Shown: positions 1 through 64,000 of the stretch, piece by piece
How the letters are laid out: each line of letters starts with the position of its first letter
Position numbering within the stretch: the stretch's first letter is position 1
Assembly (NCBI RefSeq): GCF_004803475.1
Contig: NZ_SRKY01000005.1
Coordinates: 186,001-250,000, forward strand
Length of the DNA: 64,000 bases
Direction: 5' to 3'
Origin: Aliishimia ponticola
Lineage (GTDB): Bacteria; Pseudomonadota; Alphaproteobacteria; Rhodobacterales; Rhodobacteraceae
The notes under the pieces: model-generated
Told to the model about the DNA's origin: nothing
Seen by the model: only the letters and a program-made list of their open reading frames with translations
Databases searched by the model: none
Made by a program: the position numbers and the translations under genes

Positions 1-558
1 GACTTGGCGCAAAGCGATCTGAAGGTCGTGATTCAGGATCCGCGCTCTTCCACCCCCGGTCTGGGGCTGCTGATGTGGGTCAAGGCGGCCTATGGCGATG
101 AAGCGCCCGGCATCTGGGACAGTCTGTCCGACAACGTGCTGACCGTGACCAAGGGCTGGTCCGAAGCCTATGGGCTGTTTCTGGAAGGCGAAGCCGACAT
201 GGTGCTGAGCTATACGACCTCGCCCGCCTATCACCTCATTGCCGAAGAAGACCCGTCCAAAGCGGCGGCCGCGTTCGAAGAAGGCCATTACCTGCAAGTG
301 GAAGTCGCTGCGAAACTGGCGGCCTCTGACCAGTCCGATCTTGCCGATCAGTTCCTTGCCTTCATGGTGACGGACGCCTTTCAAAGCGTGATCCCGACGA
401 CCAACTGGATGTACCCCGCTGTGACGCCCGAAGGTGGGTTGCCAGAAGGGTTCGACACGCTGGTGCAACCGGGCAAGGCATTGCTGCTTTCCGCCGAGGA
501 CGCGGCCAATCTGCGGGATGAGGCGCTGACCGAGTGGCTTGGCGCGCTCTCCAACTAA
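1..558 (+). CDS. thiB: Thiamine ABC transporter substrate-binding protein, C-terminal part (5' end outside window)
   Basis: Periplasmic thiamine/TPP/TMP-binding protein that feeds the ThiPQ transporter. The reading frame is open from base 1, so only about the last 185 residues are present. What is visible fits the C-terminal lobe of a ThiB/iron-type family 1 binding protein: a segment on loading state (YTTSPAYHL), a FLAFMVTDAFQ helix and a NWMYPAV stretch. The strongest support is position, because it overlaps thiP by 25 bases and thiQ follows. A TPP riboswitch would be expected upstream of the full gene, outside the window, and cannot be checked here. Confidence 0.85.
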   Translation, partial: DLAQSDLKVVIQDPRSSTPGLGLLMWVKAAYGDEAPGIWDSLSDNVLTVTKGWSEAYGLFLEGEADMVLSYTTSPAYHLIAEEDPSKAAAAFEEGHYLQVEVAAKLAASDQSDLADQFLAFMVTDAFQSVIPTTNWMYPAVTPEGGLPEGFDTLVQPGKALLLSAEDAANLRDEALTEWLGALSN

Positions 559-2063
559 GCCGGTGGCCCGGTGCCTTGGCGGTGATTGCCGCCTTGGCGC
601 TGGTGCTGGTGGCGCTGGGCGCGGTGATCTTGCGGGCAGAGCCGGGGCGTGGCCTTGGCCCTGCCGATTGGGCCGCGATCCGGTTCACGGTGGTGCAGGC
701 CGCGCTGTCGGCGCTGATCTCCGCCGGGCTTGCCGTGCCGTTGGCGCGCGCCCTGGCGCGGCGTGATTTTCCGGGGCGGCGTTGGCTGATTACGCTGCTT
801 GGTGCGCCGTTCCTGCTGCCCGTGATCGTTGCGGTCATGGGCCTTTTGGCGATTTTCGGACGTAATGGCTGGGTGAATACGGCGCTTGCCGCAACGGGGT
901 TGGAGCCAGTGTCGATCTACGGCATTCAGGGCGTCGTTCTGGCGCATGTGTTCTTCAACGTACCGCTGGCAACGCGGCTTTTGCTGCAAGGTTGGCAGGA
1001 CATTCCGGCGGAAGAGTTCCGCTTGGCCGCGCAGCTTCGTTTCACCAAACGCGATCTGTTCCGGCATCTGGAGTTGCCGATGCTGTCGCGGGTTTTGCCC
1101 GGTGCGGCGGGACTGGTCTTTGTGATCTGCCTGACATCCTTTGCGGTGGCGCTGATCCTGGGCGGTGGGCCGCGCGCCACGACGATCGAATTAGCGATTT
1201 ATCAGGCCTTCCGCTTCGAATTCGATCTGGGCCGTGCGGCGCTGTTGTCGCTGGTGCAAATCGTCGTCGCGCTGGGTGCATGTCTGGCGCTGTTCCGGCT
1301 GTTGCCATTGCACGATCCGGGGCAGGGGTTGGACAGGGTCGTGGCGCGCTGGGATCGGTCGGCATGGGATATGCCAGTCATTCTTCTGGGTGCGGCGTTT
1401 CTTTTGCTGCCGATGCTTGCGGTTCTGGGGCAGGGCGCGTCGGGCTTGTTTTCGATGCCGGACGCCGTTTGGTGGGCCACGCTGCGGTCGCTGATCGTCG
1501 CATTAAGCAGCGCGGCGCTTTTGATGCTGCTTGCGCTGCCGATTGCCACGCTAAGCCTGCGCCATAATGCGGTTGAGGCGATTGGCTTTCTGGGGCTTGC
1601 GACCTCGCCGCTGATGATCGGGACGGGTCTGTTCATCGTCATCTTTCCGATTGCCGACCCGCAGGCCATGGCGTTGCTGGTGACGGTTATCGTGAACGCG
1701 GTGATGGCGCTGCCATTTGCGCTGCGGATTTTGGTGCCGGGGCTTCGGCAGGCGGTCGATGCGCATGGCCGCTTGGCCGCTTCGCTGGGTCTGCGCGGCG
1801 CGCGGCTTTGGCGGATCGTGCTGTTGCCCCGGTTGCGGCGGCCCTTGGGCTTTGCCTTGGGCCTTGGCGCTGCGTTGTCGATGGGCGATCTTGGCGTGAT
1901 CGCGCTGTTTGCCGATCCGGCGCGGGGGACGTTGCCCTTGCAGATCGAACAGCTGCTTGCGGCCTATCGGGTGGAGGCGGCGGCAAGCGCGTCGTTGTTG
2001 CTGACGCTGTGCAGTTTTTCGCTGTTCTGGGTGTTTGATCATTGGGGGCGGCGCGGTGCTTGA
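534..2063 (+). CDS. thiP: Thiamine ABC transporter permease ThiP
   Basis: Inner-membrane permease of the thiamine importer. The 509-residue protein is a tandem of two binding-protein-dependent permease modules, as in E. coli ThiP (about 536 aa). Each module carries an EAA-type cytoplasmic loop: around residues 160-185 (EEFRLAAQLRFTKRDLF) and in the second half (AHGRLAASLGLRGARLWRI). About twelve hydrophobic segments are visible. The GTG start at 534 lies inside the end of thiB; later in-frame GTG/TTG codons exist, but 534 gives the normal N-terminal helix. The 3' end overlaps thiQ, which implies translational coupling. Confidence 0.93.
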   Translation: MAWRALQLSRWPGALAVIAALALVLVALGAVILRAEPGRGLGPADWAAIRFTVVQAALSALISAGLAVPLARALARRDFPGRRWLITLLGAPFLLPVIVAVMGLLAIFGRNGWVNTALAATGLEPVSIYGIQGVVLAHVFFNVPLATRLLLQGWQDIPAEEFRLAAQLRFTKRDLFRHLELPMLSRVLPGAAGLVFVICLTSFAVALILGGGPRATTIELAIYQAFRFEFDLGRAALLSLVQIVVALGACLALFRLLPLHDPGQGLDRVVARWDRSAWDMPVILLGAAFLLLPMLAVLGQGASGLFSMPDAVWWATLRSLIVALSSAALLMLLALPIATLSLRHNAVEAIGFLGLATSPLMIGTGLFIVIFPIADPQAMALLVTVIVNAVMALPFALRILVPGLRQAVDAHGRLAASLGLRGARLWRIVLLPRLRRPLGFALGLGAALSMGDLGVIALFADPARGTLPLQIEQLLAAYRVEAAASASLLLTLCSFSLFWVFDHWGRRGA

Positions 2064-2745
2064 GCTTGACGGATGTGTGTTTGGAAATGGTGGGTTTCGG
2101 CTGGCCGCCGATTGGGCACTTGATGCCGGGGCGCGTTGCGCGGTGTTGGGGCCGTCGGGTGCCGGGAAATCGACGCTGCTTGCGGGAATAGCCGGGTTCG
2201 CCGATCAGGTGTCAGGAACGGTTCGGGCCGACGGTCAGGCGTTGCCCCCCGTGCCGCAGCACCGGCCTGTGGCGATGCTGTTTCAGGATCATAACCTTTT
2301 TCCGCATCTGACCGTGGCGCAGAATGTCGGCCTTGGCCTGCGCCCTTCGTTGAAACTGACTGCGGCAGAGCGCGCGCGGGTCGCGGATGCGCTGGGGCAG
2401 GTCGGGCTTGCCGGGCTGGAGGCGCGCAAACCGGCAGAGTTGTCCGGCGGGCAGCAAAGCCGCGCGGCGATTGCCCGGCTGCTGGTGATGGCCCGCCCGG
2501 TCATGCTGCTGGATGAGCCGTTTTCGGCCCTGGGGCCAGCGCAGCGGACGGATATGCTGCGCCTTGTGGTAGAGGTCGCCGCCAAGGTGTCGGCCAGTGT
2601 GATCATGGTGACGCATAACCCCGAAGAGGCACGGGCGCTTGCAGGCTTGGTCAGTTTCGTCGATGGCGGGGTTGCATCCGTGCCTGCCCCGGTGGAGGAC
2701 TTCTTTGCGCGCCCGCCGCAGGCTTTGCGGGACTATATCGGCTAG
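2056..2745 (+). CDS. thiQ: Thiamine ABC transporter ATP-binding protein ThiQ
   Basis: ATPase subunit that drives ThiBP-dependent thiamine uptake. At 229 residues it is a compact ABC ATPase, with Walker A GPSGAGKST at about 32-40, the Q-loop in LFQDHNLFPHL, signature LSGGQQSR and Walker B VMLLDEPFSALG followed by a switch His (MVTHNPEEA). I prefer the GTG at 2056, 8 bases inside thiP and preceded by a GGGGGC ribosome-binding sequence. An in-frame TTG at 2035 would add seven unconserved residues. It is the last gene of thiBPQ. Confidence 0.92.
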   Translation: MLELDGCVFGNGGFRLAADWALDAGARCAVLGPSGAGKSTLLAGIAGFADQVSGTVRADGQALPPVPQHRPVAMLFQDHNLFPHLTVAQNVGLGLRPSLKLTAAERARVADALGQVGLAGLEARKPAELSGGQQSRAAIARLLVMARPVMLLDEPFSALGPAQRTDMLRLVVEVAAKVSASVIMVTHNPEEARALAGLVSFVDGGVASVPAPVEDFFARPPQALRDYIG

Positions 2746-2770
2746 GCAGCGCCACGGGGGAGGGCGGGAC

Positions 2771-3382
2771 ATGCATCCCAATCAAGCGTTCCATACACAG
2801 GATGATGCGGGCAATCTTGCCTTCGCGGCGGATCGCGCCTTTGGCGTTCTTTGTGTGAACAGCGCGGAGGGCGGGCCGCTGGTCAGCCATGTGCCGTTCC
2901 TTGTGGACGGTGCGGATGTCTGGTTGCATCTCGTCCGTTCCAATCCGATTGCACGGGTGCTGTCCGCGCCGCAACCGGCGGTGATCGCGGTCAATGGGCC
3001 CGATGGTTATGTCAGTCCCGACTGGTACGAGTTGCCCGATCAGGTTCCGACATGGAACTATGTCGCGGTGCATCTGCGCGGGACACTGGAACGGCGCGCT
3101 GCGGAGGAATTGCGCGGTGTGATCGATCGCCAAACCGCGTTCTTTGAGCAGAAACTACTGCCCAAGACGTCGTGGACGTCGGACAAGATGACGCCGGAGG
3201 TTCTGGACAAGATGATGCGGGCAATCGTTCCCTGCCGAATGCGGATCGAACATATCGACGGGACTTGGAAGCTAAACCAGAACAAACCGGACGCGGCGCG
3301 ACTGCGGGCCGCAGACCGTATGGCGACGCAGGGCATTGGCATGGCGCTGCGGGAACTTGCCGCGCGGATGCGTGACGCCTAG
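2771..3382 (+). CDS. FMN-binding negative transcriptional regulator, PaiB family
   Basis: A 203-residue protein of the PaiB split-barrel FMN-binding family. The name comes from Bacillus PaiB, a repressor of protease and sporulation genes, but most members are uncharacterised flavin or heme-binding proteins. Visible family features are the N-terminal HPNQAF start, the LVSHVPFLVD strand, the ANGPDGYVSPDWY-like segment (here VNGPDGYVSPDWYE) and the VPTWNY motif. The ATG is preceded by GGGGGAGGGCGGG, a strong ribosome-binding site. It sits 25 bases downstream of thiQ and may be co-transcribed. DNA binding is not evident from the sequence. Confidence 0.85.
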   Translation: MHPNQAFHTQDDAGNLAFAADRAFGVLCVNSAEGGPLVSHVPFLVDGADVWLHLVRSNPIARVLSAPQPAVIAVNGPDGYVSPDWYELPDQVPTWNYVAVHLRGTLERRAAEELRGVIDRQTAFFEQKLLPKTSWTSDKMTPEVLDKMMRAIVPCRMRIEHIDGTWKLNQNKPDAARLRAADRMATQGIGMALRELAARMRDA

Positions 3383-3406
3383 GGTGGCGCGCAGGAGGAC
3401 CAATCG

Positions 3407-4021
3407 ATGCAACTTTATTACTCGCCGACATCGCCATATGTGCGCAAGGTCATGATCACCCTGCACGAGACCGGGCAGCTGGACGATGTCACCCTGATCG
3501 AAGGGTCCACCAAGCCGACGAATCCCCTGTCCGGGTTGGCGGCGCAAAACCCGCTGATGAAAATTCCCGCTTTGACGCGGGCAGATGGCCCGACGCTTTA
3601 TGACAGCCGGGTGATTTGCGCGTTCTTCGATGATCGTGCGCAGGCCGGGCTGTATGCCTCGGGCAGTCGTCGCTTTGAGATCATGACGCTGGAGGCGACG
3701 GCGGACGGAATCCTCGATGCGGCGCTGCTGATGACCTATGAAGGCAAGCTTCGCCCCGAAGAGGCGCGTTGGGATGACTGGGTCGAGGCGCAATGGACCA
3801 AGATCGCGTCTGCCTGCGCCGCGTTGGATTCGCGCTGGATGGGGCATCTGAACGGCCCGCTGGATATGGGGCAGATCGCCGTGGCCTGTGCGCTGGGCTA
3901 TGTGGACTTCCGCCATGACGCGCGAAATTGGCGTAAAGGCTGCGATGCGCTGGCCAAATGGTACGCCGAATTTGCTCAGCGACCATCGATGCTAGCGACG
4001 GTTCCACCCGAAGGAATGTAA
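3407..4021 (+). CDS. Glutathione S-transferase family protein
   Basis: A 204-residue protein with a thioredoxin-like N-terminal domain and an all-helical C-terminal domain. The N-terminus (LYYSPTSPYVRKVMI) places Ser/Tyr residues where GSTs bind glutathione thiolate, and NPLMKIPALTRADG followed by LYDSRVICAF is the classic cis-Pro/Ser glutathione-binding region. The closest type is the bacterial YfcG/YibF-like group. The substrate cannot be inferred. It follows the PaiB-like gene by 24 bases with AGGAGG upstream of the ATG, so the two are probably co-expressed. Confidence 0.88.
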   Translation: MQLYYSPTSPYVRKVMITLHETGQLDDVTLIEGSTKPTNPLSGLAAQNPLMKIPALTRADGPTLYDSRVICAFFDDRAQAGLYASGSRRFEIMTLEATADGILDAALLMTYEGKLRPEEARWDDWVEAQWTKIASACAALDSRWMGHLNGPLDMGQIAVACALGYVDFRHDARNWRKGCDALAKWYAEFAQRPSMLATVPPEGM

Positions 4022-4180
4022 CGGCCTGCGTGGCTTGCGGGAAACCCTGCGACTTCATGACCGCGTTGAATACTGGACGTCCGATACGTGCCTCGCTAAA
4101 AGCGCGCAGAGTCGGACTGCGTTTTGCGTGGTCTGTGAGGCCGTTCGGGCCAGTAGATGCCAGCTGAATGGAGTATTCGC

Positions 4181-4741
4181 GTGTCGCAGACAGAAGATCA
4201 CGACAGTGAACGCAGGGACTTCCTGTATTACGCGGCCGCAGGTGCCGGTGCGGTAACCGTTGGTGCCGCGGTATGGCCCTTGGTCAACCAGATGAACCCC
4301 TCTGCGGATGTGCGGGCGCTTAGCTCGATTCGCGTGGATACGTCGGGTATCGCACCGGGGACACAGGTTACGGTGAAATGGCTGGGTAAGCCGGTCTTCA
4401 TCCGTCGTCGTACCGAATCCGAGATTGAGGAAGCGCGCGCCGTCGATCTGAGCGAACTGCCCGATCAGGACGCCCGGAACGAGAATATCGGCCCCGCTCC
4501 GGCGGCGGACGAGAACCGCGCGATGGACGAATCCGGCGAATGGCTGGTGATGATGGGTGTGTGTACGCACCTTGGCTGCGTTCCGCTTGGGAACGGCGCT
4601 GGTGACTTCCACGGCTGGTTCTGCCCGTGCCACGGGTCGCACTACGACAGTTCGGGTCGTATCCGCAAAGGGCCCGCCCCTGAAAACCTGCCGGTTCCGG
4701 TCGCGGTTTTCGAAGACGAATCTACGATCAAGCTCGGTTAA
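4181..4741 (+). CDS. petA: Ubiquinol-cytochrome c reductase iron-sulfur (Rieske) subunit
   Basis: Rieske 2Fe-2S subunit of the cytochrome bc1 complex, which transfers an electron from ubiquinol at the Qo site to cytochrome c1. With 186 residues it has a twin-arginine start (ERRDFLYY, residues 10-17), one N-terminal membrane anchor, then the cluster domain. C128 and H130 (CTHLGC) with C148 and H151 (CPCHGSHYD) are the cluster ligands; C133 and C150 should form the disulfide. I use the GTG at 4181, with GGAG about 8 bases upstream, because it gives the normal Rhodobacter-like N-terminus; an in-frame ATG at 4157 adds eight residues that do not fit. First gene of petABC. Confidence 0.96.
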
Positions 4742-4756
4742 GGGAGACGGAGAGAC

Positions 4757-6094
4757 ATGGCTGGAATTCCGCACGACCATTACGAACCGAATAGCTCTGG
4801 CGAAAAGTGGCTGCATAGCCGTTTGCCGATTGTCGGTCTTCTGTATGACACATTGATGATCCCCACGCCCAAGAACCTGAACTGGATGTGGATCTGGGGC
4901 ATCATCCTGACCTTCTGCCTTGCGTTGCAGATCGTCACCGGCATCGTTCTGGTGATGCACTACACGCCGCATGTGGATTACGCTTTCGCGTCGATCGAAC
5001 ACATCATGCGCGACGTGAATGGTGGTCACTTCATTCGATACCTGCACATGAACGGCGCTTCGTTGTTCTTTGTCGCCGTTTACGCGCACCTGTTCCGTGG
5101 TCTGTACTACGGATCGTACAAGGCGCCGCGTGAGGTGACATGGATCATCGGTATGCTGATCTATCTGATGATGATGGGCACCGCGTTCATGGGCTATGTT
5201 CTGCCTTGGGGTCAGATGTCCTTCTGGGGCGCGACCGTGATTACCGGCCTGTTCGGTGCGATCCCGTTCATCGGGGAAGGCATCCAGACATGGCTGCTGG
5301 GTGGACCGGCTGTCGACAACGCGACGCTGAACCGGTTCTTCTCGCTGCACTACCTGCTGCCCTTCGTGATTGCCGCGCTGGTTGCGCTGCACATCTGGGC
5401 CTTCCACACGACAGGCAACAACAACCCCACCGGGGTTGAGGTCCGCCGCACGTCCAAGGAAGACGCAGCGAAGGATACGGTTCCGTTCTGGCCGTATTTC
5501 GTGATTAAGGATCTGTTCGCACTGGCGGTTATTCTTGTGGTGTTCTTTGCCATCGTCGGCTTCATGCCGAACTACCTTGGCCACCCGGACAACTACATCG
5601 AAGCGAACCCGCTGGTGACACCGGCGCACATCGTTCCGGAATGGTACTTCCTGCCGTTCTACGCGATCCTGCGTGCGTTCACCGCTGATGTGTGGGCCGT
5701 GCAGCTGGTCAGCTTCCTGACCGGGGGCATCGTCGACGCGAAGTTCTTCGGTGTGGCTGCCATGTTCGGCGCGATCATCGTGATGGCTCTGGCACCTTGG
5801 CTGGATACATCCCGCGTGCGCTCCGGTCGGTATCGCCCGATGTTCAAATGGTGGTTTGCCCTGCTGGTCGTCGACTTCATCGTTCTGATGTGGGCAGGCG
5901 CAATGCCGGCGGAACCGCCGTATTCCACGATCTCTCTGATCGGTGCGACTTATTGGTTCGTCTACTTCCTGGTCATCCTGCCCCTTCTGGGCGTGATCGA
6001 GAAGCCGGAGCAACAGCCCGCCACGATCGAAGAAGATTTCGCCGCGCACTATCCGAAGTCGGATAGCAGTGCCGCCACGCAACCCGCAGAATAA
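4757..6094 (+). CDS. petB: Cytochrome b of the bc1 complex
   Basis: Membrane core of the bc1 complex. It holds hemes bL and bH and the quinol oxidation and reduction sites. The 445-residue protein has eight predicted transmembrane helices and the diagnostic Qo motif [14 protein letters not shown]. The second helix carries HMNGASLFF, and later [15 protein letters not shown] supplies heme-ligand histidines. The length is typical of alphaproteobacterial cytochrome b. It starts 15 bases after petA with GGGAGACGGAGAG upstream of the ATG, and petC follows 13 bases after its stop. Confidence 0.97.
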
Positions 6095-6107
6095 GGACAG
6101 CGAGACA

Positions 6108-6920
6108 ATGATGTTCAAGAAACTTGCTCTTGCCGCGGGTCTGACCCTTGGTCTGGTCTCCGGCGCGTATGCCGCCGGAGGGGAAGAGGCCCATATCGAG
6201 AATTTCAAGTTCTCGTTCGAGGGTCCGTTCGGTGCCTATGACCAGAACCAGCTTCAGCGCGGTCTGCAGATCTACACCGAGGTTTGTTCCGCGTGCCACG
6301 GTCTGCGCTATGTCCCGATCCGGACACTGGCCGATGAGGGTGGCCCTGCGCTGCCCGAGGATCAGGTGCGGGCCTATGCGGCCAACATCACGGTTCTGGA
6401 CGAGGATGCGAACTACCACCTCTATGACCCGGAAGCCGGCGAACTGCGTGCCGTGACGGAAACGGATCACTTCCCGGCGGTCAATTCGGCGGGTGCGCCG
6501 GATCTGAGCCTGATGGCAAAGGGGCGTGCCGGGTTCCACGGGCCTTACGGTCTTGGGATCAACCAGCTGTTCAAAGGCATGGGTGGCGCGGAATATATCG
6601 CGTCGCTGCTGACGGGCTATACCGGTGAAGAAAAGGAAGAAGCGGGTACGGTTCTTTATGAGAACACCGCATTCCCCGGTGGCTGGATTTCGATGGCGCC
6701 GCCGCTTTACGGTGAGGATGTCGAGTTTGCCGATGGCCACTCGAACGACCTGCACCACGAAGCTGCCGATGTCGCGGCCTTCCTGATGTGGACGGCTGAG
6801 CCGAAGATGATGGCGCGCAAGCAAGCTGGCTTCGTCGGCGTCATCTTCCTGACAGTGCTGTCGGTTCTGCTGTACCTTGTGAACAAGCGCCTTTGGGCGC
6901 CGATCAAAGGCAAAGACTGA
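6108..6920 (+). CDS. petC: Cytochrome c1 of the bc1 complex
   Basis: Heme c subunit that accepts electrons from the Rieske protein and reduces cytochrome c. The 270-residue precursor has a Sec signal peptide (about residues 1-22, ending GAYA), the heme-binding motif C60-S-A-C63-H64 and a candidate axial methionine in [10 protein letters not shown]-terminal membrane anchor ([15 protein letters not shown]) and a basic tail follow. I chose the first ATG of ATGATG at 6108, preceded by AAGGACAGCGAG. It closes the petABC operon and is followed 33 bases later by a clear terminator. Confidence 0.96.
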
Positions 6921-6952
6921 TACGCCTTACAGGCGATCTGATTGACCTGAAA

Positions 6953-6986
6953 ACACCCCCGTGGCGCAAGCTGCGGGGGTTTTTCG
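6953..6986 (+). terminator. Rho-independent terminator of petABC
   Basis: ACCCCCG at 6955-6961 pairs perfectly with CGGGGGT at 6974-6980, and the 3' arm runs directly into TTTTTC. A 7-bp G+C-rich stem, a short loop and a U-tract 33 bases after the petC stop make this a textbook intrinsic terminator. The remaining stretch to 7114 contains no gene I can support. Confidence 0.88.
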
Positions 6987-7114
6987 TTGCCTCGGCGCGG
7001 GCGGTTTCGCTTCTGCTTGGCAGTTGGACAATGGATGGTGGTATCGGGTCCGTGCGGCGGCCTCTCGTACCGTTTCACCGGCACACGGGTGGTCTAGCCC
7101 GCACAGTGGCCTCG

Positions 7115-8365
7115 TCACGCAGTCAGGCGTGTGCCGTCGATCCCAGAGATGGTCGCGCTGACGATTTGACCTTCGGGGCCAGCGGTATCGAAGGTGACTT
7201 CTGTGAACTGCTCTGTCCGGCCCATATGCGGGTTTTCCATCAACACGCGATGCGTTGCCCCGATCTGCGCCTTCAGATGCTTGCGCACCTGCGCATCACC
7301 GATCTGACGCAACTGCGCGGCCCGTTCGCGGATATGCGTCCCGTCCACCTGCGGCATACGCGCGGCGGGCGTGCCGGGACGCGGGGAGTAGGGAAACACA
7401 TGCAACCATGTCAGGTCACATTCCTGCACAAGCTTCAGCGAGTTTTTGAAATGGGCATCCGTCTCTGTCGGGAAGCCTGCGATGATATCCGCACCAAAGG
7501 TCATTTCCGGCCGTACGCGCCGCGCCTCTTCAGCGAAGCGGATCGCATCATCCCGCAGGTGGCGACGCTTCATCCGCTTTAGGATCAGGTCGTCGCCATG
7601 TTGTAGCGACAGGTGCAGATGCGGCATCAAGCGTGATTCCGTCGCGATGGCCTGCATGAGGTTTTCGTCGACCTCGATCGAGTCGATGGATGAAATGCGC
7701 AGCCGTGGCAGGTCTGGCACCAGCTTCAGGATGCGCATGACCAGATCGCCAAGCTTTGGTTCCCCTGGCAGATCGGCACCCCAGCTTGTCAGGTCCACGC
7801 CGGTCAGAACGACCTCGTTAAAACCTTTGTCCACAAGCCGCTTGATCTGATCCACAACGACCCCCGCAGGGACAGAGCGCGAATTGCCCCGACCATAGGG
7901 GATGATGCAGAAGGTGCAACGGTGATCGCACCCGTTCTGGACCTGCACATAGGCACGGCTGCGGGTGCCGAAGCCGTCGATCAGATGCCCGGCGGTTTCC
8001 GTGACGGACATGATGTCATCCACGCGCACCGGCTCTGTACCGAAATCGCCTGCCAGCGCGGACCACGTGCCTGCCTGCATCTTTTCGGTATTGCCGATGA
8101 CCGCGTCGACTTCCTCCATCGCTGCGAAACTGTCCGGGTCGATCTGCGCGGCGCAGCCGGTCACGATCACACGTGCATTGGGGTTCTCACGCCGCAGGCG
8201 GCGGATGTCCTTGCGGGCCTTGCGAACAGCCTCGGATGTGACAGCGCAGGTGTTCACGATCACGGCGTTCTCAAGCCCGGCCTGTTCGGCAAGATCCTTC
8301 ATCGCCTCGGTCTCGTACGCGTTGAGCCGGCACCCGTGGTTCGAAAATTTCGGCGCGTCCGTCAT
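7115..8365 (-). CDS. mtaB: tRNA (N6-threonylcarbamoyladenosine(37)-C2)-methylthiotransferase MtaB
   Basis: Radical-SAM methylthiotransferase that converts t6A37 to ms2t6A37 in ANN-decoding tRNAs. The 416-residue protein shows an N-terminal UPF0004 domain with three cysteines (NHGCRLNAYE, VNTCAVT, VTGCAA) for the auxiliary 4Fe-4S cluster. The radical-SAM motif CDHRCTFC sits in NGCDHRCTFCIIPYGRG, and the C-terminus has a TRAM-like segment. The N-terminus HGCRLNAYETE distinguishes MtaB from MiaB and RimO. The ATG at 8365 overlaps the dapF stop (ATGA), so the two are translationally coupled. Confidence 0.92.
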   Translation of the reverse strand: MTDAPKFSNHGCRLNAYETEAMKDLAEQAGLENAVIVNTCAVTSEAVRKARKDIRRLRRENPNARVIVTGCAAQIDPDSFAAMEEVDAVIGNTEKMQAGTWSALAGDFGTEPVRVDDIMSVTETAGHLIDGFGTRSRAYVQVQNGCDHRCTFCIIPYGRGNSRSVPAGVVVDQIKRLVDKGFNEVVLTGVDLTSWGADLPGEPKLGDLVMRILKLVPDLPRLRISSIDSIEVDENLMQAIATESRLMPHLHLSLQHGDDLILKRMKRRHLRDDAIRFAEEARRVRPEMTFGADIIAGFPTETDAHFKNSLKLVQECDLTWLHVFPYSPRPGTPAARMPQVDGTHIRERAAQLRQIGDAQVRKHLKAQIGATHRVLMENPHMGRTEQFTEVTFDTAGPEGQIVSATISGIDGTRLTA

Positions 8366-9186
8366 CGCGCGCCGTACCATGTGCCGTCGAAGACATGCGC
8401 CCATGCGCCCGTCATCCGCACGCCCGTCTCCTGCCAATCCACCTTGAGCTGCCCGCCATCCAGATCGATGGTCACAGCGCGCCCTGTAAGCCCGCGCCGC
8501 GCGGCTGCAACGGCTGTAGCGCAGCTTGAGGAGCCAGACGCAAGCGTTACGCCCACGCCGCGCTCCCAGACCCGCATGCGGATGTGGTCAGGTCCGATGA
8601 TTTGCGCGACCTGCACATTGGTCCGCTCAGGAAAGAGCGGATGGTGTTCGATACCGGGGCCAAAACTGGCAAGGTCGACGGCCTCTGCATCCGGCACGAA
8701 AAAGGTGCAATGGGGATTGCCCATGCCTGTGGCCGTCGGCGCACCATCGACCGGCAATTCCAGCGTATCCATTTCGCGGGCAAGCGGGACGTCGGCCCAG
8801 TCCAGCAGGGGGTGCCCCATATTGACCTCGATCAGCCCAGCGCCCGCATCCACGGCGCCCAGCACGCCGCGTTCAGTGCGAATGGTCAGCGCGGCCGAGT
8901 CGCCCCGGCGCGCCATCTCCCAGCCTGCGATACAACGCGTCGCATTTCCGCAGGCTCCCGCGGTGCTGCCATCGGCGTTGTAAAACACCAGCCGAAGGTC
9001 GGCAGACACGTCATCCTGCACCGCAACAAGCTGGTCGAATCCGATTCCCTTGTGCCGGTCGGCCATGGCAATTGCCAAGGTTTCAGACACGACAGGCCCA
9101 TGAGCACGCTCGTCAATGACGACGAAGTCGTTCCCAAGCCCGTGCATCTTCATAAAGGGCAGACCGGAGGTGAAGTTTTCCTGCAT
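8362..9186 (-). CDS. dapF: Diaminopimelate epimerase
   Basis: Interconverts LL- and meso-diaminopimelate for lysine and peptidoglycan synthesis. The 274-residue cytosolic enzyme has the two duplicated half-domains of the family. Both catalytic cysteines are seen in context: C79 in GACGNATRC and the second in GSSSCATAVAA. The N-terminal MKMHGLGNDFVVID block is invariant in DapF. The start used includes a short pre-sequence (MQENFTSGLPF); an internal ATG just before KMHGLGND is a weaker alternative. It is the first gene of a dapF-mtaB unit and diverges from the tRNA-Lys gene. Confidence 0.95.
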   Translation of the reverse strand: MQENFTSGLPFMKMHGLGNDFVVIDERAHGPVVSETLAIAMADRHKGIGFDQLVAVQDDVSADLRLVFYNADGSTAGACGNATRCIAGWEMARRGDSAALTIRTERGVLGAVDAGAGLIEVNMGHPLLDWADVPLAREMDTLELPVDGAPTATGMGNPHCTFFVPDAEAVDLASFGPGIEHHPLFPERTNVQVAQIIGPDHIRMRVWERGVGVTLASGSSSCATAVAAARRGLTGRAVTIDLDGGQLKVDWQETGVRMTGAWAHVFDGTWYGAR

Positions 9187-9253
9187 GGCGGGGCATATAA
9201 CCTCGCACCCGGAATGAATCCAGCACGACTCTAAAAAACAGTCAGATTTGCGC

Positions 9254-9282
9254 TTGACCCCCGGCGCGGACCTTTCTAGATA
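9254..9282 (+). promoter_or_regulatory. Sigma-70-type promoter for tRNA-Lys
   Basis: TTGACC at 9254-9259 and TAGATA at 9277-9282 are separated by exactly 17 bases and lie about 12 bases before the mature tRNA 5' end. Box sequences, spacing and placement all fit a strong housekeeping promoter. Confidence 0.7.
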
Positions 9283-9293
9283 GCCCCCCTAGT

Positions 9294-9369
9294 GGGCCGT
9301 TAGCTCAGTTGGTAGAGCAACTGACTTTTAATCAGTGGGTCGCAGGTTCGAATCCTGCACGGCTCACCA
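9294..9369 (+). tRNA. tRNA-Lys (anticodon UUU)
   Basis: A complete 76-nt cloverleaf with encoded CCA. The acceptor stem is 9294-9300 with 9359-9365 (one G-U pair), and the D arm is GCTC/GAGC. The anticodon stem is ACTGA/TCAGT (9320-9324 and 9332-9336) around loop CTTTTAA, so the anticodon at 9327-9329 is TTT. The T arm includes GGTTCGAATCC, the discriminator is A9366 and CCA ends at 9369. No integrase or duplicated 3' end is seen beside it. Confidence 0.97.
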
Positions 9370-9428
9370 CTGATCACCGAATTTCCTTTCCCTGCTTGGG
9401 GTTGGTGGCGTTGGCGTCGCTGGGAACG

Positions 9429-9890
9429 CTAAAGCGGGAATTCGGTCGTATCCTTGATGTCATCCATTACGAAGCAGGCCGAAATGTCCGACAGGGGCAC
9501 GCGAGCGATCAGACGCTTATAGAACTGGTCGTATGCGCCGACCGAACTCACCCGGACGCGCAGCACATAGTCCAGATCGCCGGACATACGATGTGCGCCG
9601 GTGATTTCCGGCAAGTCGCGCACCGCCTTGTCGAACAGTTTCAGCCACTCCTCATCGTGCCGGTTGGTGCGTACCAATACGAACACGGCCAGATCCAAGC
9701 CGATCGCTTCCGGGTTCAGCAGGGCGACCCGTTTGGCAATGACCCCGTCCGATTCCAGCCTTTTCACCCGGCGCCAACAAGCATTGCGGGACAGGTGGAC
9801 AATCTCCGCTAGGGCATCAATCGCCAGACTGGCGTCGCGCTGAAGTGCGCGGAGTATGCGGCGGTCTATTTCGTCAATCTTTACATCCAT
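9429..9890 (-). CDS. Lrp/AsnC family transcriptional regulator
   Basis: A 153-residue feast/famine regulator. Residues about 5-60 form the winged helix-turn-helix (DEIDRRILRALQRDA to LSRNACWRRVKRLESDGVI), and the C-terminal half is the RAM ligand-binding alpha/beta sandwich, including HRMSGDLDYVLRVRV. An amino acid effector and octamer formation are typical of the family; the actual ligand is unknown. It is transcribed away from the 79-aa gene at 10004, and the 113-bp gap holds three similar, helically phased repeats that could be its operators. Confidence 0.92.
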   Translation of the reverse strand: MDVKIDEIDRRILRALQRDASLAIDALAEIVHLSRNACWRRVKRLESDGVIAKRVALLNPEAIGLDLAVFVLVRTNRHDEEWLKLFDKAVRDLPEITGAHRMSGDLDYVLRVRVSSVGAYDQFYKRLIARVPLSDISACFVMDDIKDTTEFPL

Positions 9891-9892
9891 GG

Positions 9893-9942
9893 TTGGGATA
9901 AAATCCCGTAATATTCGGATACGTCAACAATATTGGGATAAA
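9893..9942. promoter_or_regulatory. Three phased direct repeats, candidate Lrp-family operator
   Basis: TTGGGATAAA occurs at 9893-9902 and again at 9933-9942, with the related TTCGGATA at 9914-9921. Start-to-start spacings are 21 and 19 bases, about two helical turns each. The first copy also forms the palindrome GGGAT-AAA-ATCCC (9895-9907). The array lies immediately upstream of the lrp-type start codon (9890). Lrp-family octamers bind helically phased sites, so autoregulation is likely, but this is inference. Confidence 0.5.
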
Positions 9943-10003
9943 TTTTGCCAAGACACGTGAGATTTTCGAACGAATATCGCTTCCACCACTCACGCGGACG
10001 AAC

Positions 10004-10243
10004 GTGTCAACCAAACCCAATTCATCTGATGCGCTTTCCGGCTTCTTCAAAGCGTTCAAGGATCACCCGGCTTCGGTCGATGAGACCTACTGGCAGCACG
10101 CGCGCTTTGCCTTCCGTTTCTCGATGAGCCTGTTCGGGGCCGCATTTGCCGCCCTGATTCATGCGTTGATCCCGCCGCTGTTCGAGACAACCGCGAGCCG
10201 CAAGGTGCACGCGCTGCGCGCGATGCTGACCGCGCGGCACTAA
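10004..10243 (+). CDS. Small DUF6356-like protein
   Basis: A 79-residue protein with a conserved-looking HPASVDETYWQHARFAFRFS block. A hydrophobic helix follows (MSLFGAAFAALIHALIPPLF), then a short basic tail. I recognise this pattern from small proteins annotated DUF6356 in alphaproteobacteria, function unknown; I could not verify the family by search. The single hydrophobic segment suggests membrane association. It is divergent from the Lrp-type regulator and shares its control region, so it may be a target of that regulator. Confidence 0.65.
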   Translation: MSTKPNSSDALSGFFKAFKDHPASVDETYWQHARFAFRFSMSLFGAAFAALIHALIPPLFETTASRKVHALRAMLTARH

Positions 10244-10749
10244 ATCATGTTCCGGCCCGCCGCATATGTTGACCCAAACGCGCCGCTGGCGATGACGCGG
10301 TGCGCATCGGGCGGGGCTATTGCCGTTGGTTCGCCGGGTGCGTTGGCGACGGGCCGATTTGCACATGTGCCTGCCCGTCGTTTTCTGACGATACAGGCAA
10401 GCGCTGCGACACAGCCCAAGCGCTGAAATCTGCGCCGCAAGCCGCGGCCCGCGACCGCTTCGACCGCCATGGCCGGCCCGCCAATTCCTTCGCTTTGGCG
10501 GGGATCTGCCCCCCTGGTCAGAGGCGTCACTTCGCCCATAAATTGTGTCTTCGCAGCCAACACAACCGACTGCCCGAAAATCAGGCGAAGTCATATAAAT
10601 ATTTGAAAAAATTCGTTATTTCATTGACCAGAAGCCCATGCGGCACCGAATGTTTCTGTACAGCTTTAGCCGTGTGACGGGCGCAATCCTCCCGATATGC
10701 GCGGTTAATTCACCTGACAGACTCATGTTCGCAGAGGGGCTAAATCAAA
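10244..10749. other. 506-bp intergenic region without a supported gene
   Basis: Nothing recognisable is encoded here on either strand; open frames lack family signatures and ribosome-binding sites. The left part is G+C-rich. About 10575-10625 is distinctly A+T-rich (runs such as ATATAAATATTTGAAAAAATT) and could carry the promoter for the downstream transporter operon, but no convincing -35/-10 pair could be fixed. Confidence 0.5.
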
Positions 10750-12321
10750 GTGAAATTCCGCAAATCTACCATGGGATCGCTGCTTGCATCCGCGATGGCA
10801 ATCGGGCTGGCGCATTCCGCATACGCCAGTGATGATGACACGATCGTCGTTGGCTTGCAGGCCGAACCCGTCACATTCGATCCAACGCAAATCAGTGACC
10901 TGAATACGTCCCGTGTTGCGCGCAGGCTGTACGAGGGACTCGTCGGCCTGAAATACGGGACATACGATCTTGAGCCGCGATTGGCTGAAAGTTGGGAAAT
11001 TTCCGAAGACGAGTTGGAGTATACATTCAAACTGCGTCCCGGCGTGAAATTTCACGATGGCACCGATTTCAATGCGGAGGCCGTGAAATACAGTTTCGAA
11101 CGCCAGATCGACGAAAATCACCCGGCGCATGGGTCGCTCACCTACCGTGGCGCGCCGTCATATCTGGGGCCGATCGACAAGATCGAGGTGATCGATGATC
11201 TGACGGTCAAGATTACGCTCAAAAATCCCAGCGGCCCGTTCCTTGCGCGGACCGTGGGGATGACGATGCGAATCATCAGCCCGACGGCCCTGAAGAAATA
11301 CGGCGATGACGTGGGGCAGTATCCTTCGGGAACAGGCCCGTACATGCTGGAAGAATGGGAGCCGGGCATTCGCACGACTTTGGCCGTCAATCCTGATTAT
11401 TGGGGGGCCACACCCGAGATCGAGAACCTGATCTATATCCCCATTGTGGAACCTGCCGCGCGCCTCAGCGCGTTGACCACGGGCGAGATTGATTTGACCG
11501 TCGATGTCCCCTTCGACAGCCTCGAATCCATCAAGGAAAACCCGGATGTCGAACTGCAATTGGGCGACAGTGCCCATGTCTGGTTCGTCGCGCTGAACAC
11601 GCAATTGTCGGATCCGCCATTCGACAACGTTCTGGTCAGACAGGCGATGAACTATGCGGTGGATAAAGAAGGGATCGTGAAGGACATCCTTCAGGGCACC
11701 GCATCCGTATCGTCCGGTCCGCTTTCTGCGGCTTATGGGGCGCTACAGAACACGGATGTGAAGAAATACCCCTATGACCCGGAAAAAGCGCGGGCCTTGC
11801 TGGCCGAAGCGGGCCATGCGGATGGGTTTGGCAATTGCGAGTTCATGGTCCCTGAAAGCGGGTCCGGGATGCAGGCACCCATCGAAATGGGCACGCTGAT
11901 CCAGGCCAATCTGGCAGCGGTCGGAATCAATTGCAGCATCCAGACGATGGAGTGGGGCGCGTATCTCAAGGCGTATCGGGAACATCCGCAAATGGCGCAG
12001 ATGTCCTGGAACCCGCCAATTGGCGACCCCGATATCGTGCTGAACAACCTGTTGAACTCGTCCAACTTCCCGCCGGGCTGGAACGCGGGGTCGTACAAGA
12101 ACGAGCGGGTCGATGAACTGGTGTCTGGCGCGCAAAAGATCAGTGACCCGGATGCGCGGCGCGAGATGTATCTCGAAGCGCAGACATTGATCGCGGAAGA
12201 TGCGCCCTGGATCTTCGTGAATCACGGCTCGCAGATCGTCGCGCATACCGCCAAGCTGAAGAACTTCCTCGTGTCGCCGGATTTCGATCTGATCGTCGAA
12301 TACGCGACCTTCGAGGAGTAA
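10750..12321 (+). CDS. ABC transporter substrate-binding protein, family 5 (peptide/nickel type)
   Basis: Periplasmic solute-binding protein of the DppA/OppA type, 523 residues. It has a Sec signal peptide (ending near AYASDDD), then LEPRLAESWEISEDELEYTFKLRPGVKFHDG and other blocks of the SBP_bac_5 family. The GTG at 10750 has GAGGGG about 10 bases upstream; the in-frame ATG at 10771 would leave a shorter signal peptide. It heads a five-gene importer operon with two permeases and two ATPases, ending in an amidase. The substrate is unknown: an oligopeptide, a glutathione-like compound or another amide is plausible. Confidence 0.9.
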   Translation: MKFRKSTMGSLLASAMAIGLAHSAYASDDDTIVVGLQAEPVTFDPTQISDLNTSRVARRLYEGLVGLKYGTYDLEPRLAESWEISEDELEYTFKLRPGVKFHDGTDFNAEAVKYSFERQIDENHPAHGSLTYRGAPSYLGPIDKIEVIDDLTVKITLKNPSGPFLARTVGMTMRIISPTALKKYGDDVGQYPSGTGPYMLEEWEPGIRTTLAVNPDYWGATPEIENLIYIPIVEPAARLSALTTGEIDLTVDVPFDSLESIKENPDVELQLGDSAHVWFVALNTQLSDPPFDNVLVRQAMNYAVDKEGIVKDILQGTASVSSGPLSAAYGALQNTDVKKYPYDPEKARALLAEAGHADGFGNCEFMVPESGSGMQAPIEMGTLIQANLAAVGINCSIQTMEWGAYLKAYREHPQMAQMSWNPPIGDPDIVLNNLLNSSNFPPGWNAGSYKNERVDELVSGAQKISDPDARREMYLEAQTLIAEDAPWIFVNHGSQIVAHTAKLKNFLVSPDFDLIVEYATFEE

Positions 12322-12355
12322 TCGGCGAGGCCGATCGTTTGATCAGCGACAGATT

Positions 12356-12374
12356 GGGCGGCCGCGCGCCGCCC
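12356..12374 (+). promoter_or_regulatory. G+C-rich hairpin between binding-protein gene and permease genes
   Basis: GGGCGGC (12356-12362) pairs with GCCGCCC (12368-12374) over a 5-nt loop, in the 86-bp gap after the binding-protein gene. Only a pyrimidine run (TCTTCCCCTTCCC) follows, not a U-tract. Such hairpins commonly stabilise the binding-protein mRNA or attenuate read-through so that it is made in excess over the permeases. Confidence 0.45.
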
Positions 12375-12407
12375 GTCTTCCCCTTCCCGAAATATTAAGG
12401 ACATCTG

Positions 12408-13355
12408 ATGCGGAACTATCTGCTGAAAAGGTTGGCACAGACGATACCGGTGCTGTTTGGTATTTCGGTGCTGGTCTTTTCCATGCTGCATTTGGCCCCG
12501 GGCGATCCGGCCGATCTGCTGCTTGGGCCTGACGCAACGCCAGAGGCCGTGGCCGAACTGCGCAGCGATATGGGGTTGGATCGGCCCTTGGTTGTGCAAT
12601 ACGGCGCGTGGGCCGGACGTATCTTGCAGGGGGATTTTGGCCGCTCTGTCGTGTTGAACCGCGCGGTGCTGCCCGAAATTCTCAAGCGGTTCAAGAATAC
12701 CGCCATCCTGACGGCGGGCGCGCTGGTATTCGCGGTCATCTTCGGGATCGGGATAGGTATCCTTGCCGCCGTTTTTCATCAGACCGCTTTCGATTCCACG
12801 GCCATGTTGGTCGCGCTTGCGGGTTTGAGTATGCCGACCTTCTTCACGGGGATCGCGGGCATTCTGATCTTTGCGATGGGGATGCAGGTGCTGCCATCCT
12901 CCGGCATGTACCCGGCGCGCGGCGGCGATTTTTTTGACCTGTTGCGGCACCTTGTGATGCCGGCAATTACCCTGGGGGCCGTGTCCGCCGCGATCCTCGC
13001 GCGCATGACACGCTCTGCCATGCTGGAAGTGATCCAGCAGGATTTCATCCGAACCGCCCGTGCGAAGGGCGTCAGCGAACGCGGTGTCGTCTGGGTCCAT
13101 GCCTTGCGCAATGCGGCCATCACCATCGTGACCGTTCTGGGGATGCAGATCGGCTACCTCCTGGGCGGTTCCGTGATCACAGAGGCGGTCTTCTCCTGGC
13201 CCGGATTGGGGCAAATGATGGTGCGTGCCATTCAGGCGCGGGACTATCCGACGGTGCAGGGCGGGGTGCTTTTGATCGCGATGAGCTTTGTGTTCATCAA
13301 CCTCGCTGTCGATCTGATCTATGCGTGGATCGATCCCCGCATCCGCTATTCGTGA
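12408..13355 (+). CDS. Peptide-type ABC transporter permease (DppB-like)
   Basis: First transmembrane subunit of the importer, 315 residues. It has the DppB/OppB architecture: an N-terminal helix (LLKRLAQTIPVLFGISVLVFSM), the periplasmic APGDPADLLLGPDATPE region, then five more helices. The EAA loop is DFIRTARAKGVSERGVVWVHALRNA, and the C-terminal block is VITEAVFSWPGLGQMMVRAI. The ATG is preceded by AAGGACATCTG. It is followed by the second permease after 11 bases. Confidence 0.92.
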   Translation: MRNYLLKRLAQTIPVLFGISVLVFSMLHLAPGDPADLLLGPDATPEAVAELRSDMGLDRPLVVQYGAWAGRILQGDFGRSVVLNRAVLPEILKRFKNTAILTAGALVFAVIFGIGIGILAAVFHQTAFDSTAMLVALAGLSMPTFFTGIAGILIFAMGMQVLPSSGMYPARGGDFFDLLRHLVMPAITLGAVSAAILARMTRSAMLEVIQQDFIRTARAKGVSERGVVWVHALRNAAITIVTVLGMQIGYLLGGSVITEAVFSWPGLGQMMVRAIQARDYPTVQGGVLLIAMSFVFINLAVDLIYAWIDPRIRYS

Positions 13356-13366
13356 GGGGGCCCGTA

Positions 13367-14272
13367 ATGCGTGATACAATGACGGATACGCCGATGGACG
13401 ATGCTATCGCGACGCCAGAGGTGATCGAACCGCTCGCCCGCCAGTCGCTGCTTGCCCGGCTTAGCAAGAACCGCCTGTCACTGGTCGGGGGCGCCTTGGT
13501 GCTTATTGCGGTGTTCATGGCGATCAGCGCACCGTTCCTGCCTTTGCAAGACCCGGATGCTGTCGATACCTCGCAACGGCTTGCGCCCATCGGGTCGCCG
13601 GGGCGGTGGCTTGGGGCCGATGAGTTGGGGCGCGATATCCTGTCCCGGCTGTTCTGGGGCGCACGGATCACTTTGACCGTTTCGCTTGCGGCGACACTGA
13701 TCGCGATGGTGGTCGGGACGGTGCTGGGGCTGGTCAGCGGCTATTTCCTTGGCTGGACGGATACGGTCATTTCGCGCGGTATCGACGTTTTGATGGCCTT
13801 TCCCTACTTCCTGCTGGCCTTGACGGTAATCGCGATTTTGGGGCCGGGCCTGCTGAACGGGATGTTGGCCATCGCCTTGGTGAACGTGCCGTTCTTTGCG
13901 CGCATCATTCGCGGGTCGACCTTGTCGCTGCGCGAGTCCGATTTCGTCTTGGCGGCGAAGGGGATGGGGGCCGGGCATCTTCGGGTCCTGTTCCGCCATA
14001 TCCTTGTAAATTCGCTATCCACGCTGGTCGTCGCGACGACAATCAATCTTGGCTTCATGATCACTGCCGCGGCGGCGCTGTCCTTCCTTGGCCTTGGGGT
14101 GCAGCCGCCGACATCTGATTGGGGAACGATGCTGGCCAGTGGGCGGCAGTATCTTTCCGCCGCGCCGCATACCTCTTACCTGCCGGGTCTGGCGATCTTC
14201 CTGACGGTATTGGGGTTCAACCTGTTGGGCGACGGGCTGCGCGATGCGCTCGACCCGCGCATGAGGGAATGA
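13367..14272 (+). CDS. Peptide-type ABC transporter permease (DppC-like)
   Basis: Second transmembrane subunit, 301 residues from the ATG at 13367 (GAGGGGG upstream). It shows the OppC N-terminal segment (LARLSKNRLSLVGGALVLIAV), the DELGRDILSRLFWGARITL motif of DppC proteins, and an EAA loop ESDFVLAAKGMGAGHLRVLFRHI. It ends with the LSFLGLGVQPPTSDWGTML signature. Its stop overlaps the neighbourhood of the next gene's start, indicating tight coupling. An in-frame start further upstream overlaps the preceding gene and is unlikely. Confidence 0.92.
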   Translation: MRDTMTDTPMDDAIATPEVIEPLARQSLLARLSKNRLSLVGGALVLIAVFMAISAPFLPLQDPDAVDTSQRLAPIGSPGRWLGADELGRDILSRLFWGARITLTVSLAATLIAMVVGTVLGLVSGYFLGWTDTVISRGIDVLMAFPYFLLALTVIAILGPGLLNGMLAIALVNVPFFARIIRGSTLSLRESDFVLAAKGMGAGHLRVLFRHILVNSLSTLVVATTINLGFMITAAAALSFLGLGVQPPTSDWGTMLASGRQYLSAAPHTSYLPGLAIFLTVLGFNLLGDGLRDALDPRMRE

Positions 14273-14274
14273 CC

Positions 14275-15311
14275 ATGACAGTTCTTGCCACACCACAACC
14301 AACCATCTCCGCGTCCGAAACGGGCACTGAAACCGTCCCGCTTCTAGAGGTGGAAAACCTCAGCACTGAATTTGCCACGCACGCGGGAACCTTGCGCGCG
14401 GTCGACGGGGTGTCGATGTCGATGACGGCGGGTGAGGTGCTGGGCATTGTCGGCGAAAGCGGTTCTGGAAAGTCGGTGACAGCCTTGTCGATCCTGGGGC
14501 TGATCCGTGCGCCGGGGCGTGTGTCCGGCGGATCGATCCGGTTTCAGAACCACGGCGAGTTGCTGACGAAATCCGCAAGCGAAATGCGCAAGATTCGCGG
14601 TGACATGATCTCCATGATCTTTCAGGAGCCGATGACCTCTCTCAACCCGGTGTTCCGGGTCGGTTGGCAAATCGCGGAGGCGCTGAGACTGCATCGCAAC
14701 ATGTCCAAGGCCGAGGCGACAGAACGCGCCGCCGAATTGCTGGAAAGGGTCGGGATCGCTTCGCCCCGGAAACGTGTGAGCGAGTTTCCGCACCAGCTTT
14801 CCGGGGGTATGCGGCAGCGCGTGATGATCGCGATGGCCATGGCCTGTGCGCCGAAACTGCTGCTGGCGGATGAACCAACGACAGCGCTGGATGTGACGGT
14901 GCAGGCGCAAATCCTCGATCTGATGGTGCAGCTCAAGGAAGAAGATGGCGCGGCGGTCATGTTGATTACCCATGATCTGGGCGTCATTGCGGAAATGGCG
15001 CAGAAAGTGGCGGTGATGTATGCGGGTGTCGTCATGGAAGAGGCAGACGTCGGCGAACTTTTCGACGAACCACTGCATCCCTATACCCAAGGCCTGCTGA
15101 ACAGCATCCCGCGCGGTCATTCGCGCGGCAGCGCGCTGAAAGCGATTCCCGGGATCGTACCGAACCTGCTTCATCTGCCGACCGGGTGCCGGTTCCGCGA
15201 CCGCTGCCCTGCGGCCCATGCGCCCTGTGGCAAGGCCGAACCTCCCCTGCAACGCATGCCCGACAGCGCCCGGAAGGTGCGCTGCTGGCTGCATCACCCG
15301 GAGCCGCCCAA

Positions 15312-15315
<4 letters not shown>
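14275..15315 (+). CDS. Peptide-type ABC transporter ATP-binding protein (DppD-like)
   Basis: Cytosolic ATPase of the importer, 346 residues. Walker A is GESGSGKS, the Q-loop is MIFQEPMTSLNP, the signature is LSGGMRQRVMIAMAM, Walker B is LLLADEPTTALD and the switch His is in ITHDLG. The C-terminal OppD-type extension has a cysteine cluster (CRFRDRCPAAHAPCG) of the kind reported to bind an Fe-S cluster in some relatives. I prefer the ATG at 14275, with GAGGGA 7 bases upstream; the ATG at 14269 overlaps the previous stop but has its ribosome-binding site too close. Confidence 0.92.
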
Positions 15316-16325
<1,010 letters not shown>

Positions 16326-16334
16326 ATCGTCAGG

Positions 16335-17999
16335 ATGGACACCATCGCACAGGACATCACAGCAGAAGACATCGCCAGCGCCGAGCTTTTGATGGGGGTC
16401 GATTATACCCCGGAAGAGCGGGCGTTGATGGTGGACACATTCGAAGGGCAGATCGCTGCGGCGCTGCAACTGCGCGCGGTTCATTTCGACAATGCCGAGC
16501 CGATGGCCTGTCGTTTCGATCCGCGATTGCCGGGTTTCGTCATGCCGGATGCCAAGGACGATCTGCGATGGTCGGACGCGAAGGTTGACCCGTTGCCGGA
16601 CAACGACGAAGATATCGCTTTTGCAGAGGTCACGCGGCTTTCCGGCTGGATCGCGCAAGGGGCTTTGACCAGCCGGCGGCTATGCGAAATCTATCTTGAG
16701 CGGATCGAACGGCTTGGCCCGCAGCTTGAATGTATGGCGACGGTGACCGCGGAACTTGCCTTGGCCCAGGCAGATGCGGCAGACCGGCTGATCGCGGAAG
16801 GGCAGTATCTGGGGCCGCTGCACGGGATACCTTATGTCGTCAAGGATTTGTTCGACACAGCGGGGATCACCACCGGATGGGGGGCAGAGCCGTTTCAGGA
16901 CCGGGTGCCGGATCGCGATGCAACCGTTGTTGTCCGGCTGCGGGACGCTGGCGCGGTCTTGCTGGGCAAAGCCGCTGTTGGTGCGCTTGCCTATAACGAC
17001 ATTTGGTACGGGGGGCGGTCGCGCAACCCGTGGAACCTGAATGAAGGCTCCAGCGGCTCCAGCGCCGGTTCGGCATCGGCCACCGCGGCGGGGTTGTGCG
17101 GATTTTCCATCGGGACGGAAACGCTTGGCTCGATCACCTCCCCCAGCCAAAGATGCGGCACGACGGGGCTGCGGCCAACCTATGGCCGGGTGCCTCGGAC
17201 GGGGGCGATGGCGCTGTGCTGGTCGATGGACAAGATCGGACCGATCTGCCGGTCGGTCGAGGATACCGGGCTGGTTCTGGCCGCGATCAACGGCGCATCG
17301 TCAGAGGATCCTTCATCCATCGGTGCCGGTTTGCACTGCGACATGTCCAAGGGGATCGACGGGCTGCGGGTCGGTTTTCTGCCCGAAGCATTCGGCGCGG
17401 GGGCTACATCGGTGGATCATGCGGCCTTGGACGCCGTGCGTGGTTTGGGTGCCGAAGTCATCGAACTGTCCTTGCCCGATCTGCCCTATAATGCGCTGAT
17501 GAATGTACTTTATGCCGAAGGCGCTGCCGCGTTTCAGGATCTGACTCTCGACGGGCGGGACGATCTGCTGACATGGCAGGACGCTGCCGCGTGGCCGAAT
17601 GTGTTTCGCCGGGCGCGGTTCCTGTCAGCGGTCGATCATGTGCAGCTTGACCGCCTGCGCTGGAAAGTAATGCACGCGGTCGATGCGCTGTTCGCTCAGG
17701 TCGACATTCTGATCGGGCCGTTCAATACAGGTCCCATGCTGGTGGCAAGCAATTTCACCGGGCATCCGTGCCTGCACATGCGCGCCGGCTTCTTCGAGAC
17801 CACAACCCGTGCGCCCGGTGGTTTCGGTGGTGGACGTGTTCAGATTCCGACCGCTTGCGCGGATGGGAAAGCGTTCCGCGTGCCGCAGGGTATTTCCCTA
17901 TGGGGCAAGCTGTTTGACGAAGGCAGTTTGCTGCGCCTGGGCGCTGCGCTGGAAGCCGCGTTGGCCTGCCATTCTGAGCGGCCTTCTTTCCCTTCCTGA
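16335..17999 (+). CDS. Amidase signature family hydrolase
   Basis: A 554-residue cytosolic amidase, longer than the usual 460-500 because of an N-terminal extension of about 90 residues. The Ser-cisSer-Lys triad is recognisable: Lys in PYVVKDLFD, and the serines in the EGSSGSSAGSASATAAG loop. SQRCGTTGLRPTYGRVPRTGA is the family's core strand region. GSSGSSAGSAS replaces the more common GGSSGGSAAA. Co-transcription with a peptide-type importer suggests the transported compound carries an amide that this enzyme hydrolyses. The substrate cannot be named. Confidence 0.9.
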   Translation: MDTIAQDITAEDIASAELLMGVDYTPEERALMVDTFEGQIAAALQLRAVHFDNAEPMACRFDPRLPGFVMPDAKDDLRWSDAKVDPLPDNDEDIAFAEVTRLSGWIAQGALTSRRLCEIYLERIERLGPQLECMATVTAELALAQADAADRLIAEGQYLGPLHGIPYVVKDLFDTAGITTGWGAEPFQDRVPDRDATVVVRLRDAGAVLLGKAAVGALAYNDIWYGGRSRNPWNLNEGSSGSSAGSASATAAGLCGFSIGTETLGSITSPSQRCGTTGLRPTYGRVPRTGAMALCWSMDKIGPICRSVEDTGLVLAAINGASSEDPSSIGAGLHCDMSKGIDGLRVGFLPEAFGAGATSVDHAALDAVRGLGAEVIELSLPDLPYNALMNVLYAEGAAAFQDLTLDGRDDLLTWQDAAAWPNVFRRARFLSAVDHVQLDRLRWKVMHAVDALFAQVDILIGPFNTGPMLVASNFTGHPCLHMRAGFFETTTRAPGGFGGGRVQIPTACADGKAFRVPQGISLWGKLFDEGSLLRLGAALEAALACHSERPSFPS

Positions 18000-18024
18000 T
18001 CGCCGGCCGCTGCCCGTCCAGCCG

Positions 18025-19431
18025 TCAGGCGTTGTCCATCTTGTAGGCGTGGCGCGCAGCGTCCGTAGACAGGTGGCGGGCGATGTCCTGTGCCTGTGCT
18101 TGGCCCAGCGTTTTGCGTTCCACCATATCGGCCAGAAAGCTCGCGACCCCGCGACGCCAGACGTCGTGCCGCACCGGGATCGACAGCAAGGCGCGTGTGT
18201 CGTCGTTGAAGCCAGCAAGGTTGTAGAAACCTGCGCTTTCCACAACGGCATCAAGATAGCGCGCAATCCCCCGTGGGCTGTCATGGAACCACCACGGCGG
18301 CCCCAAAAGAAGTGCGGGCCAATACCCCGCCATCGGGGCGAGCTCGCGCGCATAGGCGGTTTCGTCGAGACAGAAGAAAATCAGTTGAAAGCCCGGCGCA
18401 GTGCCAAACCGTGTCAGCAACGGCGCAAGGTCCTGCACCGGAGAGACCGGGACCGGAATATCCGCCCCCCGATCCGGGCCGCGTTCCCGCATCAGCGTGG
18501 GGTCGGTGTTGCGGCGCACACCGGCATGGATTTGCATGACCATGCCGTCCTCGACGCTCAGCGCGGCCATTTCGGTCAGCATTTGGGCGCGGAACAACCG
18601 GGCATCTTCCGGCGTAGCGTTCTGTGACAAAACGCGGTCAAGCAGCGGCTGTTTGTCTGGCTCTGCCAGATCGGCGGTATGGGCGGTGGGCACGCCGTGA
18701 TCGGTCGCCGTCGCCCCAAAGCGCCGGAAGGTGGCGCGGCGGCGTCTGTGGGCTTCGATCATGCCTGACCATTGCCGTGTGTCACAATCGGTCAGTGCGC
18801 CAAGCCGCGCGAGGTTCTCCGCGAAGTCAGGCCGGTCCGGGTCGCAAACGTCGTCGGGCCGATAGGTCGTCCGCACGCGCTGCGTCAGCCCCAACTTTTC
18901 GAGTTCGGCCTGAGGCTCCAACGGGTCCAAGGCGAACTCGGTGGTCGCAATAACCTCGATCCCGGCCCGGTCCAGAACCGAGCGGGGCCGCAGATCGTCG
19001 CTTTTCAACCGCTCGCCGATCTGATCGAAAATCCGATCTGCTGTGTGTTCGTTCAGGGGCTCTTCAATCCCGAACCCCCAGTTCAGGGCGTGATCTATCC
19101 ACAACCGGGAGGGCGTCCCAAGGAACAGGTCGTAATGCGCGGCGAAATGCTTCCACGCTGCGCGCGGGGCCGCCACGGGTGCACCATCGCGGCGCGGTAC
19201 GCCCAGATCGTCGTAGTCGAGCCCCCGTGATCGCAACATGCGCAGAACGTAGTGATCCGGCGTCAGAAACAGCGAGGCGGCATCCTCGAAACGCGGGTTC
19301 TGCGCGAACCAGCTTGGGTCGGTATGGCCATGGGGGGACACGATGGGCAAATCGGCGATCGCCTCATAAAGCTCACGTGCAATCCGCCGCGTCGTCGGAT
19401 CGGCCGGGAACAATCGGTCTGGATGCAGCAT
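18025..19431 (-). CDS. uxaC: Glucuronate/uronate isomerase
   Basis: Converts D-glucuronate to D-fructuronate and D-galacturonate to D-tagaturonate. The 468-residue enzyme belongs to the amidohydrolase-like UxaC family. Recognisable blocks are LHPDRLFPADPTTR, the metal-binding-type LPIVSPHGHTDPSWFA, a region with VMQIHAGVRRNTD and MAGYWPALLLGPPWWFHDSP. I chose the ATG at 19431 because GGAGG lies 5-6 bases upstream; an earlier start at 19458 lacks this. It diverges from uxuA across a palindrome-containing region and faces the amidase gene tail to tail. Confidence 0.95.
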   Translation of the reverse strand: MLHPDRLFPADPTTRRIARELYEAIADLPIVSPHGHTDPSWFAQNPRFEDAASLFLTPDHYVLRMLRSRGLDYDDLGVPRRDGAPVAAPRAAWKHFAAHYDLFLGTPSRLWIDHALNWGFGIEEPLNEHTADRIFDQIGERLKSDDLRPRSVLDRAGIEVIATTEFALDPLEPQAELEKLGLTQRVRTTYRPDDVCDPDRPDFAENLARLGALTDCDTRQWSGMIEAHRRRRATFRRFGATATDHGVPTAHTADLAEPDKQPLLDRVLSQNATPEDARLFRAQMLTEMAALSVEDGMVMQIHAGVRRNTDPTLMRERGPDRGADIPVPVSPVQDLAPLLTRFGTAPGFQLIFFCLDETAYARELAPMAGYWPALLLGPPWWFHDSPRGIARYLDAVVESAGFYNLAGFNDDTRALLSIPVRHDVWRRGVASFLADMVERKTLGQAQAQDIARHLSTDAARHAYKMDNA

Positions 19432-19532
19432 GAAGTCCTCCACTCTTCGTTGCGGCATGGGGGGCGCGCGCCATGGCTCGCTGGCCCCGCGCCTATCCCC
19501 CCTTGCTTGTCGTGTGAGATACCAGCGCGCCC

Positions 19533-19550
19533 GCTGACATACTAGTCAGC
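19533..19550. promoter_or_regulatory. Palindrome between uxaC and uxuA, candidate operator
   Basis: GCTGAC-ATACTA-GTCAGC is a perfect inverted repeat with 6-nt arms and a 6-nt spacer. It lies 48 bases upstream of uxuA and about 100 bases upstream of uxaC. The location between divergent catabolic genes is where a GntR-type uronate repressor (UxuR/ExuR class) would be expected to bind. No such regulator gene is within the window, so the assignment is inference. Confidence 0.5.
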
Positions 19551-19597
19551 AATGGGTCGGTCTGCTATCCCGTCTGGACGGCGAGAGGGAGGCTTGC

Positions 19598-20815
19598 ATG
19601 AAACAGACGTGGCGGTGGTTCGGGCCGCAAGACACGGTGAGTGTGGCCGATATGCTGCAAGCCGGGGTACAGGGCGTCGTTTCGGCGCTGCATCACGTGC
19701 CGACGGGCGCGGTCTGGACCCCCGATGACATCCGCGCGCGCCAGCAAGAGATTGCCCACCTGCCCGGCGGCGAACCTTCTGGCCTTGGGTGGGACGTGGT
19801 CGAAAGCCTGCCCGTGTCCGAAGATATCAAGCGCCAGACGGGGGAATGGCGCGCCCATATCGCGGCCTACAAGACCAGCCTTGAACATATCGCCGCGGCC
19901 GGTATCGAGGTGATCTGCTATAACTTCATGCCGGTGCTTGACTGGACGCGCACCGATCTGGCGGCGCTGCGCCCCGATGGCGCGACCTGCATGCGTTTCG
20001 ACAACGTGGATTTCGCCGCTTTCGATCTGTTCATTTTGAAACGTGAGGATGCGCCGCATGGCCTGCCCAAGGCAGAGATCGACGCCGCACGCGCCCGGTT
20101 CGACCAGATGAGTGATCCGCAGCGAAGCGCACTGGCGCGCAACATTGTATGCGGTCTGCCCGGTGCGGCGGAATCGTTCTCTCTGGACCAGTTGCGCGAC
20201 CAGTTGGCGCTCTATCGCGATATTGATGCGGATCGCCTGCGCGCGAATTTCATCGATTTCCTGACCGAGGTTATCCCGGTTGCCGAACGTCTGGGCCTGC
20301 GCATGTGCTGCCATCCCGATGACCCGCCTTTCGATCTGCTTGGACTGCCGCGCATCATGTCGACAGAGGCCGATTACCAGCGCATTCTGGACGCGGTGGA
20401 CAGTGTGGCCAATGGCGTCACGCTTTGTACCGGCTCGCTTGGGGTCCGGGCAGATAACGACTTGCCGGGCATGATGGCGCGGATGGGGGACCGGGTGCAT
20501 TTCCTGCACCTTCGCAACACGACGCGCGAATCAAATACCCCGCGCGGTGCCTTCCATGAAGCGCGTCATCTGGAAGGGGACACGGATATGGTGGCGGTCA
20601 TCGCCGCCGTGCTACGCGAAGAGGCGCTGCGCCGTGCCGCCGGCCGTGCCGATGCGATCATTCCGATGCGGCCCGATCATGGGCAGGACATTTTGGACGA
20701 TCACGCGCGCCGCGCGCAGCCCGGATATCCGGCGATTGGGCGGCTCAAGGGGCTGGCAGAGCTTCGCGGGATCGAGACGGCTTTGAAGCATCCCAGCGTG
20801 GGGGGGGGAGCGTGA
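19598..20815 (+). CDS. uxuA: Mannonate dehydratase
   Basis: Dehydrates D-mannonate to 2-keto-3-deoxygluconate in the glucuronate branch. The 405-residue protein has the xylose-isomerase-like TIM-barrel features of UxuA: MKQTWRWFGPQDTVSVADM at the start, VPTGAVWTPDDI, YNFMPVLDWTRTDL, and metal-site histidine and cysteine segments (RMCCHPDDPPFDLLGLPRI, FLHLRNTTRE, MRPDHGQDILDD). GGGAGG precedes the ATG by about 8 bases. Its stop overlaps the next gene's GTG start, so the two uronate genes are translationally coupled. Confidence 0.96.
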   Translation: MKQTWRWFGPQDTVSVADMLQAGVQGVVSALHHVPTGAVWTPDDIRARQQEIAHLPGGEPSGLGWDVVESLPVSEDIKRQTGEWRAHIAAYKTSLEHIAAAGIEVICYNFMPVLDWTRTDLAALRPDGATCMRFDNVDFAAFDLFILKREDAPHGLPKAEIDAARARFDQMSDPQRSALARNIVCGLPGAAESFSLDQLRDQLALYRDIDADRLRANFIDFLTEVIPVAERLGLRMCCHPDDPPFDLLGLPRIMSTEADYQRILDAVDSVANGVTLCTGSLGVRADNDLPGMMARMGDRVHFLHLRNTTRESNTPRGAFHEARHLEGDTDMVAVIAAVLREEALRRAAGRADAIIPMRPDHGQDILDDHARRAQPGYPAIGRLKGLAELRGIETALKHPSVGGGA

Positions 20816-22287
20816 CCTCCGCGCCGCGACTGTCCAGCCTGGCGGGGATCAACGAGGGTGTGACTCTTCCGGGATACGATCCTTCGGCACATGGGGCGGG
20901 GATCGTTCATCTTGGCATGGGGGCGTTCCACCGAGCGCATCAGGCGGTCTATACCGACGCGGCCTTGGCATCGGGCGGTGGCTACTGGCGCATTATCGGG
21001 GTCAGCTTGCGCAGCCGAACGGCGGTGGACCAGGTTGCACCGCAAAACGGCCTGTTCACCGTGCTGGAACGGAGCAGCGCCGGGACATCCGCCCGCATCA
21101 TCGGTTCTATCGCGGACGTTGTCGGGGGGGAGGGAGCCGCGGCGCAGGCTTTGTCGCAAATGACGCGGCCTCAGACCCGAATCGTGACGATGACGGTGAC
21201 TGAAAAGGCCTATGGCATCGACCGGGAAACCGGCGGTGCGGAAGTGTCTCACCCTGCCGTTGCGGGCGATCTTGCGCATCCGGATGCACCGAAAGGTGTC
21301 TTGGGACTGCTGGTCGCCGCGTTGCGCGTGCGGCGAGAGCAAGGAACGCCGCCTTTTACGGTCTTGTGCTGCGATAACCTGCCGGAGAACGGCGCATTGC
21401 TGCGGGGCGGCGTGATCGACTTTGCCCGCCGCATTGATGGCCCTCTCGCGGATTGGATCGCTGAAACAGTGCCGTTCCCGTCTTGCATGGTGGACCGCAT
21501 CACGCCTGCGGCCACGGAAAGTACGCTGAAAGATGCAATCCGCGCCACGGGATTTGCAGATCGCGCCGCGATCGAGACGGAACCTTTCACCCAGTGGGTC
21601 ATCGAAGATCGGTTCGCGGATGGGCGGCCAGACTGGGAAGCCGGCGGGGCGGTCTTCGTCGACGATGTCCGGCCCTATGAGTTGATGAAGCTGCGTATGC
21701 TCAACGGCGCGCATAGCATGTTGGCCTATGCCGGGCATCTTGCCGGTCATGTCCATGTGCGCGACGTGATGACCGACCCGGATCTGAGCCTGCTTGTGGA
21801 ACGGCAGATGTGTGCCGCGCAAGCCACCTTGCCGGTGGTGGAGGCGGTGGATCTGGATATGTATCGTGCCGATCTGCTGGACCGGTTTCGCAATACCGCC
21901 ATCGCCCACGCGACCGTGCAAATCGCGATGGATGGAACGCAAAAGTTGCCGCAACGGATATTCGCCCCGGCATTGGACGCCATGCGCGCGGGGCAAGACC
22001 TTGGCCCCTATGCCTTCGCGACCGCCGCTTGGATGTGCTTTGTCGTGCGGCACAAAAACAGCGCGGAGGCGGTGCTGCGCGATCCAATGGCGGATGTGCT
22101 GCGCGACAGCCTGTCCTCTGCACAATCCGCGCCGGAGATCGTCGCCGCCCTATCCGCCATCAAAGGCGTCGTGCCGCAGGGCCTGAGCCAAGATAAAGGC
22201 TGGCGGAACGCGGTGACCGCGCGGCTGGGCAGGATGCTTACCGATGGGATTCGCGCGGCAATCACCGCCGAAATAGAGATCGGCTAA
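20812..22287 (+). CDS. uxuB: Mannitol dehydrogenase family oxidoreductase, probable fructuronate reductase
   Basis: NAD(H)-dependent polyol dehydrogenase-like enzyme of 491 residues, expected to reduce D-fructuronate to D-mannonate. The N-terminal nucleotide site is GIVHLGMGAFHRAHQAVYTD, and the family motifs RMLNGAHSMLAY and the KLRML block with the catalytic-lysine region are visible. GTG start in GTGA overlap with uxuA, preceded by GGGGGGGGAG. Sequence alone does not separate fructuronate reductase from mannitol dehydrogenase; the uxaC-uxuA context decides for UxuB. The set UxaC-UxuB-UxuA makes a complete route to KDG. Confidence 0.87.
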   Translation: MTSAPRLSSLAGINEGVTLPGYDPSAHGAGIVHLGMGAFHRAHQAVYTDAALASGGGYWRIIGVSLRSRTAVDQVAPQNGLFTVLERSSAGTSARIIGSIADVVGGEGAAAQALSQMTRPQTRIVTMTVTEKAYGIDRETGGAEVSHPAVAGDLAHPDAPKGVLGLLVAALRVRREQGTPPFTVLCCDNLPENGALLRGGVIDFARRIDGPLADWIAETVPFPSCMVDRITPAATESTLKDAIRATGFADRAAIETEPFTQWVIEDRFADGRPDWEAGGAVFVDDVRPYELMKLRMLNGAHSMLAYAGHLAGHVHVRDVMTDPDLSLLVERQMCAAQATLPVVEAVDLDMYRADLLDRFRNTAIAHATVQIAMDGTQKLPQRIFAPALDAMRAGQDLGPYAFATAAWMCFVVRHKNSAEAVLRDPMADVLRDSLSSAQSAPEIVAALSAIKGVVPQGLSQDKGWRNAVTARLGRMLTDGIRAAITAEIEIG

Positions 22288-22358
22288 GCCGCGCCGCGAT
22301 TGCGATGCGCTGGCTGGGCCGCTATGGCGAGGGAAACCAATGGAAGGAGCGCGGCCGC

Positions 22359-22544
22359 GTGACCGGTGTAACCTTGACCCCAACCCTCGCAACGATCCTG
22401 TTCGTGATCGCGTGCCTGTGTGGCTACAAGTATCGACGGGTATGGAAAGCAGAAGGCCCGCGTTGGCAGCTATGGCTTTGGGGCGTGTTGGCGGCGGCCG
22501 GATTGCTGATTCTTGGCTTCGTACCGCTTGATCTGACGGGTTAA
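22359..22544 (+). CDS. Small two-helix membrane protein of unknown function
   Basis: A 61-residue protein with two hydrophobic segments (LATILFVIACLCGY and WLWGVLAAAGLLILGFV) joined by a basic stretch (KYRRVWKAEGPRW). I chose the GTG at 22359, which has GAAGGAG 11 bases upstream; an ATG at 22305 adds a polar, unconserved-looking leader. It follows the uxuB-like gene by 71 bases, and its stop codon overlaps the nqrM stop on the other strand. I do not recognise a family. Its position beside the Na+-NQR genes may be coincidence. Confidence 0.55.
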   Translation: MTGVTLTPTLATILFVIACLCGYKYRRVWKAEGPRWQLWLWGVLAAAGLLILGFVPLDLTG

Positions 22545-22786
22545 ACCGCGTCTTCGTTCAAGCCGGCGCGTTCCAGCATCTTCTTGGCGCGTGGGCATTG
22601 CAGCCGGTCGCGCAGGGGGCTGTCGGGATCGACTTCCTTGTGACAGACCAGACAGTGATCGGCGTCCCCCACCGCGTTCAACCCGCCACAGCTTCCCTGA
22701 ATGCGCCGTCCCATCAGCATGACGCCCAGGGCCATGCCCAGAACGACGAGCAGAAGAAGCGCGAAGGTGAAGAGGAAGGTTGTCAT
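22541..22786 (-). CDS. nqrM: Na+-NQR maturation protein NqrM
   Basis: An 81-residue membrane-anchored protein with an N-terminal helix (TTFLFTFALLLLVVLGMALGV). A cysteine-bearing block follows (GSCGGLNAVGDADHCLVCHKE) and a fourth cysteine in RLQCPRAKK. NqrM (DUF539) is required for assembly of Na+-translocating NADH:quinone reductase, and its conserved cysteines are thought to deliver or coordinate iron for the NqrD/NqrE site. It lies 23 bases downstream of apbE on the same strand; both diverge from nqrA. The family call rests on the SCGGL motif, size and context. Confidence 0.88.
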   Translation of the reverse strand: MTTFLFTFALLLLVVLGMALGVMLMGRRIQGSCGGLNAVGDADHCLVCHKEVDPDSPLRDRLQCPRAKKMLERAGLNEDAV

Positions 22787-22809
22787 GACGGCGGGGGCTC
22801 CGATCAGTG

Positions 22810-23838
22810 TCAGGCGGTCAGCTTGGCAAAGCTTGGGCTGGCCGTTGTCTTGAAGGAAAGATGGTCCGCCTCGCTGTCGCGTTCAACAAACAAAACCGCG
22901 AGGTTTTGTGCCGCTGCGATTTCCATGCCGCGCTCGCGTCCCAGAATCAGCATCGCGGTCGCCCATGCGTCCGCCAGCATTGCGTTCGGGGCGACAACCG
23001 TGGCCGACGCGGTCTTGTGCGTGATCGGGCGGCCTGTTGCCGGGTCGATCACGTGGGAGAATCGCTGTCCATCGACTTCGAAGTAGTTCCGGTAATCACC
23101 GGAGGATGCGAGACCAACGCCGGACACGCCGACGACATCCAGAACGCCGCGCGTATGCGCTTCGGGCGTTTCGACGCCGATTCGCCACGGCTGACCTTCT
23201 GCGTTGCGGCCCGATGCGTAAAGATCGCCGCCGATCTCGACCATGTAGTCGGTGATTCCCAGCTTTTCGATTGCACGGCCCACGTGGTCCGCACCGAATC
23301 CCTTGCCGATTGCGGACAGGTATACCTGCGCATCGTCCTGCGTTTTCTGCAGCTGGCGAGAGCCGACCTTCAACGTGTTGCCATGGCCGGAGCGGGCCTG
23401 TGCCTGTTCGATCTGCGCGTCGGCGGGCAGCTCACGCGCACCCGGCGCACCAAAGCCCCACAGCTCGATCAGCGGACCCATGGTTGTATCAAAGCGGCCT
23501 TCGCTGGCGATGTGCACGGTCTCTGCGGCGTGCATGACCTCTGCCAGTTCGGGCGAAATTTCCATTGGGGCAGAACCGTTTGCCGCGTTGAAGCGGGAAA
23601 TCTCGGAGCTGGCATCCCAGTTCGACATCTGGCGGTTCACCTGCGCCAAGGCGGTATCGATGGCGGCTTGAACCTGAGTCTCTTTGATGTCGCTTGGCAC
23701 GTCGACAGCGACGACATTGTAGGTGGTTCCCATGGTCATGCCCGACAGCTTGAACAGCGACGTGCCCGATTTGCAGGCAGCAAGCGCGAGTGGCATGAGC
23801 ATGATGGTACGACGGGAAAGCTTGATCTGGTCGGGCAC
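22810..23838 (-). CDS. apbE: FAD:protein FMN transferase ApbE
   Basis: Periplasmic lipoprotein that uses FAD to attach FMN covalently to threonines of NqrB and NqrC. The 342-residue precursor has a lipobox (LALAAC at about residues 16-21). Family blocks include GMTMGTTYNVVA, NRQMSNWDASSEISRFN, IGKGFGADHVGRAIEKLG, MVEIGGDLYASGRN, HVIDPATGRPI and an Asp/Ser metal region in LADAWATAMLILG. Its location next to nqrA and the flavinylation motifs in NqrB and NqrC fix its partner. First gene of the apbE-nqrM unit. Confidence 0.95.
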   Translation of the reverse strand: MPDQIKLSRRTIMLMPLALAACKSGTSLFKLSGMTMGTTYNVVAVDVPSDIKETQVQAAIDTALAQVNRQMSNWDASSEISRFNAANGSAPMEISPELAEVMHAAETVHIASEGRFDTTMGPLIELWGFGAPGARELPADAQIEQAQARSGHGNTLKVGSRQLQKTQDDAQVYLSAIGKGFGADHVGRAIEKLGITDYMVEIGGDLYASGRNAEGQPWRIGVETPEAHTRGVLDVVGVSGVGLASSGDYRNYFEVDGQRFSHVIDPATGRPITHKTASATVVAPNAMLADAWATAMLILGRERGMEIAAAQNLAVLFVERDSEADHLSFKTTASPSFAKLTA

Positions 23839-24007
23839 GAATGGACCTCTTGTCTGGGTCGAATGTAGGCGTATTCAGTCTGGCGGCTTTTCCGCGACAT
23901 TACTGGGCAGTTCAACAAAAAAGTTCATTTTTCGCCCGAAATCCACTTTCGTCCCGCGCCCGGGTGATGCAAAAGCCAGCGAACACTCCGGATAGAGGAT
24001 ATCGACA

Positions 24008-25351
24008 GTGAAGCGTTTTTCGCTGCGCAAAGGCTTGAATGTGCCGATCCAGGGCGCTCCCAGTTCTCAAATCGAAGAACGTGCACCGGTCCGCACGGTC
24101 GCCATTCTTGGCGATGACTATGTCGGGCTGAAGCCACGGTTGCTTGTTGCCGAAGGCGACAAGGTCGTGGCGGGTACACCCATTCTTATAAACAAGGATG
24201 TCCCGGAGGCGCAGATCGTCTCTCCGGTGGCGGGCGAAGTTACCGCCATCCACCGCGGGGCACGCCGTAAACTGATCAGCATCGAAATTGCGGTCGACAC
24301 CAAGGGCGGTGATCCGATCGATTTCTCGCAGGTTGGCGATGCCGCCACGCGCGAAGGGCTGGTCGAACGGCTTTGCGCGGCTGGTCTGTGGACTGCGTTC
24401 CGCACGCGGCCCTATTCCAAAGTGCCCGCGCCCGATGCCGTGCCTGCTGCGATCTATGTGAACGCGATGGACACCGAGCCGTTGGCCGCCGACCCGATGG
24501 TCGCCATTGGCGAGGATGCCGAAGCCTTCGCAGCGGGTCTTGCAGCGGTGGCGAAACTGTCCGGCGGCACGACATATCTGTGCCACGCAGACGGGGCGAA
24601 TGTTCCCGGCGCTGATACGGCGGGTGTCGAATCGGCGGCATTTTCCGGGCCGCACCCGGCGGGCCTGTCAGGCACGCATATGCATTTCCTTGAGCCGCCG
24701 ACCGCCGCAAAAAGCGTTTGGACCATCGGCTATCAGGATGTGATCGTGATCGGCCGCCTTATGATGACGGGCAAGTACGATGCGCGCTGCATCATCGCCC
24801 TTGCCGGGCCGGTCTGTGCGAATCCCCGTCTGGTGCGCACGATCGCCGGCGCGTCGATGCTGGAATTGGCCGCCGCTGACATGCCAAAGGATGTGCCGGT
24901 GCGTGTGATCTCCGGTTCGGTTCTAAGCGGACGCATGGGCGATGGCCCAAGCGCCTATCTGGGTCGCTACGCGCGCCAGATCACGCTGATCGAAGAGGAT
25001 CGCAAGCAAATCCCAATGGGCTGGATTCGTCCGATGTTCGCGAAATACGCGGTGCAGCCTGTCCTTGGGTCTGCTCTGTCGAAGCGGGCCTTCCCGCTGA
25101 CATCGAACCTGAATGGCGGTCGCCGCGCGATGGTGCCGTTGGGCACGTTCGAAAAGCTGATGCCGCAGGACTTCCTGCCGACGCAATTGCTGCGCGCATT
25201 GCTGGTTATGGACACGGATCAGGCGCAAGCGCTTGGGGCGCTGGAACTGGACGAGGAAGACCTTGGCCTCGTCGGGTTTGCCTGCCCTGCAAAATATGAA
25301 TACGGGATCGCACTGCGCGATAACCTGACCAAGATCGAGAAAGAGGGGTGA
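24008..25351 (+). CDS. nqrA: Na+-translocating NADH:quinone reductase subunit A
   Basis: Membrane-associated cytoplasmic subunit of Na+-NQR implicated in quinone binding, 447 residues. The N-terminus (KRFSLRKGLNVPIQGAP) and the biotinyl-lipoyl-like hammerhead (LLVAEGDKVVAGTPILINKD, VSPVAGEVTAIHRGARR) are characteristic. The C-terminal third has the FPLTSNLNGGRRAMVPLGTFEKLMP block. The start is preceded by AGAGGATATCGACAG. It begins a six-gene operon with overlapping or adjoining genes and diverges from apbE-nqrM. RNF is excluded because RNF lacks an NqrA homologue. Confidence 0.96.
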   Translation: MKRFSLRKGLNVPIQGAPSSQIEERAPVRTVAILGDDYVGLKPRLLVAEGDKVVAGTPILINKDVPEAQIVSPVAGEVTAIHRGARRKLISIEIAVDTKGGDPIDFSQVGDAATREGLVERLCAAGLWTAFRTRPYSKVPAPDAVPAAIYVNAMDTEPLAADPMVAIGEDAEAFAAGLAAVAKLSGGTTYLCHADGANVPGADTAGVESAAFSGPHPAGLSGTHMHFLEPPTAAKSVWTIGYQDVIVIGRLMMTGKYDARCIIALAGPVCANPRLVRTIAGASMLELAAADMPKDVPVRVISGSVLSGRMGDGPSAYLGRYARQITLIEEDRKQIPMGWIRPMFAKYAVQPVLGSALSKRAFPLTSNLNGGRRAMVPLGTFEKLMPQDFLPTQLLRALLVMDTDQAQALGALELDEEDLGLVGFACPAKYEYGIALRDNLTKIEKEG

Positions 25352-25354
25352 ACC

Positions 25355-26554
25355 TTGGGTCTGCGTAACTTCTTCGATCGGATCGAGCCGCATTTCGAAA
25401 AGGGCGGCAAGTGGGAGCGGTACTTCCCCATCTACGAGATGGTGGAAAGCTTCCTTTATACGCCGAAAACCGTCACGACCGTTGCGCCCCATGCGCGGTC
25501 TTACATCGATATGAAGCGGATCATGACCTATGTGGTGATCGCGACGATCCCATGTATCCTGATGGCGCTGTACAACACCGGGTATCAGACCAACCTGGCC
25601 CTTGCGGAATATGAGGCAACTGGCTGGCGTGCGGCGATCATTTCGGGGCTGGGCATCGGTTTCAACCCCGCGAACCCGCTGGCGAATATGGCGCATGGTC
25701 TGCTGTATTTCCTTCCGGTCTACATCACGACGCTGGTCGCCGGCGGCATTTTCGAGGTGATTTTCGCCACGGTGCGCAAGCACGAGGTGAACGAAGGCTT
25801 CCTTGTGTCGTCCATGCTTTATGCGCTGATCGTTCCGGCGACGACGCCGCTTTGGCAGGTTGCGCTGGGCATCATCTTTGGGGTGGTGATCGGCAAGGAA
25901 GTCTTTGGCGGTACCGGCAAGAACTTCCTCAACCCGGCGCTGACGGGCCGCGCGTTCCTGTACTTTGCCTATCCGGCGCAGATGTCGGGTGATTCCGTCT
26001 GGGTGCCCGTGGACGGGTATACCGGCGCGACGGCCCTGGCGGTTTCTGCCTCTGACGGGTTTCAGGAACTCGCCGCGCGCGGCATGACATGGTGGGACAG
26101 CTTCCTTGGCTTTATCCCCGGCTCGCTTGGTGAAACATCGACACTTGCCTGCCTGATCGGCCTCGTCTTCCTGCTGGCCACGAAGATTGCCAACTATCGC
26201 ATGGTGGTCGGCTGTCTGGCGGGGATGATCGGGTTCTCGCTGCTGCTGAACTGGATCGGGTCCGACAGTAACCCGATGTTCGCGATGCCGTGGTATTGGC
26301 ACCTTGTCGTGGGTGGCTATGCGTTCGGGCTGGTCTTCATGGTGACAGAGCCTGTTTCGGGCGCGCACACCAATATGGGCCGCTATATCTATGGTGCGCT
26401 CATCGGGTTCATGGTGGTGATGATCCGGGTGATCAACCCGGCCTTCCCCGAGGGCATGATGCTCGCCATTCTCTTCGGTAACGTCTTCGCGCCGTTGATC
26501 GACCACTTCGTCGTTCAGGCCAACATCAAACGCAGGGCAAAGCGCAATGCCTGA
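25355..26554 (+). CDS. nqrB: Na+-NQR subunit B
   Basis: Integral membrane subunit with covalent FMN, riboflavin and part of the Na+ path; 399 residues and about ten helices. The FMN-attachment motif is YTGATAL, predicting T226 as the flavinylated residue. The start codon is TTG (25355), an uncommon choice supported by AAGAGGGG 6 bases upstream and by the family's [14 protein letters not shown]-type N-terminus. It begins 3 bases after the nqrA stop and overlaps nqrC by 8 bases. Confidence 0.96.
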
Positions 26555-27362
26555 CGATCAGAATAAATCCCAACCCAAAGGCGCATTGCGCCGGTTCCTC
26601 GCTCTTTCGCCCGACTCGGTGCCAAAGACGATCTTCATCGCGGTCGCGGTCTGCCTTGTTGCATCCATGATCGTGTCGGCTGCCGCCGTGGCGTTGCGCC
26701 CGTTGCAGGCGGTCAATGCGCTCAAGGACAAGCAGATCAACATTCTGCAGGTCGCCGGTATCTACGACCCGGACGCCGACGTGATCGAATCCTTCGCGGC
26801 GTTTGAACCGCATGTGCTGGAGCTTGAGACAGGCACCTTCGCGGATCAGTTCGATCCGGCTTCGTTTGATGACCGTGCCGCTGCGGATGATCCGTCGCTG
26901 TCGGTCGCGCTGGTGAACGACCCGGCGGGCATTGGCCGCAAAGCGGAATATGTCACGGTCTATCTGCTGCGCGACGCAGCGGGTGAGATCGACAAGGTGA
27001 TCCTGCCGATCCACGGCTACGGGCTTTGGTCCACGCTGTACGGCTTTATCGCGCTGGAAGAGAACGGGAACGAGATTTACGGCCTCCAGTTCTATGAACA
27101 TGCCGAAACGCCCGGCCTTGGGGCCGAGGTAGACAACCCGCGCTGGAAGGCGCAGTGGAACGGCAAGAAACTAAGGGATGACGACGGCACGCTGCAAATC
27201 AGCGTGTCCAAGACCGCGCCTCCCGCGGGCGAGGAATACCATATCGACGCGCTGGCCGGGGCGACCCTGACCTCCGTCGGTGTCGATAACCTTGTCACGT
27301 TCTGGATGGGCGAAGCGGGATACGAACCTTTCCTTGAGAACCTCAAAGCGGGGAACATCTGA
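26547..27362 (+). CDS. nqrC: Na+-NQR subunit C
   Basis: Subunit with one N-terminal membrane helix ([22 protein letters not shown]) and a periplasmic FMN-binding domain, 271 residues. The flavinylation motif ALAGATLTS predicts covalent FMN on T240. A central [16 protein letters not shown] block is family-typical. It accepts electrons within the complex and passes them towards NqrB. It overlaps nqrB at the start (8 bases) and nqrD at the end (TGATG). Confidence 0.96.
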
Positions 27363-28015
27363 TGGCCCATAAACGCAGAGAAATGTTGATCGATCCGCTC
27401 GTCGACAACAACCCGATCACGCTTCAGGTGCTGGGCATCTGTTCGGCGTTGGCGGTGACGTCCTCCTTGCAGGTCGCGTTCGTCATGTCGATCGCGGTGA
27501 CGCTGGTCACCGGGTTCTCGTCGATGTTCATCTCGATGATCCGCAACCAGATACCGGGGTCGATCCGGATCATCGTGCAGATGGTCGTGATCGCGTCGCT
27601 CGTGATTCTTGTCGATCAGCTTCTCAAGGCCTTCGCCTTCGAGATTTCCAAAACGCTGTCGGTCTTTGTTGGTCTGATCATCACGAACTGTATCGTGATG
27701 GGCCGGGCAGAAGCCTTCGCGATGAAGAACCCGCCGCTGGACAGCTTTATCGACGGTGTCGGCAACGGGCTTGGCTACGGCCTGATCCTGATGATGGTCG
27801 GTGTCATCCGCGAATTGTTCGGCGCTGGCAGCCTGTTCGGCATCACGATCCTTGAGACGGTGAACAACGGTGGCTGGTACGTGCCCAACGGCCTGCTGCT
27901 GCTGCCGCCGTCGGCGTTCTTCATCATCGGCCTGATCATCTGGGCGTTCCGCACGTGGAAACCGGCCCAGGTCGAAGAGCGTGAATACAAGATCCAAGCG
28001 GTTGAGGCGCACTGA
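27362..28015 (+). CDS. nqrD: Na+-NQR subunit D
   Basis: A 217-residue, six-helix membrane subunit, homologous to RnfE, that with NqrE forms the membrane core holding an iron centre. Recognisable are the [20 protein letters not shown] block, with the inverted-repeat cysteine region, and [22 protein letters not shown]. It overlaps nqrC and nqrE by single bases (TGATG), so stoichiometric translation is expected. Confidence 0.95.
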
Positions 28016-28623
28016 TGGAAGAGTTGATTTCCCTCGCGGTCAAGGCGATCTTCGTCGAGAACCTGGCCCTGTCCTTCTTCCTTGGCATGTGTACCTTCAT
28101 CGCCGTGTCCAAGAAGATTTCCACGGCTATCGGCCTTGGTATTTCGGTCATGGTGGTCCAGTCGATCACCGTGCCGGCGAACAACCTGATCCTGACCTAT
28201 CTGCTTGCGCCCGGGGCGCTGGCTTGGGCCGGGTTCCCGGATGTGGACCTGACCTTCCTTGGCCTGATCTCCTATATCGGGGTGATCGCCGCGCTGGTGC
28301 AGATCCTCGAGATGGTTCTCGATAAGTATTTCCCGCCGCTCTACAACGCGCTGGGCGTGTTCCTGCCGCTGATCACCGTGAACTGCGCGATCCTTGGTGG
28401 CTCGCTCTTCATGGTGGAACGGGGCTATGACCTTGCGGAATCCGTGACCTATGGCGTGTCCTCCGGCTTTGGCTGGGCGCTGGCGATCACGGCGATGGCG
28501 GGTGTGCGCGAGAAGCTGAAATATTCCGACATCCCGGATGGGCTGCAGGGGCTTGGCATCACCTTCATTACGGCGGGCTTGATGGCGATGGCCTTCATGT
28601 CGTTCTCCGGCGTGAAACTGTAA
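28015..28623 (+). CDS. nqrE: Na+-NQR subunit E
   Basis: A 202-residue, six-helix membrane subunit, homologous to RnfA, paired with NqrD. Family blocks seen are [17 protein letters not shown], with the cysteine thought to ligate the intramembrane iron, and [22 protein letters not shown], with the second cysteine. The start overlaps the nqrD stop and nqrF begins 12 bases after its stop. NqrM is the likely maturation factor for this metal site. Confidence 0.95.
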
Positions 28624-28635
28624 GGGGGCGCGACG

Positions 28636-29859
28636 ATGACAACTTTCGCACTTGGCATCTTGCTGTTCACCCTGATCGTGCTGGCGCTTGTCGGTGTGAT
28701 CCTTGCGGCGCGCTCGCGTCTGGTGTCGACCGGCAATGTCAACATCACCATCAACGGCGAAAAGACGATCTCTGTTCCGGCGGGGGGCAAGCTGCTGCAG
28801 ACGCTGGCGGAACAGAAACTGTTCGTGCCGTCGGCCTGTGGCGGTGGCGGAACCTGCGCGCAGTGCCGCGTCCGGATCCACTCTGGCGGCGGATCGATCC
28901 TGCCGACCGAAGAAAGCCACATCACCAAGCGTGAAGCAGCCTGTGGCGATCGCCTGTCGTGTCAGGTCGCCGTCAAGCAGGACATGGAAGTCGAAGTCCC
29001 CGAAGAGGTGTTCGGCGTCAAGAAATGGGAATGCACCGTCCGTTCCAACGACAACGTGGCGACATTCATCAAGAACCTTGTGCTGGAATTGCCCGAGGGC
29101 GAGGACGTGAACTTCCGCGCGGGTGGTTACATCCAGATCGAAGCCCCGGCGCATTCGCTGGATTACAAGGACTTCGACATAGGCAAGGAATACCACGAGG
29201 ATTGGGACAAGTTTAATTTGTGGCAATACCATTCCGAGGTGTCCGAGCCGATTGAACGCGCCTACTCCATGGCCAACTATCCGGATGAGAAGGGCGTGAT
29301 CATGCTGAACGTCCGCGTGGCATCACCGCCGCCGGGCACGGAAGGCATACCGCCGGGCCAAATGTCGTCCTACATCTTCAACCTGAAGCCGGGCGACAAG
29401 GTGACGATCTCTGGTCCGTTCGGCGAGTTCTTTGCGCGCGAGACCGAAAAAGAGATGATCTTCATCGGTGGCGGTGCGGGTATGGCCCCGATGCGGAGCC
29501 ACATCTTTGACCAGCTCAAGCGCCTCAAGAACCGCAATCGTAAGATCACCTTCTGGTACGGTGCGCGTTCGAAGAAAGAGATGTTCTTCGTCGAGGATTT
29601 CGACCAGCTTGACGAGGAGTTCGAGAACTTCACCTGGCACGTCGCCCTGTCGGACGCGCTGCCGGAGGATGAATGGACGGGGTATACCGGCTTCATTCAC
29701 AATGTTCTGTACGAAGAATACCTCAAAAACCATCCGGCGCCCGAAGATTGCGAATACTACATGTGTGGTCCGCCAATCATGAACCAATCGGTCATCAACA
29801 TGCTGCTTGAGCTTGGTGTGGACCGTGACGATATCATGCTGGATGACTTCGGCGGATAA
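28636..29859 (+). CDS. nqrF: Na+-NQR subunit F (NADH dehydrogenase)
   Basis: Electron-entry subunit that oxidises NADH, 407 residues. An N-terminal anchor ([20 protein letters not shown]) precedes a 2Fe-2S ferredoxin domain with ligands C68, C74, C77 and C109. A ferredoxin-reductase module follows, with FAD motif RAYSMANYP and NAD-binding segments [14 protein letters not shown] and [10 protein letters not shown]. The C-terminus DDFGG is normal for the family. It completes nqrABCDEF, and a hairpin follows directly. Confidence 0.97.
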
Positions 29860-29870
29860 CCAATGATCTT

Positions 29871-29909
29871 TCCGGGCGGCGCACCGTTACTTCGTAAGTG
29901 CCGCCCGGA
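29871..29909. terminator. Hairpin at the convergent nqrF / fliJ-like gene ends
   Basis: TCCGGGCGGC (29871-29880) is perfectly complementary to GCCGCCCGGA (29900-29909), with a 19-nt loop. It lies 11 bases past the nqrF stop and overlaps the last codons of the minus-strand gene. No U-tract follows on either strand, so it may be a bidirectional or Rho-assisted terminator rather than a classical one. Confidence 0.55.
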
Positions 29910-30309
29910 CCGCAGCTTGATCCAGAACAGTTTGCAACTGCTGTGATCGGGCCTCTTCCCGCGCTTCCATATCTGACCGATCCGCGAGCGAGGCGACCAC
30001 GTCCCGCCGGCCGGAATCGATGCGCACCTTGCGCAGGACGGGCGCCTTGCGGGCCATCACTTTGGCTAGGTCGATATTAAGCTCTCCCTGCGTGCGGTCG
30101 ATCCACGCCTGCCATTGGACCAAAGCGCCAATTGCGCGCATCGGCATCAACGCGGTGTCAGTCGTGTGGCTTTGTCGCCGGTGCTCTTTCAGCGTTTCGA
30201 TCTGGCCGCGCAGGCGGTTCTCTTCCACCTGAAGATCCATCAGCGCCTTTTGCGATTTCGTGCTTCGGATTTTTTCCAGTTGAAGCAAGGTTCTAAGTTC
30301 ATCTGACAT
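29887..30309 (-). CDS. FliJ-like coiled-coil protein at end of flagellar operon
   Basis: A 140-residue, highly charged, almost entirely helical protein. It has an N-terminal heptad-rich part (LLQLEKIRSTKSQKALMDLQ, then VEENRLRGQIETLKEHRRQ) and a second helical hairpin (MARKAPVLRKVRIDS, then DMEAREEARSQQLQTVL). Size, charge pattern and position directly after flhB (TGATG overlap) match FliJ-type export chaperones, which bind FlhA and the FliI ATPase. FliJ is too divergent to recognise by eye with certainty, so the call rests on context and shape. Confidence 0.55.
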   Translation of the reverse strand: MSDELRTLLQLEKIRSTKSQKALMDLQVEENRLRGQIETLKEHRRQSHTTDTALMPMRAIGALVQWQAWIDRTQGELNIDLAKVMARKAPVLRKVRIDSGRRDVVASLADRSDMEAREEARSQQLQTVLDQAAVRAALTK

Positions 30310-31397
30310 CAGTAAGGCCGGGTCTGGGCGCGATTGCGCATGGATTCGGAGAAGCGGATCGCGGCGGCAACTGCTTGATACAATTCCCGTGGAATTTCCT
30401 GATCAATATCGACCGTGGCATGGAGCGCGCGCGCTGTTGGCGGGTCTTCATGGATTGGAACCGCATGTTCCATCGCACGTTCACGGATTGCGCGCGCGGT
30501 TTCGTCGGTTCCTTTCGCAACGCATTTCGGCGCTTCGCCCGGCAACCGCGACCAATGCAGCGCGACTGCGTAATGCGTCGGGTTGGTGATGACCACATCG
30601 GCGGTTTCCACATTTTTCAACGTTTGGTTCAAGGCCCGGTCTCGGCCCCGCTGACGCCGTTCCTGCTTGAGATGAGGATCGCCTTCACTGTCCTTCATCT
30701 CGTCCATGATTTCCTTGCGGCTCATCATCAGTTTGCGCCGATGGTCGTTGTACTGAAACAGGTAATCGACGGCGCCGATGACAGCCGAAACGACGATGAC
30801 GATGCTGAGAAACTGGATGAATATATCCGCAAGGTAGGTCATCGACTGTGCCGCTTCGAGGCGCGGCGTCAGCACGATGCGCGGCAGTTCCGCATTGATG
30901 AAAATGCCAAGGCAGACACTGAAAATCGTCAGTTTCAGGAAGCTTTTGAAGAACTCGAACAACCCTGTGATGCCGAATTTCTGTTTGGCGATACTGATCG
31001 GAGAGATCCGGTTCAGTTTCGGGGCCAGTTTTGACGGGGCAAAGGTGATGCTCCGCTGTGCGACCATGCTCAGCAGTACCGCCGCGGCGGGAATAAGCAG
31101 CAACATCGTAAGGAAACCGGTCATGCCCTGCACCATCTGCCCGATAGGCGCTGCCGCACGTCCGTCGAAAAACAGCGGAGCCAGTTGCGCGCCTTGATCG
31201 AGAAGGACCATCAACCCGGTGGCATCGTGCATCATGATGCCGGATCCCCCGATCGACAGCGCGAGGAAAAGGCCGATGTAAGACGCCGTCGTGTTCAGGT
31301 CCTGAGATTTCGCAACGTCGCCTTTCTTGCGCGCCTCCTGAAGCTTGCGCGCCGTCGGTTCGAATGGCTTGTCTGAATCGTCGTCCTGCCCGGCCAT
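30309..31397 (-). CDS. flhB: Flagellar export apparatus switch protein FlhB
   Basis: Export-gate component that switches substrate specificity from rod/hook to filament proteins. The 362-residue protein has a FEPTARKLQEARKKGDVAKSQDL start, four helices and a cytoplasmic domain with the autocleavage motif N-P-T-H (ITNPTHYAVALHW). QERRQRGRDRALNQTLKN is the linker region. It is one base past fliR and overlaps the downstream FliJ-like gene. Confidence 0.96.
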   Translation of the reverse strand: MAGQDDDSDKPFEPTARKLQEARKKGDVAKSQDLNTTASYIGLFLALSIGGSGIMMHDATGLMVLLDQGAQLAPLFFDGRAAAPIGQMVQGMTGFLTMLLLIPAAAVLLSMVAQRSITFAPSKLAPKLNRISPISIAKQKFGITGLFEFFKSFLKLTIFSVCLGIFINAELPRIVLTPRLEAAQSMTYLADIFIQFLSIVIVVSAVIGAVDYLFQYNDHRRKLMMSRKEIMDEMKDSEGDPHLKQERRQRGRDRALNQTLKNVETADVVITNPTHYAVALHWSRLPGEAPKCVAKGTDETARAIRERAMEHAVPIHEDPPTARALHATVDIDQEIPRELYQAVAAAIRFSESMRNRAQTRPY

Positions 31398-31398
31398 T

Positions 31399-32160
31399 TT
31401 ATGGCGCTCCCGACAAGGGAGCGGCGAGGAACCTGTCCATCGCTTCGATCCATGCGGTGAGCATCAGTGGGGCGGCAAGCATAAGCATGACCAAGCCACC
31501 CGCCGTGATGAGAGGGGCGCCGACAAACGCCACCATAAGCTGCGGCATCGCGCGGTTTATCGCCCCGATGGCGAGGTTATAGACAACCGACAGCAACACA
31601 AACGGCGCGGCAAGAGAGAAGGCGAGGGTGAACGCGTAGGCCGCCCGCTGAATGCCCCACTCACTGAATAGCGTGGGGTTGGGGAAGGTGCCCACCGGGA
31701 CCAATTCGTAGCTGACGATGAAAAATTGCGCGGCCTTGATGTGCAGGCCAGTCATCACCGCCAATGCCAGCCCCGCGACGACAAGGATATGCCCGATTGC
31801 CGGCATCGGATCGGAGCCGTTCCCGCCAAGAAGTTGCGACAAGGACGTGGCCTGCGCGGCAATCGCGCCCGCAGTTTGCAAGGCCAGTACGAACAACCGC
31901 AGTGCCAGCCCGAAAATAAGCCCGGTTGTAATCTCAGACAGGATCAGGAGCGTGGTCTGATCCGACGGGTCGATCCGCGTGACGGAAGGCAGGACCACCA
32001 TGGTCATTGCGAAGGACAGGATCAGTTTGACGCGCGTCGGTACGGACCTCTCTCCGAAGCCGGGCATCAACGAGAAGAACGCCGACATCCTCAGGAACAC
32101 CGCAAACGCGGTGGTCGCTTGCCCTTCGAGCAAAGGTATCAGGGCGGTGATGACCTCCAT
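31399..32160 (-). CDS. fliR: Flagellar export protein FliR
   Basis: Integral membrane export-gate subunit, 253 residues and about six helices. FliR-typical segments are FLRMSAFFSLMPGFGERSVPTRVK near the N-terminus and MPQLMVAFVGAPLITAGGL near the C-terminus. Its ATG overlaps the flhA stop by one base and flhB starts 1 base after its stop. Its usual partners FliP and FliQ are not adjacent: fliP is at 41961 on the other strand, and fliQ is not in the window. Confidence 0.94.
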   Translation of the reverse strand: MEVITALIPLLEGQATTAFAVFLRMSAFFSLMPGFGERSVPTRVKLILSFAMTMVVLPSVTRIDPSDQTTLLILSEITTGLIFGLALRLFVLALQTAGAIAAQATSLSQLLGGNGSDPMPAIGHILVVAGLALAVMTGLHIKAAQFFIVSYELVPVGTFPNPTLFSEWGIQRAAYAFTLAFSLAAPFVLLSVVYNLAIGAINRAMPQLMVAFVGAPLITAGGLVMLMLAAPLMLTAWIEAMDRFLAAPLSGAP

Positions 32161-34241
32161 CAGGCGGGCACCACGCCAACAAGCGACGGGCGCGCATCCG
32201 TGCCGATCTCTTCGAACGACAGGACGGGCGCAGAAATACCCTTTGCTTTGACGAGCGTTTTGAGGAACCTGCGACGCTGCGTGCTTGTGACGAGGGCCGG
32301 GAACAGACCGCGTTCATTCGCCGTGCGAATTTTGTCGGCCACGCCATCGGCCAGCGAGTTGAACAGGTCGGGCGGCAGCGCAATGTCGCCGTTGGTTTTG
32401 CCATCGCCGAGTTGATAGTTGGCGAACGTATCCTCCCACTCGGGGGCCAGTTGCACCAATGGAACGGTCCCGTCGTCACGGCGTAACTCCGCGATCAGTT
32501 GGAAGCCAAGGCGGTGACGCACATGTTCGCAGATCGCTTCGGGAGAGGCATGGAACATGCGCGCTTCGGCAATTGCCTCAAGGATCAGCGGCAAGTTGCG
32601 AATGGACACTTGTTCATCCAGCAAAAGTCGTAGGACCGCGTGCAGGATATCCATCGGAACTTTTTCGGGGATCAGATCATCCAACAGCTTTTTGTTGGCA
32701 TCCGCCCGGACCGGATCAGAGATCCGCGACAGTTCGTTCAAAATCCGGCGCAGAGATTTCAGCGTCAGCAGTCGGGACAGATTACGTTTGATCACCTCCA
32801 ACAGATGCGTTGCAAGGATTTCAGTCGGTGTGACCAGTGTCATCCCTTCAAGAGCAGCGCGTTCCCGATCATCTTGTGAAATCCATTTGGCGGGGGCGCC
32901 GTAAACGGGTTCTGGCGTGACATTCGGCACGCCCTTGTCCGCGCCTTCCGGGAGCAGGGCCATGACCTTGTCGGTTTCCAGATGTCCCCGCGCCTGTTCC
33001 ACGCCCTGAACACGAACGACGTAAGTTCCGAAGGGCAAGCCAGCATGATCCGAAAGCCGAATCTCAGGCAGAATGACGCCAAACGCGGTGGCCACGTGCC
33101 GCCGCATATTCACGATCCGCGCGTCAAGGCCGGTGCCCGGATCAAGCACCATGTTCACCAAGTCGGGCGCGAATTCCACGTGGATGTCATCAAGTTCCAG
33201 CAAATCGCCGATGGGGCGCTCGGCCGGGATGATGTCTTTAGGCTCTGCTTTTTCTTCTTCAGGCCGCGCTTCTATTTGTTTGGATTTCCAATATCCCAGT
33301 GCGGCAAGCCCAATGCTACCCGCAACAAAGGGCACAAATGGGAGGCCGGGGACGAGCGCGAACAGGAAGAGAAGAGCGGCGACCGAGAACAGCGCAGCAG
33401 GGTGTTTTCCCAATTGGTGAAACACTGCGAGGTCTGTTGCCCCGGTCGTGCCACCGCGCGCGAGCAAGAGCGCCGATGCGATCGAAATGATCACCGCGGG
33501 GATTTGGGAGACCAAGCCATCACCAACTGTAAGGATCGCGTATGTTTCGAAGGCTTGACCGAATTGCATGCCATGCACGACGGTGCCCATGATCAATCCG
33601 GCGACGAGATTCAGCAATGTGATCAACAGTCCGGCGACGGCATCGCCTTTGACGAATTTCGACGCACCGTCGAGCGAGCCGAAAAACGTCGTTTCCTGTT
33701 GTTCCCGTTCGCGTCTCGCCTTGGCCTGCTCATGATCGATTGATCCTGCGGCGACGTCGCTGTCGATGGCCAGCTGTTTGCCGGGCATACCGTCCAATGC
33801 GAACCGCGCGCCCACTTCCGCCATCCGCGCGGCGCCTTTCGTGATCACCATGAAGTTCACGATAAGCAGAACGCAGAAGACCACGAGCCCTAAAAAGACG
33901 CTTCCGCCCATAACGAACTGTGCGAAACCCTCGATGACGTCACCCGCCGCGCCGGTTCCGGTGTGGCCTTGGCCGATAATCAGCTTTGTCGATGATACGT
34001 TCAGTGACAATCGCAGCATCAAGGATCCCAGTAGGATCGTGGGGAATGCGGAAAAGTCCAAAGGCCGTTCGATGAACAACGTGACGGTGAAAATCAGGAT
34101 CGCCAGCGAGAACGAGGTCGCCAATCCGATATCCAGCAAGAACGCTGGAACTGGCAGGATCATCATCACGATGATCGCCATCAGAGCGAAAGCCAGCAGG
34201 ACGGTGGGATTGTAGAGGGAACTCAGAGAAAAATTCTTCAC
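32160..34241 (-). CDS. flhA: Flagellar biosynthesis protein FlhA
   Basis: Large export-gate protein that forms the cytoplasmic nonameric ring receiving export substrates. The 693-residue protein has an N-terminal membrane half with the FHIPEP-family segment KLIIGQGHTGTGAAGDVIEGFAQ. A FKGDAVAGLL-type region (here FVKGDAVAGLLITLLNL) follows, then the soluble C-terminal domain. It is the first gene of a flhA-fliR-flhB-fliJ-like set. The 234-bp gap upstream (34242-34475) separates it from the 807-aa gene and may hold its own promoter. Confidence 0.97.
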   Translation of the reverse strand: MKNFSLSSLYNPTVLLAFALMAIIVMMILPVPAFLLDIGLATSFSLAILIFTVTLFIERPLDFSAFPTILLGSLMLRLSLNVSSTKLIIGQGHTGTGAAGDVIEGFAQFVMGGSVFLGLVVFCVLLIVNFMVITKGAARMAEVGARFALDGMPGKQLAIDSDVAAGSIDHEQAKARREREQQETTFFGSLDGASKFVKGDAVAGLLITLLNLVAGLIMGTVVHGMQFGQAFETYAILTVGDGLVSQIPAVIISIASALLLARGGTTGATDLAVFHQLGKHPAALFSVAALLFLFALVPGLPFVPFVAGSIGLAALGYWKSKQIEARPEEEKAEPKDIIPAERPIGDLLELDDIHVEFAPDLVNMVLDPGTGLDARIVNMRRHVATAFGVILPEIRLSDHAGLPFGTYVVRVQGVEQARGHLETDKVMALLPEGADKGVPNVTPEPVYGAPAKWISQDDRERAALEGMTLVTPTEILATHLLEVIKRNLSRLLTLKSLRRILNELSRISDPVRADANKKLLDDLIPEKVPMDILHAVLRLLLDEQVSIRNLPLILEAIAEARMFHASPEAICEHVRHRLGFQLIAELRRDDGTVPLVQLAPEWEDTFANYQLGDGKTNGDIALPPDLFNSLADGVADKIRTANERGLFPALVTSTQRRRFLKTLVKAKGISAPVLSFEEIGTDARPSLVGVVPA

Positions 34242-34459
34242 TACTCGTATCCTTACTTACGGTGATTGCAGCGCAGCGGCGCTGAGATCAAACCGATGTG
34301 TTTACGAGGAAGGAAAGCTTCGCGCGCGATTCCCATGTTGGAAGCCGCGCCGAAAAGGTCATGCCGTTTCGGTGAAAGAATTGTTTTATTTGTGGTGCAT
34401 GCGTTCTGCATGTCGAGACTCCTGTCAGTCGACTAAGCAGCAGCCTAAGTGATCTTCCT

Positions 34460-34472
34460 TTACCATTGGTAA
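34460..34472. promoter_or_regulatory. 13-bp palindrome upstream of flhA
   Basis: TTACCA-T-TGGTAA is a perfect palindrome at the far end of the 234-bp gap between the 807-aa gene stop and flhA. It could be an operator for flhA, or part of the 3' end of the upstream transcript. I saw no other convincing signal in this gap, and the function is unassigned. Confidence 0.3.
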
Positions 34473-34475
34473 GCG

Positions 34476-36899
34476 CTAAAGGCCTGCATCCACCTGAAGT
34501 TCGGGCGCGGTAAGAAGTTGGTTCAGCTCGTTTGCCAGATCCTCCGAACCGGAGATCAACGACTCGGCTTGAGACAGCGGTCCACGATCGTCCGCGGCTG
34601 TCGGAGTGTTCTCGCCACCTGATTGGGCGCTAGTCGTCAACGGATCTGATAGAGCTTCTTGGAGTTCAGATTGGATTCGACCTTCAGCTTCTTCCGCGGC
34701 AGCATCGTCGCCCAAAGCGGCGTATAGGTCAGCGGCCTCTTCGAACGCGCCGGATGCATATAGGGCGTCGGCTTTGAGTTGGTCGAATTCCGGTCCGGAG
34801 AACGTTTCCGCCGCCGCCAAAGCTTGCCGATAGAACCCCTTTGCCAGATGTATCTGCCCGCGCAAGAGTTGCTGTTGGCGTGGCGCAATCGACGGGTCGA
34901 CCTCGGCGATCAAGCTATCGGCCTCATCGCTAAAGCCTAACGTCAAAAGCCGTTCTGACATCGATAGTTTCGTTCGCGCTGGTATCTGGCCCTTATGGGG
35001 TTCCGGCAGCCCAAGCGCTTTTTGCAGGAAAGTCACATCGGGCGCGTCCTCCTGAAGAGTTCTGTAGAGTTGCGCGATGAGTTCAGGCGTCGAAACGCTT
35101 TTGGCACTTTCCTCAAGTGCTTGAAACGCCTCCAAGAAGTCGCCGGACCGTGATAGCGCAATGATATGCGCCTTGTTCAGGTCATCGGCGATTTCCGAAT
35201 CTCGGAACTCTTGCGCATAAGCCGACGCCAGGACGGCCATGTCATGCGACACCCTTTCCCGGTTCGCGGCTTTCAGTTCGATCAGACGGATCAATGCCAA
35301 CGGCGCTTCAAGCGTGCCGCTTGCTGCTACGGTTTCCAGTTGATCGTCCGCGCCGGCTTCGTCGCCTTTTTCCAACCTTACCTCAGCCGCTTCCAATTGA
35401 GCAGCGGCGGAGGGTTCATCTTTTGCTCTGGAAAGGGTCCGCATCGCCAAGGATGCGGAACGGACATCACCCAAGGCGCGGAAGCGATTGCTTAGTTCGG
35501 GTGCAACGATTGCGCGCAGATGCATTGGTAGTTCGTTCAACGCTCTAAGCGCGGCTTTTGCATTGACGGAGTCGGACGATGTCGGCGCAGACATGGCCAA
35601 GATCGACCAGATAGCGCTGGGATCATCGCATTCTGCAAACCGAGCGAGGTCAGCTACATCCTGCACCGCACCAGTTTCCAGAATGGTAGCGACCGCATAG
35701 ATTGCCGCTTCTTCTTCGCCCCAACCATCATCCAGACTCAATGTTTGGAGCGCCTCAGCACCAAATCCGTAATATGCGTAACTTTTCGCAAGGGCCTGTT
35801 GCGCATCCTTATTGAGCGCATCGAACTCTCCGTAGAGCTGCTCGCGATATGAACTTATCGCCTCATCAAAGGCACCTGGTTCGCCCCACGTTGAAACGTT
35901 GAATAGTTCCTCATCCAAGCAACTAAGGCCCTCAGACGTCAATCGTTCACCTTGGATCGATATATTGGAACGTATCACGCTACTGGTCGACGATAGATTA
36001 TCGCCTTGACGGTTTTCGCGGTTGAGCAACGGTTCGATCCGTGACCCATTTGCATTACTCGATCCGTCTCTCGGGTCAATCCTGGATGAGACCCTTCTTC
36101 CGTTCGGTGGGTTCGCCGCCTTTGGGTTGAGTACACCTTGGGTTGCCGCCAGACCGATTTGTTCAGCAAGTTGCTGCTGAAGGTCGTTTAGGCTTTCGGG
36201 CAACACAGCGGCGTCGAGTGTTCTCGTTTCCGCGCCGCCTTGATTGTCTAACGGTAAAAAGGATGGGGGAAGAGTCTGGCCTCGATCGGGTCTACCGACA
36301 AGAATTGGAAGTTCGACAGGATCTTCCTGCTTGGATGCCTGATCCGCCGGATTGCCAAGCTCATTGTCATTAGTCGGCGTGGCGGGTGCTGCCGCTGTCC
36401 TCTGAGGTAGCTCTATTGGCACAACGACAGGCTCTGGAGGAAAACGATTCAACCCCCCAGTCTGTCTTGAGGATCTATCCAAGACAGCTTCCGGGAAACC
36501 CAAATTTACTTGGGACGCAGGTCCGGCATCAGACGTAGCATTCTCGACTTGATCGCTTTCGAAGATCTCCAGAATGACAAGATTGGGTTCTTGATAGCTA
36601 ATCCGAGTGTCACACTGGCAGGCAATTTCCAGTAGCAGCGCGTCGGCTTCAGAGCGAACATCGCTCAAGCGTTCCCGCGTGATTTTTTCAAAGACGGTTT
36701 CCACTCTATAATCGACATCAAAACCCGGAAACCGGATTGACGCGCCACCGCCCGTTCGCGCGTAGTCGAAGTTGGAACTTGGCACCGCGTTCAACACGAT
36801 CCTTGTGAACCCAACGTGGTCGCCTGCGCGCACATACACAGTTTCTGCAAAAACAGGACCTGACAGGAGAGCCAACAAGAGTGCGACGTGACGGATCAT
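34476..36899 (-). CDS. Large exported protein of the flagellar motor gene cluster (function unknown, possible MotC analogue)
   Basis: An 807-residue protein with a clear Sec signal peptide (RHVALLLALLSGPVFA, cleavage near residue 18). A beta-rich N-terminal domain of about 100 residues follows (TVYVRAGDHVGFTRIVL, DVDYRVETVFEKI). Residues about 130-330 form a low-complexity, Pro/Asn/Ser-rich linker. The helical C-terminal half has TPR-like units (KGFYRQALAAAETF, YASGAFEEAADLYAALGDD). It overlaps motA by 4 bases and lies two genes from motE. In rhizobia a periplasmic MotC works with MotB and needs MotE, so a MotC-like role is an inference. Parts of the gene are A+T-richer than neighbours (42% G+C over 35941-36000). 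Confidence 0.8.
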   Translation of the reverse strand: MIRHVALLLALLSGPVFAETVYVRAGDHVGFTRIVLNAVPSSNFDYARTGGGASIRFPGFDVDYRVETVFEKITRERLSDVRSEADALLLEIACQCDTRISYQEPNLVILEIFESDQVENATSDAGPASQVNLGFPEAVLDRSSRQTGGLNRFPPEPVVVPIELPQRTAAAPATPTNDNELGNPADQASKQEDPVELPILVGRPDRGQTLPPSFLPLDNQGGAETRTLDAAVLPESLNDLQQQLAEQIGLAATQGVLNPKAANPPNGRRVSSRIDPRDGSSNANGSRIEPLLNRENRQGDNLSSTSSVIRSNISIQGERLTSEGLSCLDEELFNVSTWGEPGAFDEAISSYREQLYGEFDALNKDAQQALAKSYAYYGFGAEALQTLSLDDGWGEEEAAIYAVATILETGAVQDVADLARFAECDDPSAIWSILAMSAPTSSDSVNAKAALRALNELPMHLRAIVAPELSNRFRALGDVRSASLAMRTLSRAKDEPSAAAQLEAAEVRLEKGDEAGADDQLETVAASGTLEAPLALIRLIELKAANRERVSHDMAVLASAYAQEFRDSEIADDLNKAHIIALSRSGDFLEAFQALEESAKSVSTPELIAQLYRTLQEDAPDVTFLQKALGLPEPHKGQIPARTKLSMSERLLTLGFSDEADSLIAEVDPSIAPRQQQLLRGQIHLAKGFYRQALAAAETFSGPEFDQLKADALYASGAFEEAADLYAALGDDAAAEEAEGRIQSELQEALSDPLTTSAQSGGENTPTAADDRGPLSQAESLISGSEDLANELNQLLTAPELQVDAGL

Positions 36900-37765
36900 G
36901 CTGCTGCCTGCTTGACCGCCTTGAGGCTTTCTTCGAGTTCAGAAAAGGACGGGCGGCAATGGGACGGCGTGTTTTGGCGGCCGACCTCAATGCAGATATT
37001 CGTGGCGTGGTTATGGAGATTCGCGACCAAGACCTCTCTGATCAATTGATAGAAGTGGGCTTCTTCTTCTGTCACGGTTTTGACTTTCGCCGCGAAAGGA
37101 CCGACGAGACCATAAGCCAGGAACACACCCAGGAACGTTCCGACAAGCGCGCCGCCGATAAGTTTGCCGAGTACTTCGGGCGGCTGGTCAATGGAGGCCA
37201 TTGTCTTGATCACGCCCAGAACGGCGGCAACAATGCCCAATGCCGGGAGACCATCCGCCATTGTCTGAAGCGCGTGGCTTGAATGCATGGCGTGATGCAG
37301 GTTCGCCTCCATGCGTTTTTCAAGAACTTCCTCAACCTGATGCGGGTCGTCGTAGTTCATTGATGCGGATCGCATGGTATCGCAGATCAGCGCGATCGCC
37401 TCTTTGTCGCCAAGAATCTTGGTGTATTTCGAGAAAATGGAGGACTCCTCCGGTGCCTCGATGTGTTCTTCAATTCCGACTGGGTTTTGACGCGCAAGCC
37501 GGATCAGTTCGAAGAGCAGGCACAGCAAATCCTTAAAATCATCGTGTTTCCACTTTGGGCCTTTGAATACCTTGCCGACGTCTTTCAGCGTGTGTTTGAC
37601 ACCGGACATGTCGTTACTGATCAAGAACGCCCCGACTGCGGCGCCACCAATCATCATGAACTCAAACGGCAAGGCTTTGATGATGATGCCCATCTTGCCA
37701 CCGGCGGCGAGATAGCCGCCGAACACCATGGCAAAAATTACGATAATACCAACGATTCCGATCAT
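36896..37765 (-). CDS. motA: Flagellar motor stator protein MotA
   Basis: Stator ion-channel subunit that interacts with the rotor, 289 residues, four membrane helices and a large cytoplasmic loop. Family features include IGIVGIIVIFAMVFGGYLAAGGK, the second helix MMIGGAAVGAFLISND and the proton/ion-channel region MADGLPALGIVAAVLGVIKTMASID with its conserved prolines. The length matches the longer alphaproteobacterial and proton-type MotA. Its partner motB is 10 kb away at 47978-48817. Confidence 0.96.
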   Translation of the reverse strand: MIGIVGIIVIFAMVFGGYLAAGGKMGIIIKALPFEFMMIGGAAVGAFLISNDMSGVKHTLKDVGKVFKGPKWKHDDFKDLLCLLFELIRLARQNPVGIEEHIEAPEESSIFSKYTKILGDKEAIALICDTMRSASMNYDDPHQVEEVLEKRMEANLHHAMHSSHALQTMADGLPALGIVAAVLGVIKTMASIDQPPEVLGKLIGGALVGTFLGVFLAYGLVGPFAAKVKTVTEEEAHFYQLIREVLVANLHNHATNICIEVGRQNTPSHCRPSFSELEESLKAVKQAAA

Positions 37766-37838
37766 GAGACGCCCCTGCGAGGTTACTAAGAAGCTTGTTT
37801 CAGATTCGGCTTAAGAAAGACTTCTCAATCGACCAAAA

Positions 37839-38447
37839 TCAGTTCTTCGGAACGTTCGCGTTCCTGCCCGCCAAGATCGCACTGACCCGATAAGCGGCCT
37901 CGGGCGGCATACCCGCCATTACAGCTGCCGCCGAATCCGGGCGCATCCGGCCAAGGAAGCCGGCGGCGAACTCGGGAGCCATCTCTTGAAATAAGGCGGC
38001 TGCGGTCTTCGGCTTCATGTTTTCGTATACCGCTGTCAACCGTGCCAAATCATCTTCGGCGGCGGTACTTGCCAATGCCAGCGTGGCCCGCAGTTCCGCT
38101 TCAGCGGCTTTCAATTCGGCGAGACGATCCTCAATCTTGCGGTCCGCGACTGCCAACGCATTCATTCGTTTTTCGATCTGTAGCTCTTGCTGTTTGATAC
38201 GTTTTTCCCGGGCCTCGAATGCGCGCAGCATCGCACTTAATTCCTCGTGCGACGGCTCTTCTGACTTGGCAGGTGCCGGTTTCACAGGCTCTTCCACGGC
38301 CTCCGTTTTCTGCGCTGCCGCTGCCATTACGGGACCAACATCAGAGGCAATGCGGATCACGGCAGATGCGACAAGCAAGCCGGCCAAAATCCCGACGGTG
38401 CCCCGGCTCCGTCCGCTGGTCTTTTTACGTTTGAACAGCTTCATCAT
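37839..38447 (-). CDS. motE: MotE-family motor chaperone/periplasmic protein
   Basis: A 202-residue protein with a basic N-terminus, one membrane helix or signal anchor (VGILAGLLVASAVIRIASDV) and an Ala/Pro/Glu linker. A long coiled coil follows (about residues 66-120, EAREKRIKQQELQIEKRMNAL). The C-terminal domain resembles MgtE-N (VYENMKPKTAAALFQEMAPEF and FLGRMRPDSAAAVMAGM). This architecture fits MotE, which in Sinorhizobium is a chaperone for periplasmic MotC. The start overlaps the upstream 130-aa gene (ATGA). Confidence 0.8.
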   Translation of the reverse strand: MMKLFKRKKTSGRSRGTVGILAGLLVASAVIRIASDVGPVMAAAAQKTEAVEEPVKPAPAKSEEPSHEELSAMLRAFEAREKRIKQQELQIEKRMNALAVADRKIEDRLAELKAAEAELRATLALASTAAEDDLARLTAVYENMKPKTAAALFQEMAPEFAAGFLGRMRPDSAAAVMAGMPPEAAYRVSAILAGRNANVPKN

Positions 38448-38836
38448 TGGGTTCTCCCGGCTGCCCGATGCCGAACGAACATGGGTTCATTCGTTTCTGG
38501 CGGCGGAGCGGTGTGCGTTATGTCTGACGCTGCTGGCTGTGGCGTTGGCTCAGGCACCACGTCGTGAAGCGCTGCGATTTGCAGTTCGAGTTGTCGGCGC
38601 ACGTCTTCGGCCCGATGCGTCAGTGCTTCCAATTCCGAGGTGGAGCCAGCAGCGGTAGCTTGGGCGGCTGCAAGGCTTTTTTCCAGGTCGTCGACCTGCG
38701 CCGATAGAACTGCGACCGCGCCGCCCATTCCATTTTCAAGGTCGTTGAACTTTCTCAGCCTGCGGCCAAGAACATAACAATAGAAAGCGGCACCCAAGGC
38801 ACCCGCTGCGAGGAGGATATCTGCAATCAAGCTCAT
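38444..38836 (-). CDS. Membrane-anchored coiled-coil protein of the flagellar cluster
   Basis: A 130-residue protein: an N-terminal membrane helix (SLIADILLAAGALGAAFYCYVLG), a basic RRLRKF stop-transfer segment, then heptad-rich helix (about residues 40-95). It ends in a Pro-rich tail (PEPTPQPAA). Small proteins of this form, annotated DUF6468 in some alphaproteobacteria, occur near fliL and motE; I could not confirm membership. It lies between fliL (11 bases) and motE (4-base overlap), so a role in stator or basal-body assembly is likely but unproven. Confidence 0.7.
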   Translation of the reverse strand: MSLIADILLAAGALGAAFYCYVLGRRLRKFNDLENGMGGAVAVLSAQVDDLEKSLAAAQATAAGSTSELEALTHRAEDVRRQLELQIAALHDVVPEPTPQPAASDITHTAPPPETNEPMFVRHRAAGRTQ

Positions 38837-38847
38837 GTCCGGTCCTG

Positions 38848-39336
38848 TCAGTTTACGATGAATTCCATGATGAGAAGGTCTTTGACCCGGCCCTGACCGG
38901 TCACGATCTGAACACGTCTCAACATTTGCGCCCTCAGACGCGCCAGCGCAGAAGGGTCTTCAATATCGGAGACCTTGAGCGCACGTAGGTAGCTGTTCAG
39001 CACATCGACGACGCGCGGCAGTAATAGCTGCACGTCTTCCTTGTAAGCGGTCGGCACCTCGAGATGCGCGCGGAAGCGCAGATGGCTGCGTTGCGGGCCG
39101 CTGGATAGCGCAATGGTCAGCGGTTCGATTTCAACGAAGTCGATCGGCGGAAGCCCTTCGACCTCTTCGATCTCCTCCGCGTGTTCAACGTGTTCCGCCG
39201 GACCGAGAATCATCCCGGACCACGTGGCATAGAAGCCGCCGCCGCCACCAATGATGGCAAGCAAAAGCCCTATGATCAAAGGCATTTTCGAGGATTTCGT
39301 CGGGATATCTTCTTCTTCGGCAACTGCTTCGGACAT
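38848..39336 (-). CDS. fliL: Flagellar basal-body-associated protein FliL
   Basis: Single-pass membrane protein that surrounds the stators and supports motor torque, 162 residues from the ATG at 39336. It has an acidic N-terminus, one helix (MPLIIGLLLAIIGGGGGFYATW), and a periplasmic stomatin-like domain ending with TGQGRVKDLLIMEFIVN, the typical FliL C-terminus. Ribosome-binding GGTGGAAG precedes this ATG; an upstream start at 39369 would add eleven residues. It is the first gene of the minus-strand motor operon and diverges from fliF across a CtrA-like box. Confidence 0.92.
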   Translation of the reverse strand: MSEAVAEEEDIPTKSSKMPLIIGLLLAIIGGGGGFYATWSGMILGPAEHVEHAEEIEEVEGLPPIDFVEIEPLTIALSSGPQRSHLRFRAHLEVPTAYKEDVQLLLPRVVDVLNSYLRALKVSDIEDPSALARLRAQMLRRVQIVTGQGRVKDLLIMEFIVN

Positions 39337-39382
39337 GGGTCTTCCACCTATTTCTGGCGGGACCATCATTAACCTGTAGGCA

Positions 39383-39397
39383 CTAACCGATTGTTAA
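39383..39397. promoter_or_regulatory. CtrA-like box in the fliL/fliF divergent promoter
   Basis: CTAA-CCGATTG-TTAA matches the alphaproteobacterial CtrA consensus TTAA-N7-TTAA with one mismatch. It sits midway between the fliL start (39336, minus) and the proposed fliF start (39460, plus), which is the right place for a shared activator site. CtrA control of flagellar genes is established in Caulobacter and several Rhodobacterales; binding here is inferred. Confidence 0.55.
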
Positions 39398-39459
39398 GCG
39401 AGATCAGTCTATCACGGTTGCAGAAGCAGGGCAGAAGGCCCGAGCAGACGGAGGCACTA

Positions 39460-41082
39460 GTGCAGCAGCTGTTGAATGTATGGATGGGGCTCTCGCCAGG
39501 GCGTAGGGTGATCACGGTCGGGGCCACTTTGGGTATTTTCTTCGCGATTCTCGCAATGACGCGGATCGTGTCGGCGCCAACGATGAGTCTGCTTTACGCC
39601 GGTCTGGAGCCGTCGGCTGCCGGAGAAGTCGTTCGGTCTCTCGAAGCGCGTGGCATGAACTACGACATCCGCGGGGGATCGATTTTCGTCGAGACGCGGC
39701 AGCGTGACGAACTGCGCATGACACTTGCGAGTGAGGGGCTGCCAGCGAATAGCTCGGGGGGCTATGAACTGCTCGACAGTCTCAATGGGTTCGGCACGAC
39801 CTCTCAGATGTTCGATGCGGCTTATTGGCGTGCCAAGGAGGGCGAGCTTGCGCGTACGATCGTTGCGGCGCCGCATATTTCGTCCGCGCGTGTCCATATC
39901 GCCAATGGCGGGTCGAACCCGTTCCAGCGGGGCGTGACACCAACGGCTTCGGTCGCGGTGAACCCCGTCGGCGGGGAGCTTAGCGCCGCTCAAGCGAAGT
40001 CCTTGAAGTTTCTGGTGGCTTCCGCTGTCGCCGGTTTGTCGCCAGAGGATGTTGCGGTGATCGGTGCGAATGGCGCGCTTTTTGGCAACACCGAAGAGGA
40101 CGCACCAGGAGACACGGCAGAGGATCGCTCCGACCGCTTGAAGCAAAAGGTGGAACGCCTTCTGGAAGCGCGCGTTGGGCCGGGAAATGCCATCGTCGAG
40201 GTGAGTGTCGACACAGTGACCGAAAGCGAAGAAATTCGCGAACGCCGCTTTGATCCGGAGGGTCGCGTCGCGATCAGCACGGATACGGAAGAGGTCAGCA
40301 ACGCATCCTCGCAAGCCGCTCAGGGGCAGGTGACCGTCGCGTCGAATCTGCCCGACGGTGATGCTGCTGGTGGTGACGGTTCTAGCTCTCAGAATAGCCA
40401 AACACGAGAGCGGGTGAACTATGAAGTATCTGAAACAGAACGCGAAATCGTCCGTGCGCCGGGGGCGATCAAACGCCTGACCGTGGCGGTCCTGGTGAAT
40501 GGCACGCAGGTCGAAAACGCTGCCGGGGAAATTGAAAACGAACCCCGCAGTGAAGAGGAAATGGCGGCGTTGCGGGAGCTCGTCGAATCGGCCGTTGGTT
40601 TCGATGAAACGCGGGGCGATGTCATTACGATCAAATCGATGGGGCTGCTCGCCGTGGCGCCCATGGGGACAGAGGCGACGAGTTCACTGTTCGATGGCGT
40701 GGCGCTTGATCTGATGTCCGTGATCCAGATGGCAGTGCTGGCCCTGGTCACGCTTATCCTTGGATTGTTCGTGGTGCGGCCGCTGCTTTCGGGCGGGGCT
40801 CAAGCGGAAACCAGCGAAACTCTGGCGCTTCCGGCAGAGGCGGGTGGCTCGGATGAAGGCCTTAACCTGCCCAGTCTTGACGGACAAATCGATGAACCCG
40901 CCGGCAGTCTCCCGCCTCTGGATTTCGGTGGCGGCGCAGGAACCTTGCCCGAACTTCCGATGATGGGCGGTGATGCCAGCGGGAACCCTGCAGATCGCCT
41001 TCGGAACATGATCGAAGAACGGCAAACCGAGACTGTCGAAATTCTGCGTAACTGGTTGGAAGATAAGGAAGAGGTCGCGTGA
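39460..41082 (+). CDS. fliF: Flagellar MS-ring protein FliF
   Basis: Forms the MS ring, the base on which the flagellum is built; 540 residues, with membrane helices near both ends (VITVGATLGIFFAILAMTRIV and VIQMAVLALVTLILGLFVVRPLL). Periplasmic ring-building motifs include SLLYAGLEPSAAGEVVRSLE and a GELARTIVAAPHISSARVHI stretch. The C-terminus carries the FliG-binding tail. I chose the GTG at 39460 because GGAGG lies exactly 5 bases upstream and the product begins MQQLLNVW; a longer reading from TTG at 39391 would start inside the CtrA-like box. It overlaps fliH by one base. Confidence 0.95.
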   Translation: MQQLLNVWMGLSPGRRVITVGATLGIFFAILAMTRIVSAPTMSLLYAGLEPSAAGEVVRSLEARGMNYDIRGGSIFVETRQRDELRMTLASEGLPANSSGGYELLDSLNGFGTTSQMFDAAYWRAKEGELARTIVAAPHISSARVHIANGGSNPFQRGVTPTASVAVNPVGGELSAAQAKSLKFLVASAVAGLSPEDVAVIGANGALFGNTEEDAPGDTAEDRSDRLKQKVERLLEARVGPGNAIVEVSVDTVTESEEIRERRFDPEGRVAISTDTEEVSNASSQAAQGQVTVASNLPDGDAAGGDGSSSQNSQTRERVNYEVSETEREIVRAPGAIKRLTVAVLVNGTQVENAAGEIENEPRSEEEMAALRELVESAVGFDETRGDVITIKSMGLLAVAPMGTEATSSLFDGVALDLMSVIQMAVLALVTLILGLFVVRPLLSGGAQAETSETLALPAEAGGSDEGLNLPSLDGQIDEPAGSLPPLDFGGGAGTLPELPMMGGDASGNPADRLRNMIEERQTETVEILRNWLEDKEEVA

Positions 41083-41681
41083 TGGCGGTAGCTCAATTAT
41101 TCGAAGAATTTGGCCGCGATCCCATTCCGGAGGTCGAGGTCAAACCGCTCGAAGTCGAAGATGTCGAAGACCTGAAGCTCAAAGCTTTTGAAGAGGGATA
41201 TGGCGCGGGTTGGGATGATGCGGTTACGGCACAGGTGCAAAGCGGCAAGTACGTGTCCGATGCGCTGAAGCAGAATTTGGCCGCGTTGAGCGTGACGCGA
41301 GAAGACGTGTTGCTGTCTTTTATGCAGGCTTCGGAGAGCCTCTTCAAAGAGATTGCCGCGAAAGTCCTTCCGGAGGTAGCGAACCGCGTTTTGGTGGATC
41401 ATGTCGTGTCCGTGCTGACGAACGCAGTGCGCCAGGCCACAGATCAAGACGTGTCGATCACGGTTGCGCCGAGCGAGGTCGCCTCTGTCACTTCGCGTCT
41501 AGAAAGCGAAGGGTCAGATCAAATCGAAGTGCACGGAAATCCTCAGCTGTCCCCGGGCCAAGCTGAGCTGAAACTCGGCCGCATTGAAAAGCAGATCGAT
41601 TTGCCGGCGATGATATCAGAGATTTCCGCCGCAATCGACGCATTCCACAAGTCAGTTGAAGAAGGAAACAGTCATGTCTGA
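41082..41681 (+). CDS. fliH: Flagellar assembly protein FliH-like
   Basis: A 199-residue acidic protein in the FliH position between fliF and fliN. The N-terminal VAQLFEEFGRD...VEVKPLEVEDVEDLKLKA segment, a GYGAGWDDA motif (GxxxG-like repeat region of FliH) and a helical C-terminal half fit a FliH that regulates the FliI ATPase and docks to FliN. The ATG at 41082 overlaps the fliF stop; a GTG one codon earlier is possible. Sequence similarity to enterobacterial FliH is weak, so context carries much of the call. Confidence 0.75.
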   Translation: MAVAQLFEEFGRDPIPEVEVKPLEVEDVEDLKLKAFEEGYGAGWDDAVTAQVQSGKYVSDALKQNLAALSVTREDVLLSFMQASESLFKEIAAKVLPEVANRVLVDHVVSVLTNAVRQATDQDVSITVAPSEVASVTSRLESEGSDQIEVHGNPQLSPGQAELKLGRIEKQIDLPAMISEISAAIDAFHKSVEEGNSHV

Positions 41682-41958
41682 GACACCGGCATCGGCAGAA
41701 ACATCGAACCCCTTCACCTCCGTTCCGATTGAAGTCACTGTCTCCGTCGGCAGAGCGAAGCCGATGATCCGCGACTTGGTGAAGCTGGGTCAAAACGCTG
41801 TGCTCGAGCTGGATCGCAAAGTTGACGATCCGGTGGAGCTTTTTGTCGGCGATCGACTTATCGCCCGTGGAACGCTCGAGGAGACCGGCGAAGAAGGTAG
41901 TGGCGAACTGAGCGTCCGCTTGACCGAGATCATCGATCTGAAAAGTGGGCTGAGTTGA
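41674..41958 (+). CDS. fliN: Flagellar motor switch protein FliN
   Basis: C-ring component with a SpoA domain, 94 residues. The core VPIEVTVSVGRAKPMIRDLVKLGQNAVLEL and the following ELFVGDRLIARGTLE match FliN. The ATG overlaps the end of fliH by 8 bases and fliP begins 2 bases after the stop. FliM and FliG, its switch partners, are not in this window. Confidence 0.93.
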   Translation: MSETPASAETSNPFTSVPIEVTVSVGRAKPMIRDLVKLGQNAVLELDRKVDDPVELFVGDRLIARGTLEETGEEGSGELSVRLTEIIDLKSGLS

Positions 41959-41960
41959 AC

Positions 41961-42689
41961 ATGCTGCTACGACTGCTTCTCGCAGGTGCGGTTATGTTCC
42001 TGCCTGAGGTCGCATCCGCGCAAGATATCTCCATCTCAATAGGGGATGGGGAATCTCTTTCTGCGCGGACAATTCAATTGTTCGCCTTGATCACGGTGCT
42101 GAGCCTGGCACCGGGGATCGCGATCATGGTCACCTGCTTTCCGTTTCTCATCACAGTGTTGTCGATCCTTCGCCAGGCAATCGGGTTGCAGCAATCCCCG
42201 CCAAACATGTTGATCGTCAGCCTCGCGCTTTTCATGACGTATTTCATCATGGAGCCTGTTTTCATGGCCGCTTGGGACGCGGGCATTGGACCGTTGACGC
42301 GTGAAGAGATCGATATCGAAACCGCGTTTTCCCGCACGTTGGAGCCGTTTCGCGGATTTATGGTTAATCGTTTGGACGCTGATACTTTCACGGCCATGGC
42401 TGATTTGAGGCCGGGAACTGTCGGCCTTGCGCCGACCGCAGATGCGCCGCTGTCGGTCTTGATACCGAGCTTCCTTCTCTCCGAGATCTCGCGCGCGTTT
42501 CAGGTTGGGTTCCTTGTGTTCATGCCCTTCCTCATCATCGATCTCGTGGTCGCCGCAGTGCTGATGTCCATGGGCATGATGATGGTGCCCCCGGCAATCG
42601 TCTCATTGCCCTTCAAGCTAGCTTTCTTCGTTGTTGCCGATGGCTGGAGCTTGATCGCAGGAAGCCTCGTTCGAAGCTATTTCCCCTGA
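41961..42689 (+). CDS. fliP: Flagellar export protein FliP
   Basis: Core subunit of the export gate, 242 residues, made with a signal peptide (LLRLLLAGAVMFLPEVASA) as is normal for FliP. The family segments LALFMTYFIMEPVF, FLLSEISRAFQVGFLVFMPFLIIDLVVAAVL and MGMMMVPPAIVSLPFKLAFFV are all present. I chose the ATG at 41961 because the TTG two codons earlier overlaps fliN. It ends the plus-strand fliF operon, and a long hairpin follows. Confidence 0.95.
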   Translation: MLLRLLLAGAVMFLPEVASAQDISISIGDGESLSARTIQLFALITVLSLAPGIAIMVTCFPFLITVLSILRQAIGLQQSPPNMLIVSLALFMTYFIMEPVFMAAWDAGIGPLTREEIDIETAFSRTLEPFRGFMVNRLDADTFTAMADLRPGTVGLAPTADAPLSVLIPSFLLSEISRAFQVGFLVFMPFLIIDLVVAAVLMSMGMMMVPPAIVSLPFKLAFFVVADGWSLIAGSLVRSYFP

Positions 42690-42704
42690 CAAAGAGTGGT
42701 TGGT

Positions 42705-42744
42705 CGCTCGTGGCAGCACGCTCGAGGGTGTGTTGCCACGAGCG
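42705..42744 (+). terminator. Long hairpin after fliP
   Basis: CGCTCGTGGCA (42705-42715) pairs perfectly with TGCCACGAGCG (42734-42744), and pairing can extend inward with two wobble pairs to about 17 bp around a 6-nt loop. It lies 15 bases after the fliP stop. There is no U-tract, so it is a probable 3'-end structure or Rho-type terminator. The rest of the gap to 42917 shows no gene. Confidence 0.5.
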
Positions 42745-42917
42745 TAACGCAGAATGCAGCCACACTTAGTGGCGTGCACCTCGCTGGCCTTGGACGATGC
42801 TAGGTCAATGACCGCTTTACGGTTTGGACCAACGCCAATAGCAAGCTACCCACAAATGTTGGTCAGGGGGCTATGGGACCCGCGCATCACAAACACATGC
42901 TGCTCTGCATACAAGAC

Positions 42918-42946
42918 AACGCCCCCGTGCGAAGCACGAGGGCGTT
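42918..42946 (-). terminator. Terminator of the motB-flgE-flgK-flgL-flgI unit
   Basis: AACGCCCCCGTGC (42918-42930) pairs with GCACGAGGGCGTT (42934-42946) with a single mismatch over a GAA triloop. On the minus strand it lies 24 bases past the flgI stop and is followed by GTCTTGT, a weak U-rich tail. Very stable 13-bp hairpins with tri- or tetraloops of this form are typical alphaproteobacterial terminators. Confidence 0.7.
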
Positions 42947-42970
42947 ATCAAAAGTCGCGCGTTGGCGCGC

Positions 42971-44071
42971 TCAGCGGACGATGAATTCCGCGTGGAGCGC
43001 GCCAGCCGCCTTGATGCTTTTCAGGATGTCGATCATGTCGCGAGGCGCGATACCCAAGGCATTCAGCCCGGCAATCACTTGGGACAGCGAGGTTCCTTCC
43101 GGCACTTCGGCGAGGCCGATGCCCGGTTCTTCCTCGATTTCCGCTTCTGTGCGCGGCAGGACAACAGTCTCCCCCTCCGCAAACGGGTTCGGCTGGACGG
43201 CCACAGGACGCTCGGCGATCCGTAGCGTCAGGTTGCCTTGCGATACGGCGACGCGCGAAATACGGACATCCTCGCCCATGACGATTGTTCCAGACCGTTG
43301 ATCCACGATCACCCTGGCTGGCAGCTCCGGTTCTACTTCGATGTTTTCAATTCGCCCCAGTGCATGGGCCACGGAACGGGCGCGAGTGGCAGACACATCT
43401 AGTCGGATCGTGCCGCCGTCCAACATTAATGCGACCGACCGGCCAAATTCCGCGTTGATGGCGCGTTCGATCCGTGCGGCCGTCGTGAAGTCTGCTTCAC
43501 GTAAGGCAAGGCGCATGTCACCAAGCGAGTCGAGGTCGAAGTCTACCTCACGCTCAATCCGCGCACCCGATGGGATGACGCCAGACGTGGGCACACCCTG
43601 CGTAACTTCGGCGCCGTCGCCTTCCGCCACCGCGCCGCCAGCAATGATCGTGCCCTGCGCCACCGCATAGATCTCTCCGTCCGCTGCGTTCAAGGGTGTC
43701 ATGATAAGAGTGCCGCCGAGCAGGCTGCTTGCGTCGCCGATGGCAGACACCGTCACGTCGATCTGGCTGCCAGTCCGTGAAAACGGCGGCAGCGTCGCAG
43801 TGACGAGTACCGCAGCCACGTTCTTGGGGCGGAATTGCTCGCCCGTGACATTCACGCCCAACCGTTCGAGGATGTTCGACATGATGTCTTCGGTGAACGG
43901 AGAGTTCCGCAGACCGTCGCCGGTTCCGTTCAGGCCCACGACAAGTCCGTAGCCGACAAGGTCATTCCCGCGGACGCCGTCGAAATTCACCAGATCCTTG
44001 ATACGGACTGGTCCGGCGGTGGCTTGGGTGGCGATCATCAGGACCGCGATGAGGATTCGAAAAAAGGTCAT
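42971..44071 (-). CDS. flgI: Flagellar P-ring protein FlgI
   Basis: Forms the periplasmic P ring around the rod in the peptidoglycan layer. The 366-residue precursor has a signal peptide (FFRILIAVLMIATQATAG). FlgI hallmarks are RIKDLVNFDGVRGNDLVGYGLVVGLNGTGD and TLPPFSRTGSQIDVTVSAIGDASSLLGGTL. The C-terminal GIAPRDMIDILKSIKAAGALHAE block matches too. It overlaps flgL by 4 bases and is the last gene of the operon. FlgH and FlgA, its usual neighbours, lie outside the window. Confidence 0.96.
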   Translation of the reverse strand: MTFFRILIAVLMIATQATAGPVRIKDLVNFDGVRGNDLVGYGLVVGLNGTGDGLRNSPFTEDIMSNILERLGVNVTGEQFRPKNVAAVLVTATLPPFSRTGSQIDVTVSAIGDASSLLGGTLIMTPLNAADGEIYAVAQGTIIAGGAVAEGDGAEVTQGVPTSGVIPSGARIEREVDFDLDSLGDMRLALREADFTTAARIERAINAEFGRSVALMLDGGTIRLDVSATRARSVAHALGRIENIEVEPELPARVIVDQRSGTIVMGEDVRISRVAVSQGNLTLRIAERPVAVQPNPFAEGETVVLPRTEAEIEEEPGIGLAEVPEGTSLSQVIAGLNALGIAPRDMIDILKSIKAAGALHAEFIVR

Positions 44072-45075
44072 CTCAGGAAATTCACCAATGAGAGTTGTGA
44101 CAACCGCACGGTCACCGTGTAGAGGCTTTCGAGTTGGAACTGCGCGGCTTCAAGTTCGGTTGCCGCTTCGTAGGGATCGATCGACAGAAGCGCTGACTTG
44201 GCGTATTCCAGTCCCGACATCTCGGTCTGGTTCCGAACTTTCCAGCCTGCGACCTGCTCTTGAAGCAAGCCAACACTTGCCTGTCGCGACACGATGTTGG
44301 TTTCAGCCGTCAGAAGGTTTTCTCCGGACGCACGGAAAAGAGCGCTCTTGTCAGTGCCGGAAAGGGTGACCCCGCTTGAGGTTGCCATTGCAGCCATCGC
44401 CAATGACTTCAGAGTGTTCTTGAAAACGTCGTCGTTTGCACGGATGTCGACGCTGACTTCTGCGGACTCCGACATCTGGAAAGGCGCGAGCGCGGTATCG
44501 CTGCCCGTATAGGCGAATGCGTCAAACCCCAGCGGGTCGGCGAACCAGGTATCCAGCGCGGTTTCCACGTCGGTGGCGGATGTCGCGCCGGCGACGACGG
44601 CTTCGATCTCCGTCAGGATATCGGACGCGCTTACCAACGGGTTTTGATCGGTCATATCGCCGGCGAAAAGGCTACGCCCCGCCGCTTCGGAGTTAAGAAG
44701 TGAGACGACCGTCGAAAATTGTACGCGCGCTTCATTGGCCAGCGCCTCGGTCGAGGAGACCGAGTTGCTGGAGTCACCTGCTATCACACTGCGAGCGAAT
44801 GTGGCGGAGACGTCGCTGATCTGCTCAAGCTGTGCCTGCGCAAGATCGGCGTATTGTTCCGCCTCGCTGATGGATACGTCGAACCCTTCGAGAACACGCA
44901 TATCCCGTTCGATGCTCGTAAGGCGTGAATAGCTTCCGCCCAAATGATCCGCAATATCCGCTGTTTGTCCCGACGAAAGCTCCAGATTCAGCTTTTCGAT
45001 CTCCGTTTTCAGGAGAGTGCTTTGATTTCGCAATGCATAGGCGCGTGCGAGGTCGCCGTAGGAATTTACTGGCAT
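44068..45075 (-). CDS. flgL: Flagellar hook-filament junction protein FlgL
   Basis: Hook-associated protein 3, a 335-residue flagellin-like helical protein. The N-terminal segment (YALRNQSTLLKTEIEKLNLELSSGQ) and the C-terminal helix (YEAATELEAAQFQLESLYTVT) are the D0/D1 heptad regions of the FlgL/flagellin family. The divergent centre is as expected. It is placed between flgK (one-base overlap) and flgI (4-base overlap). Flagellin itself is not in the window. Confidence 0.9.
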   Translation of the reverse strand: MPVNSYGDLARAYALRNQSTLLKTEIEKLNLELSSGQTADIADHLGGSYSRLTSIERDMRVLEGFDVSISEAEQYADLAQAQLEQISDVSATFARSVIAGDSSNSVSSTEALANEARVQFSTVVSLLNSEAAGRSLFAGDMTDQNPLVSASDILTEIEAVVAGATSATDVETALDTWFADPLGFDAFAYTGSDTALAPFQMSESAEVSVDIRANDDVFKNTLKSLAMAAMATSSGVTLSGTDKSALFRASGENLLTAETNIVSRQASVGLLQEQVAGWKVRNQTEMSGLEYAKSALLSIDPYEAATELEAAQFQLESLYTVTVRLSQLSLVNFLR

Positions 45076-46532
45076 TATCCAATCTCCATCAAGGTATCCA
45101 TCATCTCAGAAACCACCTGCAGCATCCGAGCATTGGCGGAGTAGGCTTGTTCCATCAGCATCAGTTGCTGAAGCTCTTGGTCGGTATCGACACCAGCGGC
45201 GTTCTCGGCCTGCGACATTTCGAAATACGTGGCTGACGCGAAGCTCAGGCTTTGCTCTGACGACAGGCGGTCAACGCCAACTTGACTCAGCAAGCTGCTC
45301 GCCAGTTCCGGCAGTGAAAACGCGCCGGTGCCAAAGCTGCCGGAAGCGGGCGTATTTTCAACGGAAAGCGTGGCACGCAATGTGTTCAGCAGCGAGGCTT
45401 GGCCAACCGGTCCGGATGTGACTGCATTCAGCCCGTCCCGAAGGCGCCAGCTTTCGCCGCCTTGCGCTGGATCGACCGCCGCGTTCAGAGAGATGCGCGA
45501 AGCGATACCGACCTCATCTGCTGGGTCGAATGCAAATCCGCCATCCGTGAAAAGGCCGGGATCCCCCGCCGCGAGCGTGGGATCGACAGCCGGGTCCTGG
45601 AACCGTTCGATCAGGTCGCGCGCAAAGGCGTCCAATTGTTCATGTGCGCTGGTTCCCAATTCGTCGCGAATTTCGAACTGCGCGGCGAGCGTCCCACCCG
45701 GAACGCTTGAATTGGCAGAGCCGGTGCGAAGGGTCAGATCGCCCATCGTCAGACCAGAAAGATTGCCGTCTTCCAAGGTCATTTCGGGCGTTACAAGGTT
45801 GACGGAATCAAAGGAGATTTCGCGCGCGGCACCGTCGATGAGGATCAGTCCGGCATCGGTGTAGAGTGCCACGCCGCCATAATCGCGCTGGGCTTCGGTC
45901 ACGGGCACGATCTCGTTGATCTCGTCGATGACTTGTTGCCGCAGGTCGATCAGAGAACTGTCGTCCTCATTGCTGATATTCAGGCCTGCAATCTTGCCGT
46001 TAAGCTCTTCGACCTCTTGCAGCGCCGCGTTCAAACGCGTGACTTGTGCGTCGATGCTGGCATCCGCTTCGGAGCGCATCTGGGAGATTTCGTCGCTGGT
46101 CGTGTTGATTGCCGTGATCAGGCTGTTCGCGGCATTGACGACAGCCGCGTGCCGTTCGGTAGCATCGGGTCGGCTGGATGCTTCAAGCAGGCGCGCGTCG
46201 AGGTCAGCGATCAAATTCGTGATAGCGCCGGGGTCGTCCGCCGTACCGAGCGCGGATTCGAGGTTGGTCATGAAGCTGTTGATGGCGGTGGCGTAACCAA
46301 GGTCCGCCTCCGCCTCTCGCCGTGATGCCAAAAGCGCCGGATCGCTGTGGCGAATGACGCCTGTAACTGTTGCGCCGCCGACCAGGTTCCCGGATGTGGC
46401 TGACACTTCCAGCGTGCGCCGGGCGTAACCCGGCGTCGTCGCGTTGGAGATGTTCGATGCGATTACATCGGTCGCGCGGCTGGCCACATTCAGCCCGGAC
46501 AGCGCGTTATTCAAAGCAGAGGAAAGTGTCAT
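45075..46532 (-). CDS. flgK: Flagellar hook-associated protein FlgK
   Basis: Hook-associated protein 1, linking hook and filament, 485 residues. The N-terminal rod-protein motif ALNNALSGLNVASRATDVIASNISNATTPGYARR, quoted in part, is diagnostic. The C-terminal axial helix runs from VDTDQELQQLMLMEQAYSANARML into SEMMDTLMEIG. It overlaps flgL at its end and follows flgE by 29 bases. Confidence 0.95.
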   Translation of the reverse strand: MTLSSALNNALSGLNVASRATDVIASNISNATTPGYARRTLEVSATSGNLVGGATVTGVIRHSDPALLASRREAEADLGYATAINSFMTNLESALGTADDPGAITNLIADLDARLLEASSRPDATERHAAVVNAANSLITAINTTSDEISQMRSEADASIDAQVTRLNAALQEVEELNGKIAGLNISNEDDSSLIDLRQQVIDEINEIVPVTEAQRDYGGVALYTDAGLILIDGAAREISFDSVNLVTPEMTLEDGNLSGLTMGDLTLRTGSANSSVPGGTLAAQFEIRDELGTSAHEQLDAFARDLIERFQDPAVDPTLAAGDPGLFTDGGFAFDPADEVGIASRISLNAAVDPAQGGESWRLRDGLNAVTSGPVGQASLLNTLRATLSVENTPASGSFGTGAFSLPELASSLLSQVGVDRLSSEQSLSFASATYFEMSQAENAAGVDTDQELQQLMLMEQAYSANARMLQVVSEMMDTLMEIG

Positions 46533-46561
46533 GTCAGGTTATCCTGTGTCGGCGGCTAGAG

Positions 46562-47872
46562 TTAGCGTTTGATGTTCGTCGTTTCCTGCAACATCTCGTC
46601 GACCGTCTGGATGACCTTCGCGTTCGAGGAGTACGCACGCTGGGTCTGGATCATGTCGGTCAATTCGTTGGCGACGTCAGTGGTGCTTTCCTCGCGAGAG
46701 AAGGCGACGATATCGCCTGTCGGCCCGTCACCTGCATCCCAGAGGAAGAAGCTGCCGCTTTCCACCGAAGGCAGATATGTCTGGAAGTCCAACGCGGTCA
46801 TCCCGTTCGGGTTCGGCAAGTCAGCCAGCGGGATTTGATAGATGGTTCGTGTAATCCCGGTGTCGAAATAGGCGGATAGCGTTCCGTTCGCATCGACTTC
46901 GATATCAACAAGGTTGCCGACTGGCGTGCCGTCCTTGTTGATGAAAACCGGCGCGAAGTTATCGGAAAGTTGCGACAGGCCATCCGCGTCACCAATGGTG
47001 CCGATGTCGATTTCGATCGGGCCACCATCAACATTGACGATGATGGTTCCTTCAGCTGCGTCATACGTCCCGCCCGAAATGGTTGCGACGGAGGCGAGCG
47101 TGCCGCCATCGGTGGAGCCATCGCTGAAGGTCAGGGTGTATTCGCCAATCGTCGCACCGCCAGAAGCGGAATCGGTCAGCACCATGGTCCATTCATTCGA
47201 TGCATCCGTCGCCGGGGAAACGGGCACGGTCGGCGTGAAGGTGATGTTGAGGCTCTCGGAAGTGCCAAGGTTGTCGTAATATTCGATCGACAGAACTTCG
47301 GTTTCGATATCGGCATCCACCTCCGTCGATGTCGCGGGCAGGTTGACGCCAAGATCGATGCTGGTGGTGGGATCGCTGGTGAACTGGTTCACGTTGATCT
47401 GGATCGGTTCCAGACCGTCGGAAGAATCCCGTGGGAAGTTGGGCACCGTGCCATCCGCATCGGCCGGCCAACCCATGAGAACCAAACCGGTTTCGGTTGT
47501 CAGGTAGCCGTCCTGGTTCTGCCGGAAAGACCCGGTCGTCGTCAGGTACATTTGCGGATCGCCATTATCCGTCTCGATTTCAGAGAGTTGCGCGACAGGC
47601 AGCATGCCTTGCCCGCGCACCGACAAATCCGTGCCGTTGCTGGTGGACACCAACGCGCCACGTTCATCGACGAGGCGGTGGGACGTCGCACGAACACCAC
47701 CGGCGGAGTAAGAGCCCCCGGTGGAGTCGATTACCATGGAGGAAAACTCAGCCTCCACCCGTTTGTACCCGTATGTGGATGCGTTCGCGATGTTGTCGGA
47801 AATCGTTGCGAGTTTCGTCGCATTCGCCGACAACGCCATAACGCCCGCATTGAGGGAAGAAGAAATCGTCAT
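46562..47872 (-). CDS. flgE: Flagellar hook protein FlgE
   Basis: Subunit of the hook, the universal joint, 436 residues. The N-terminal NAGVMALSANATKLATISDN segment leads into NIANASTYGYKRVEAEF. The hook core contains GSFRQNQDGYL and the D0 C-terminus ELTDMIQTQRAYSSNAKVIQ. The variable middle is rich in Thr/Asp and Gly as in other alphaproteobacterial hooks. A CtrA-like box lies 58 bases upstream, so it may begin a flgEKLI transcript separately from motB. Confidence 0.94.
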   Translation of the reverse strand: MTISSSLNAGVMALSANATKLATISDNIANASTYGYKRVEAEFSSMVIDSTGGSYSAGGVRATSHRLVDERGALVSTSNGTDLSVRGQGMLPVAQLSEIETDNGDPQMYLTTTGSFRQNQDGYLTTETGLVLMGWPADADGTVPNFPRDSSDGLEPIQINVNQFTSDPTTSIDLGVNLPATSTEVDADIETEVLSIEYYDNLGTSESLNITFTPTVPVSPATDASNEWTMVLTDSASGGATIGEYTLTFSDGSTDGGTLASVATISGGTYDAAEGTIIVNVDGGPIEIDIGTIGDADGLSQLSDNFAPVFINKDGTPVGNLVDIEVDANGTLSAYFDTGITRTIYQIPLADLPNPNGMTALDFQTYLPSVESGSFFLWDAGDGPTGDIVAFSREESTTDVANELTDMIQTQRAYSSNAKVIQTVDEMLQETTNIKR

Positions 47873-47930
47873 CTGGATACACCTTTCTGCTGCATCGTCC
47901 CTAGTCGATGCAACAGATAGGCGGCCCGGC

Positions 47931-47945
47931 TTAATACAGCGCTAA
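47931..47945. promoter_or_regulatory. CtrA-like box upstream of flgE
   Basis: TTAA-TACAGCG-CTAA on the plus strand reads TTAG-CGCTGTA-TTAA towards flgE, matching TTAA-N7-TTAA with one mismatch. It lies in the 105-bp gap between motB and flgE, 58 bases upstream of the flgE start. It is the same one-mismatch form as the box between fliL and fliF, which strengthens both. Confidence 0.55.
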
Positions 47946-47977
47946 CAGATAAAATCGTCTGCAAATGCCGCGGCGGT

Positions 47978-48817
47978 TCATCCGCCGACATCGCGAAGCA
48001 AGATGATTTCCAACCGGTCGTTCCGCGTTGCCATCAGGTCAGGCACCGATGGTTCTCGGTCGGCGTGACCCGTCACACGGCGCAAGCGGTCCGGTCGCAT
48101 GCCGCTATCGACCAGCAATTCGCGCATGATATCGGCCCGGGCTGCGGACTTTTTCCAAACTTCGCTATGCGCTTTCACAATCGGTTCGGAGGCCACGTGC
48201 CCTTCGACCGCGACTTCGTTCGTGACCGCTTTGGACACGCCATGCACCAGACGGGCCAGATCGACCAGAAGCTGCGTCGGCGCGTCGGTGCCTTCCTGAA
48301 ACAGTGGGCGACCGTTGAGAGAAAACAGTTCGATGACAAGGCCTTCATCGGTAACGCGCGTGATGATGTGCTTCAGCGCGTTTTCCGCGACCAGAGATTC
48401 CCCGCCATGGCCCATGAGCTGTTCTTCCAGCTCCTTGAAGGCTTCGTCCTCGGCCTCGGACCGGCCGGATTGGCCATCAAGCCCGCGGGCTTTCTGCGCC
48501 TCTGTCGGGTTCAGGGTCGTCGCACCGCGCCCGTTCTTGGACAAGGTCGCTTCGGCCATGACGCTGTCGCCGTTCAAGGCGCCATTCCCACCACCCGAGA
48601 CTCGCGCAATCGCGATCGTCGGCGAGAAGTAATCCGCGATCCCCTTGCGTTGTTTTTCCGTCGTTGCGTTCAATAGCCACATCAACAAAAAGAAAGCCAT
48701 CATCGCGGTCACGAAGTCGGCATACGCCACCTTCCAAGCACCACCGTGGTGCCCGTCACCGCCACCTTTTTTGACTTTCTTGATGATAATGGGCGCGAGA
48801 TTGCTGTCCGCGCTCAT
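47978..48817 (-). CDS. motB: Flagellar motor protein MotB
   Basis: Stator subunit that anchors MotA to peptidoglycan, 279 residues. The N-terminal helix AYADFVTAMMAFFLLMWLL carries the conserved channel aspartate in YADF. The C-terminal OmpA-like peptidoglycan-binding domain includes VEGHVASEP and RVTGHADREP. The ATG at 48817 has AGGTGG just upstream; GTG codons at 48823 and 48826 are alternatives that add three residues. It starts the minus-strand motB-flg unit and is 10 kb from motA. Confidence 0.95.
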   Translation of the reverse strand: MSADSNLAPIIIKKVKKGGGDGHHGGAWKVAYADFVTAMMAFFLLMWLLNATTEKQRKGIADYFSPTIAIARVSGGGNGALNGDSVMAEATLSKNGRGATTLNPTEAQKARGLDGQSGRSEAEDEAFKELEEQLMGHGGESLVAENALKHIITRVTDEGLVIELFSLNGRPLFQEGTDAPTQLLVDLARLVHGVSKAVTNEVAVEGHVASEPIVKAHSEVWKKSAARADIMRELLVDSGMRPDRLRRVTGHADREPSVPDLMATRNDRLEIILLRDVGG

Positions 48818-48919
48818 ATCCACCACCTATGTTTCACCCGAGGACGGGTATACGCGACAGGTGTTACTCGGAGTTTAATGGTTTGAAATGTCTGTATTAG
48901 GGTTGTCCTGACCCGCTGC

Positions 48920-50152
48920 ATGGCGGCTATTGGTGCCATGGATCGCTCGCAGCAAATACTCGACAGCCGTTATTCATGGGGCAGGCTCGGCCTGACGCTG
49001 CTCGTGGCGCTGATCGCCAATACCGGGATCTGGATGATCGTCGCCCTGCTGCCCGATATCGAGGCCGATTTTGACGCAAGCCGGGCGGCAGCGTCGATGC
49101 CTTATACCTTGACGATGATCGGATTTGCCGCCGGAAATCTGCTTGTCGGGCGCATGGTCGACCGTCTGGGGGCTGCCCAGTCGATCCAGATCGCGGCGGT
49201 GGTCATCGCCGCAGGCTATGTCCTGTCCGCGTTTGCGCAAAGTGTTGCGCTGCTTTCGGCCATGCATCTGGTGCTTGGGCTGGGAACAGCGGTGGGCTTT
49301 GGCCCCTTGATCGCGGATATATCCCATTGGTTCTACCGGCAAAGAGGCATCGCGGTGGCGCTTGTGGCGTCGGGCAATTACCTTTCCGGCGCGTTCTGGC
49401 CGACCGCGATGTCCGGCGTGCTAGAGACAGGCGGCTGGCGCGCTGTGTACCTGTGGATGGCGCTTGTCACACTGGCGATGATCCCGCTGGCCATGACCCT
49501 TCGGCGCCGATTGCCTGAAAATGCCCATCAGACCGCCGAAGCCGCCGCGACAGCGCGTGCGGCAACCACTGGGCTGACACCCCGAATGCTGGCGCTTTTG
49601 CTTGGGCTGGCCGGGATCGGGTGCTGTGTCGCCATGTCGATGCCGCAGGTGCATATCGTCGCCTATTGCGTGGGGCTTGGTTATGGGCCGGCGGCCGGTC
49701 AGAAAATGCTGGCGATCATGCTGCTCGGCGGTGTGGTGTCGCGGATCATTTCCGGGTTGGTCGCGGATCGGCTCGGCGGTGTCCGAACCTTGCTGATCGG
49801 GTCCGTCCTGCAATGCATCGCGCTATTCCTCTACCTGCCCTATGATGGGCTGGTGCCGCTTTACGTCGTCTCTGCCGTGTTTGGTCTGAGCCAGGGGGGC
49901 ATCGTACCGTCCTATGCGCTGGTGGTGCGGGAATACATGCCCGCGCGGGAAGCAGGCGCGCGTGTCGGCTTTGTCATCATGATGACCATTCTGGGCATGG
50001 CGCTGGGCGGTTGGCTGTCGGGCTGGATTTTCGACGTGACCGGCTCGTATCAAGCGGCATTTCTCAATGGCATCGCATGGAATGCGCTGAACATCGCGAT
50101 CATGTTGTGGCTTTTGGCGCGCACGCGGCCTCGGGCGGCGCAACTGGCTTAA
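48920..50152 (+). CDS. MFS transporter, YNFM/CynX-like
   Basis: A 410-residue, 12-helix major facilitator. The conserved loop between helices 2 and 3 reads [14 protein letters not shown], and the matching loop in the second half reads [15 protein letters not shown]. The substrate cannot be predicted. Starts at 48920 or 48938 are both possible; neither has a strong ribosome-binding site. It diverges from motB, and its stop codon overlaps the trhO stop on the other strand. Confidence 0.85.
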
Positions 50153-51045
50153 AGATGTTCCGTCCCGCGGGCCTTGGCCAGTTCGATCTGCTTTTGACGT
50201 TCACGAAAGCGGCGCTTGTCGTCCTCTGACGTCTCATCAATGCAGTGGTGGCAGCTTACGCCATGCTCGTATTCAGCGCGCTTCTGATCTTCGGGAAGGA
50301 TCGGACGGCGGCACGCATGGCACAGAAGGTGGGGCCCTTCTTCCAGACCGTGGCCGACACTGACGCGCCCGTCGAAAACAAAACACTCGCCTTGCCACGT
50401 GCTGTCCTCTGCGGGCACATCCTCAAGATATTTCAGGATGCCGCCCTTCAGGTGGTAGACGTCCTCCACCCCCTGACCAAGCAGGTAGTTGGTCGACTTC
50501 TCGCAGCGAATGCCCCCGGTACAGAACATGGCGATCTTCTTGTTGTGGAAGCGGGCCTTGTTCGCCTCCCACCACGCGGGGAACGCCCCAAAGCTTTCGG
50601 TTTTCGGGTCGATGGCACCTTCAAATGTGCCGATAGCGACCTCGTAATCGTTGCGCGTATCGATAACGGCGACTTCGGGGTCGCGGATCAGCGCGTTCCA
50701 CTCGGCAGGGTCCACGTAATGTCCGACCCGAGCGCGGGGATCGACATCGGGCTGGCCCATGGTCACGATCTCGCGCTTGAGGCGGACTTTCATCTTGCGG
50801 AACGGCGCGTCAGAGGCGGTGCTTTCCTTCCACTCCAGGTCCGCACAACCGGGCAGGGACCGGATATGCGCAAGCACCGCATCGATCCCCGCACGCGGCC
50901 CCGCAATGGTGCCATTGATCCCCTCCTGCGCAAGCAGCAGCGTGCCCTTGACCCCTTCAGCCTCGCACAGCGTGGCCAAGGCGGGTTTGATGGCAGCCGG
51001 ATCGTCGAACCGGGTGAAGTGATATAGCGCGGCGATTGTGAACAT
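50149..51045 (-). CDS. trhO: tRNA uridine-34 hydroxylase TrhO (rhodanese-like)
   Basis: Oxygen-dependent enzyme forming 5-hydroxyuridine at the wobble position of certain tRNAs, formerly the YceA family. The 298-residue protein has an N-terminal acylphosphatase-like domain ([20 protein letters not shown]). A rhodanese domain follows with catalytic Cys in [11 protein letters not shown], then a C-terminal four-cysteine zinc-type motif (CHACRRPI and CHHCIDE). I used the ATG at 51045, which gives the family's FTIAALYHF start; the frame stays open much further upstream, but that part overlaps the hydrolase gene and is not coding. Confidence 0.93.
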
Positions 51046-51114
51046 TGAGGCCAGATAATTTCGCTGAGCGTTCTGCGCAAGCGGGTTTCGTGTCGCACCG
51101 TCACGCTTGACCGG

Positions 51115-51972
51115 GTGCAGCGCGCCGGGACACCGTCCTACGCGATGATGGAGGAGATCACCGATTACACCGGGCCGGGGCGGTTGCTGCGGCTGGCAAG
51201 CGATGGCGTCGGCCTGCCGGTCCTGCTGACCCATGGCACGTTCTCCAACGCTGCGACCTGTGCGCCGCTCGCCAGCTATCTCGCCGGTCGGGGACATCCC
51301 GTTTACGTGGCCGAATGGCGCGGACGGGGCGGGCAGCCGGGACGTTTCGATTTCCACGACCTTGCGGAGGGAGAGATCGCAAGCGCGTTGCGCCACCTGC
51401 GCCAGATCGGGCCACTGCATCTTGTTGCCCATTCCGGAGGCGGGCTGGCGCTGACCTTCGCCAGCATGGAGGCGACTCTGCGCCCTTCCATCGCCAGTCT
51501 CAGCCTGATTGCGACGCAAGCTACGCATCTGACGGACGCACGGCGGGTGGACTATTGGGGCGTCAGGTTTTGGGCGCTTTGGGGGCGGATTTTCGGGTAT
51601 TGGCCCGCGCGGCGTCTGGGGCTTGGCCCCTGCAACGAAAGCAGTGCGCTGCTGTCCCATTGGCTTGCCTTCAACCGGGCAAGGCGGATTACCGACCGGA
51701 CAGGTGCGGATATCTTTCCGGGGCTGGCAATGCTGGACCTGCCCGTCCTTGCCCTTGCCGGGGCTGCCGATCACACCATCGCCCGTCCCGACGGATGCCG
51801 GACCTTGGCGCAGGCCTTTGGTCCGTCGGCGCAGTTTCACCTGTGCGATGCGGTCAGCGATGGCGAAGACTTCACCCATGCGCGCCTGTTCAAGTCGCGC
51901 GCCGCAGAACGCAGCGTGTGGCCGCGTCTCGCCCGGTTTTTCGCCCAAGTGGAAGGCGCGGGCCGCCAATAG
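51115..51972 (+). CDS. Alpha/beta hydrolase
   Basis: A 285-residue alpha/beta hydrolase-fold protein. The oxyanion region is [13 protein letters not shown], the nucleophile elbow is [10 protein letters not shown] with Ser as nucleophile, a following acid lies near [11 protein letters not shown] and the C-terminal His is in [10 protein letters not shown]. The HGTFSN segment recalls poly-hydroxyalkanoate or lipase-like hydrolases, but no substrate can be named. The GTG start at 51115 is not strongly supported; an ATG at 51145 is the alternative. It diverges from trhO. Confidence 0.82.
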
Positions 51973-52050
51973 GTCATCTGTGCCGCGCGGACCTTTCCAG
52001 TCGCGCAGATCCGTCCTAGTCTCCGGCGAAATGACCAGTCGGAGACCGCC

Positions 52051-52650
52051 ATGACCCGTGCCCTTATCGTGATCGATGTACAAAACGACTTCTGTCCCGG
52101 CGGGGCGCTGGCCGTGTCCGAAGGCGACCAGATCGTACCGGGCATCAATGCGCTGATGGCAGAGTTTCCGGCCGTGATCCTGACGCAGGATTGGCATCCC
52201 GCGGGGCACTCGTCCTTTGCCTCGTCGCATGATGGAGCAGCCCCGATGAGCATGATCGACATGCCATACGGCCCGCAGGTGCTGTGGCCCGACCACTGCA
52301 TTCAGGGGTCAACCGGGGCGCAATTCCACCCGGACCTTGCCACTGACCGCGCCGATTTGATTATCCGCAAGGGCTATAACCCGGCAATCGACAGCTATTC
52401 CGCATTCTTCGAGAATGACCACACAACGCCCACTGGCCTGACGGGATACCTTCAGACGCGCGGGTTGACGGATTTGACGCTGGTGGGGCTGGCGACCGAT
52501 TTCTGCGTCAACTATTCCGCCGTGGACGCCGCGAAGCTGGGTTTCAAAGTGACCGTCCGCGAGGACCTGTGCCGAGCGATCGATATCGACGGGTCACTGT
52601 CCGCCGCTCAGACAGGCATGCGCGACGCCGGGGTGGTGTTGGACGGTTAG
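52051..52650 (+). CDS. pncA: Nicotinamidase
   Basis: Hydrolyses nicotinamide to nicotinate for NAD salvage. The 199-residue cytosolic enzyme has the complete catalytic triad D9 (VIDVQNDF), K107 (IIRKGYNP) and C152 (LATDFCV). The metal ligands are D47, H49 (TQDWHP) and H82 (PDHC). The cis-peptide region precedes C152. It starts after GGAGACCGCC. The partner pncB is downstream at 53528, with marC on the opposite strand between them. Confidence 0.96.
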
Positions 52651-52708
52651 GCGCAGCGTCTTCATCGGCGGCACCTTCGCGGCGGGCCGCTTCCACCACC
52701 GCCCCGTC

Positions 52709-53362
52709 TTACTCCAGCGACAGCGGTCCTTCTCCGGCAAGGTTCAGAAGGCCCAACGTCTCCAACCCGCCCAGGGTTGCATCCACGGCGACGGTGGCGA
52801 GGATAAGGCCCATCACGCGGCTGACGACGCTTGATCCTGTGGTGCCAATAGCCCGCTGAAGCCGCCCGGCCATCAGCAGAAGCGCCAGTGTCATCGCCAG
52901 CACGATCAATAGCAGACCGGCGGTGATCACCTGTTCTTCAATCGGATTGCTGTCATTTTCCGTCAGGATCACGATCGCCAGCATCGCGCCGGGCGACGCA
53001 ATCGACGGCATCGCCAGCGGGAACACGGCACCGGCAAGATGGTCGCTCTCTGCTTCGCTGATCTCTTGCGCGGCCTTGCTTTGCCCGAAGATCATGGTCA
53101 GCGCGAAAAGGAACAGGATCAGCCCGCCGGCCACTTGGAACGAGCCAAGCCGCAACCCAAGGCTTTCCAGCAGAACCTGGCCGCCGACGAGAAACAGCAA
53201 CAGCACGAACGCCGCGATCAGCACCGCACGAATGGCAAACCGCTTGTGCAGTTTCTTCGGCACATGCGCCGTCGCATACAGAAATACGGGGAGCGATCCG
53301 ATCGGGTCGATGACCACGAACAGAGTCACGAATTCCTTGAGAAGTGTTGTCCAATCCAGCAT
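52709..53362 (-). CDS. MarC family integral membrane protein
   Basis: A 217-residue, six-helix membrane protein of the MarC/UPF0056 family. It has the VTLFVVIDPIGSLPVFLYAT N-terminal block, a second-half repeat FPLAMPSIASPGAMLAIVIL and the C-terminal VSRVMGLILATVAVD. The biochemical role of the family is unknown; E. coli MarC is not itself an antibiotic-resistance determinant. The ATG at 53362 is preceded by GGGGGC, and upstream in-frame codons lack this. It is oriented opposite to its pncA and pncB neighbours. Confidence 0.92.
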   Translation of the reverse strand: MLDWTTLLKEFVTLFVVIDPIGSLPVFLYATAHVPKKLHKRFAIRAVLIAAFVLLLFLVGGQVLLESLGLRLGSFQVAGGLILFLFALTMIFGQSKAAQEISEAESDHLAGAVFPLAMPSIASPGAMLAIVILTENDSNPIEEQVITAGLLLIVLAMTLALLLMAGRLQRAIGTTGSSVVSRVMGLILATVAVDATLGGLETLGLLNLAGEGPLSLE

Positions 53363-53527
53363 GCCCCCGGCGCTATGGCGTCCGGGCCGTTCGGTCAACG
53401 GGGTTTCCTTGAAAATCACGCAAATTTAAGCGCCACGCCCCGTAAAGGGCCCCAAATCGCACCAAATGCGGCCCCTTGCGCTTGCCCGCTGCAATGCGGT
53501 CTAAGTGAGCCACGAAGGAGAACGCTT

Positions 53528-54820
53528 ATGGTCGATATCGCCACCCGTGTCTGGAATCACAAATGGAAGATCGACCCCGTGGTCCGGTCCCTGATCGATA
53601 CCGACTTCTACAAGCTGCTGATGTGCCAGTCCGTCTTTCGCAACAAGCCGGATACGCATGTCACGTTCTCGCTCATCAACCGGGCCAAGCATGTTCCGCT
53701 GGCGAAACTCATCGACGAAGGTGAATTGCGCGAGCAGCTGGATCATATCCGGTCCCTGTCGCTCAGCCGGGGCGAATCCACGTGGATGCGCGGCAACACG
53801 TTCTATGGCAAACGCCAAATGTTCACGCCTGCTTTCATGGACTGGTTCGAACAACTCCGCCTGCCGCCCTACCACCTTGAACGGGTGGGTGACCAATACG
53901 AGCTGACCTTCGAGGGCAGCTGGCCCGAGGTCATGCTGTGGGAAATTCCCGCCCTTGCCGTGCTTATGGAACTGCGGGGGCGCGCCGTGCTGCACGATAT
54001 GGGCCGGTTCGAACTGCAAGTGCTCTATGCCCGCGCCATGACCCGGATCTGGGAAAAGGTCGAAGCGCTGCGGGGGCTGCCGGGGCTGCGCGTTGCGGAT
54101 TTCGGCACGCGGCGGCGACATGGCTTCCTGTGGCAGGACTGGTGCGTGCAGGCGATGTATGAAGGGCTGGGGGAGGCCTTTGTGGGCACGTCCAACTGCC
54201 TGATCGCCAAGAACCGCGACCTTGAGGCGATCGGCACCAACGCGCACGAATTGCCCATGGTCTATGCGGCGCTTGCGGAAGATGACGACGCCCTCGCGCG
54301 CGCGCCCTATGATGTGCTGTCCGACTGGCACGAGGAACACTCCGGCAACCTGCGCATCATCCTGCCTGACACTTACGGAACCGAAGGCTTCCTGAAACGC
54401 GCGCCCGATTGGCTGGCGGGCTGGACGGGCATCCGGATCGATTCCGGCGACCCGGCCACAGCGGCAGAGATCGCAATCCGGTGGTGGCAGGACCGGGGCG
54501 AGGATCCAAAGAAGAAGCTGATCATCTTCTCGGACGGGTTGGACGTGGACAAGATCCGCGAACTTCACGCCCAGTTCACCGGCCGCGTGCGGGTGTCCTT
54601 CGGCTGGGGCACGATGCTGACCAATGACTTCCGGGGGCTGACCGAAGACGACGCGCTCGCGCCGTTCTCACTGGTGTGCAAAGCGGTGGCCGCAAACGGA
54701 CGCCCGACCGTGAAGCTGAGCGATAATCCCCGGAAAGCTATGGGCCCAGAGGACGAGGTTGCGCGGTATAAGCGCGTGTTCGGGGTGGGAGAGCAGGAAG
54801 AGATGGAGGTTGTGGTCTAA
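53528..54820 (+). CDS. pncB: Nicotinate phosphoribosyltransferase
   Basis: Converts nicotinate and PRPP to nicotinate mononucleotide, the step after PncA in NAD salvage. The 430-residue protein shows SLIDTDFYKLLMCQSVF, FGTRRRHGFLWQD, a FVGTSNCLIAK block, the phosphate-binding region GIRIDSGDPA, and the C-terminal VKLSDNPRKAMGP with FGWGTMLTND before it. The ATG has GAAGGAGAACGCTT upstream, an excellent ribosome-binding site. A weak 7-bp hairpin (54814-54834) straddles the stop codon. Confidence 0.96.
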   Translation: MVDIATRVWNHKWKIDPVVRSLIDTDFYKLLMCQSVFRNKPDTHVTFSLINRAKHVPLAKLIDEGELREQLDHIRSLSLSRGESTWMRGNTFYGKRQMFTPAFMDWFEQLRLPPYHLERVGDQYELTFEGSWPEVMLWEIPALAVLMELRGRAVLHDMGRFELQVLYARAMTRIWEKVEALRGLPGLRVADFGTRRRHGFLWQDWCVQAMYEGLGEAFVGTSNCLIAKNRDLEAIGTNAHELPMVYAALAEDDDALARAPYDVLSDWHEEHSGNLRIILPDTYGTEGFLKRAPDWLAGWTGIRIDSGDPATAAEIAIRWWQDRGEDPKKKLIIFSDGLDVDKIRELHAQFTGRVRVSFGWGTMLTNDFRGLTEDDALAPFSLVCKAVAANGRPTVKLSDNPRKAMGPEDEVARYKRVFGVGEQEEMEVVV

Positions 54821-54985
54821 CCGAGGTTTAGACCGACGATCCGCGTCAGGTGGGCGGGCGGTTTGGTGAGAATGGCCCATTGCGGACCTTTGGTTAGAAC
54901 GGTAATGCCGCAATGCAGCTTTCCGATAGCGGACATCTACGCTAACGCTGCCACAAACAAACGGGAGCACAAACGGAAGCACAAG

Positions 54986-55177
54986 ATGAAAAGCAGAGTA
55001 TTTGGCAGCCTTACAGGAGGCGTGATTGGCTTCTTTGCTGGTGCTGGCACCGGTATCGTTGGCGGAGTATTCGGAGCGATCGCTGGAGTATTGGTTTTCA
55101 CCGCAGTCGGTGCCGCCTGGGGATGGAGCGCCGGACCAGACGTCATGCGCGCAGTTCAACGGTGGCGAGGCAAGTGA
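54986..55177 (+). CDS. Small glycine-zipper membrane protein
   Basis: A 63-residue protein almost wholly made of a Gly/Ala-rich hydrophobic segment (GGVIGFFAGAGTGIVGGVFG continuing into AIAGVLVFTAVGAAWGW) with GxxxG spacing. A short basic tail follows (MRAVQRWRGK). Glycine-zipper segments pack as tight helix pairs in membranes. The ATG has a weak GGAAG 7-8 bases upstream; an upstream ATG at 54863 gives an unlikely polar leader. No family is recognised. It sits 131 bases from the SIR2 stop, convergent to it. Confidence 0.5.
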   Translation: MKSRVFGSLTGGVIGFFAGAGTGIVGGVFGAIAGVLVFTAVGAAWGWSAGPDVMRAVQRWRGK

Positions 55178-55219
55178 TGGCCCGTTGATTTCATTCAACC
55201 CCGATGAAGTGGACGGCCG

Positions 55220-55239
55220 GCGCCAAATCTAACTCCTTC
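55220..55239 (+). repeat. Direct repeat, left copy, flanking the SIR2 gene
   Basis: The 20-mer beginning GCGCCAAATCTAACT here matches the copy at 56766-56785 at 17 of 20 positions, with the first 11 bases (GCGCCAAATCT) identical. It lies 70 bases beyond the SIR2 stop codon. Confidence 0.5.
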
Positions 55240-55308
55240 TTTGTATGCTGCTGTGGCACGGTTCATCTCCGAGGTGGCGTGGGGTAGTTTAAATGCACAA
55301 TCCGCCAA

Positions 55309-56625
55309 TCACAGCTCTATTGCGTATTCTTCATCTGACTTGACTTTTTGAAGTAAATCTACGCTTTTCAGAGACCATTTCCGGACTTTGCTGTTCTTCC
55401 CGGGTCCGGTTTTGATTTGGCAATGATATGAGTTATCAGATGACCGAAGGTCTACCCCCGTCTCATCCTTGACCCGGTTGACAAGCTTATTCGCTCCAGA
55501 CCAGTGATTAAATCCAAGCCGCTTGGCTACTTGAGTGATTGTGAGCGGATGCGTATGGTTTGGATTATTAGTTATCGCGATTCCAAGAAGTTTAGGAAGC
55601 TCGGAATCCTGATCCGCAACCCTCTCAAGCACATCGTAATCCACTTCGACACTGCCAGTTGGAATATCATGACGAATAAGCTTCATTGTTCTTGCGGCCA
55701 ATGCGCGAACTAGCTTTGGGTTTACAGATGTCAAAGCTGATTGACTCTTCAGCGCCTCGAAGACCCACTGGAAGTTTTGCGCGTAGACCGCGTTAATGCG
55801 AAACTCCCTGCCATCGACCGAAAAGACCGCCTGTTCAGGAGGGTTCTTGGGAAGATCTTTCACCCAGATGACTTGATATACGTTGTCGATAAGGCCAGTA
55901 TCGTCGGCGACGAGTTCACCAATGTCTCGCAATATTTCTTTGACGTTTGGATCCCCAAGCCCATAACCGAAAATGAAAACGGGGTGCTCCGCGAAGTAGG
56001 TCAGAAGCTTAGCGGAGATGTACTTTTTCTTGTCTTTCCATTCTTCATAATCCTCACGCGTTAAAACAATAGAGGATGGCTCGCTGACATCACCGTGGAT
56101 GTGAAATATTTCACCGAAGCTATTGGTGTTATAGCGGATTATTGTCTGCCCAGTCACTGGGACGTATCCCTCAAAGATCACTTCAAGAGAGTGATCGTAA
56201 TTTGTTGTGATGATCGCATGTGGCCTGATATCTGACAGCGCAGCCACCTCTTTTGGAAGTGTGCTGAAGTCTTCCCGATTCCCGGGAGTTACTTTCGAAA
56301 GGTGCTCGCAAACCAAGCTTTTCAGAAAACAGTCCTTGCTCATGCCGGCTTCAAAGAGTGCCTCTGGAAATGAGGCTTTACCTGCGCCCCACGCCCACTC
56401 GAAAACCAAGTCCGACAACTCTGATCCTATTGCGATCGGATCGCCAGAGTGTTTTTGATAGTAGTATTCGAATTTTCCGTGATGTACTGGCATTCCATCC
56501 AGAACTATCTTCAGAAGTTCCAGCCAGCTTGGTGCCTCAAAGTAGCGCTTGGGAATCCCGCTCCCCATAAACAGTATCGGCTGGCACTCAAACTCAAGAA
56601 GAACGTCTCTAATTTTTGCATCCAT
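55309..56625 (-). CDS. Stand-alone SIR2-domain protein, putative NADase defence effector
   Basis: A 438-residue protein with a SIR2-like NAD-binding core and an extra C-terminal domain. Core motifs in order: FMGSGIPKRYF (GSG at 21-23), TTNYD (140-144) with the NAD-site asparagine, HIHGD (175-179) with the candidate catalytic His, and FGYGLGDPN (219-227). Residues about 360-425 look like a winged helix (TITQVAKRLGFNHWSGANKL, then a DNSYHCQ strand and KVRKWSLKS). Related SIR2_2 proteins deplete NAD during phage infection. I used the ATG at 56625; a TTG at 56685 adds 20 residues, and neither has a good ribosome-binding site. Lower G+C than its neighbours suggests transfer. Confidence 0.8.
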   Translation of the reverse strand: MDAKIRDVLLEFECQPILFMGSGIPKRYFEAPSWLELLKIVLDGMPVHHGKFEYYYQKHSGDPIAIGSELSDLVFEWAWGAGKASFPEALFEAGMSKDCFLKSLVCEHLSKVTPGNREDFSTLPKEVAALSDIRPHAIITTNYDHSLEVIFEGYVPVTGQTIIRYNTNSFGEIFHIHGDVSEPSSIVLTREDYEEWKDKKKYISAKLLTYFAEHPVFIFGYGLGDPNVKEILRDIGELVADDTGLIDNVYQVIWVKDLPKNPPEQAVFSVDGREFRINAVYAQNFQWVFEALKSQSALTSVNPKLVRALAARTMKLIRHDIPTGSVEVDYDVLERVADQDSELPKLLGIAITNNPNHTHPLTITQVAKRLGFNHWSGANKLVNRVKDETGVDLRSSDNSYHCQIKTGPGKNSKVRKWSLKSVDLLQKVKSDEEYAIEL

Positions 56626-56765
56626 GCGCTGAGAGTAGCTCGGCACAGCAGCGGGTTTTGCTTCAGTCAAACTTCGGCCCTTCAATTTTTTGAGGTGATG
56701 CAGATGGGCATAGGATATCTGTGGTTTAATGAGCGATAAATATCATTGCAGAGGCAACTTGGTCA

Positions 56766-56785
56766 GCGCCAAATCTGACTTTTTC
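56766..56785 (+). repeat. Direct repeat, right copy, flanking the SIR2 gene
   Basis: The 20-mer beginning GCGCCAAATCTGACT matches 55220-55239 at 17 of 20 positions. It lies about 140 bases upstream of the SIR2 start, so the two copies bracket the gene and its presumed promoter. Confidence 0.5.
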
Positions 56786-56957
56786 AGCACGTCCCTATAT
56801 TGTCAAACACAGAGCAAGGCTGTGGGAGATCGTCACCCCTAGCGGCAATGGCAGTGCTGAGGTTGCTCTCTACGTGTTACGGACACTTATGCTTGGCGCA
56901 GCGAATGACCGCTCTCCGCCCATCCCATCCACTACGGCCCAACGGTGGAGTAGCTTC

Positions 56958-57380
56958 CTAATCCCTATCCACTTTACCGCGCAGCGCTTTCACCTCGCCT
57001 CTGGCCTTCTTGGCTTCCAGCCGTCGTTTCTTCGACCCTAGCGTTGGCCGTGTGGGGATGCGCTTTTTGGGGCGTTCGGTGGCTTTGCGCACCAGTTCGG
57101 CCAGCCTTTCCCGCGCGATTTCGCGGTTGCGGGCTTGGCTTCGGGTATCCTGGACAAAGATCACCAAGGCCCCTTCCGCAGTCCAGCGCCGTCCGGCCAG
57201 ACGTCTCAGCCGGTTTTTGACCGGGCTGGGCAGGTTCGGGCTCCGCTCCGCTTCGAAGCGCAGTTCGACCGCGGTGGAGACCTTGTTGACGTTCTGCCCG
57301 CCCGGACCGGAGGACCGCACGAATTGCTCCGTCAGTTCCCAATCCTCGATCTCGATCTGGTCGTTGACCCGCAAACCCAT
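56958..57380 (-). CDS. arfB: Peptidyl-tRNA hydrolase ArfB (alternative ribosome rescue)
   Basis: Releases nascent chains from ribosomes stalled on mRNAs lacking a stop codon. The 140-residue protein has the class-I release-factor-like catalytic GGQ at 27-29 (SSGPGGQNVNKVST). Its strongly basic C-terminal tail (KKRIPTRPTLGSKKRRLEAKK) is the part that enters the empty mRNA channel in ArfB. The length and tail separate it from full release factors. Confidence 0.94.
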   Translation of the reverse strand: MGLRVNDQIEIEDWELTEQFVRSSGPGGQNVNKVSTAVELRFEAERSPNLPSPVKNRLRRLAGRRWTAEGALVIFVQDTRSQARNREIARERLAELVRKATERPKKRIPTRPTLGSKKRRLEAKKARGEVKALRGKVDRD

Positions 57381-57453
57381 GGTGCCCCCTTGCCCCGTAT
57401 CCTAGCCCGCGCGCGGCAAGATGAAAGCCCCACACACTCGAACGCCCGGCACG

Positions 57454-57488
57454 TAAAAAGGGCCGTCCCGATGTGGGAGCGGCCCTTT
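57454..57488 (-). terminator. Intrinsic terminator downstream of the micro-ORF
   Basis: AAAGGGCCG (57457-57465) pairs with CGGCCCTTT (57480-57488), and the inner TCCC (57466-57469) pairs with GGGA (57475-57478) after a one-base bulge. Read on the minus strand, the stem is followed by a U-run (CCCTTTTTACG). It ends the transcript that covers yhhQ and/or the micro-ORF. Confidence 0.8.
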
Positions 57489-57553
57489 CGAAAGCTTCGG
57501 AGGCGAGGCCGGTTAGGCCGTGCCAACGCGTGAGCTACCTGCTCGGGATTGCC

Positions 57554-57610
57554 CTAAAGGCGCACCTCACACGCTGTTCCGACACCTCTCTCCAACATCT
57601 TTCTCGACAC
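57554..57610 (-). CDS. 18-codon micro-ORF with exceptionally strong Shine-Dalgarno
   Basis: GTG-initiated frame of 18 codons plus TAG, product VSRKMLERGVGTACEVRL, with no family I recognise. It is directly preceded by AAAGGAGGTGATCCA, complementary over 15 bases to the usual 3' end of 16S rRNA, with 7 bases from GGAGG to the start. It sits 62 bases downstream of yhhQ and 65 bases before a strong terminator. It could be a small protein, a leader peptide, or translated part of a small RNA. Codon statistics are meaningless at this length. Confidence 0.4.
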   Translation of the reverse strand: MSRKMLERGVGTACEVRL

Positions 57611-57625
57611 TGGATCACCTCCTTT
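57611..57625 (-). promoter_or_regulatory. Extended ribosome-binding site of the micro-ORF
   Basis: On the minus strand AAAGGAGGTGATCCA is an uninterrupted 15-nt complement of the canonical bacterial 16S rRNA tail. Genes here usually show 4-6 nt matches. GGAGGTG within it can also pair (one G-U) with CGCCTCC further down the same transcript (plus-strand 57499-57505), offering a means of self-sequestration. Confidence 0.55.
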
Positions 57626-57672
57626 CAGCTGTTACAAAACGCAGCTTCAGAGTCGCATGGCTGTGGTGAAAA

Positions 57673-58299
57673 TCAAGTTAATTTCGCCGTCGTCAGCCGG
57701 GTCGTGATCATTTTGAACGGAATTAGGGCAATCAGCGCGAGGGACAGCTTTACCATCCAATCCGCAACGGCCAGTGACATCCAAAGCGGGGCAGCCGGCC
57801 CTGCGCCCAGAAGCGGCAGGGTTTCATTGGCCCAGGACACGTCATTGCCCGGTTCGATCCATATCAGTGTCTGCGAAAACGCGATGAAGAAGAACAGCGC
57901 GGTGTCGACGGTGCTGCCGATCAGGGTCGAGGCCAGCGGCGCACGCCACCATTTCCCGCCGCGCAGGGCAGAAAAGATGCCAACGTCCAGCAATTGCGCC
58001 GTCAGGAAGGCGAGGCCGGAGCCGATGGCGATGCGCAGGGTGACGAGAGGGCCGAATTCGCCCATGATCTGGGTGCCGATGAGCGAGCAGGCGACGCCGA
58101 CGACGAAGCCCGCGAAGACGACTTTGCGCGCCGGCCCTGCGCCATAGACGCGGTTCATCACATCGGTGACGAGGAAGGCCAGCGGGTAGGTGAAGGCACC
58201 CCATGTCAGCCATTGGCCGAACAGGAATTGCACGAGGATGTTGGAGGCCACGACAATGGCGGCCATGGCAAGAATGCCGGGAAGGTGGGATCGGGTCAT
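57673..58299 (-). CDS. yhhQ: Queuosine precursor transporter (YhhQ/QPTR, VUT family)
   Basis: A 208-residue, six-helix membrane protein of the DUF165/VUT family that imports preQ0/preQ1 for queuosine synthesis. Family motifs seen are ASNILVQFLFGQWLTWGAFTYPLAFLVTDVMNRVYG, quoted in part, ARKVVFAGF, and ASTLIGSTVDTALFFFIAF. The ATG at 58299 gives the usual N-terminus; upstream in-frame starts would add basic, unconserved sequence. A two-stem potential RNA structure lies in its 91-bp leader. I looked for a preQ1 aptamer there and did not find one. Confidence 0.9.
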   Translation of the reverse strand: MTRSHLPGILAMAAIVVASNILVQFLFGQWLTWGAFTYPLAFLVTDVMNRVYGAGPARKVVFAGFVVGVACSLIGTQIMGEFGPLVTLRIAIGSGLAFLTAQLLDVGIFSALRGGKWWRAPLASTLIGSTVDTALFFFIAFSQTLIWIEPGNDVSWANETLPLLGAGPAAPLWMSLAVADWMVKLSLALIALIPFKMITTRLTTAKLT

Positions 58300-58315
58300 G
58301 TATCTGGTCCGTTTT

Positions 58316-58363
58316 GGCAAGGTAGTCGGAGACTTGTCCCGCGCGCGTCGCGGGCGCCTTGCC
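58316..58363 (-). promoter_or_regulatory. Potential structured leader upstream of yhhQ
   Basis: On the minus strand GGCAAGG (58357-58363) pairs with CCTTGCC (58316-58322), closing a 48-nt element. Within it CCCGCG (58349-58354) pairs with CGCGGG (58338-58343). It ends 17 bases before the yhhQ ATG and starts 28 bases after the stop of the preceding gene. It may be a leader structure, or a 3' hairpin of the preceding gene. Confidence 0.35.
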
Positions 58364-58390
58364 ATATAGGGGCTTCGCGGTTCGCGCAAG

Positions 58391-59254
58391 TCACTCCGTC
58401 AGGATGAATTCGACGAACTCGGTGCGCTGCACACTCAGGAAGTTGTTGTCTGACACCATCAGGACGCGCGTTTGCCCCTGCGCGTCGCGCCAAAGCGCGA
58501 TGCCCTCAAGGTTGTCATATGCGTTCAGCGCGGTTTCCAGCAGTGTTTCGGGCCGGGCCGTTTCGATCGGCGCGGCGAGGCGGCGGATGCGACTGCGGAA
58601 GCCAAGCAAAGAGACTGCGCGCTCAAGAATATAAAGATGTCCATCGGGGCCGAAATCCGCGCCCACCACCTGGAAGGCACCCTCGGCTGGCAAGGCGGCG
58701 CGTTCATGCCACGCGTCGTTTTCCAGCCTGTAGATCGGGAATGCGTCGCGTCCGCGCGGCGTGGCTTCCGGCAGGGTCACAAGTCGCCCTTTCGGGTCGA
58801 TGGCGAGCGCTTCGAGACCCCGATTGTTGTTCTTGATGCCAAGCCGCGGGATCGGCGGCAGATGCTCTGGCCAACTGTGACCCTTGCGGTAGTGCAGCAC
58901 GGCGGGCGTCGGGCCCTCGACAGAGACATAGCTGCCCCCGTCCGGCGCTTTGGCAAGACCTTCGGTATCGGGGCCGTTCTCCGGCTCATAGAGATAGAGA
59001 TACTTGGAGGAGAGCACGAAGACCTTTTCCAGCGTCCCCTCCGCATCGCGCTGCATCGCCACATTGAAGATGCGGTTGCGGTCGTTGAGCACTTCGGCCC
59101 GCGTCCCGGACGCGCCGATGTTCAGGCCCGACAGACCACCGAATTCTTCGATGGGTGTGTCAAAGACGATGCGCGAGGACAGTGTCAGCGCATCGTTTTC
59201 GGCAAGGCAAAGGCTGGCGGCAACGCTTAGCGCGACTGTAAGACGGCGGAGCAT
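58391..59254 (-). CDS. Exported esterase-like/phytase-like beta-propeller protein
   Basis: A 287-residue precursor with a signal peptide (LRRLTVALSVAASLCLA) and repeated beta-propeller-type strands. It fits the family annotated 'esterase-like activity of phytase' (PF13449): EEFGGLSGLNI near the start, NNRGLEALAIDPKGRLVTLPE in the middle, NLEGIALWRDAQGQTRVLMVSDNNF near the end. Enzyme activity is not established for most members. The start overlaps the mepA stop by 28 bases; together they form an envelope-related minus-strand operon with the UMF1 gene. Confidence 0.8.
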   Translation of the reverse strand: MLRRLTVALSVAASLCLAENDALTLSSRIVFDTPIEEFGGLSGLNIGASGTRAEVLNDRNRIFNVAMQRDAEGTLEKVFVLSSKYLYLYEPENGPDTEGLAKAPDGGSYVSVEGPTPAVLHYRKGHSWPEHLPPIPRLGIKNNNRGLEALAIDPKGRLVTLPEATPRGRDAFPIYRLENDAWHERAALPAEGAFQVVGADFGPDGHLYILERAVSLLGFRSRIRRLAAPIETARPETLLETALNAYDNLEGIALWRDAQGQTRVLMVSDNNFLSVQRTEFVEFILTE

Positions 59255-60156
59255 TGTTTCGGCAGGTCAGCGAGCACGACTTCGCGGCGTTTGCGCACCG
59301 GCGCGGGGGTCTTCGGCGGCGGGGGCGGGTTCAAGATGTTGTTCACCCATTGCTGTGCATCCTCGCAGCCATCTCCGGCGGGCGGCGGGTTCTGATCCAC
59401 GCATCCGCGTGCGCCGCGCGGGCAGTTCAGGCGAACGTGGAAATGATAATGGTGGCCCCACCATGGGCGCACTTTGCGCAGCCAGCTTCTGTCGCCTTTC
59501 TCGTCCTTGCACATCTGGACCTTGGCGCCGGGGAATACGAAAATGCGGGCGGTGCGTTTGTCCTTTGCCGCGGCCTTGATGATTTCATGATGCTGGCGCG
59601 TCCACTTGTCGTTGACATAGGCACCGCTTGCGCGTCGCAGAGAGATGGAGGAGATCGCTTCGCGCTGTTCGGCGCTGAGGTTCAGATTTGTGCCCGGCAA
59701 CATCCAGACATCGACATCCAGCCCGATTTGGTGGCTGCGGTGTCCCGTCAGCATCGGACCGCCACGCGGCTGGCTCATGTCTCCGACATACAGGCCATTC
59801 CAGCCCGGCTGTTTTGCCGCCGAACGGGACAAATCCTGCACGAAATCGACCAGCTCCGGATGGCCCCAGTTGCGGTTGCGCGACAGGCGCATCGCTTGCC
59901 ATGTCGGCCCGGTCTCTGGCAGGGCCACGCCACCCGACAGGCAGCCCTTGGCATATCCGCCGAATGGGGCCGCTGGCTGCGTCGATCCACCGGTCACCGC
60001 GCCAAAGGCGAATTTGGCGGGCCCGCTGGTGGACTTATAGCTTTTCGGCGCTTGCGGCGTTTCGACTGGGGTGCCGTCGATATTGGTATCGGCTCCGACG
60101 CAGGCGGCGATCACAAGGCAGAATATGGCAGCTATCGTGCGGGTTATCCGGTTCAT
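59227..60156 (-). CDS. mepA: Penicillin-insensitive murein endopeptidase MepA
   Basis: LAS-family metallo-endopeptidase that cuts D-Ala-mDAP cross-links in peptidoglycan. The 309-residue protein has a lipoprotein-type leader (AIFCLVIAACVG). MepA motifs are RNRNWGHPELVDFV, the zinc-binding GGPMLTGHRSHQIGLDVDVW and PWWGHHYHFHVRLNCP. A Pro-rich C-terminal tail (NPPPPPKTPAPVRKRR) is present. The ATG at 60156 overlaps the stop of the UMF1-type gene (ATGA). Confidence 0.95.
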   Translation of the reverse strand: MNRITRTIAAIFCLVIAACVGADTNIDGTPVETPQAPKSYKSTSGPAKFAFGAVTGGSTQPAAPFGGYAKGCLSGGVALPETGPTWQAMRLSRNRNWGHPELVDFVQDLSRSAAKQPGWNGLYVGDMSQPRGGPMLTGHRSHQIGLDVDVWMLPGTNLNLSAEQREAISSISLRRASGAYVNDKWTRQHHEIIKAAAKDKRTARIFVFPGAKVQMCKDEKGDRSWLRKVRPWWGHHYHFHVRLNCPRGARGCVDQNPPPAGDGCEDAQQWVNNILNPPPPPKTPAPVRKRREVVLADLPKQCSAVLQSR

Positions 60157-61490
60157 TCGCGCGAGTCTCCCTCGGTTTTCACGAAACCTAGCAGCACGAT
60201 CCCGATAAGGAAAAGAAAGATCAGGGGGCTGACGCCAATTTGCTGGGAACCGCTGATTGCCGTGGCGATGCCGATCAGGAACGGGGCAAGGAAGGACGTG
60301 GCTTTGCCTGCCAGCGCATAAAGGCCAAAGGCCTCTGCCATGCGTTGTGGGTCGGCCTGGCGCACCATCATGCCGCGCGACGCTGACTGGAGCGTCCCAC
60401 CCGCTGCGCCGATCAAAGCGCCAAGGATAAAGAAGGTGATATCGGGCGCGTTGCTGCCGGGGGGAACCGCGATCCCATAGACCGCGTCCCGCGACACGAA
60501 AACGACCGATATCGCGACGAACAGCAACGTATAGATCGACACCTTGATGACCGGCTTCGGACCGAACCGCATATCGGCCATGCCGCCGAGCCATGCGAAA
60601 ATCGCCCCCGAGATAATGGCGATGATCCCGAAGACACCGACATCGACCACGGACCACCCCAAGACACCCGCCGCATAGATGCCGCCGAAAGTATACATGC
60701 CGTTCAGGGCGTCCCGGTAGAACATGGACGACGCGAGATATGCAAAGCAGGACGGCGTGTTCGGCAGGTTGCGGATGGTGCCCCAGAGGCCGGAAAGTGC
60801 CTCTTTGACGGCGCCTTTGGGCGGTTTGGCGGGTTTCGGATCGCGCACCCACAGGAAGAACGGGATCATGAACACGGCATACCAGATCGCCACCAATGGC
60901 CCGACAAAGCGCGTGCCCTCCCGTGCGTCGGGATCAAGCCCAAACAGGGGGGAAATGCCGATCAACGTCGTCCCGGTATCGGCGCCTTCGGCAAAAAGCG
61001 TCAGCATCAGCACCAAGGCAACGAGGCCGCCAAGATAGCCAAAAGCCCAGCCATTCCCGGAAATGCGGCCGATTTCTTCGCGCGGGCCAAGATCGGGCAG
61101 CATCGAGTTGGTGAAGATCGTGGCGAATTCCATGCCGATCATGCCGACGGCAAACAGAAGCAATGTCAGATACAGGTTGAAATTGTCCGGCGCGGCCCAC
61201 CACAGGCCGAAGCTGCCTACGACATACATCCCTGAAAACAACCAGATGAACCGCATCCGATTGCCGGCGGTGTCGGAAATGGCCCCAAGTATGGGGGCCA
61301 TCAGCGCGATCGCCAAACCGGCTGCACCAATCCCGAACCCCCAGGCGGTCTGCGCCTTGGCCCCGTCGCCCATCAGGTCTTTGACATAGGGCGCGAAGAT
61401 GAAAGTGATCAGCAGGGTGTTGTAGGGCTGACTTGCCCAATCAAAGAAAAACCAGCCCCAAATCCGCTTTCTCAGCGACGGTTCCGCCAT
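60153..61490 (-). CDS. MFS transporter, UMF1 (Atg22-like) family
   Basis: A 445-residue, 12-helix membrane protein. It has the UMF1/Atg22 hallmarks WGWFFFDWASQPYNTLLITFIFAPY at the N-terminus, GAISDTAGNRMRFIW in the first loop and GGTLQSASRGMMVRQADPQRM in the second half. Yeast Atg22 exports amino acids from the vacuole; the substrate of bacterial members is unknown. I chose the ATG at 61490 with AGGA upstream; an in-frame codon 57 bases earlier adds an unconserved leader. It is the first gene of the UMF1-mepA-esterase-yhhQ run. Confidence 0.88.
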   Translation of the reverse strand: MAEPSLRKRIWGWFFFDWASQPYNTLLITFIFAPYVKDLMGDGAKAQTAWGFGIGAAGLAIALMAPILGAISDTAGNRMRFIWLFSGMYVVGSFGLWWAAPDNFNLYLTLLLFAVGMIGMEFATIFTNSMLPDLGPREEIGRISGNGWAFGYLGGLVALVLMLTLFAEGADTGTTLIGISPLFGLDPDAREGTRFVGPLVAIWYAVFMIPFFLWVRDPKPAKPPKGAVKEALSGLWGTIRNLPNTPSCFAYLASSMFYRDALNGMYTFGGIYAAGVLGWSVVDVGVFGIIAIISGAIFAWLGGMADMRFGPKPVIKVSIYTLLFVAISVVFVSRDAVYGIAVPPGSNAPDITFFILGALIGAAGGTLQSASRGMMVRQADPQRMAEAFGLYALAGKATSFLAPFLIGIATAISGSQQIGVSPLIFLFLIGIVLLGFVKTEGDSRE

Positions 61491-61627
61491 AAGTCCTGCC
61501 CACCCGTTGTTTCCAGTGATACAACCCTGTCCGCAGCGGCGTGGCAAGCGAAGCTTTGTCCGTCTAAACCTTGCGTAAAGACCCCAACGGGCATAGGTCT
61601 TTGGCGCAATCGTAAGTGGAGTTTTGC

Positions 61628-61924
61628 ATGTACGCGATCTATGGGACGCTGGATCTGATACTTGGGGTCGTCTATTTCATCATGATCGCTCACCTGATCA
61701 TGAGTTGGCTGATCAATTTTCAGGTGCTCAACCTGCATCAGCCGGTTGTCGGTCAGATCTGGATGGGCCTGAACCGCTTGCTGGAACCGATCTATGCGCC
61801 GATCCGCCGGATTTTGCCGGACACGCGCCCGCTGGACCTTGCGCCTTTGGTGGCCCTGATCGCGGTGATTGCCCTGCGCGCCTATATCCTGCCGCAGATT
61901 TTCGGGCTCGGCCCCAGTTTCTGA
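61628..61924 (+). CDS. YggT family membrane protein
   Basis: A 98-residue protein with two hydrophobic regions around a conserved loop: LDLILGVVYFIMIAHLIMSWL, then LNRLLEPIYAPIRRILPDTRPLDLAPLVAL, quoted in part, and a final helix. The EP(I/L)YAPIRR segment is the YggT signature. The function is not established; relatives associate with division or osmotic stress. The ATG at 61628 has GTGGAG 6 bases upstream. It lies 75 bases before recQ on the same strand. Confidence 0.92.
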   Translation: MYAIYGTLDLILGVVYFIMIAHLIMSWLINFQVLNLHQPVVGQIWMGLNRLLEPIYAPIRRILPDTRPLDLAPLVALIAVIALRAYILPQIFGLGPSF

Positions 61925-61999
61925 CGCTTGTTCACGGCCTGTTAGTATGGGAATGTGACGCTCAACGAGCAGATCACAACACGCCGCACAACAGGGCCC

Positions 62000-64000
62000 A
62001 TGACAGCGCAAGCGCTTCTCAAGGATGTATTCGGATTCGACGCATTCCGTCCCGGTCAGGGGGAAATCGTCGATGCCGTGAATGATGGGCAGAACGTGCT
62101 GGCCATCATGCCGACTGGTGGCGGAAAATCCCTGTGTTTCCAATTGCCTGCGTTGATGCGTGACGGAGTCACGGTGGTGATCTCGCCGCTGATTGCGTTG
62201 ATGCGCGACCAGGTGCGCGCGCTTCAGGCGCTGGGCGTGGAGGCCGGTGCACTGACCTCTGGCAATACGCCGGAGGAAACCGATCAAGTGTGGCAGGCGC
62301 TTGAGGAACGGCGGCTCAAGCTGCTGTATATCGCGCCGGAACGTCTTGGCGCGGGATCTGCCATTGGGATGTTGCGCCGTGTGGGCGTCAGCCTCATCGC
62401 GGTGGACGAGGCGCATTGCGTCAGCCAATGGGGCCATGATTTCCGTCCAGATTACCTTCGGATCGGGGAACTTCGGCGCGCTTTGGATGTGCCCCTTGCG
62501 GCGTTCACTGCCACCGCCGACGCGGAAACCCGTGCGGAAATTGTTCAAAAGCTCTTCGATGGGGCGGAGCCGCGCAGCTTTCTTCGCGGCTTTGATCGTC
62601 CCAACCTGCATCTTGCCTTTGGGGCGAAGAACCAGCCACGCCAGCAAATCCTTGGCTTCGCCGCTGCGCGCAAAGGCCAATCCGGCATCGTCTATTGCGG
62701 CACGCGCGCGAAAACCGAAACGCTGGCCAAGGCGTTGCGCGACGATGGCCATAGCGCGATTCACTATCATGGCGGCATGGATGCCGATGATCGGCGCGAG
62801 GCGGAACAGAAATTTCAGCGCGAGGATGGCTTGATCGTCGTTGCCACGGTCGCGTTTGGCATGGGCGTCGACAAGCCGGACATCCGCTGGGTCGCCCATG
62901 CGGATCTGCCAAAATCGATCGAGGCCTATTATCAGGAAATCGGCCGGGCCGGGCGGGACGGCGCGCCTGCCGAGACGCTGACCCTGTTCGGTCCCGAAGA
63001 CATCCGATTGCGCCGGTCGCAAATCGACGAAAGCCTTGCCCCGCCAGAACGGCGCAGCGCGGATCATGCCCGGCTCAATGCGCTTTTGGGCCTGGCAGAG
63101 GCGCTGGAATGTCGCCGTAAGACTCTTTTGGGTTACTTCGGTGAAACGCCTGAAAAATGCGGTCGCTGCGATCTGTGCGATCAGCCGCCAGATGTGTTCG
63201 ACGGGACAACGGCGGTGCGCAAGGCGCTCTCCGCGATCTTGCGTACCGGGGAATCCTTTGGCGCGGGGCATTTGATCGACATTTTGCTTGGCACCGAAAC
63301 GGAGAAAGTCATCGCGCGCCGTCACGATCAGCTTCAGACCTTTGGTGTCGGCAAGGAATACGACCGCCGTCAATGGCAGGCCGTGTTTCGCCAGATGATG
63401 GGGCACGATCTGATCCGTCCGGACCCGGAGCGTCACGGGGCGCTGCGTATGACGGATACGGCACTGCCGATCCTGCGGGACGAAGCCCAGATTTCCCTGC
63501 GCCGCGACACGATCCGCGCGGCCAGTCGTCGACCCGCGATCAAAACGCTGGTGTCCGAAGAAGACGCGCCATTGCTTTCTGCGCTCAAGGCCAAACGGCG
63601 GGCGCTGTCGGAAGCCGCCAAGATGCCCGCCTATATGGTGTTCAACGATAAGACATTGATTGAAATGGCAGAACGGCGTCCAGAAACGTTGGACCAGTTG
63701 AGCCAAATCAACGGTATCGGCACCAAGAAGCTGCAGACCTATGGCGCCGCGTTTCTTGAGGTCATCACCGGGGCGGAAGCGCGGGTTCATCCCTCTCGCA
63801 TGAAATTGGCGGGGCAGGATGCGGGCGCAGTGTATGATGCGCTGCTCAAGGTGCAGACGGAACTGTCGCGCGGCTCGGACGGTACGGAAAAGCCGCTGAG
63901 TTGTTCTGCATCGCAACTGTCGAAGGTCGCGAAGCTGCATCGCCCGGATGAGCGCGCGGTAGAGCAGGTTTTGGGCGACCGGCGTATGGAACGGTTCGGC
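62000..64000 (+). CDS. recQ: ATP-dependent DNA helicase RecQ (3' end outside window)
   Basis: 3'-5' superfamily 2 helicase in recombination and repair; at least 667 residues, with the frame still open at the right edge. Motif 0 is FGFDAFRPGQ, Walker A TGGGKS is at about 39-44, the DEAH box is in AVDEAHCVSQWGHDFRPDY, with TATAD, IVYCGTRAK and QEIGRAGRDG further on. A zinc cluster (CRRK, then CGRCDLCD) and RQC domain follow, and an HRDC-type region (LSQINGIGTKKLQTYG) is reached. The ATG at 62000 has AGGG nearby; a GTG at 61955 is a weaker alternative. Confidence 0.96.
   Translation, partial: MTAQALLKDVFGFDAFRPGQGEIVDAVNDGQNVLAIMPTGGGKSLCFQLPALMRDGVTVVISPLIALMRDQVRALQALGVEAGALTSGNTPEETDQVWQALEERRLKLLYIAPERLGAGSAIGMLRRVGVSLIAVDEAHCVSQWGHDFRPDYLRIGELRRALDVPLAAFTATADAETRAEIVQKLFDGAEPRSFLRGFDRPNLHLAFGAKNQPRQQILGFAAARKGQSGIVYCGTRAKTETLAKALRDDGHSAIHYHGGMDADDRREAEQKFQREDGLIVVATVAFGMGVDKPDIRWVAHADLPKSIEAYYQEIGRAGRDGAPAETLTLFGPEDIRLRRSQIDESLAPPERRSADHARLNALLGLAEALECRRKTLLGYFGETPEKCGRCDLCDQPPDVFDGTTAVRKALSAILRTGESFGAGHLIDILLGTETEKVIARRHDQLQTFGVGKEYDRRQWQAVFRQMMGHDLIRPDPERHGALRMTDTALPILRDEAQISLRRDTIRAASRRPAIKTLVSEEDAPLLSALKAKRRALSEAAKMPAYMVFNDKTLIEMAERRPETLDQLSQINGIGTKKLQTYGAAFLEVITGAEARVHPSRMKLAGQDAGAVYDALLKVQTELSRGSDGTEKPLSCSASQLSKVAKLHRPDERAVEQVLGDRRMERFG

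Follow-up and report, generated by a model that had tools for sequence, protein, structure and literature searches.

A conserved alphaproteobacterial micro-gene whose RNA is predicted to hide its own ribosome-binding site

The locus and its extended Shine–Dalgarno sequence

What is the role of an 18-codon reading frame that directly follows a 15-nt match to the 16S rRNA tail and is itself followed by a terminator? The question is raised by a block in a 64,000-nt stretch of Aliishimia ponticola DNA (the window), for which an earlier note had considered a small-protein gene, a ribosome-titrating or 3′-UTR-derived small RNA (sRNA) and a leader with switchable translation. The note placed the block 3′ of yhhQ, which is correct, and gave no strand. 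All parts described here are on the minus strand, between yhhQ (queuosine precursor transporter; 57673–58389, minus) upstream and arfB (alternative ribosome rescue factor; 56958–57380, minus) downstream, both outside the element. Three points were absent from the note: arfB next door, an upstream promoter-like site and the conservation of the block. In all counts below, family stands for Rhodobacteraceae, class for Alphaproteobacteria and phylum for Pseudomonadota.

The extended Shine–Dalgarno (SD) sequence, AAAGGAGGTGATCCA (57625–57611, minus), has a single exact match in the window. The next two sites carry three mismatches each and are within chance, at least three such matches being found in 18 of 100 shuffles; the claim that this SD is longer than the other sites of the window holds. 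Its 14-base core occurs once in the 4.08-Mb genome assembly. No 16S gene was found in the same assembly (0 RF00177 matches), so the 15-nt match, present as claimed, is to the 16S tail of relatives, GGCTGGATCACCTCCTTTCT. This tail was found in the assemblies of 5 of 61 relatives, most of which apparently lack rRNA genes. Counting the flanking G on each side, 17 nt of the SD region are complementary to it (GAAAGGAGGTGATCCAG). Across 63 aligned family loci, the core AAGGAGGTG is invariant.

The GTG start codon (57610–57608, minus) follows the SD immediately, and the micro-ORF, VSRKMLERGVGTACEVRL, runs from 57610 to 57554 on the minus strand, with 18 codons through 57557 and TAG at 57556–57554. 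The remaining parts of the block are likewise where the note had seen them. CGCCTCC, a mimic of the 16S tail able to pair with GGAGGTG, is present at 57505–57499 (minus; duplex energies were computed), and the predicted intrinsic terminator, a stem-loop AAAGGGCCG../..CGGCCCTTT with a T-run at about 57488–57455 (minus), is visible in the sequence and in the fold.

The SD tail is changed in L007, L131, L135, L139 and L029; in the last two loci the SD is GGTGCTTC, and the partner there, GCACCTCC, lengthens the SD pairing. L025 has an SD shorter by one base and the ORF core GIKLIGT, not GVGT, yet retains 18 codons. The extended SD also precedes ORFs of 54–57 codons in some Alphaproteobacteria (L061, L068, L069, L094 and L095), which resemble small secreted proteins by eye; therefore, the full-length SD is not unique to the micro-gene RNA.

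Distribution and kinship with CC2171

A DNA search finds the element in 27 of 60 relatives (own genome excluded; the 27 include the class-type elements L027 and L028). Of 295 family genomes, 188 contain the exact pattern GAAAGGAGGTGNTNCNNTG, and no genome is listed as having it more than once; the reversed pattern, used as a control, matches 1 of 295. Among 385 genomes drawn from the class, 69 match the exact pattern, at least five of these matches being other genes with longer, secreted-protein-like ORFs. A longer SD/start pattern is found in 34 of 67 class genomes versus 0 of 182 other Pseudomonadota genomes (the in-class and out-of-class rows were counted by hand), and the 11 loci inspected among its class matches all have ORFs of 21–27 codons. 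Furthermore, the sequence model R1, built from the first 100 nt and spanning the SD and the ORF, matches 179 of 199 family genomes once each and gives no match in 20 of the 199. Carriers among the matches listed include species of Paracoccus, Rhodobacter, Rhodovulum, Cereibacter, Gemmobacter and Defluviimonas; the plasmid collection searched contains no match. Judged by these comparisons, the block is a conserved gene. On the plus strand the site reads CTGGATCACCTCCTTT, the 16S 3′ tail, and could be taken for a remnant of 16S rRNA seen from the opposite strand, or for chance. We give this reading practically no weight: there is no rRNA match at the site, and the conservation of the SD and ORF in 179 of 199 family genomes refutes it.

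The main set comprises 68 family and 69 class loci (137 in all); L001 and L027 were left out as the same sites as L002 and L043, respectively. Structure, promoter and orientation tests in the class omit L061, L068, L069, L094 and L095 (54–57 codons), L062 (39 codons) and L063 and L098 (terminator not found), whereas structure, promoter and stop counts in the family omit L028 and L112, which are class-type elements in family genomes. The coding test used 59 loci, omitting L025, L113, L127, L129 and every locus not of 18 codons. Alignment A1 has 63 rows (without L113, L127 and L129); alignment A2 and model R1 comprise 40 of those.

At curated cut-offs, the element has no match in Rfam. At a relaxed threshold, it matches RF01867, CC2171, with 37.8 bits and E = 1e-6 (the curated gathering score is 75). 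The match runs end to end, over model positions 1–159 of 159, SD block and terminator included, and both have the start CAAC..GAAAGGAGGUGAUCC..GUGUC and a terminator hairpin. Of 15 family loci, 14 score 32.3–44.7 bits and L028 scores 27.8. In the class, CC2171 matches are found in 61 of 289 genomes at E ≤ 0.001 and in 9 of 289 above the cut-off, and are single in 55 of the 61; among 14 control genomes, only Caulobacter vibrioides matches. The best 30 class matches all have the same SD, a start at the usual spacing, a short ORF, which begins with MS in 29 and with MK in one (L046), and a terminator-like hairpin. Six of the 61 genomes have more than one match (G307, with three, G314, G048, G075, G196 and G280), and the G048 copies, L044 and L084, differ in SD tail and ORF length.

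We class the window element as a divergent relative of CC2171, CC2171-like and not a member. Besides its score under the gathering cut-off, the family ORF has 18 codons whereas class relatives mostly have 20–30 (53 of 69 loci; 18–30 in 57 of 69), and the family SD partner follows the ORF whereas the class partner tends to lie inside it. CC2171 itself, which reportedly comes from Landt 2008, is typed as an sRNA in Rfam, and its printed consensus structure lacks the SD:CCUCC helix. In the accessible part of the Rfam 15 paper, CC2171 is given one additional covarying pair, and a partly accessible source lists it as a match in Mesorhizobium huakuii; of the literature naming cc2171, the two titles that looked relevant carry it, in their accessible parts, only as a table entry. 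Descriptions of the reading frame, of the SD partner or of the occurrence throughout the class were not found in the literature covered, a scope that most subscription journals lie outside, and SD-plus-start DNA or RNA strings gave 0 matches in paper texts. In the accessible parts of the Ruegeria and Paracoccus sRNA lists (PMC4809877, PMC5107571) no entry was matched to the micro-gene locus, nor is it mentioned in those of PMC11005374, PMC13009471, PMC5082802 and PMC8625941. As far as the accessible texts go, Ribo-seq of C. crescentus found two formerly predicted ncRNAs, not named in the text, to be translated (PMC4117421), and in the small proteome of S. meliloti 33% of the 54 newly reported sORFs map to annotated sRNAs (PMC10117765).

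Reading frame and RNA structure

The ORF has exactly 18 codons in 63 of the 68 family loci, and 12, 20, 20, 26 and 26 in the remaining five. In 66 family loci, triplet 19 is TAG (26), TGA (26), TAA (11) or another triplet (3). TGG is never found there (0 of 66), even though A and G are both used at each of the two positions; about 10.7 TGG would be expected if the two varied independently. We also used a codon-substitution score of our own design, compared with column shuffles. For codons 2–12 of 59 loci, it reaches 7.39 in frame 0 versus 0.70 (sd 3.18) in the shuffles, of which 2 of 300 attain the observed value, and it is −1.00 and 0.29 in the other two frames. Codons 13–18 carry no signal of selection at the peptide level (120 of 300 shuffles reach the score), and the signal of the whole ORF is weak (24 of 300). 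Thus, the frame and the stop are kept, and constraint on residues is limited to the first two thirds of the ORF, which are also under RNA helix pairing. Conservation of the peptide, a check that the note had proposed, is in part borne out within the family: frame, 18-codon length and stop are kept, with a residue signal in codons 2–12. Across the class, the peptides (MSHCH.., MSSD.., MSNE..) have little in common past MS. The support for a translated ORF is comparative, consisting of the 18-codon length, the stop and the codon-substitution score.

The micro-gene RNA is predicted to hide its own ribosome-binding site. The full-length RNA has a predicted fold of −90.7 kcal/mol (z = −3.0), in which the SD pairs with CGCCTCC; on their own, the first 101 nt are no more stable than their shuffles (z = −0.03). 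In 63 of 66 family loci, versus 11.5 expected, GGAGGUG has a full 7-bp partner at most 32 nt ahead of the terminator, and in 14 of 66 (1.0 expected) it has a second one inside the ORF, both expectations coming from mononucleotide shuffles. In 19 of 66 family loci and in 15 of 61 class loci, the SD pairs with a better energy than in 95% of dinucleotide shuffles, which is above chance but does not hold for most loci. On the SD side, covariation cannot test this pairing because the SD core is invariant.

Two further helices are supported by comparison in the family. In the start-site hairpin (57614–57591, minus), UCCAGUGUC (57614–57606) pairs with GAUGUUGGA (57599–57591), i.e. with codons 5–7, and would bury the start codon; 94.2% of cells are paired over 63 sequences. 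In the long-range helix e, GUCGG of codons 10–11 (57583–57579, minus) pairs with CCGGC (57512–57508, minus; CCGRC in the family) inside the conserved CTAACCGGCC, with 93.9% of cells paired and double-sided changes in four of five pairs. Jointly, the two helices are 94.1% paired, and sliding the partners by 1–3 columns lowers this to 31–45%, a control that kinship can inflate. In the two helices, both sides have changed in 11 cells; shuffles give 3.0 (sd 1.4) and attain the observed number in 0 of 500, with the caveat that related sequences may exceed shuffles without any structure; further pair types are not above shuffles (17 versus 15.7; 116 of 500). Covariation of the kind that the note had suggested looking for is seen in the start hairpin and in helix e, and both helices nest with the SD helix.

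The layout differs in the class, where a 5-bp SD partner lies inside the ORF in 42 of 61 loci (24.1 expected) and between stop and terminator in 16 of 61 (18.2 expected). Moreover, a class helix b:b′, joining codons 2–5 to a pre-terminator segment, is supported by stronger pairing of own than of permuted segments (−7.28 versus −4.41, sd 0.27; 0 of 5000 permutations), and holds when each distinct segment is represented by a single locus (n = 39). In the family, this helix does not reach significance in any of seven window choices: own pairs give −5.92 versus −5.84 (1779 of 5000), the closest choice stands at 330 of 5000 and in the widest window own segments pair worse than permuted ones (1903 of 2000).

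Transcription, neighbours and possible function

Upstream of the SD, the window carries the promoter-like site TTGATT–16 nt–GACTCT (57676–57649, minus), which is weak (6 of 12 consensus positions). The pattern TTGNNN-16/17-NANNNT is present within 100 nt in 57 of 66 family loci versus 11% of shuffled upstream regions, and in 55 of 66 the site lies 50–55 nt before GGAGG. In the class it is found in 27 of 61 loci (9% in shuffles), 26 of them at 51–55 nt. A terminator-like hairpin follows the ORF in 135 of 137 loci according to a permissive script; a simple terminator scanner did not list the terminator of the window. By sequence criteria, the micro-gene forms its own transcription unit. The linkage to yhhQ may be explained by the −35 element, which overlaps the yhhQ stop codon in the window.

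Within ~1.5 kb on each side, yhhQ was detected in 63 and arfB in 54 of the 68 family loci; 12 loci have only yhhQ, three only arfB and two neither. Neither gene was detected within ~1.5 kb of the class loci, and neither neighbour is obligatory for the element. An origin from the 3′ UTR of yhhQ, one of the options in the note, is rejected: the promoter-like site (57 of 66 loci) lies at a fixed distance, yhhQ is undetected in 5 of 68 loci and class relatives adjoin other genes. Processing from the yhhQ mRNA is possible as an extra source. By a base-composition heuristic, the downstream gene in the class is on the same strand in 31 and on the opposite strand in 15 of 46 callable loci, and the upstream gene in 23 and 25 callable loci, respectively. 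The arfB start, extrapolated from the alignment, is at most 30 nt from the terminator in 16 of 54 loci, so that arfB may depend on read-through in some species.

We rate the chances as about even that the micro-gene is autonomous and encodes a small RNA that is translated, closes on itself and depends on ribosome loading for its state. Sequence comparison supports the gene and its ORF with the stop, the place of the promoter-like site, the partner of the SD and both helices; we infer where the transcript would end, that it would be translated in vivo and cycle between open and closed forms, and that it might act in trans. A promoter at the end of yhhQ would start a transcript of ~190 nt, in which the near-perfect SD would be exposed ~20 nt in, and ribosomes could load on the 18-codon ORF while synthesis is ongoing. 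Once the 3′ part is made, GGAGGUG would pair with the 16S-tail mimic CRYCUCC, the 3′ end of the SD and the start codon would be held in the hairpin with codons 5–7, and codons 10–11 would pair with CCGRC of CUAACCGRCC. Since the SD and start would be exposed early and closed later, ribosome loading should occur mainly during transcription, and since a finished empty RNA would be locked, two states are expected, loaded and open or empty and closed, the closed form hiding CCUCC too. The most likely use is that of a ribosome-gated dual-function sRNA, whose loaded form would expose CCUCC or be stabilised. The switchable initiation proposed in the note survives in this form, that of a small translated RNA paired with itself, in which the frame, the stop and the internal SD partner are conserved.

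SgrS is a dual-function sRNA with a short ORF. So are Spot 42/SpfP and rnTrpL, according to the accessible part of PMC10117765. The micro-gene resembles such RNAs as a predicted small transcript with a short ORF that would be translated, and with its own promoter-like site (57 of 66) and terminator-like hairpin (135 of 137); it differs from them in that its SD core and SD partner are among its most conserved parts. A further likeness is to the S. meliloti duf1127_1 leader, where, in the accessible part of PMC12218461, the RBS of a uORF pairs internally with C-rich codons and the authors propose that the leader monitors how available ribosomes are. It lacks an intrinsic terminator, is proposed to work by Rho-type attenuation and controls a downstream gene (PMC12218461, same part), whereas the micro-gene unit is closed by a terminator and its neighbours vary. 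A DUF1127-like motif, sought with one regular expression, was not found within 1.2 kb downstream in any of 61 class loci.

In another reading, the RNA is an ordinary trans-acting antisense sRNA, the 16S-tail mimic serving as the seed for SDs of target mRNAs and the SD and ORF mainly as a cap or regulatory passenger. This is somewhat unlikely. It would fit that 63 of 66 family loci carry a CCUCC-like partner, that the element has a promoter-like site and a terminator-like hairpin of its own and that the relative CC2171 is classed as an sRNA, but it is left unexplained why the frame and stop are under selection and why the SD core is invariant. Moreover, the class 5-bp SD partner is mostly in the ORF (42 of 61 loci) and less often in the stretch from stop to terminator (16 of 61), and because it tends to sit there, translating ribosomes would cover it. 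An 18-residue peptide, MSRxxLExGVGT.., as the product that matters is decidedly unlikely. Of the small-protein option in the note, what stands is the codon-substitution signal in codons 2–12, present in the correct frame only and tested in the family; the strongly conserved TTGGA and GTCGG are also accounted for by the two helices, codons 13–18 give no signal and class peptides share little past MS.

Equally improbable in our estimate is an attenuator leader of arfB in Rhodobacteraceae, in which loading of the micro-ORF would set terminator read-through into arfB. It is locally possible, since 54 of 68 family loci have arfB downstream and 16 of these 54 have its extrapolated start at most 30 nt past the terminator, and it has a parallel in the S. 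meliloti duf1127 uORF leader, proposed in the accessible part of PMC12218461 to sense ribosome availability. However, arfB is undetected within ~1.5 kb in 14 of 68 family loci, 12 of them still beside yhhQ, no class locus has arfB and, by the composition heuristic, 31 of 46 callable class loci have their downstream gene on the element's strand. The leader option also finds no support in the sole antiterminator candidate, CYGGCCC with GGGCCG of the terminator 5′ arm: own pairs are weaker than permuted ones with a loose anchor, which misplaced some segments (−7.09 versus −7.58), and with a strict anchor (−8.47 versus −9.03; 4983 of 5000; n = 62 of 66 loci, L010, L113, L127 and L129 being missed).

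The most far-reaching reading, which we regard as quite unlikely, would be a class-wide sensor of ribosome availability, usually in single copy, made of an RNA that combines a perfect SD with its own copy of the 16S tail, able to bind that SD. Free 30S subunits and the RNA's own 16S mimic would compete for the SD. Where ribosomes win, the mimic would be freed and could mask the SDs of other mRNAs; where ribosomes are scarce, the RNA would lock shut. In Rhodobacteraceae, the device would have mostly settled ahead of the ribosome-rescue gene arfB. 

Whichever of these readings holds, the Rfam family CC2171, described as a Caulobacter sRNA, emerges as a small corner of a gene that is widespread in Alphaproteobacteria and the most conserved parts of which are the ribosome-binding site, the reading frame and the internal copy of the 16S tail. 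These parts make its function directly testable in laboratory strains and suggest a small RNA that has ribosomes, and not mRNAs alone, as its readers. As the element usually directly precedes arfB in Rhodobacteraceae, a link to ribosome rescue is a testable lead.

Two other genes of the window lie beyond arfB. Just past it, a SIR2_2-domain protein (55309–56685, minus) is a candidate anti-phage defence gene product, with PDC-S25 as its best PADLOC match (E = 9e-70) and weaker matches to ThsA, LmuA and Dsr1. Past this gene lies a nicotinate phosphoribosyltransferase gene (53039–54820, plus), the listed start of which is probably too early because the family match begins at residue 173.
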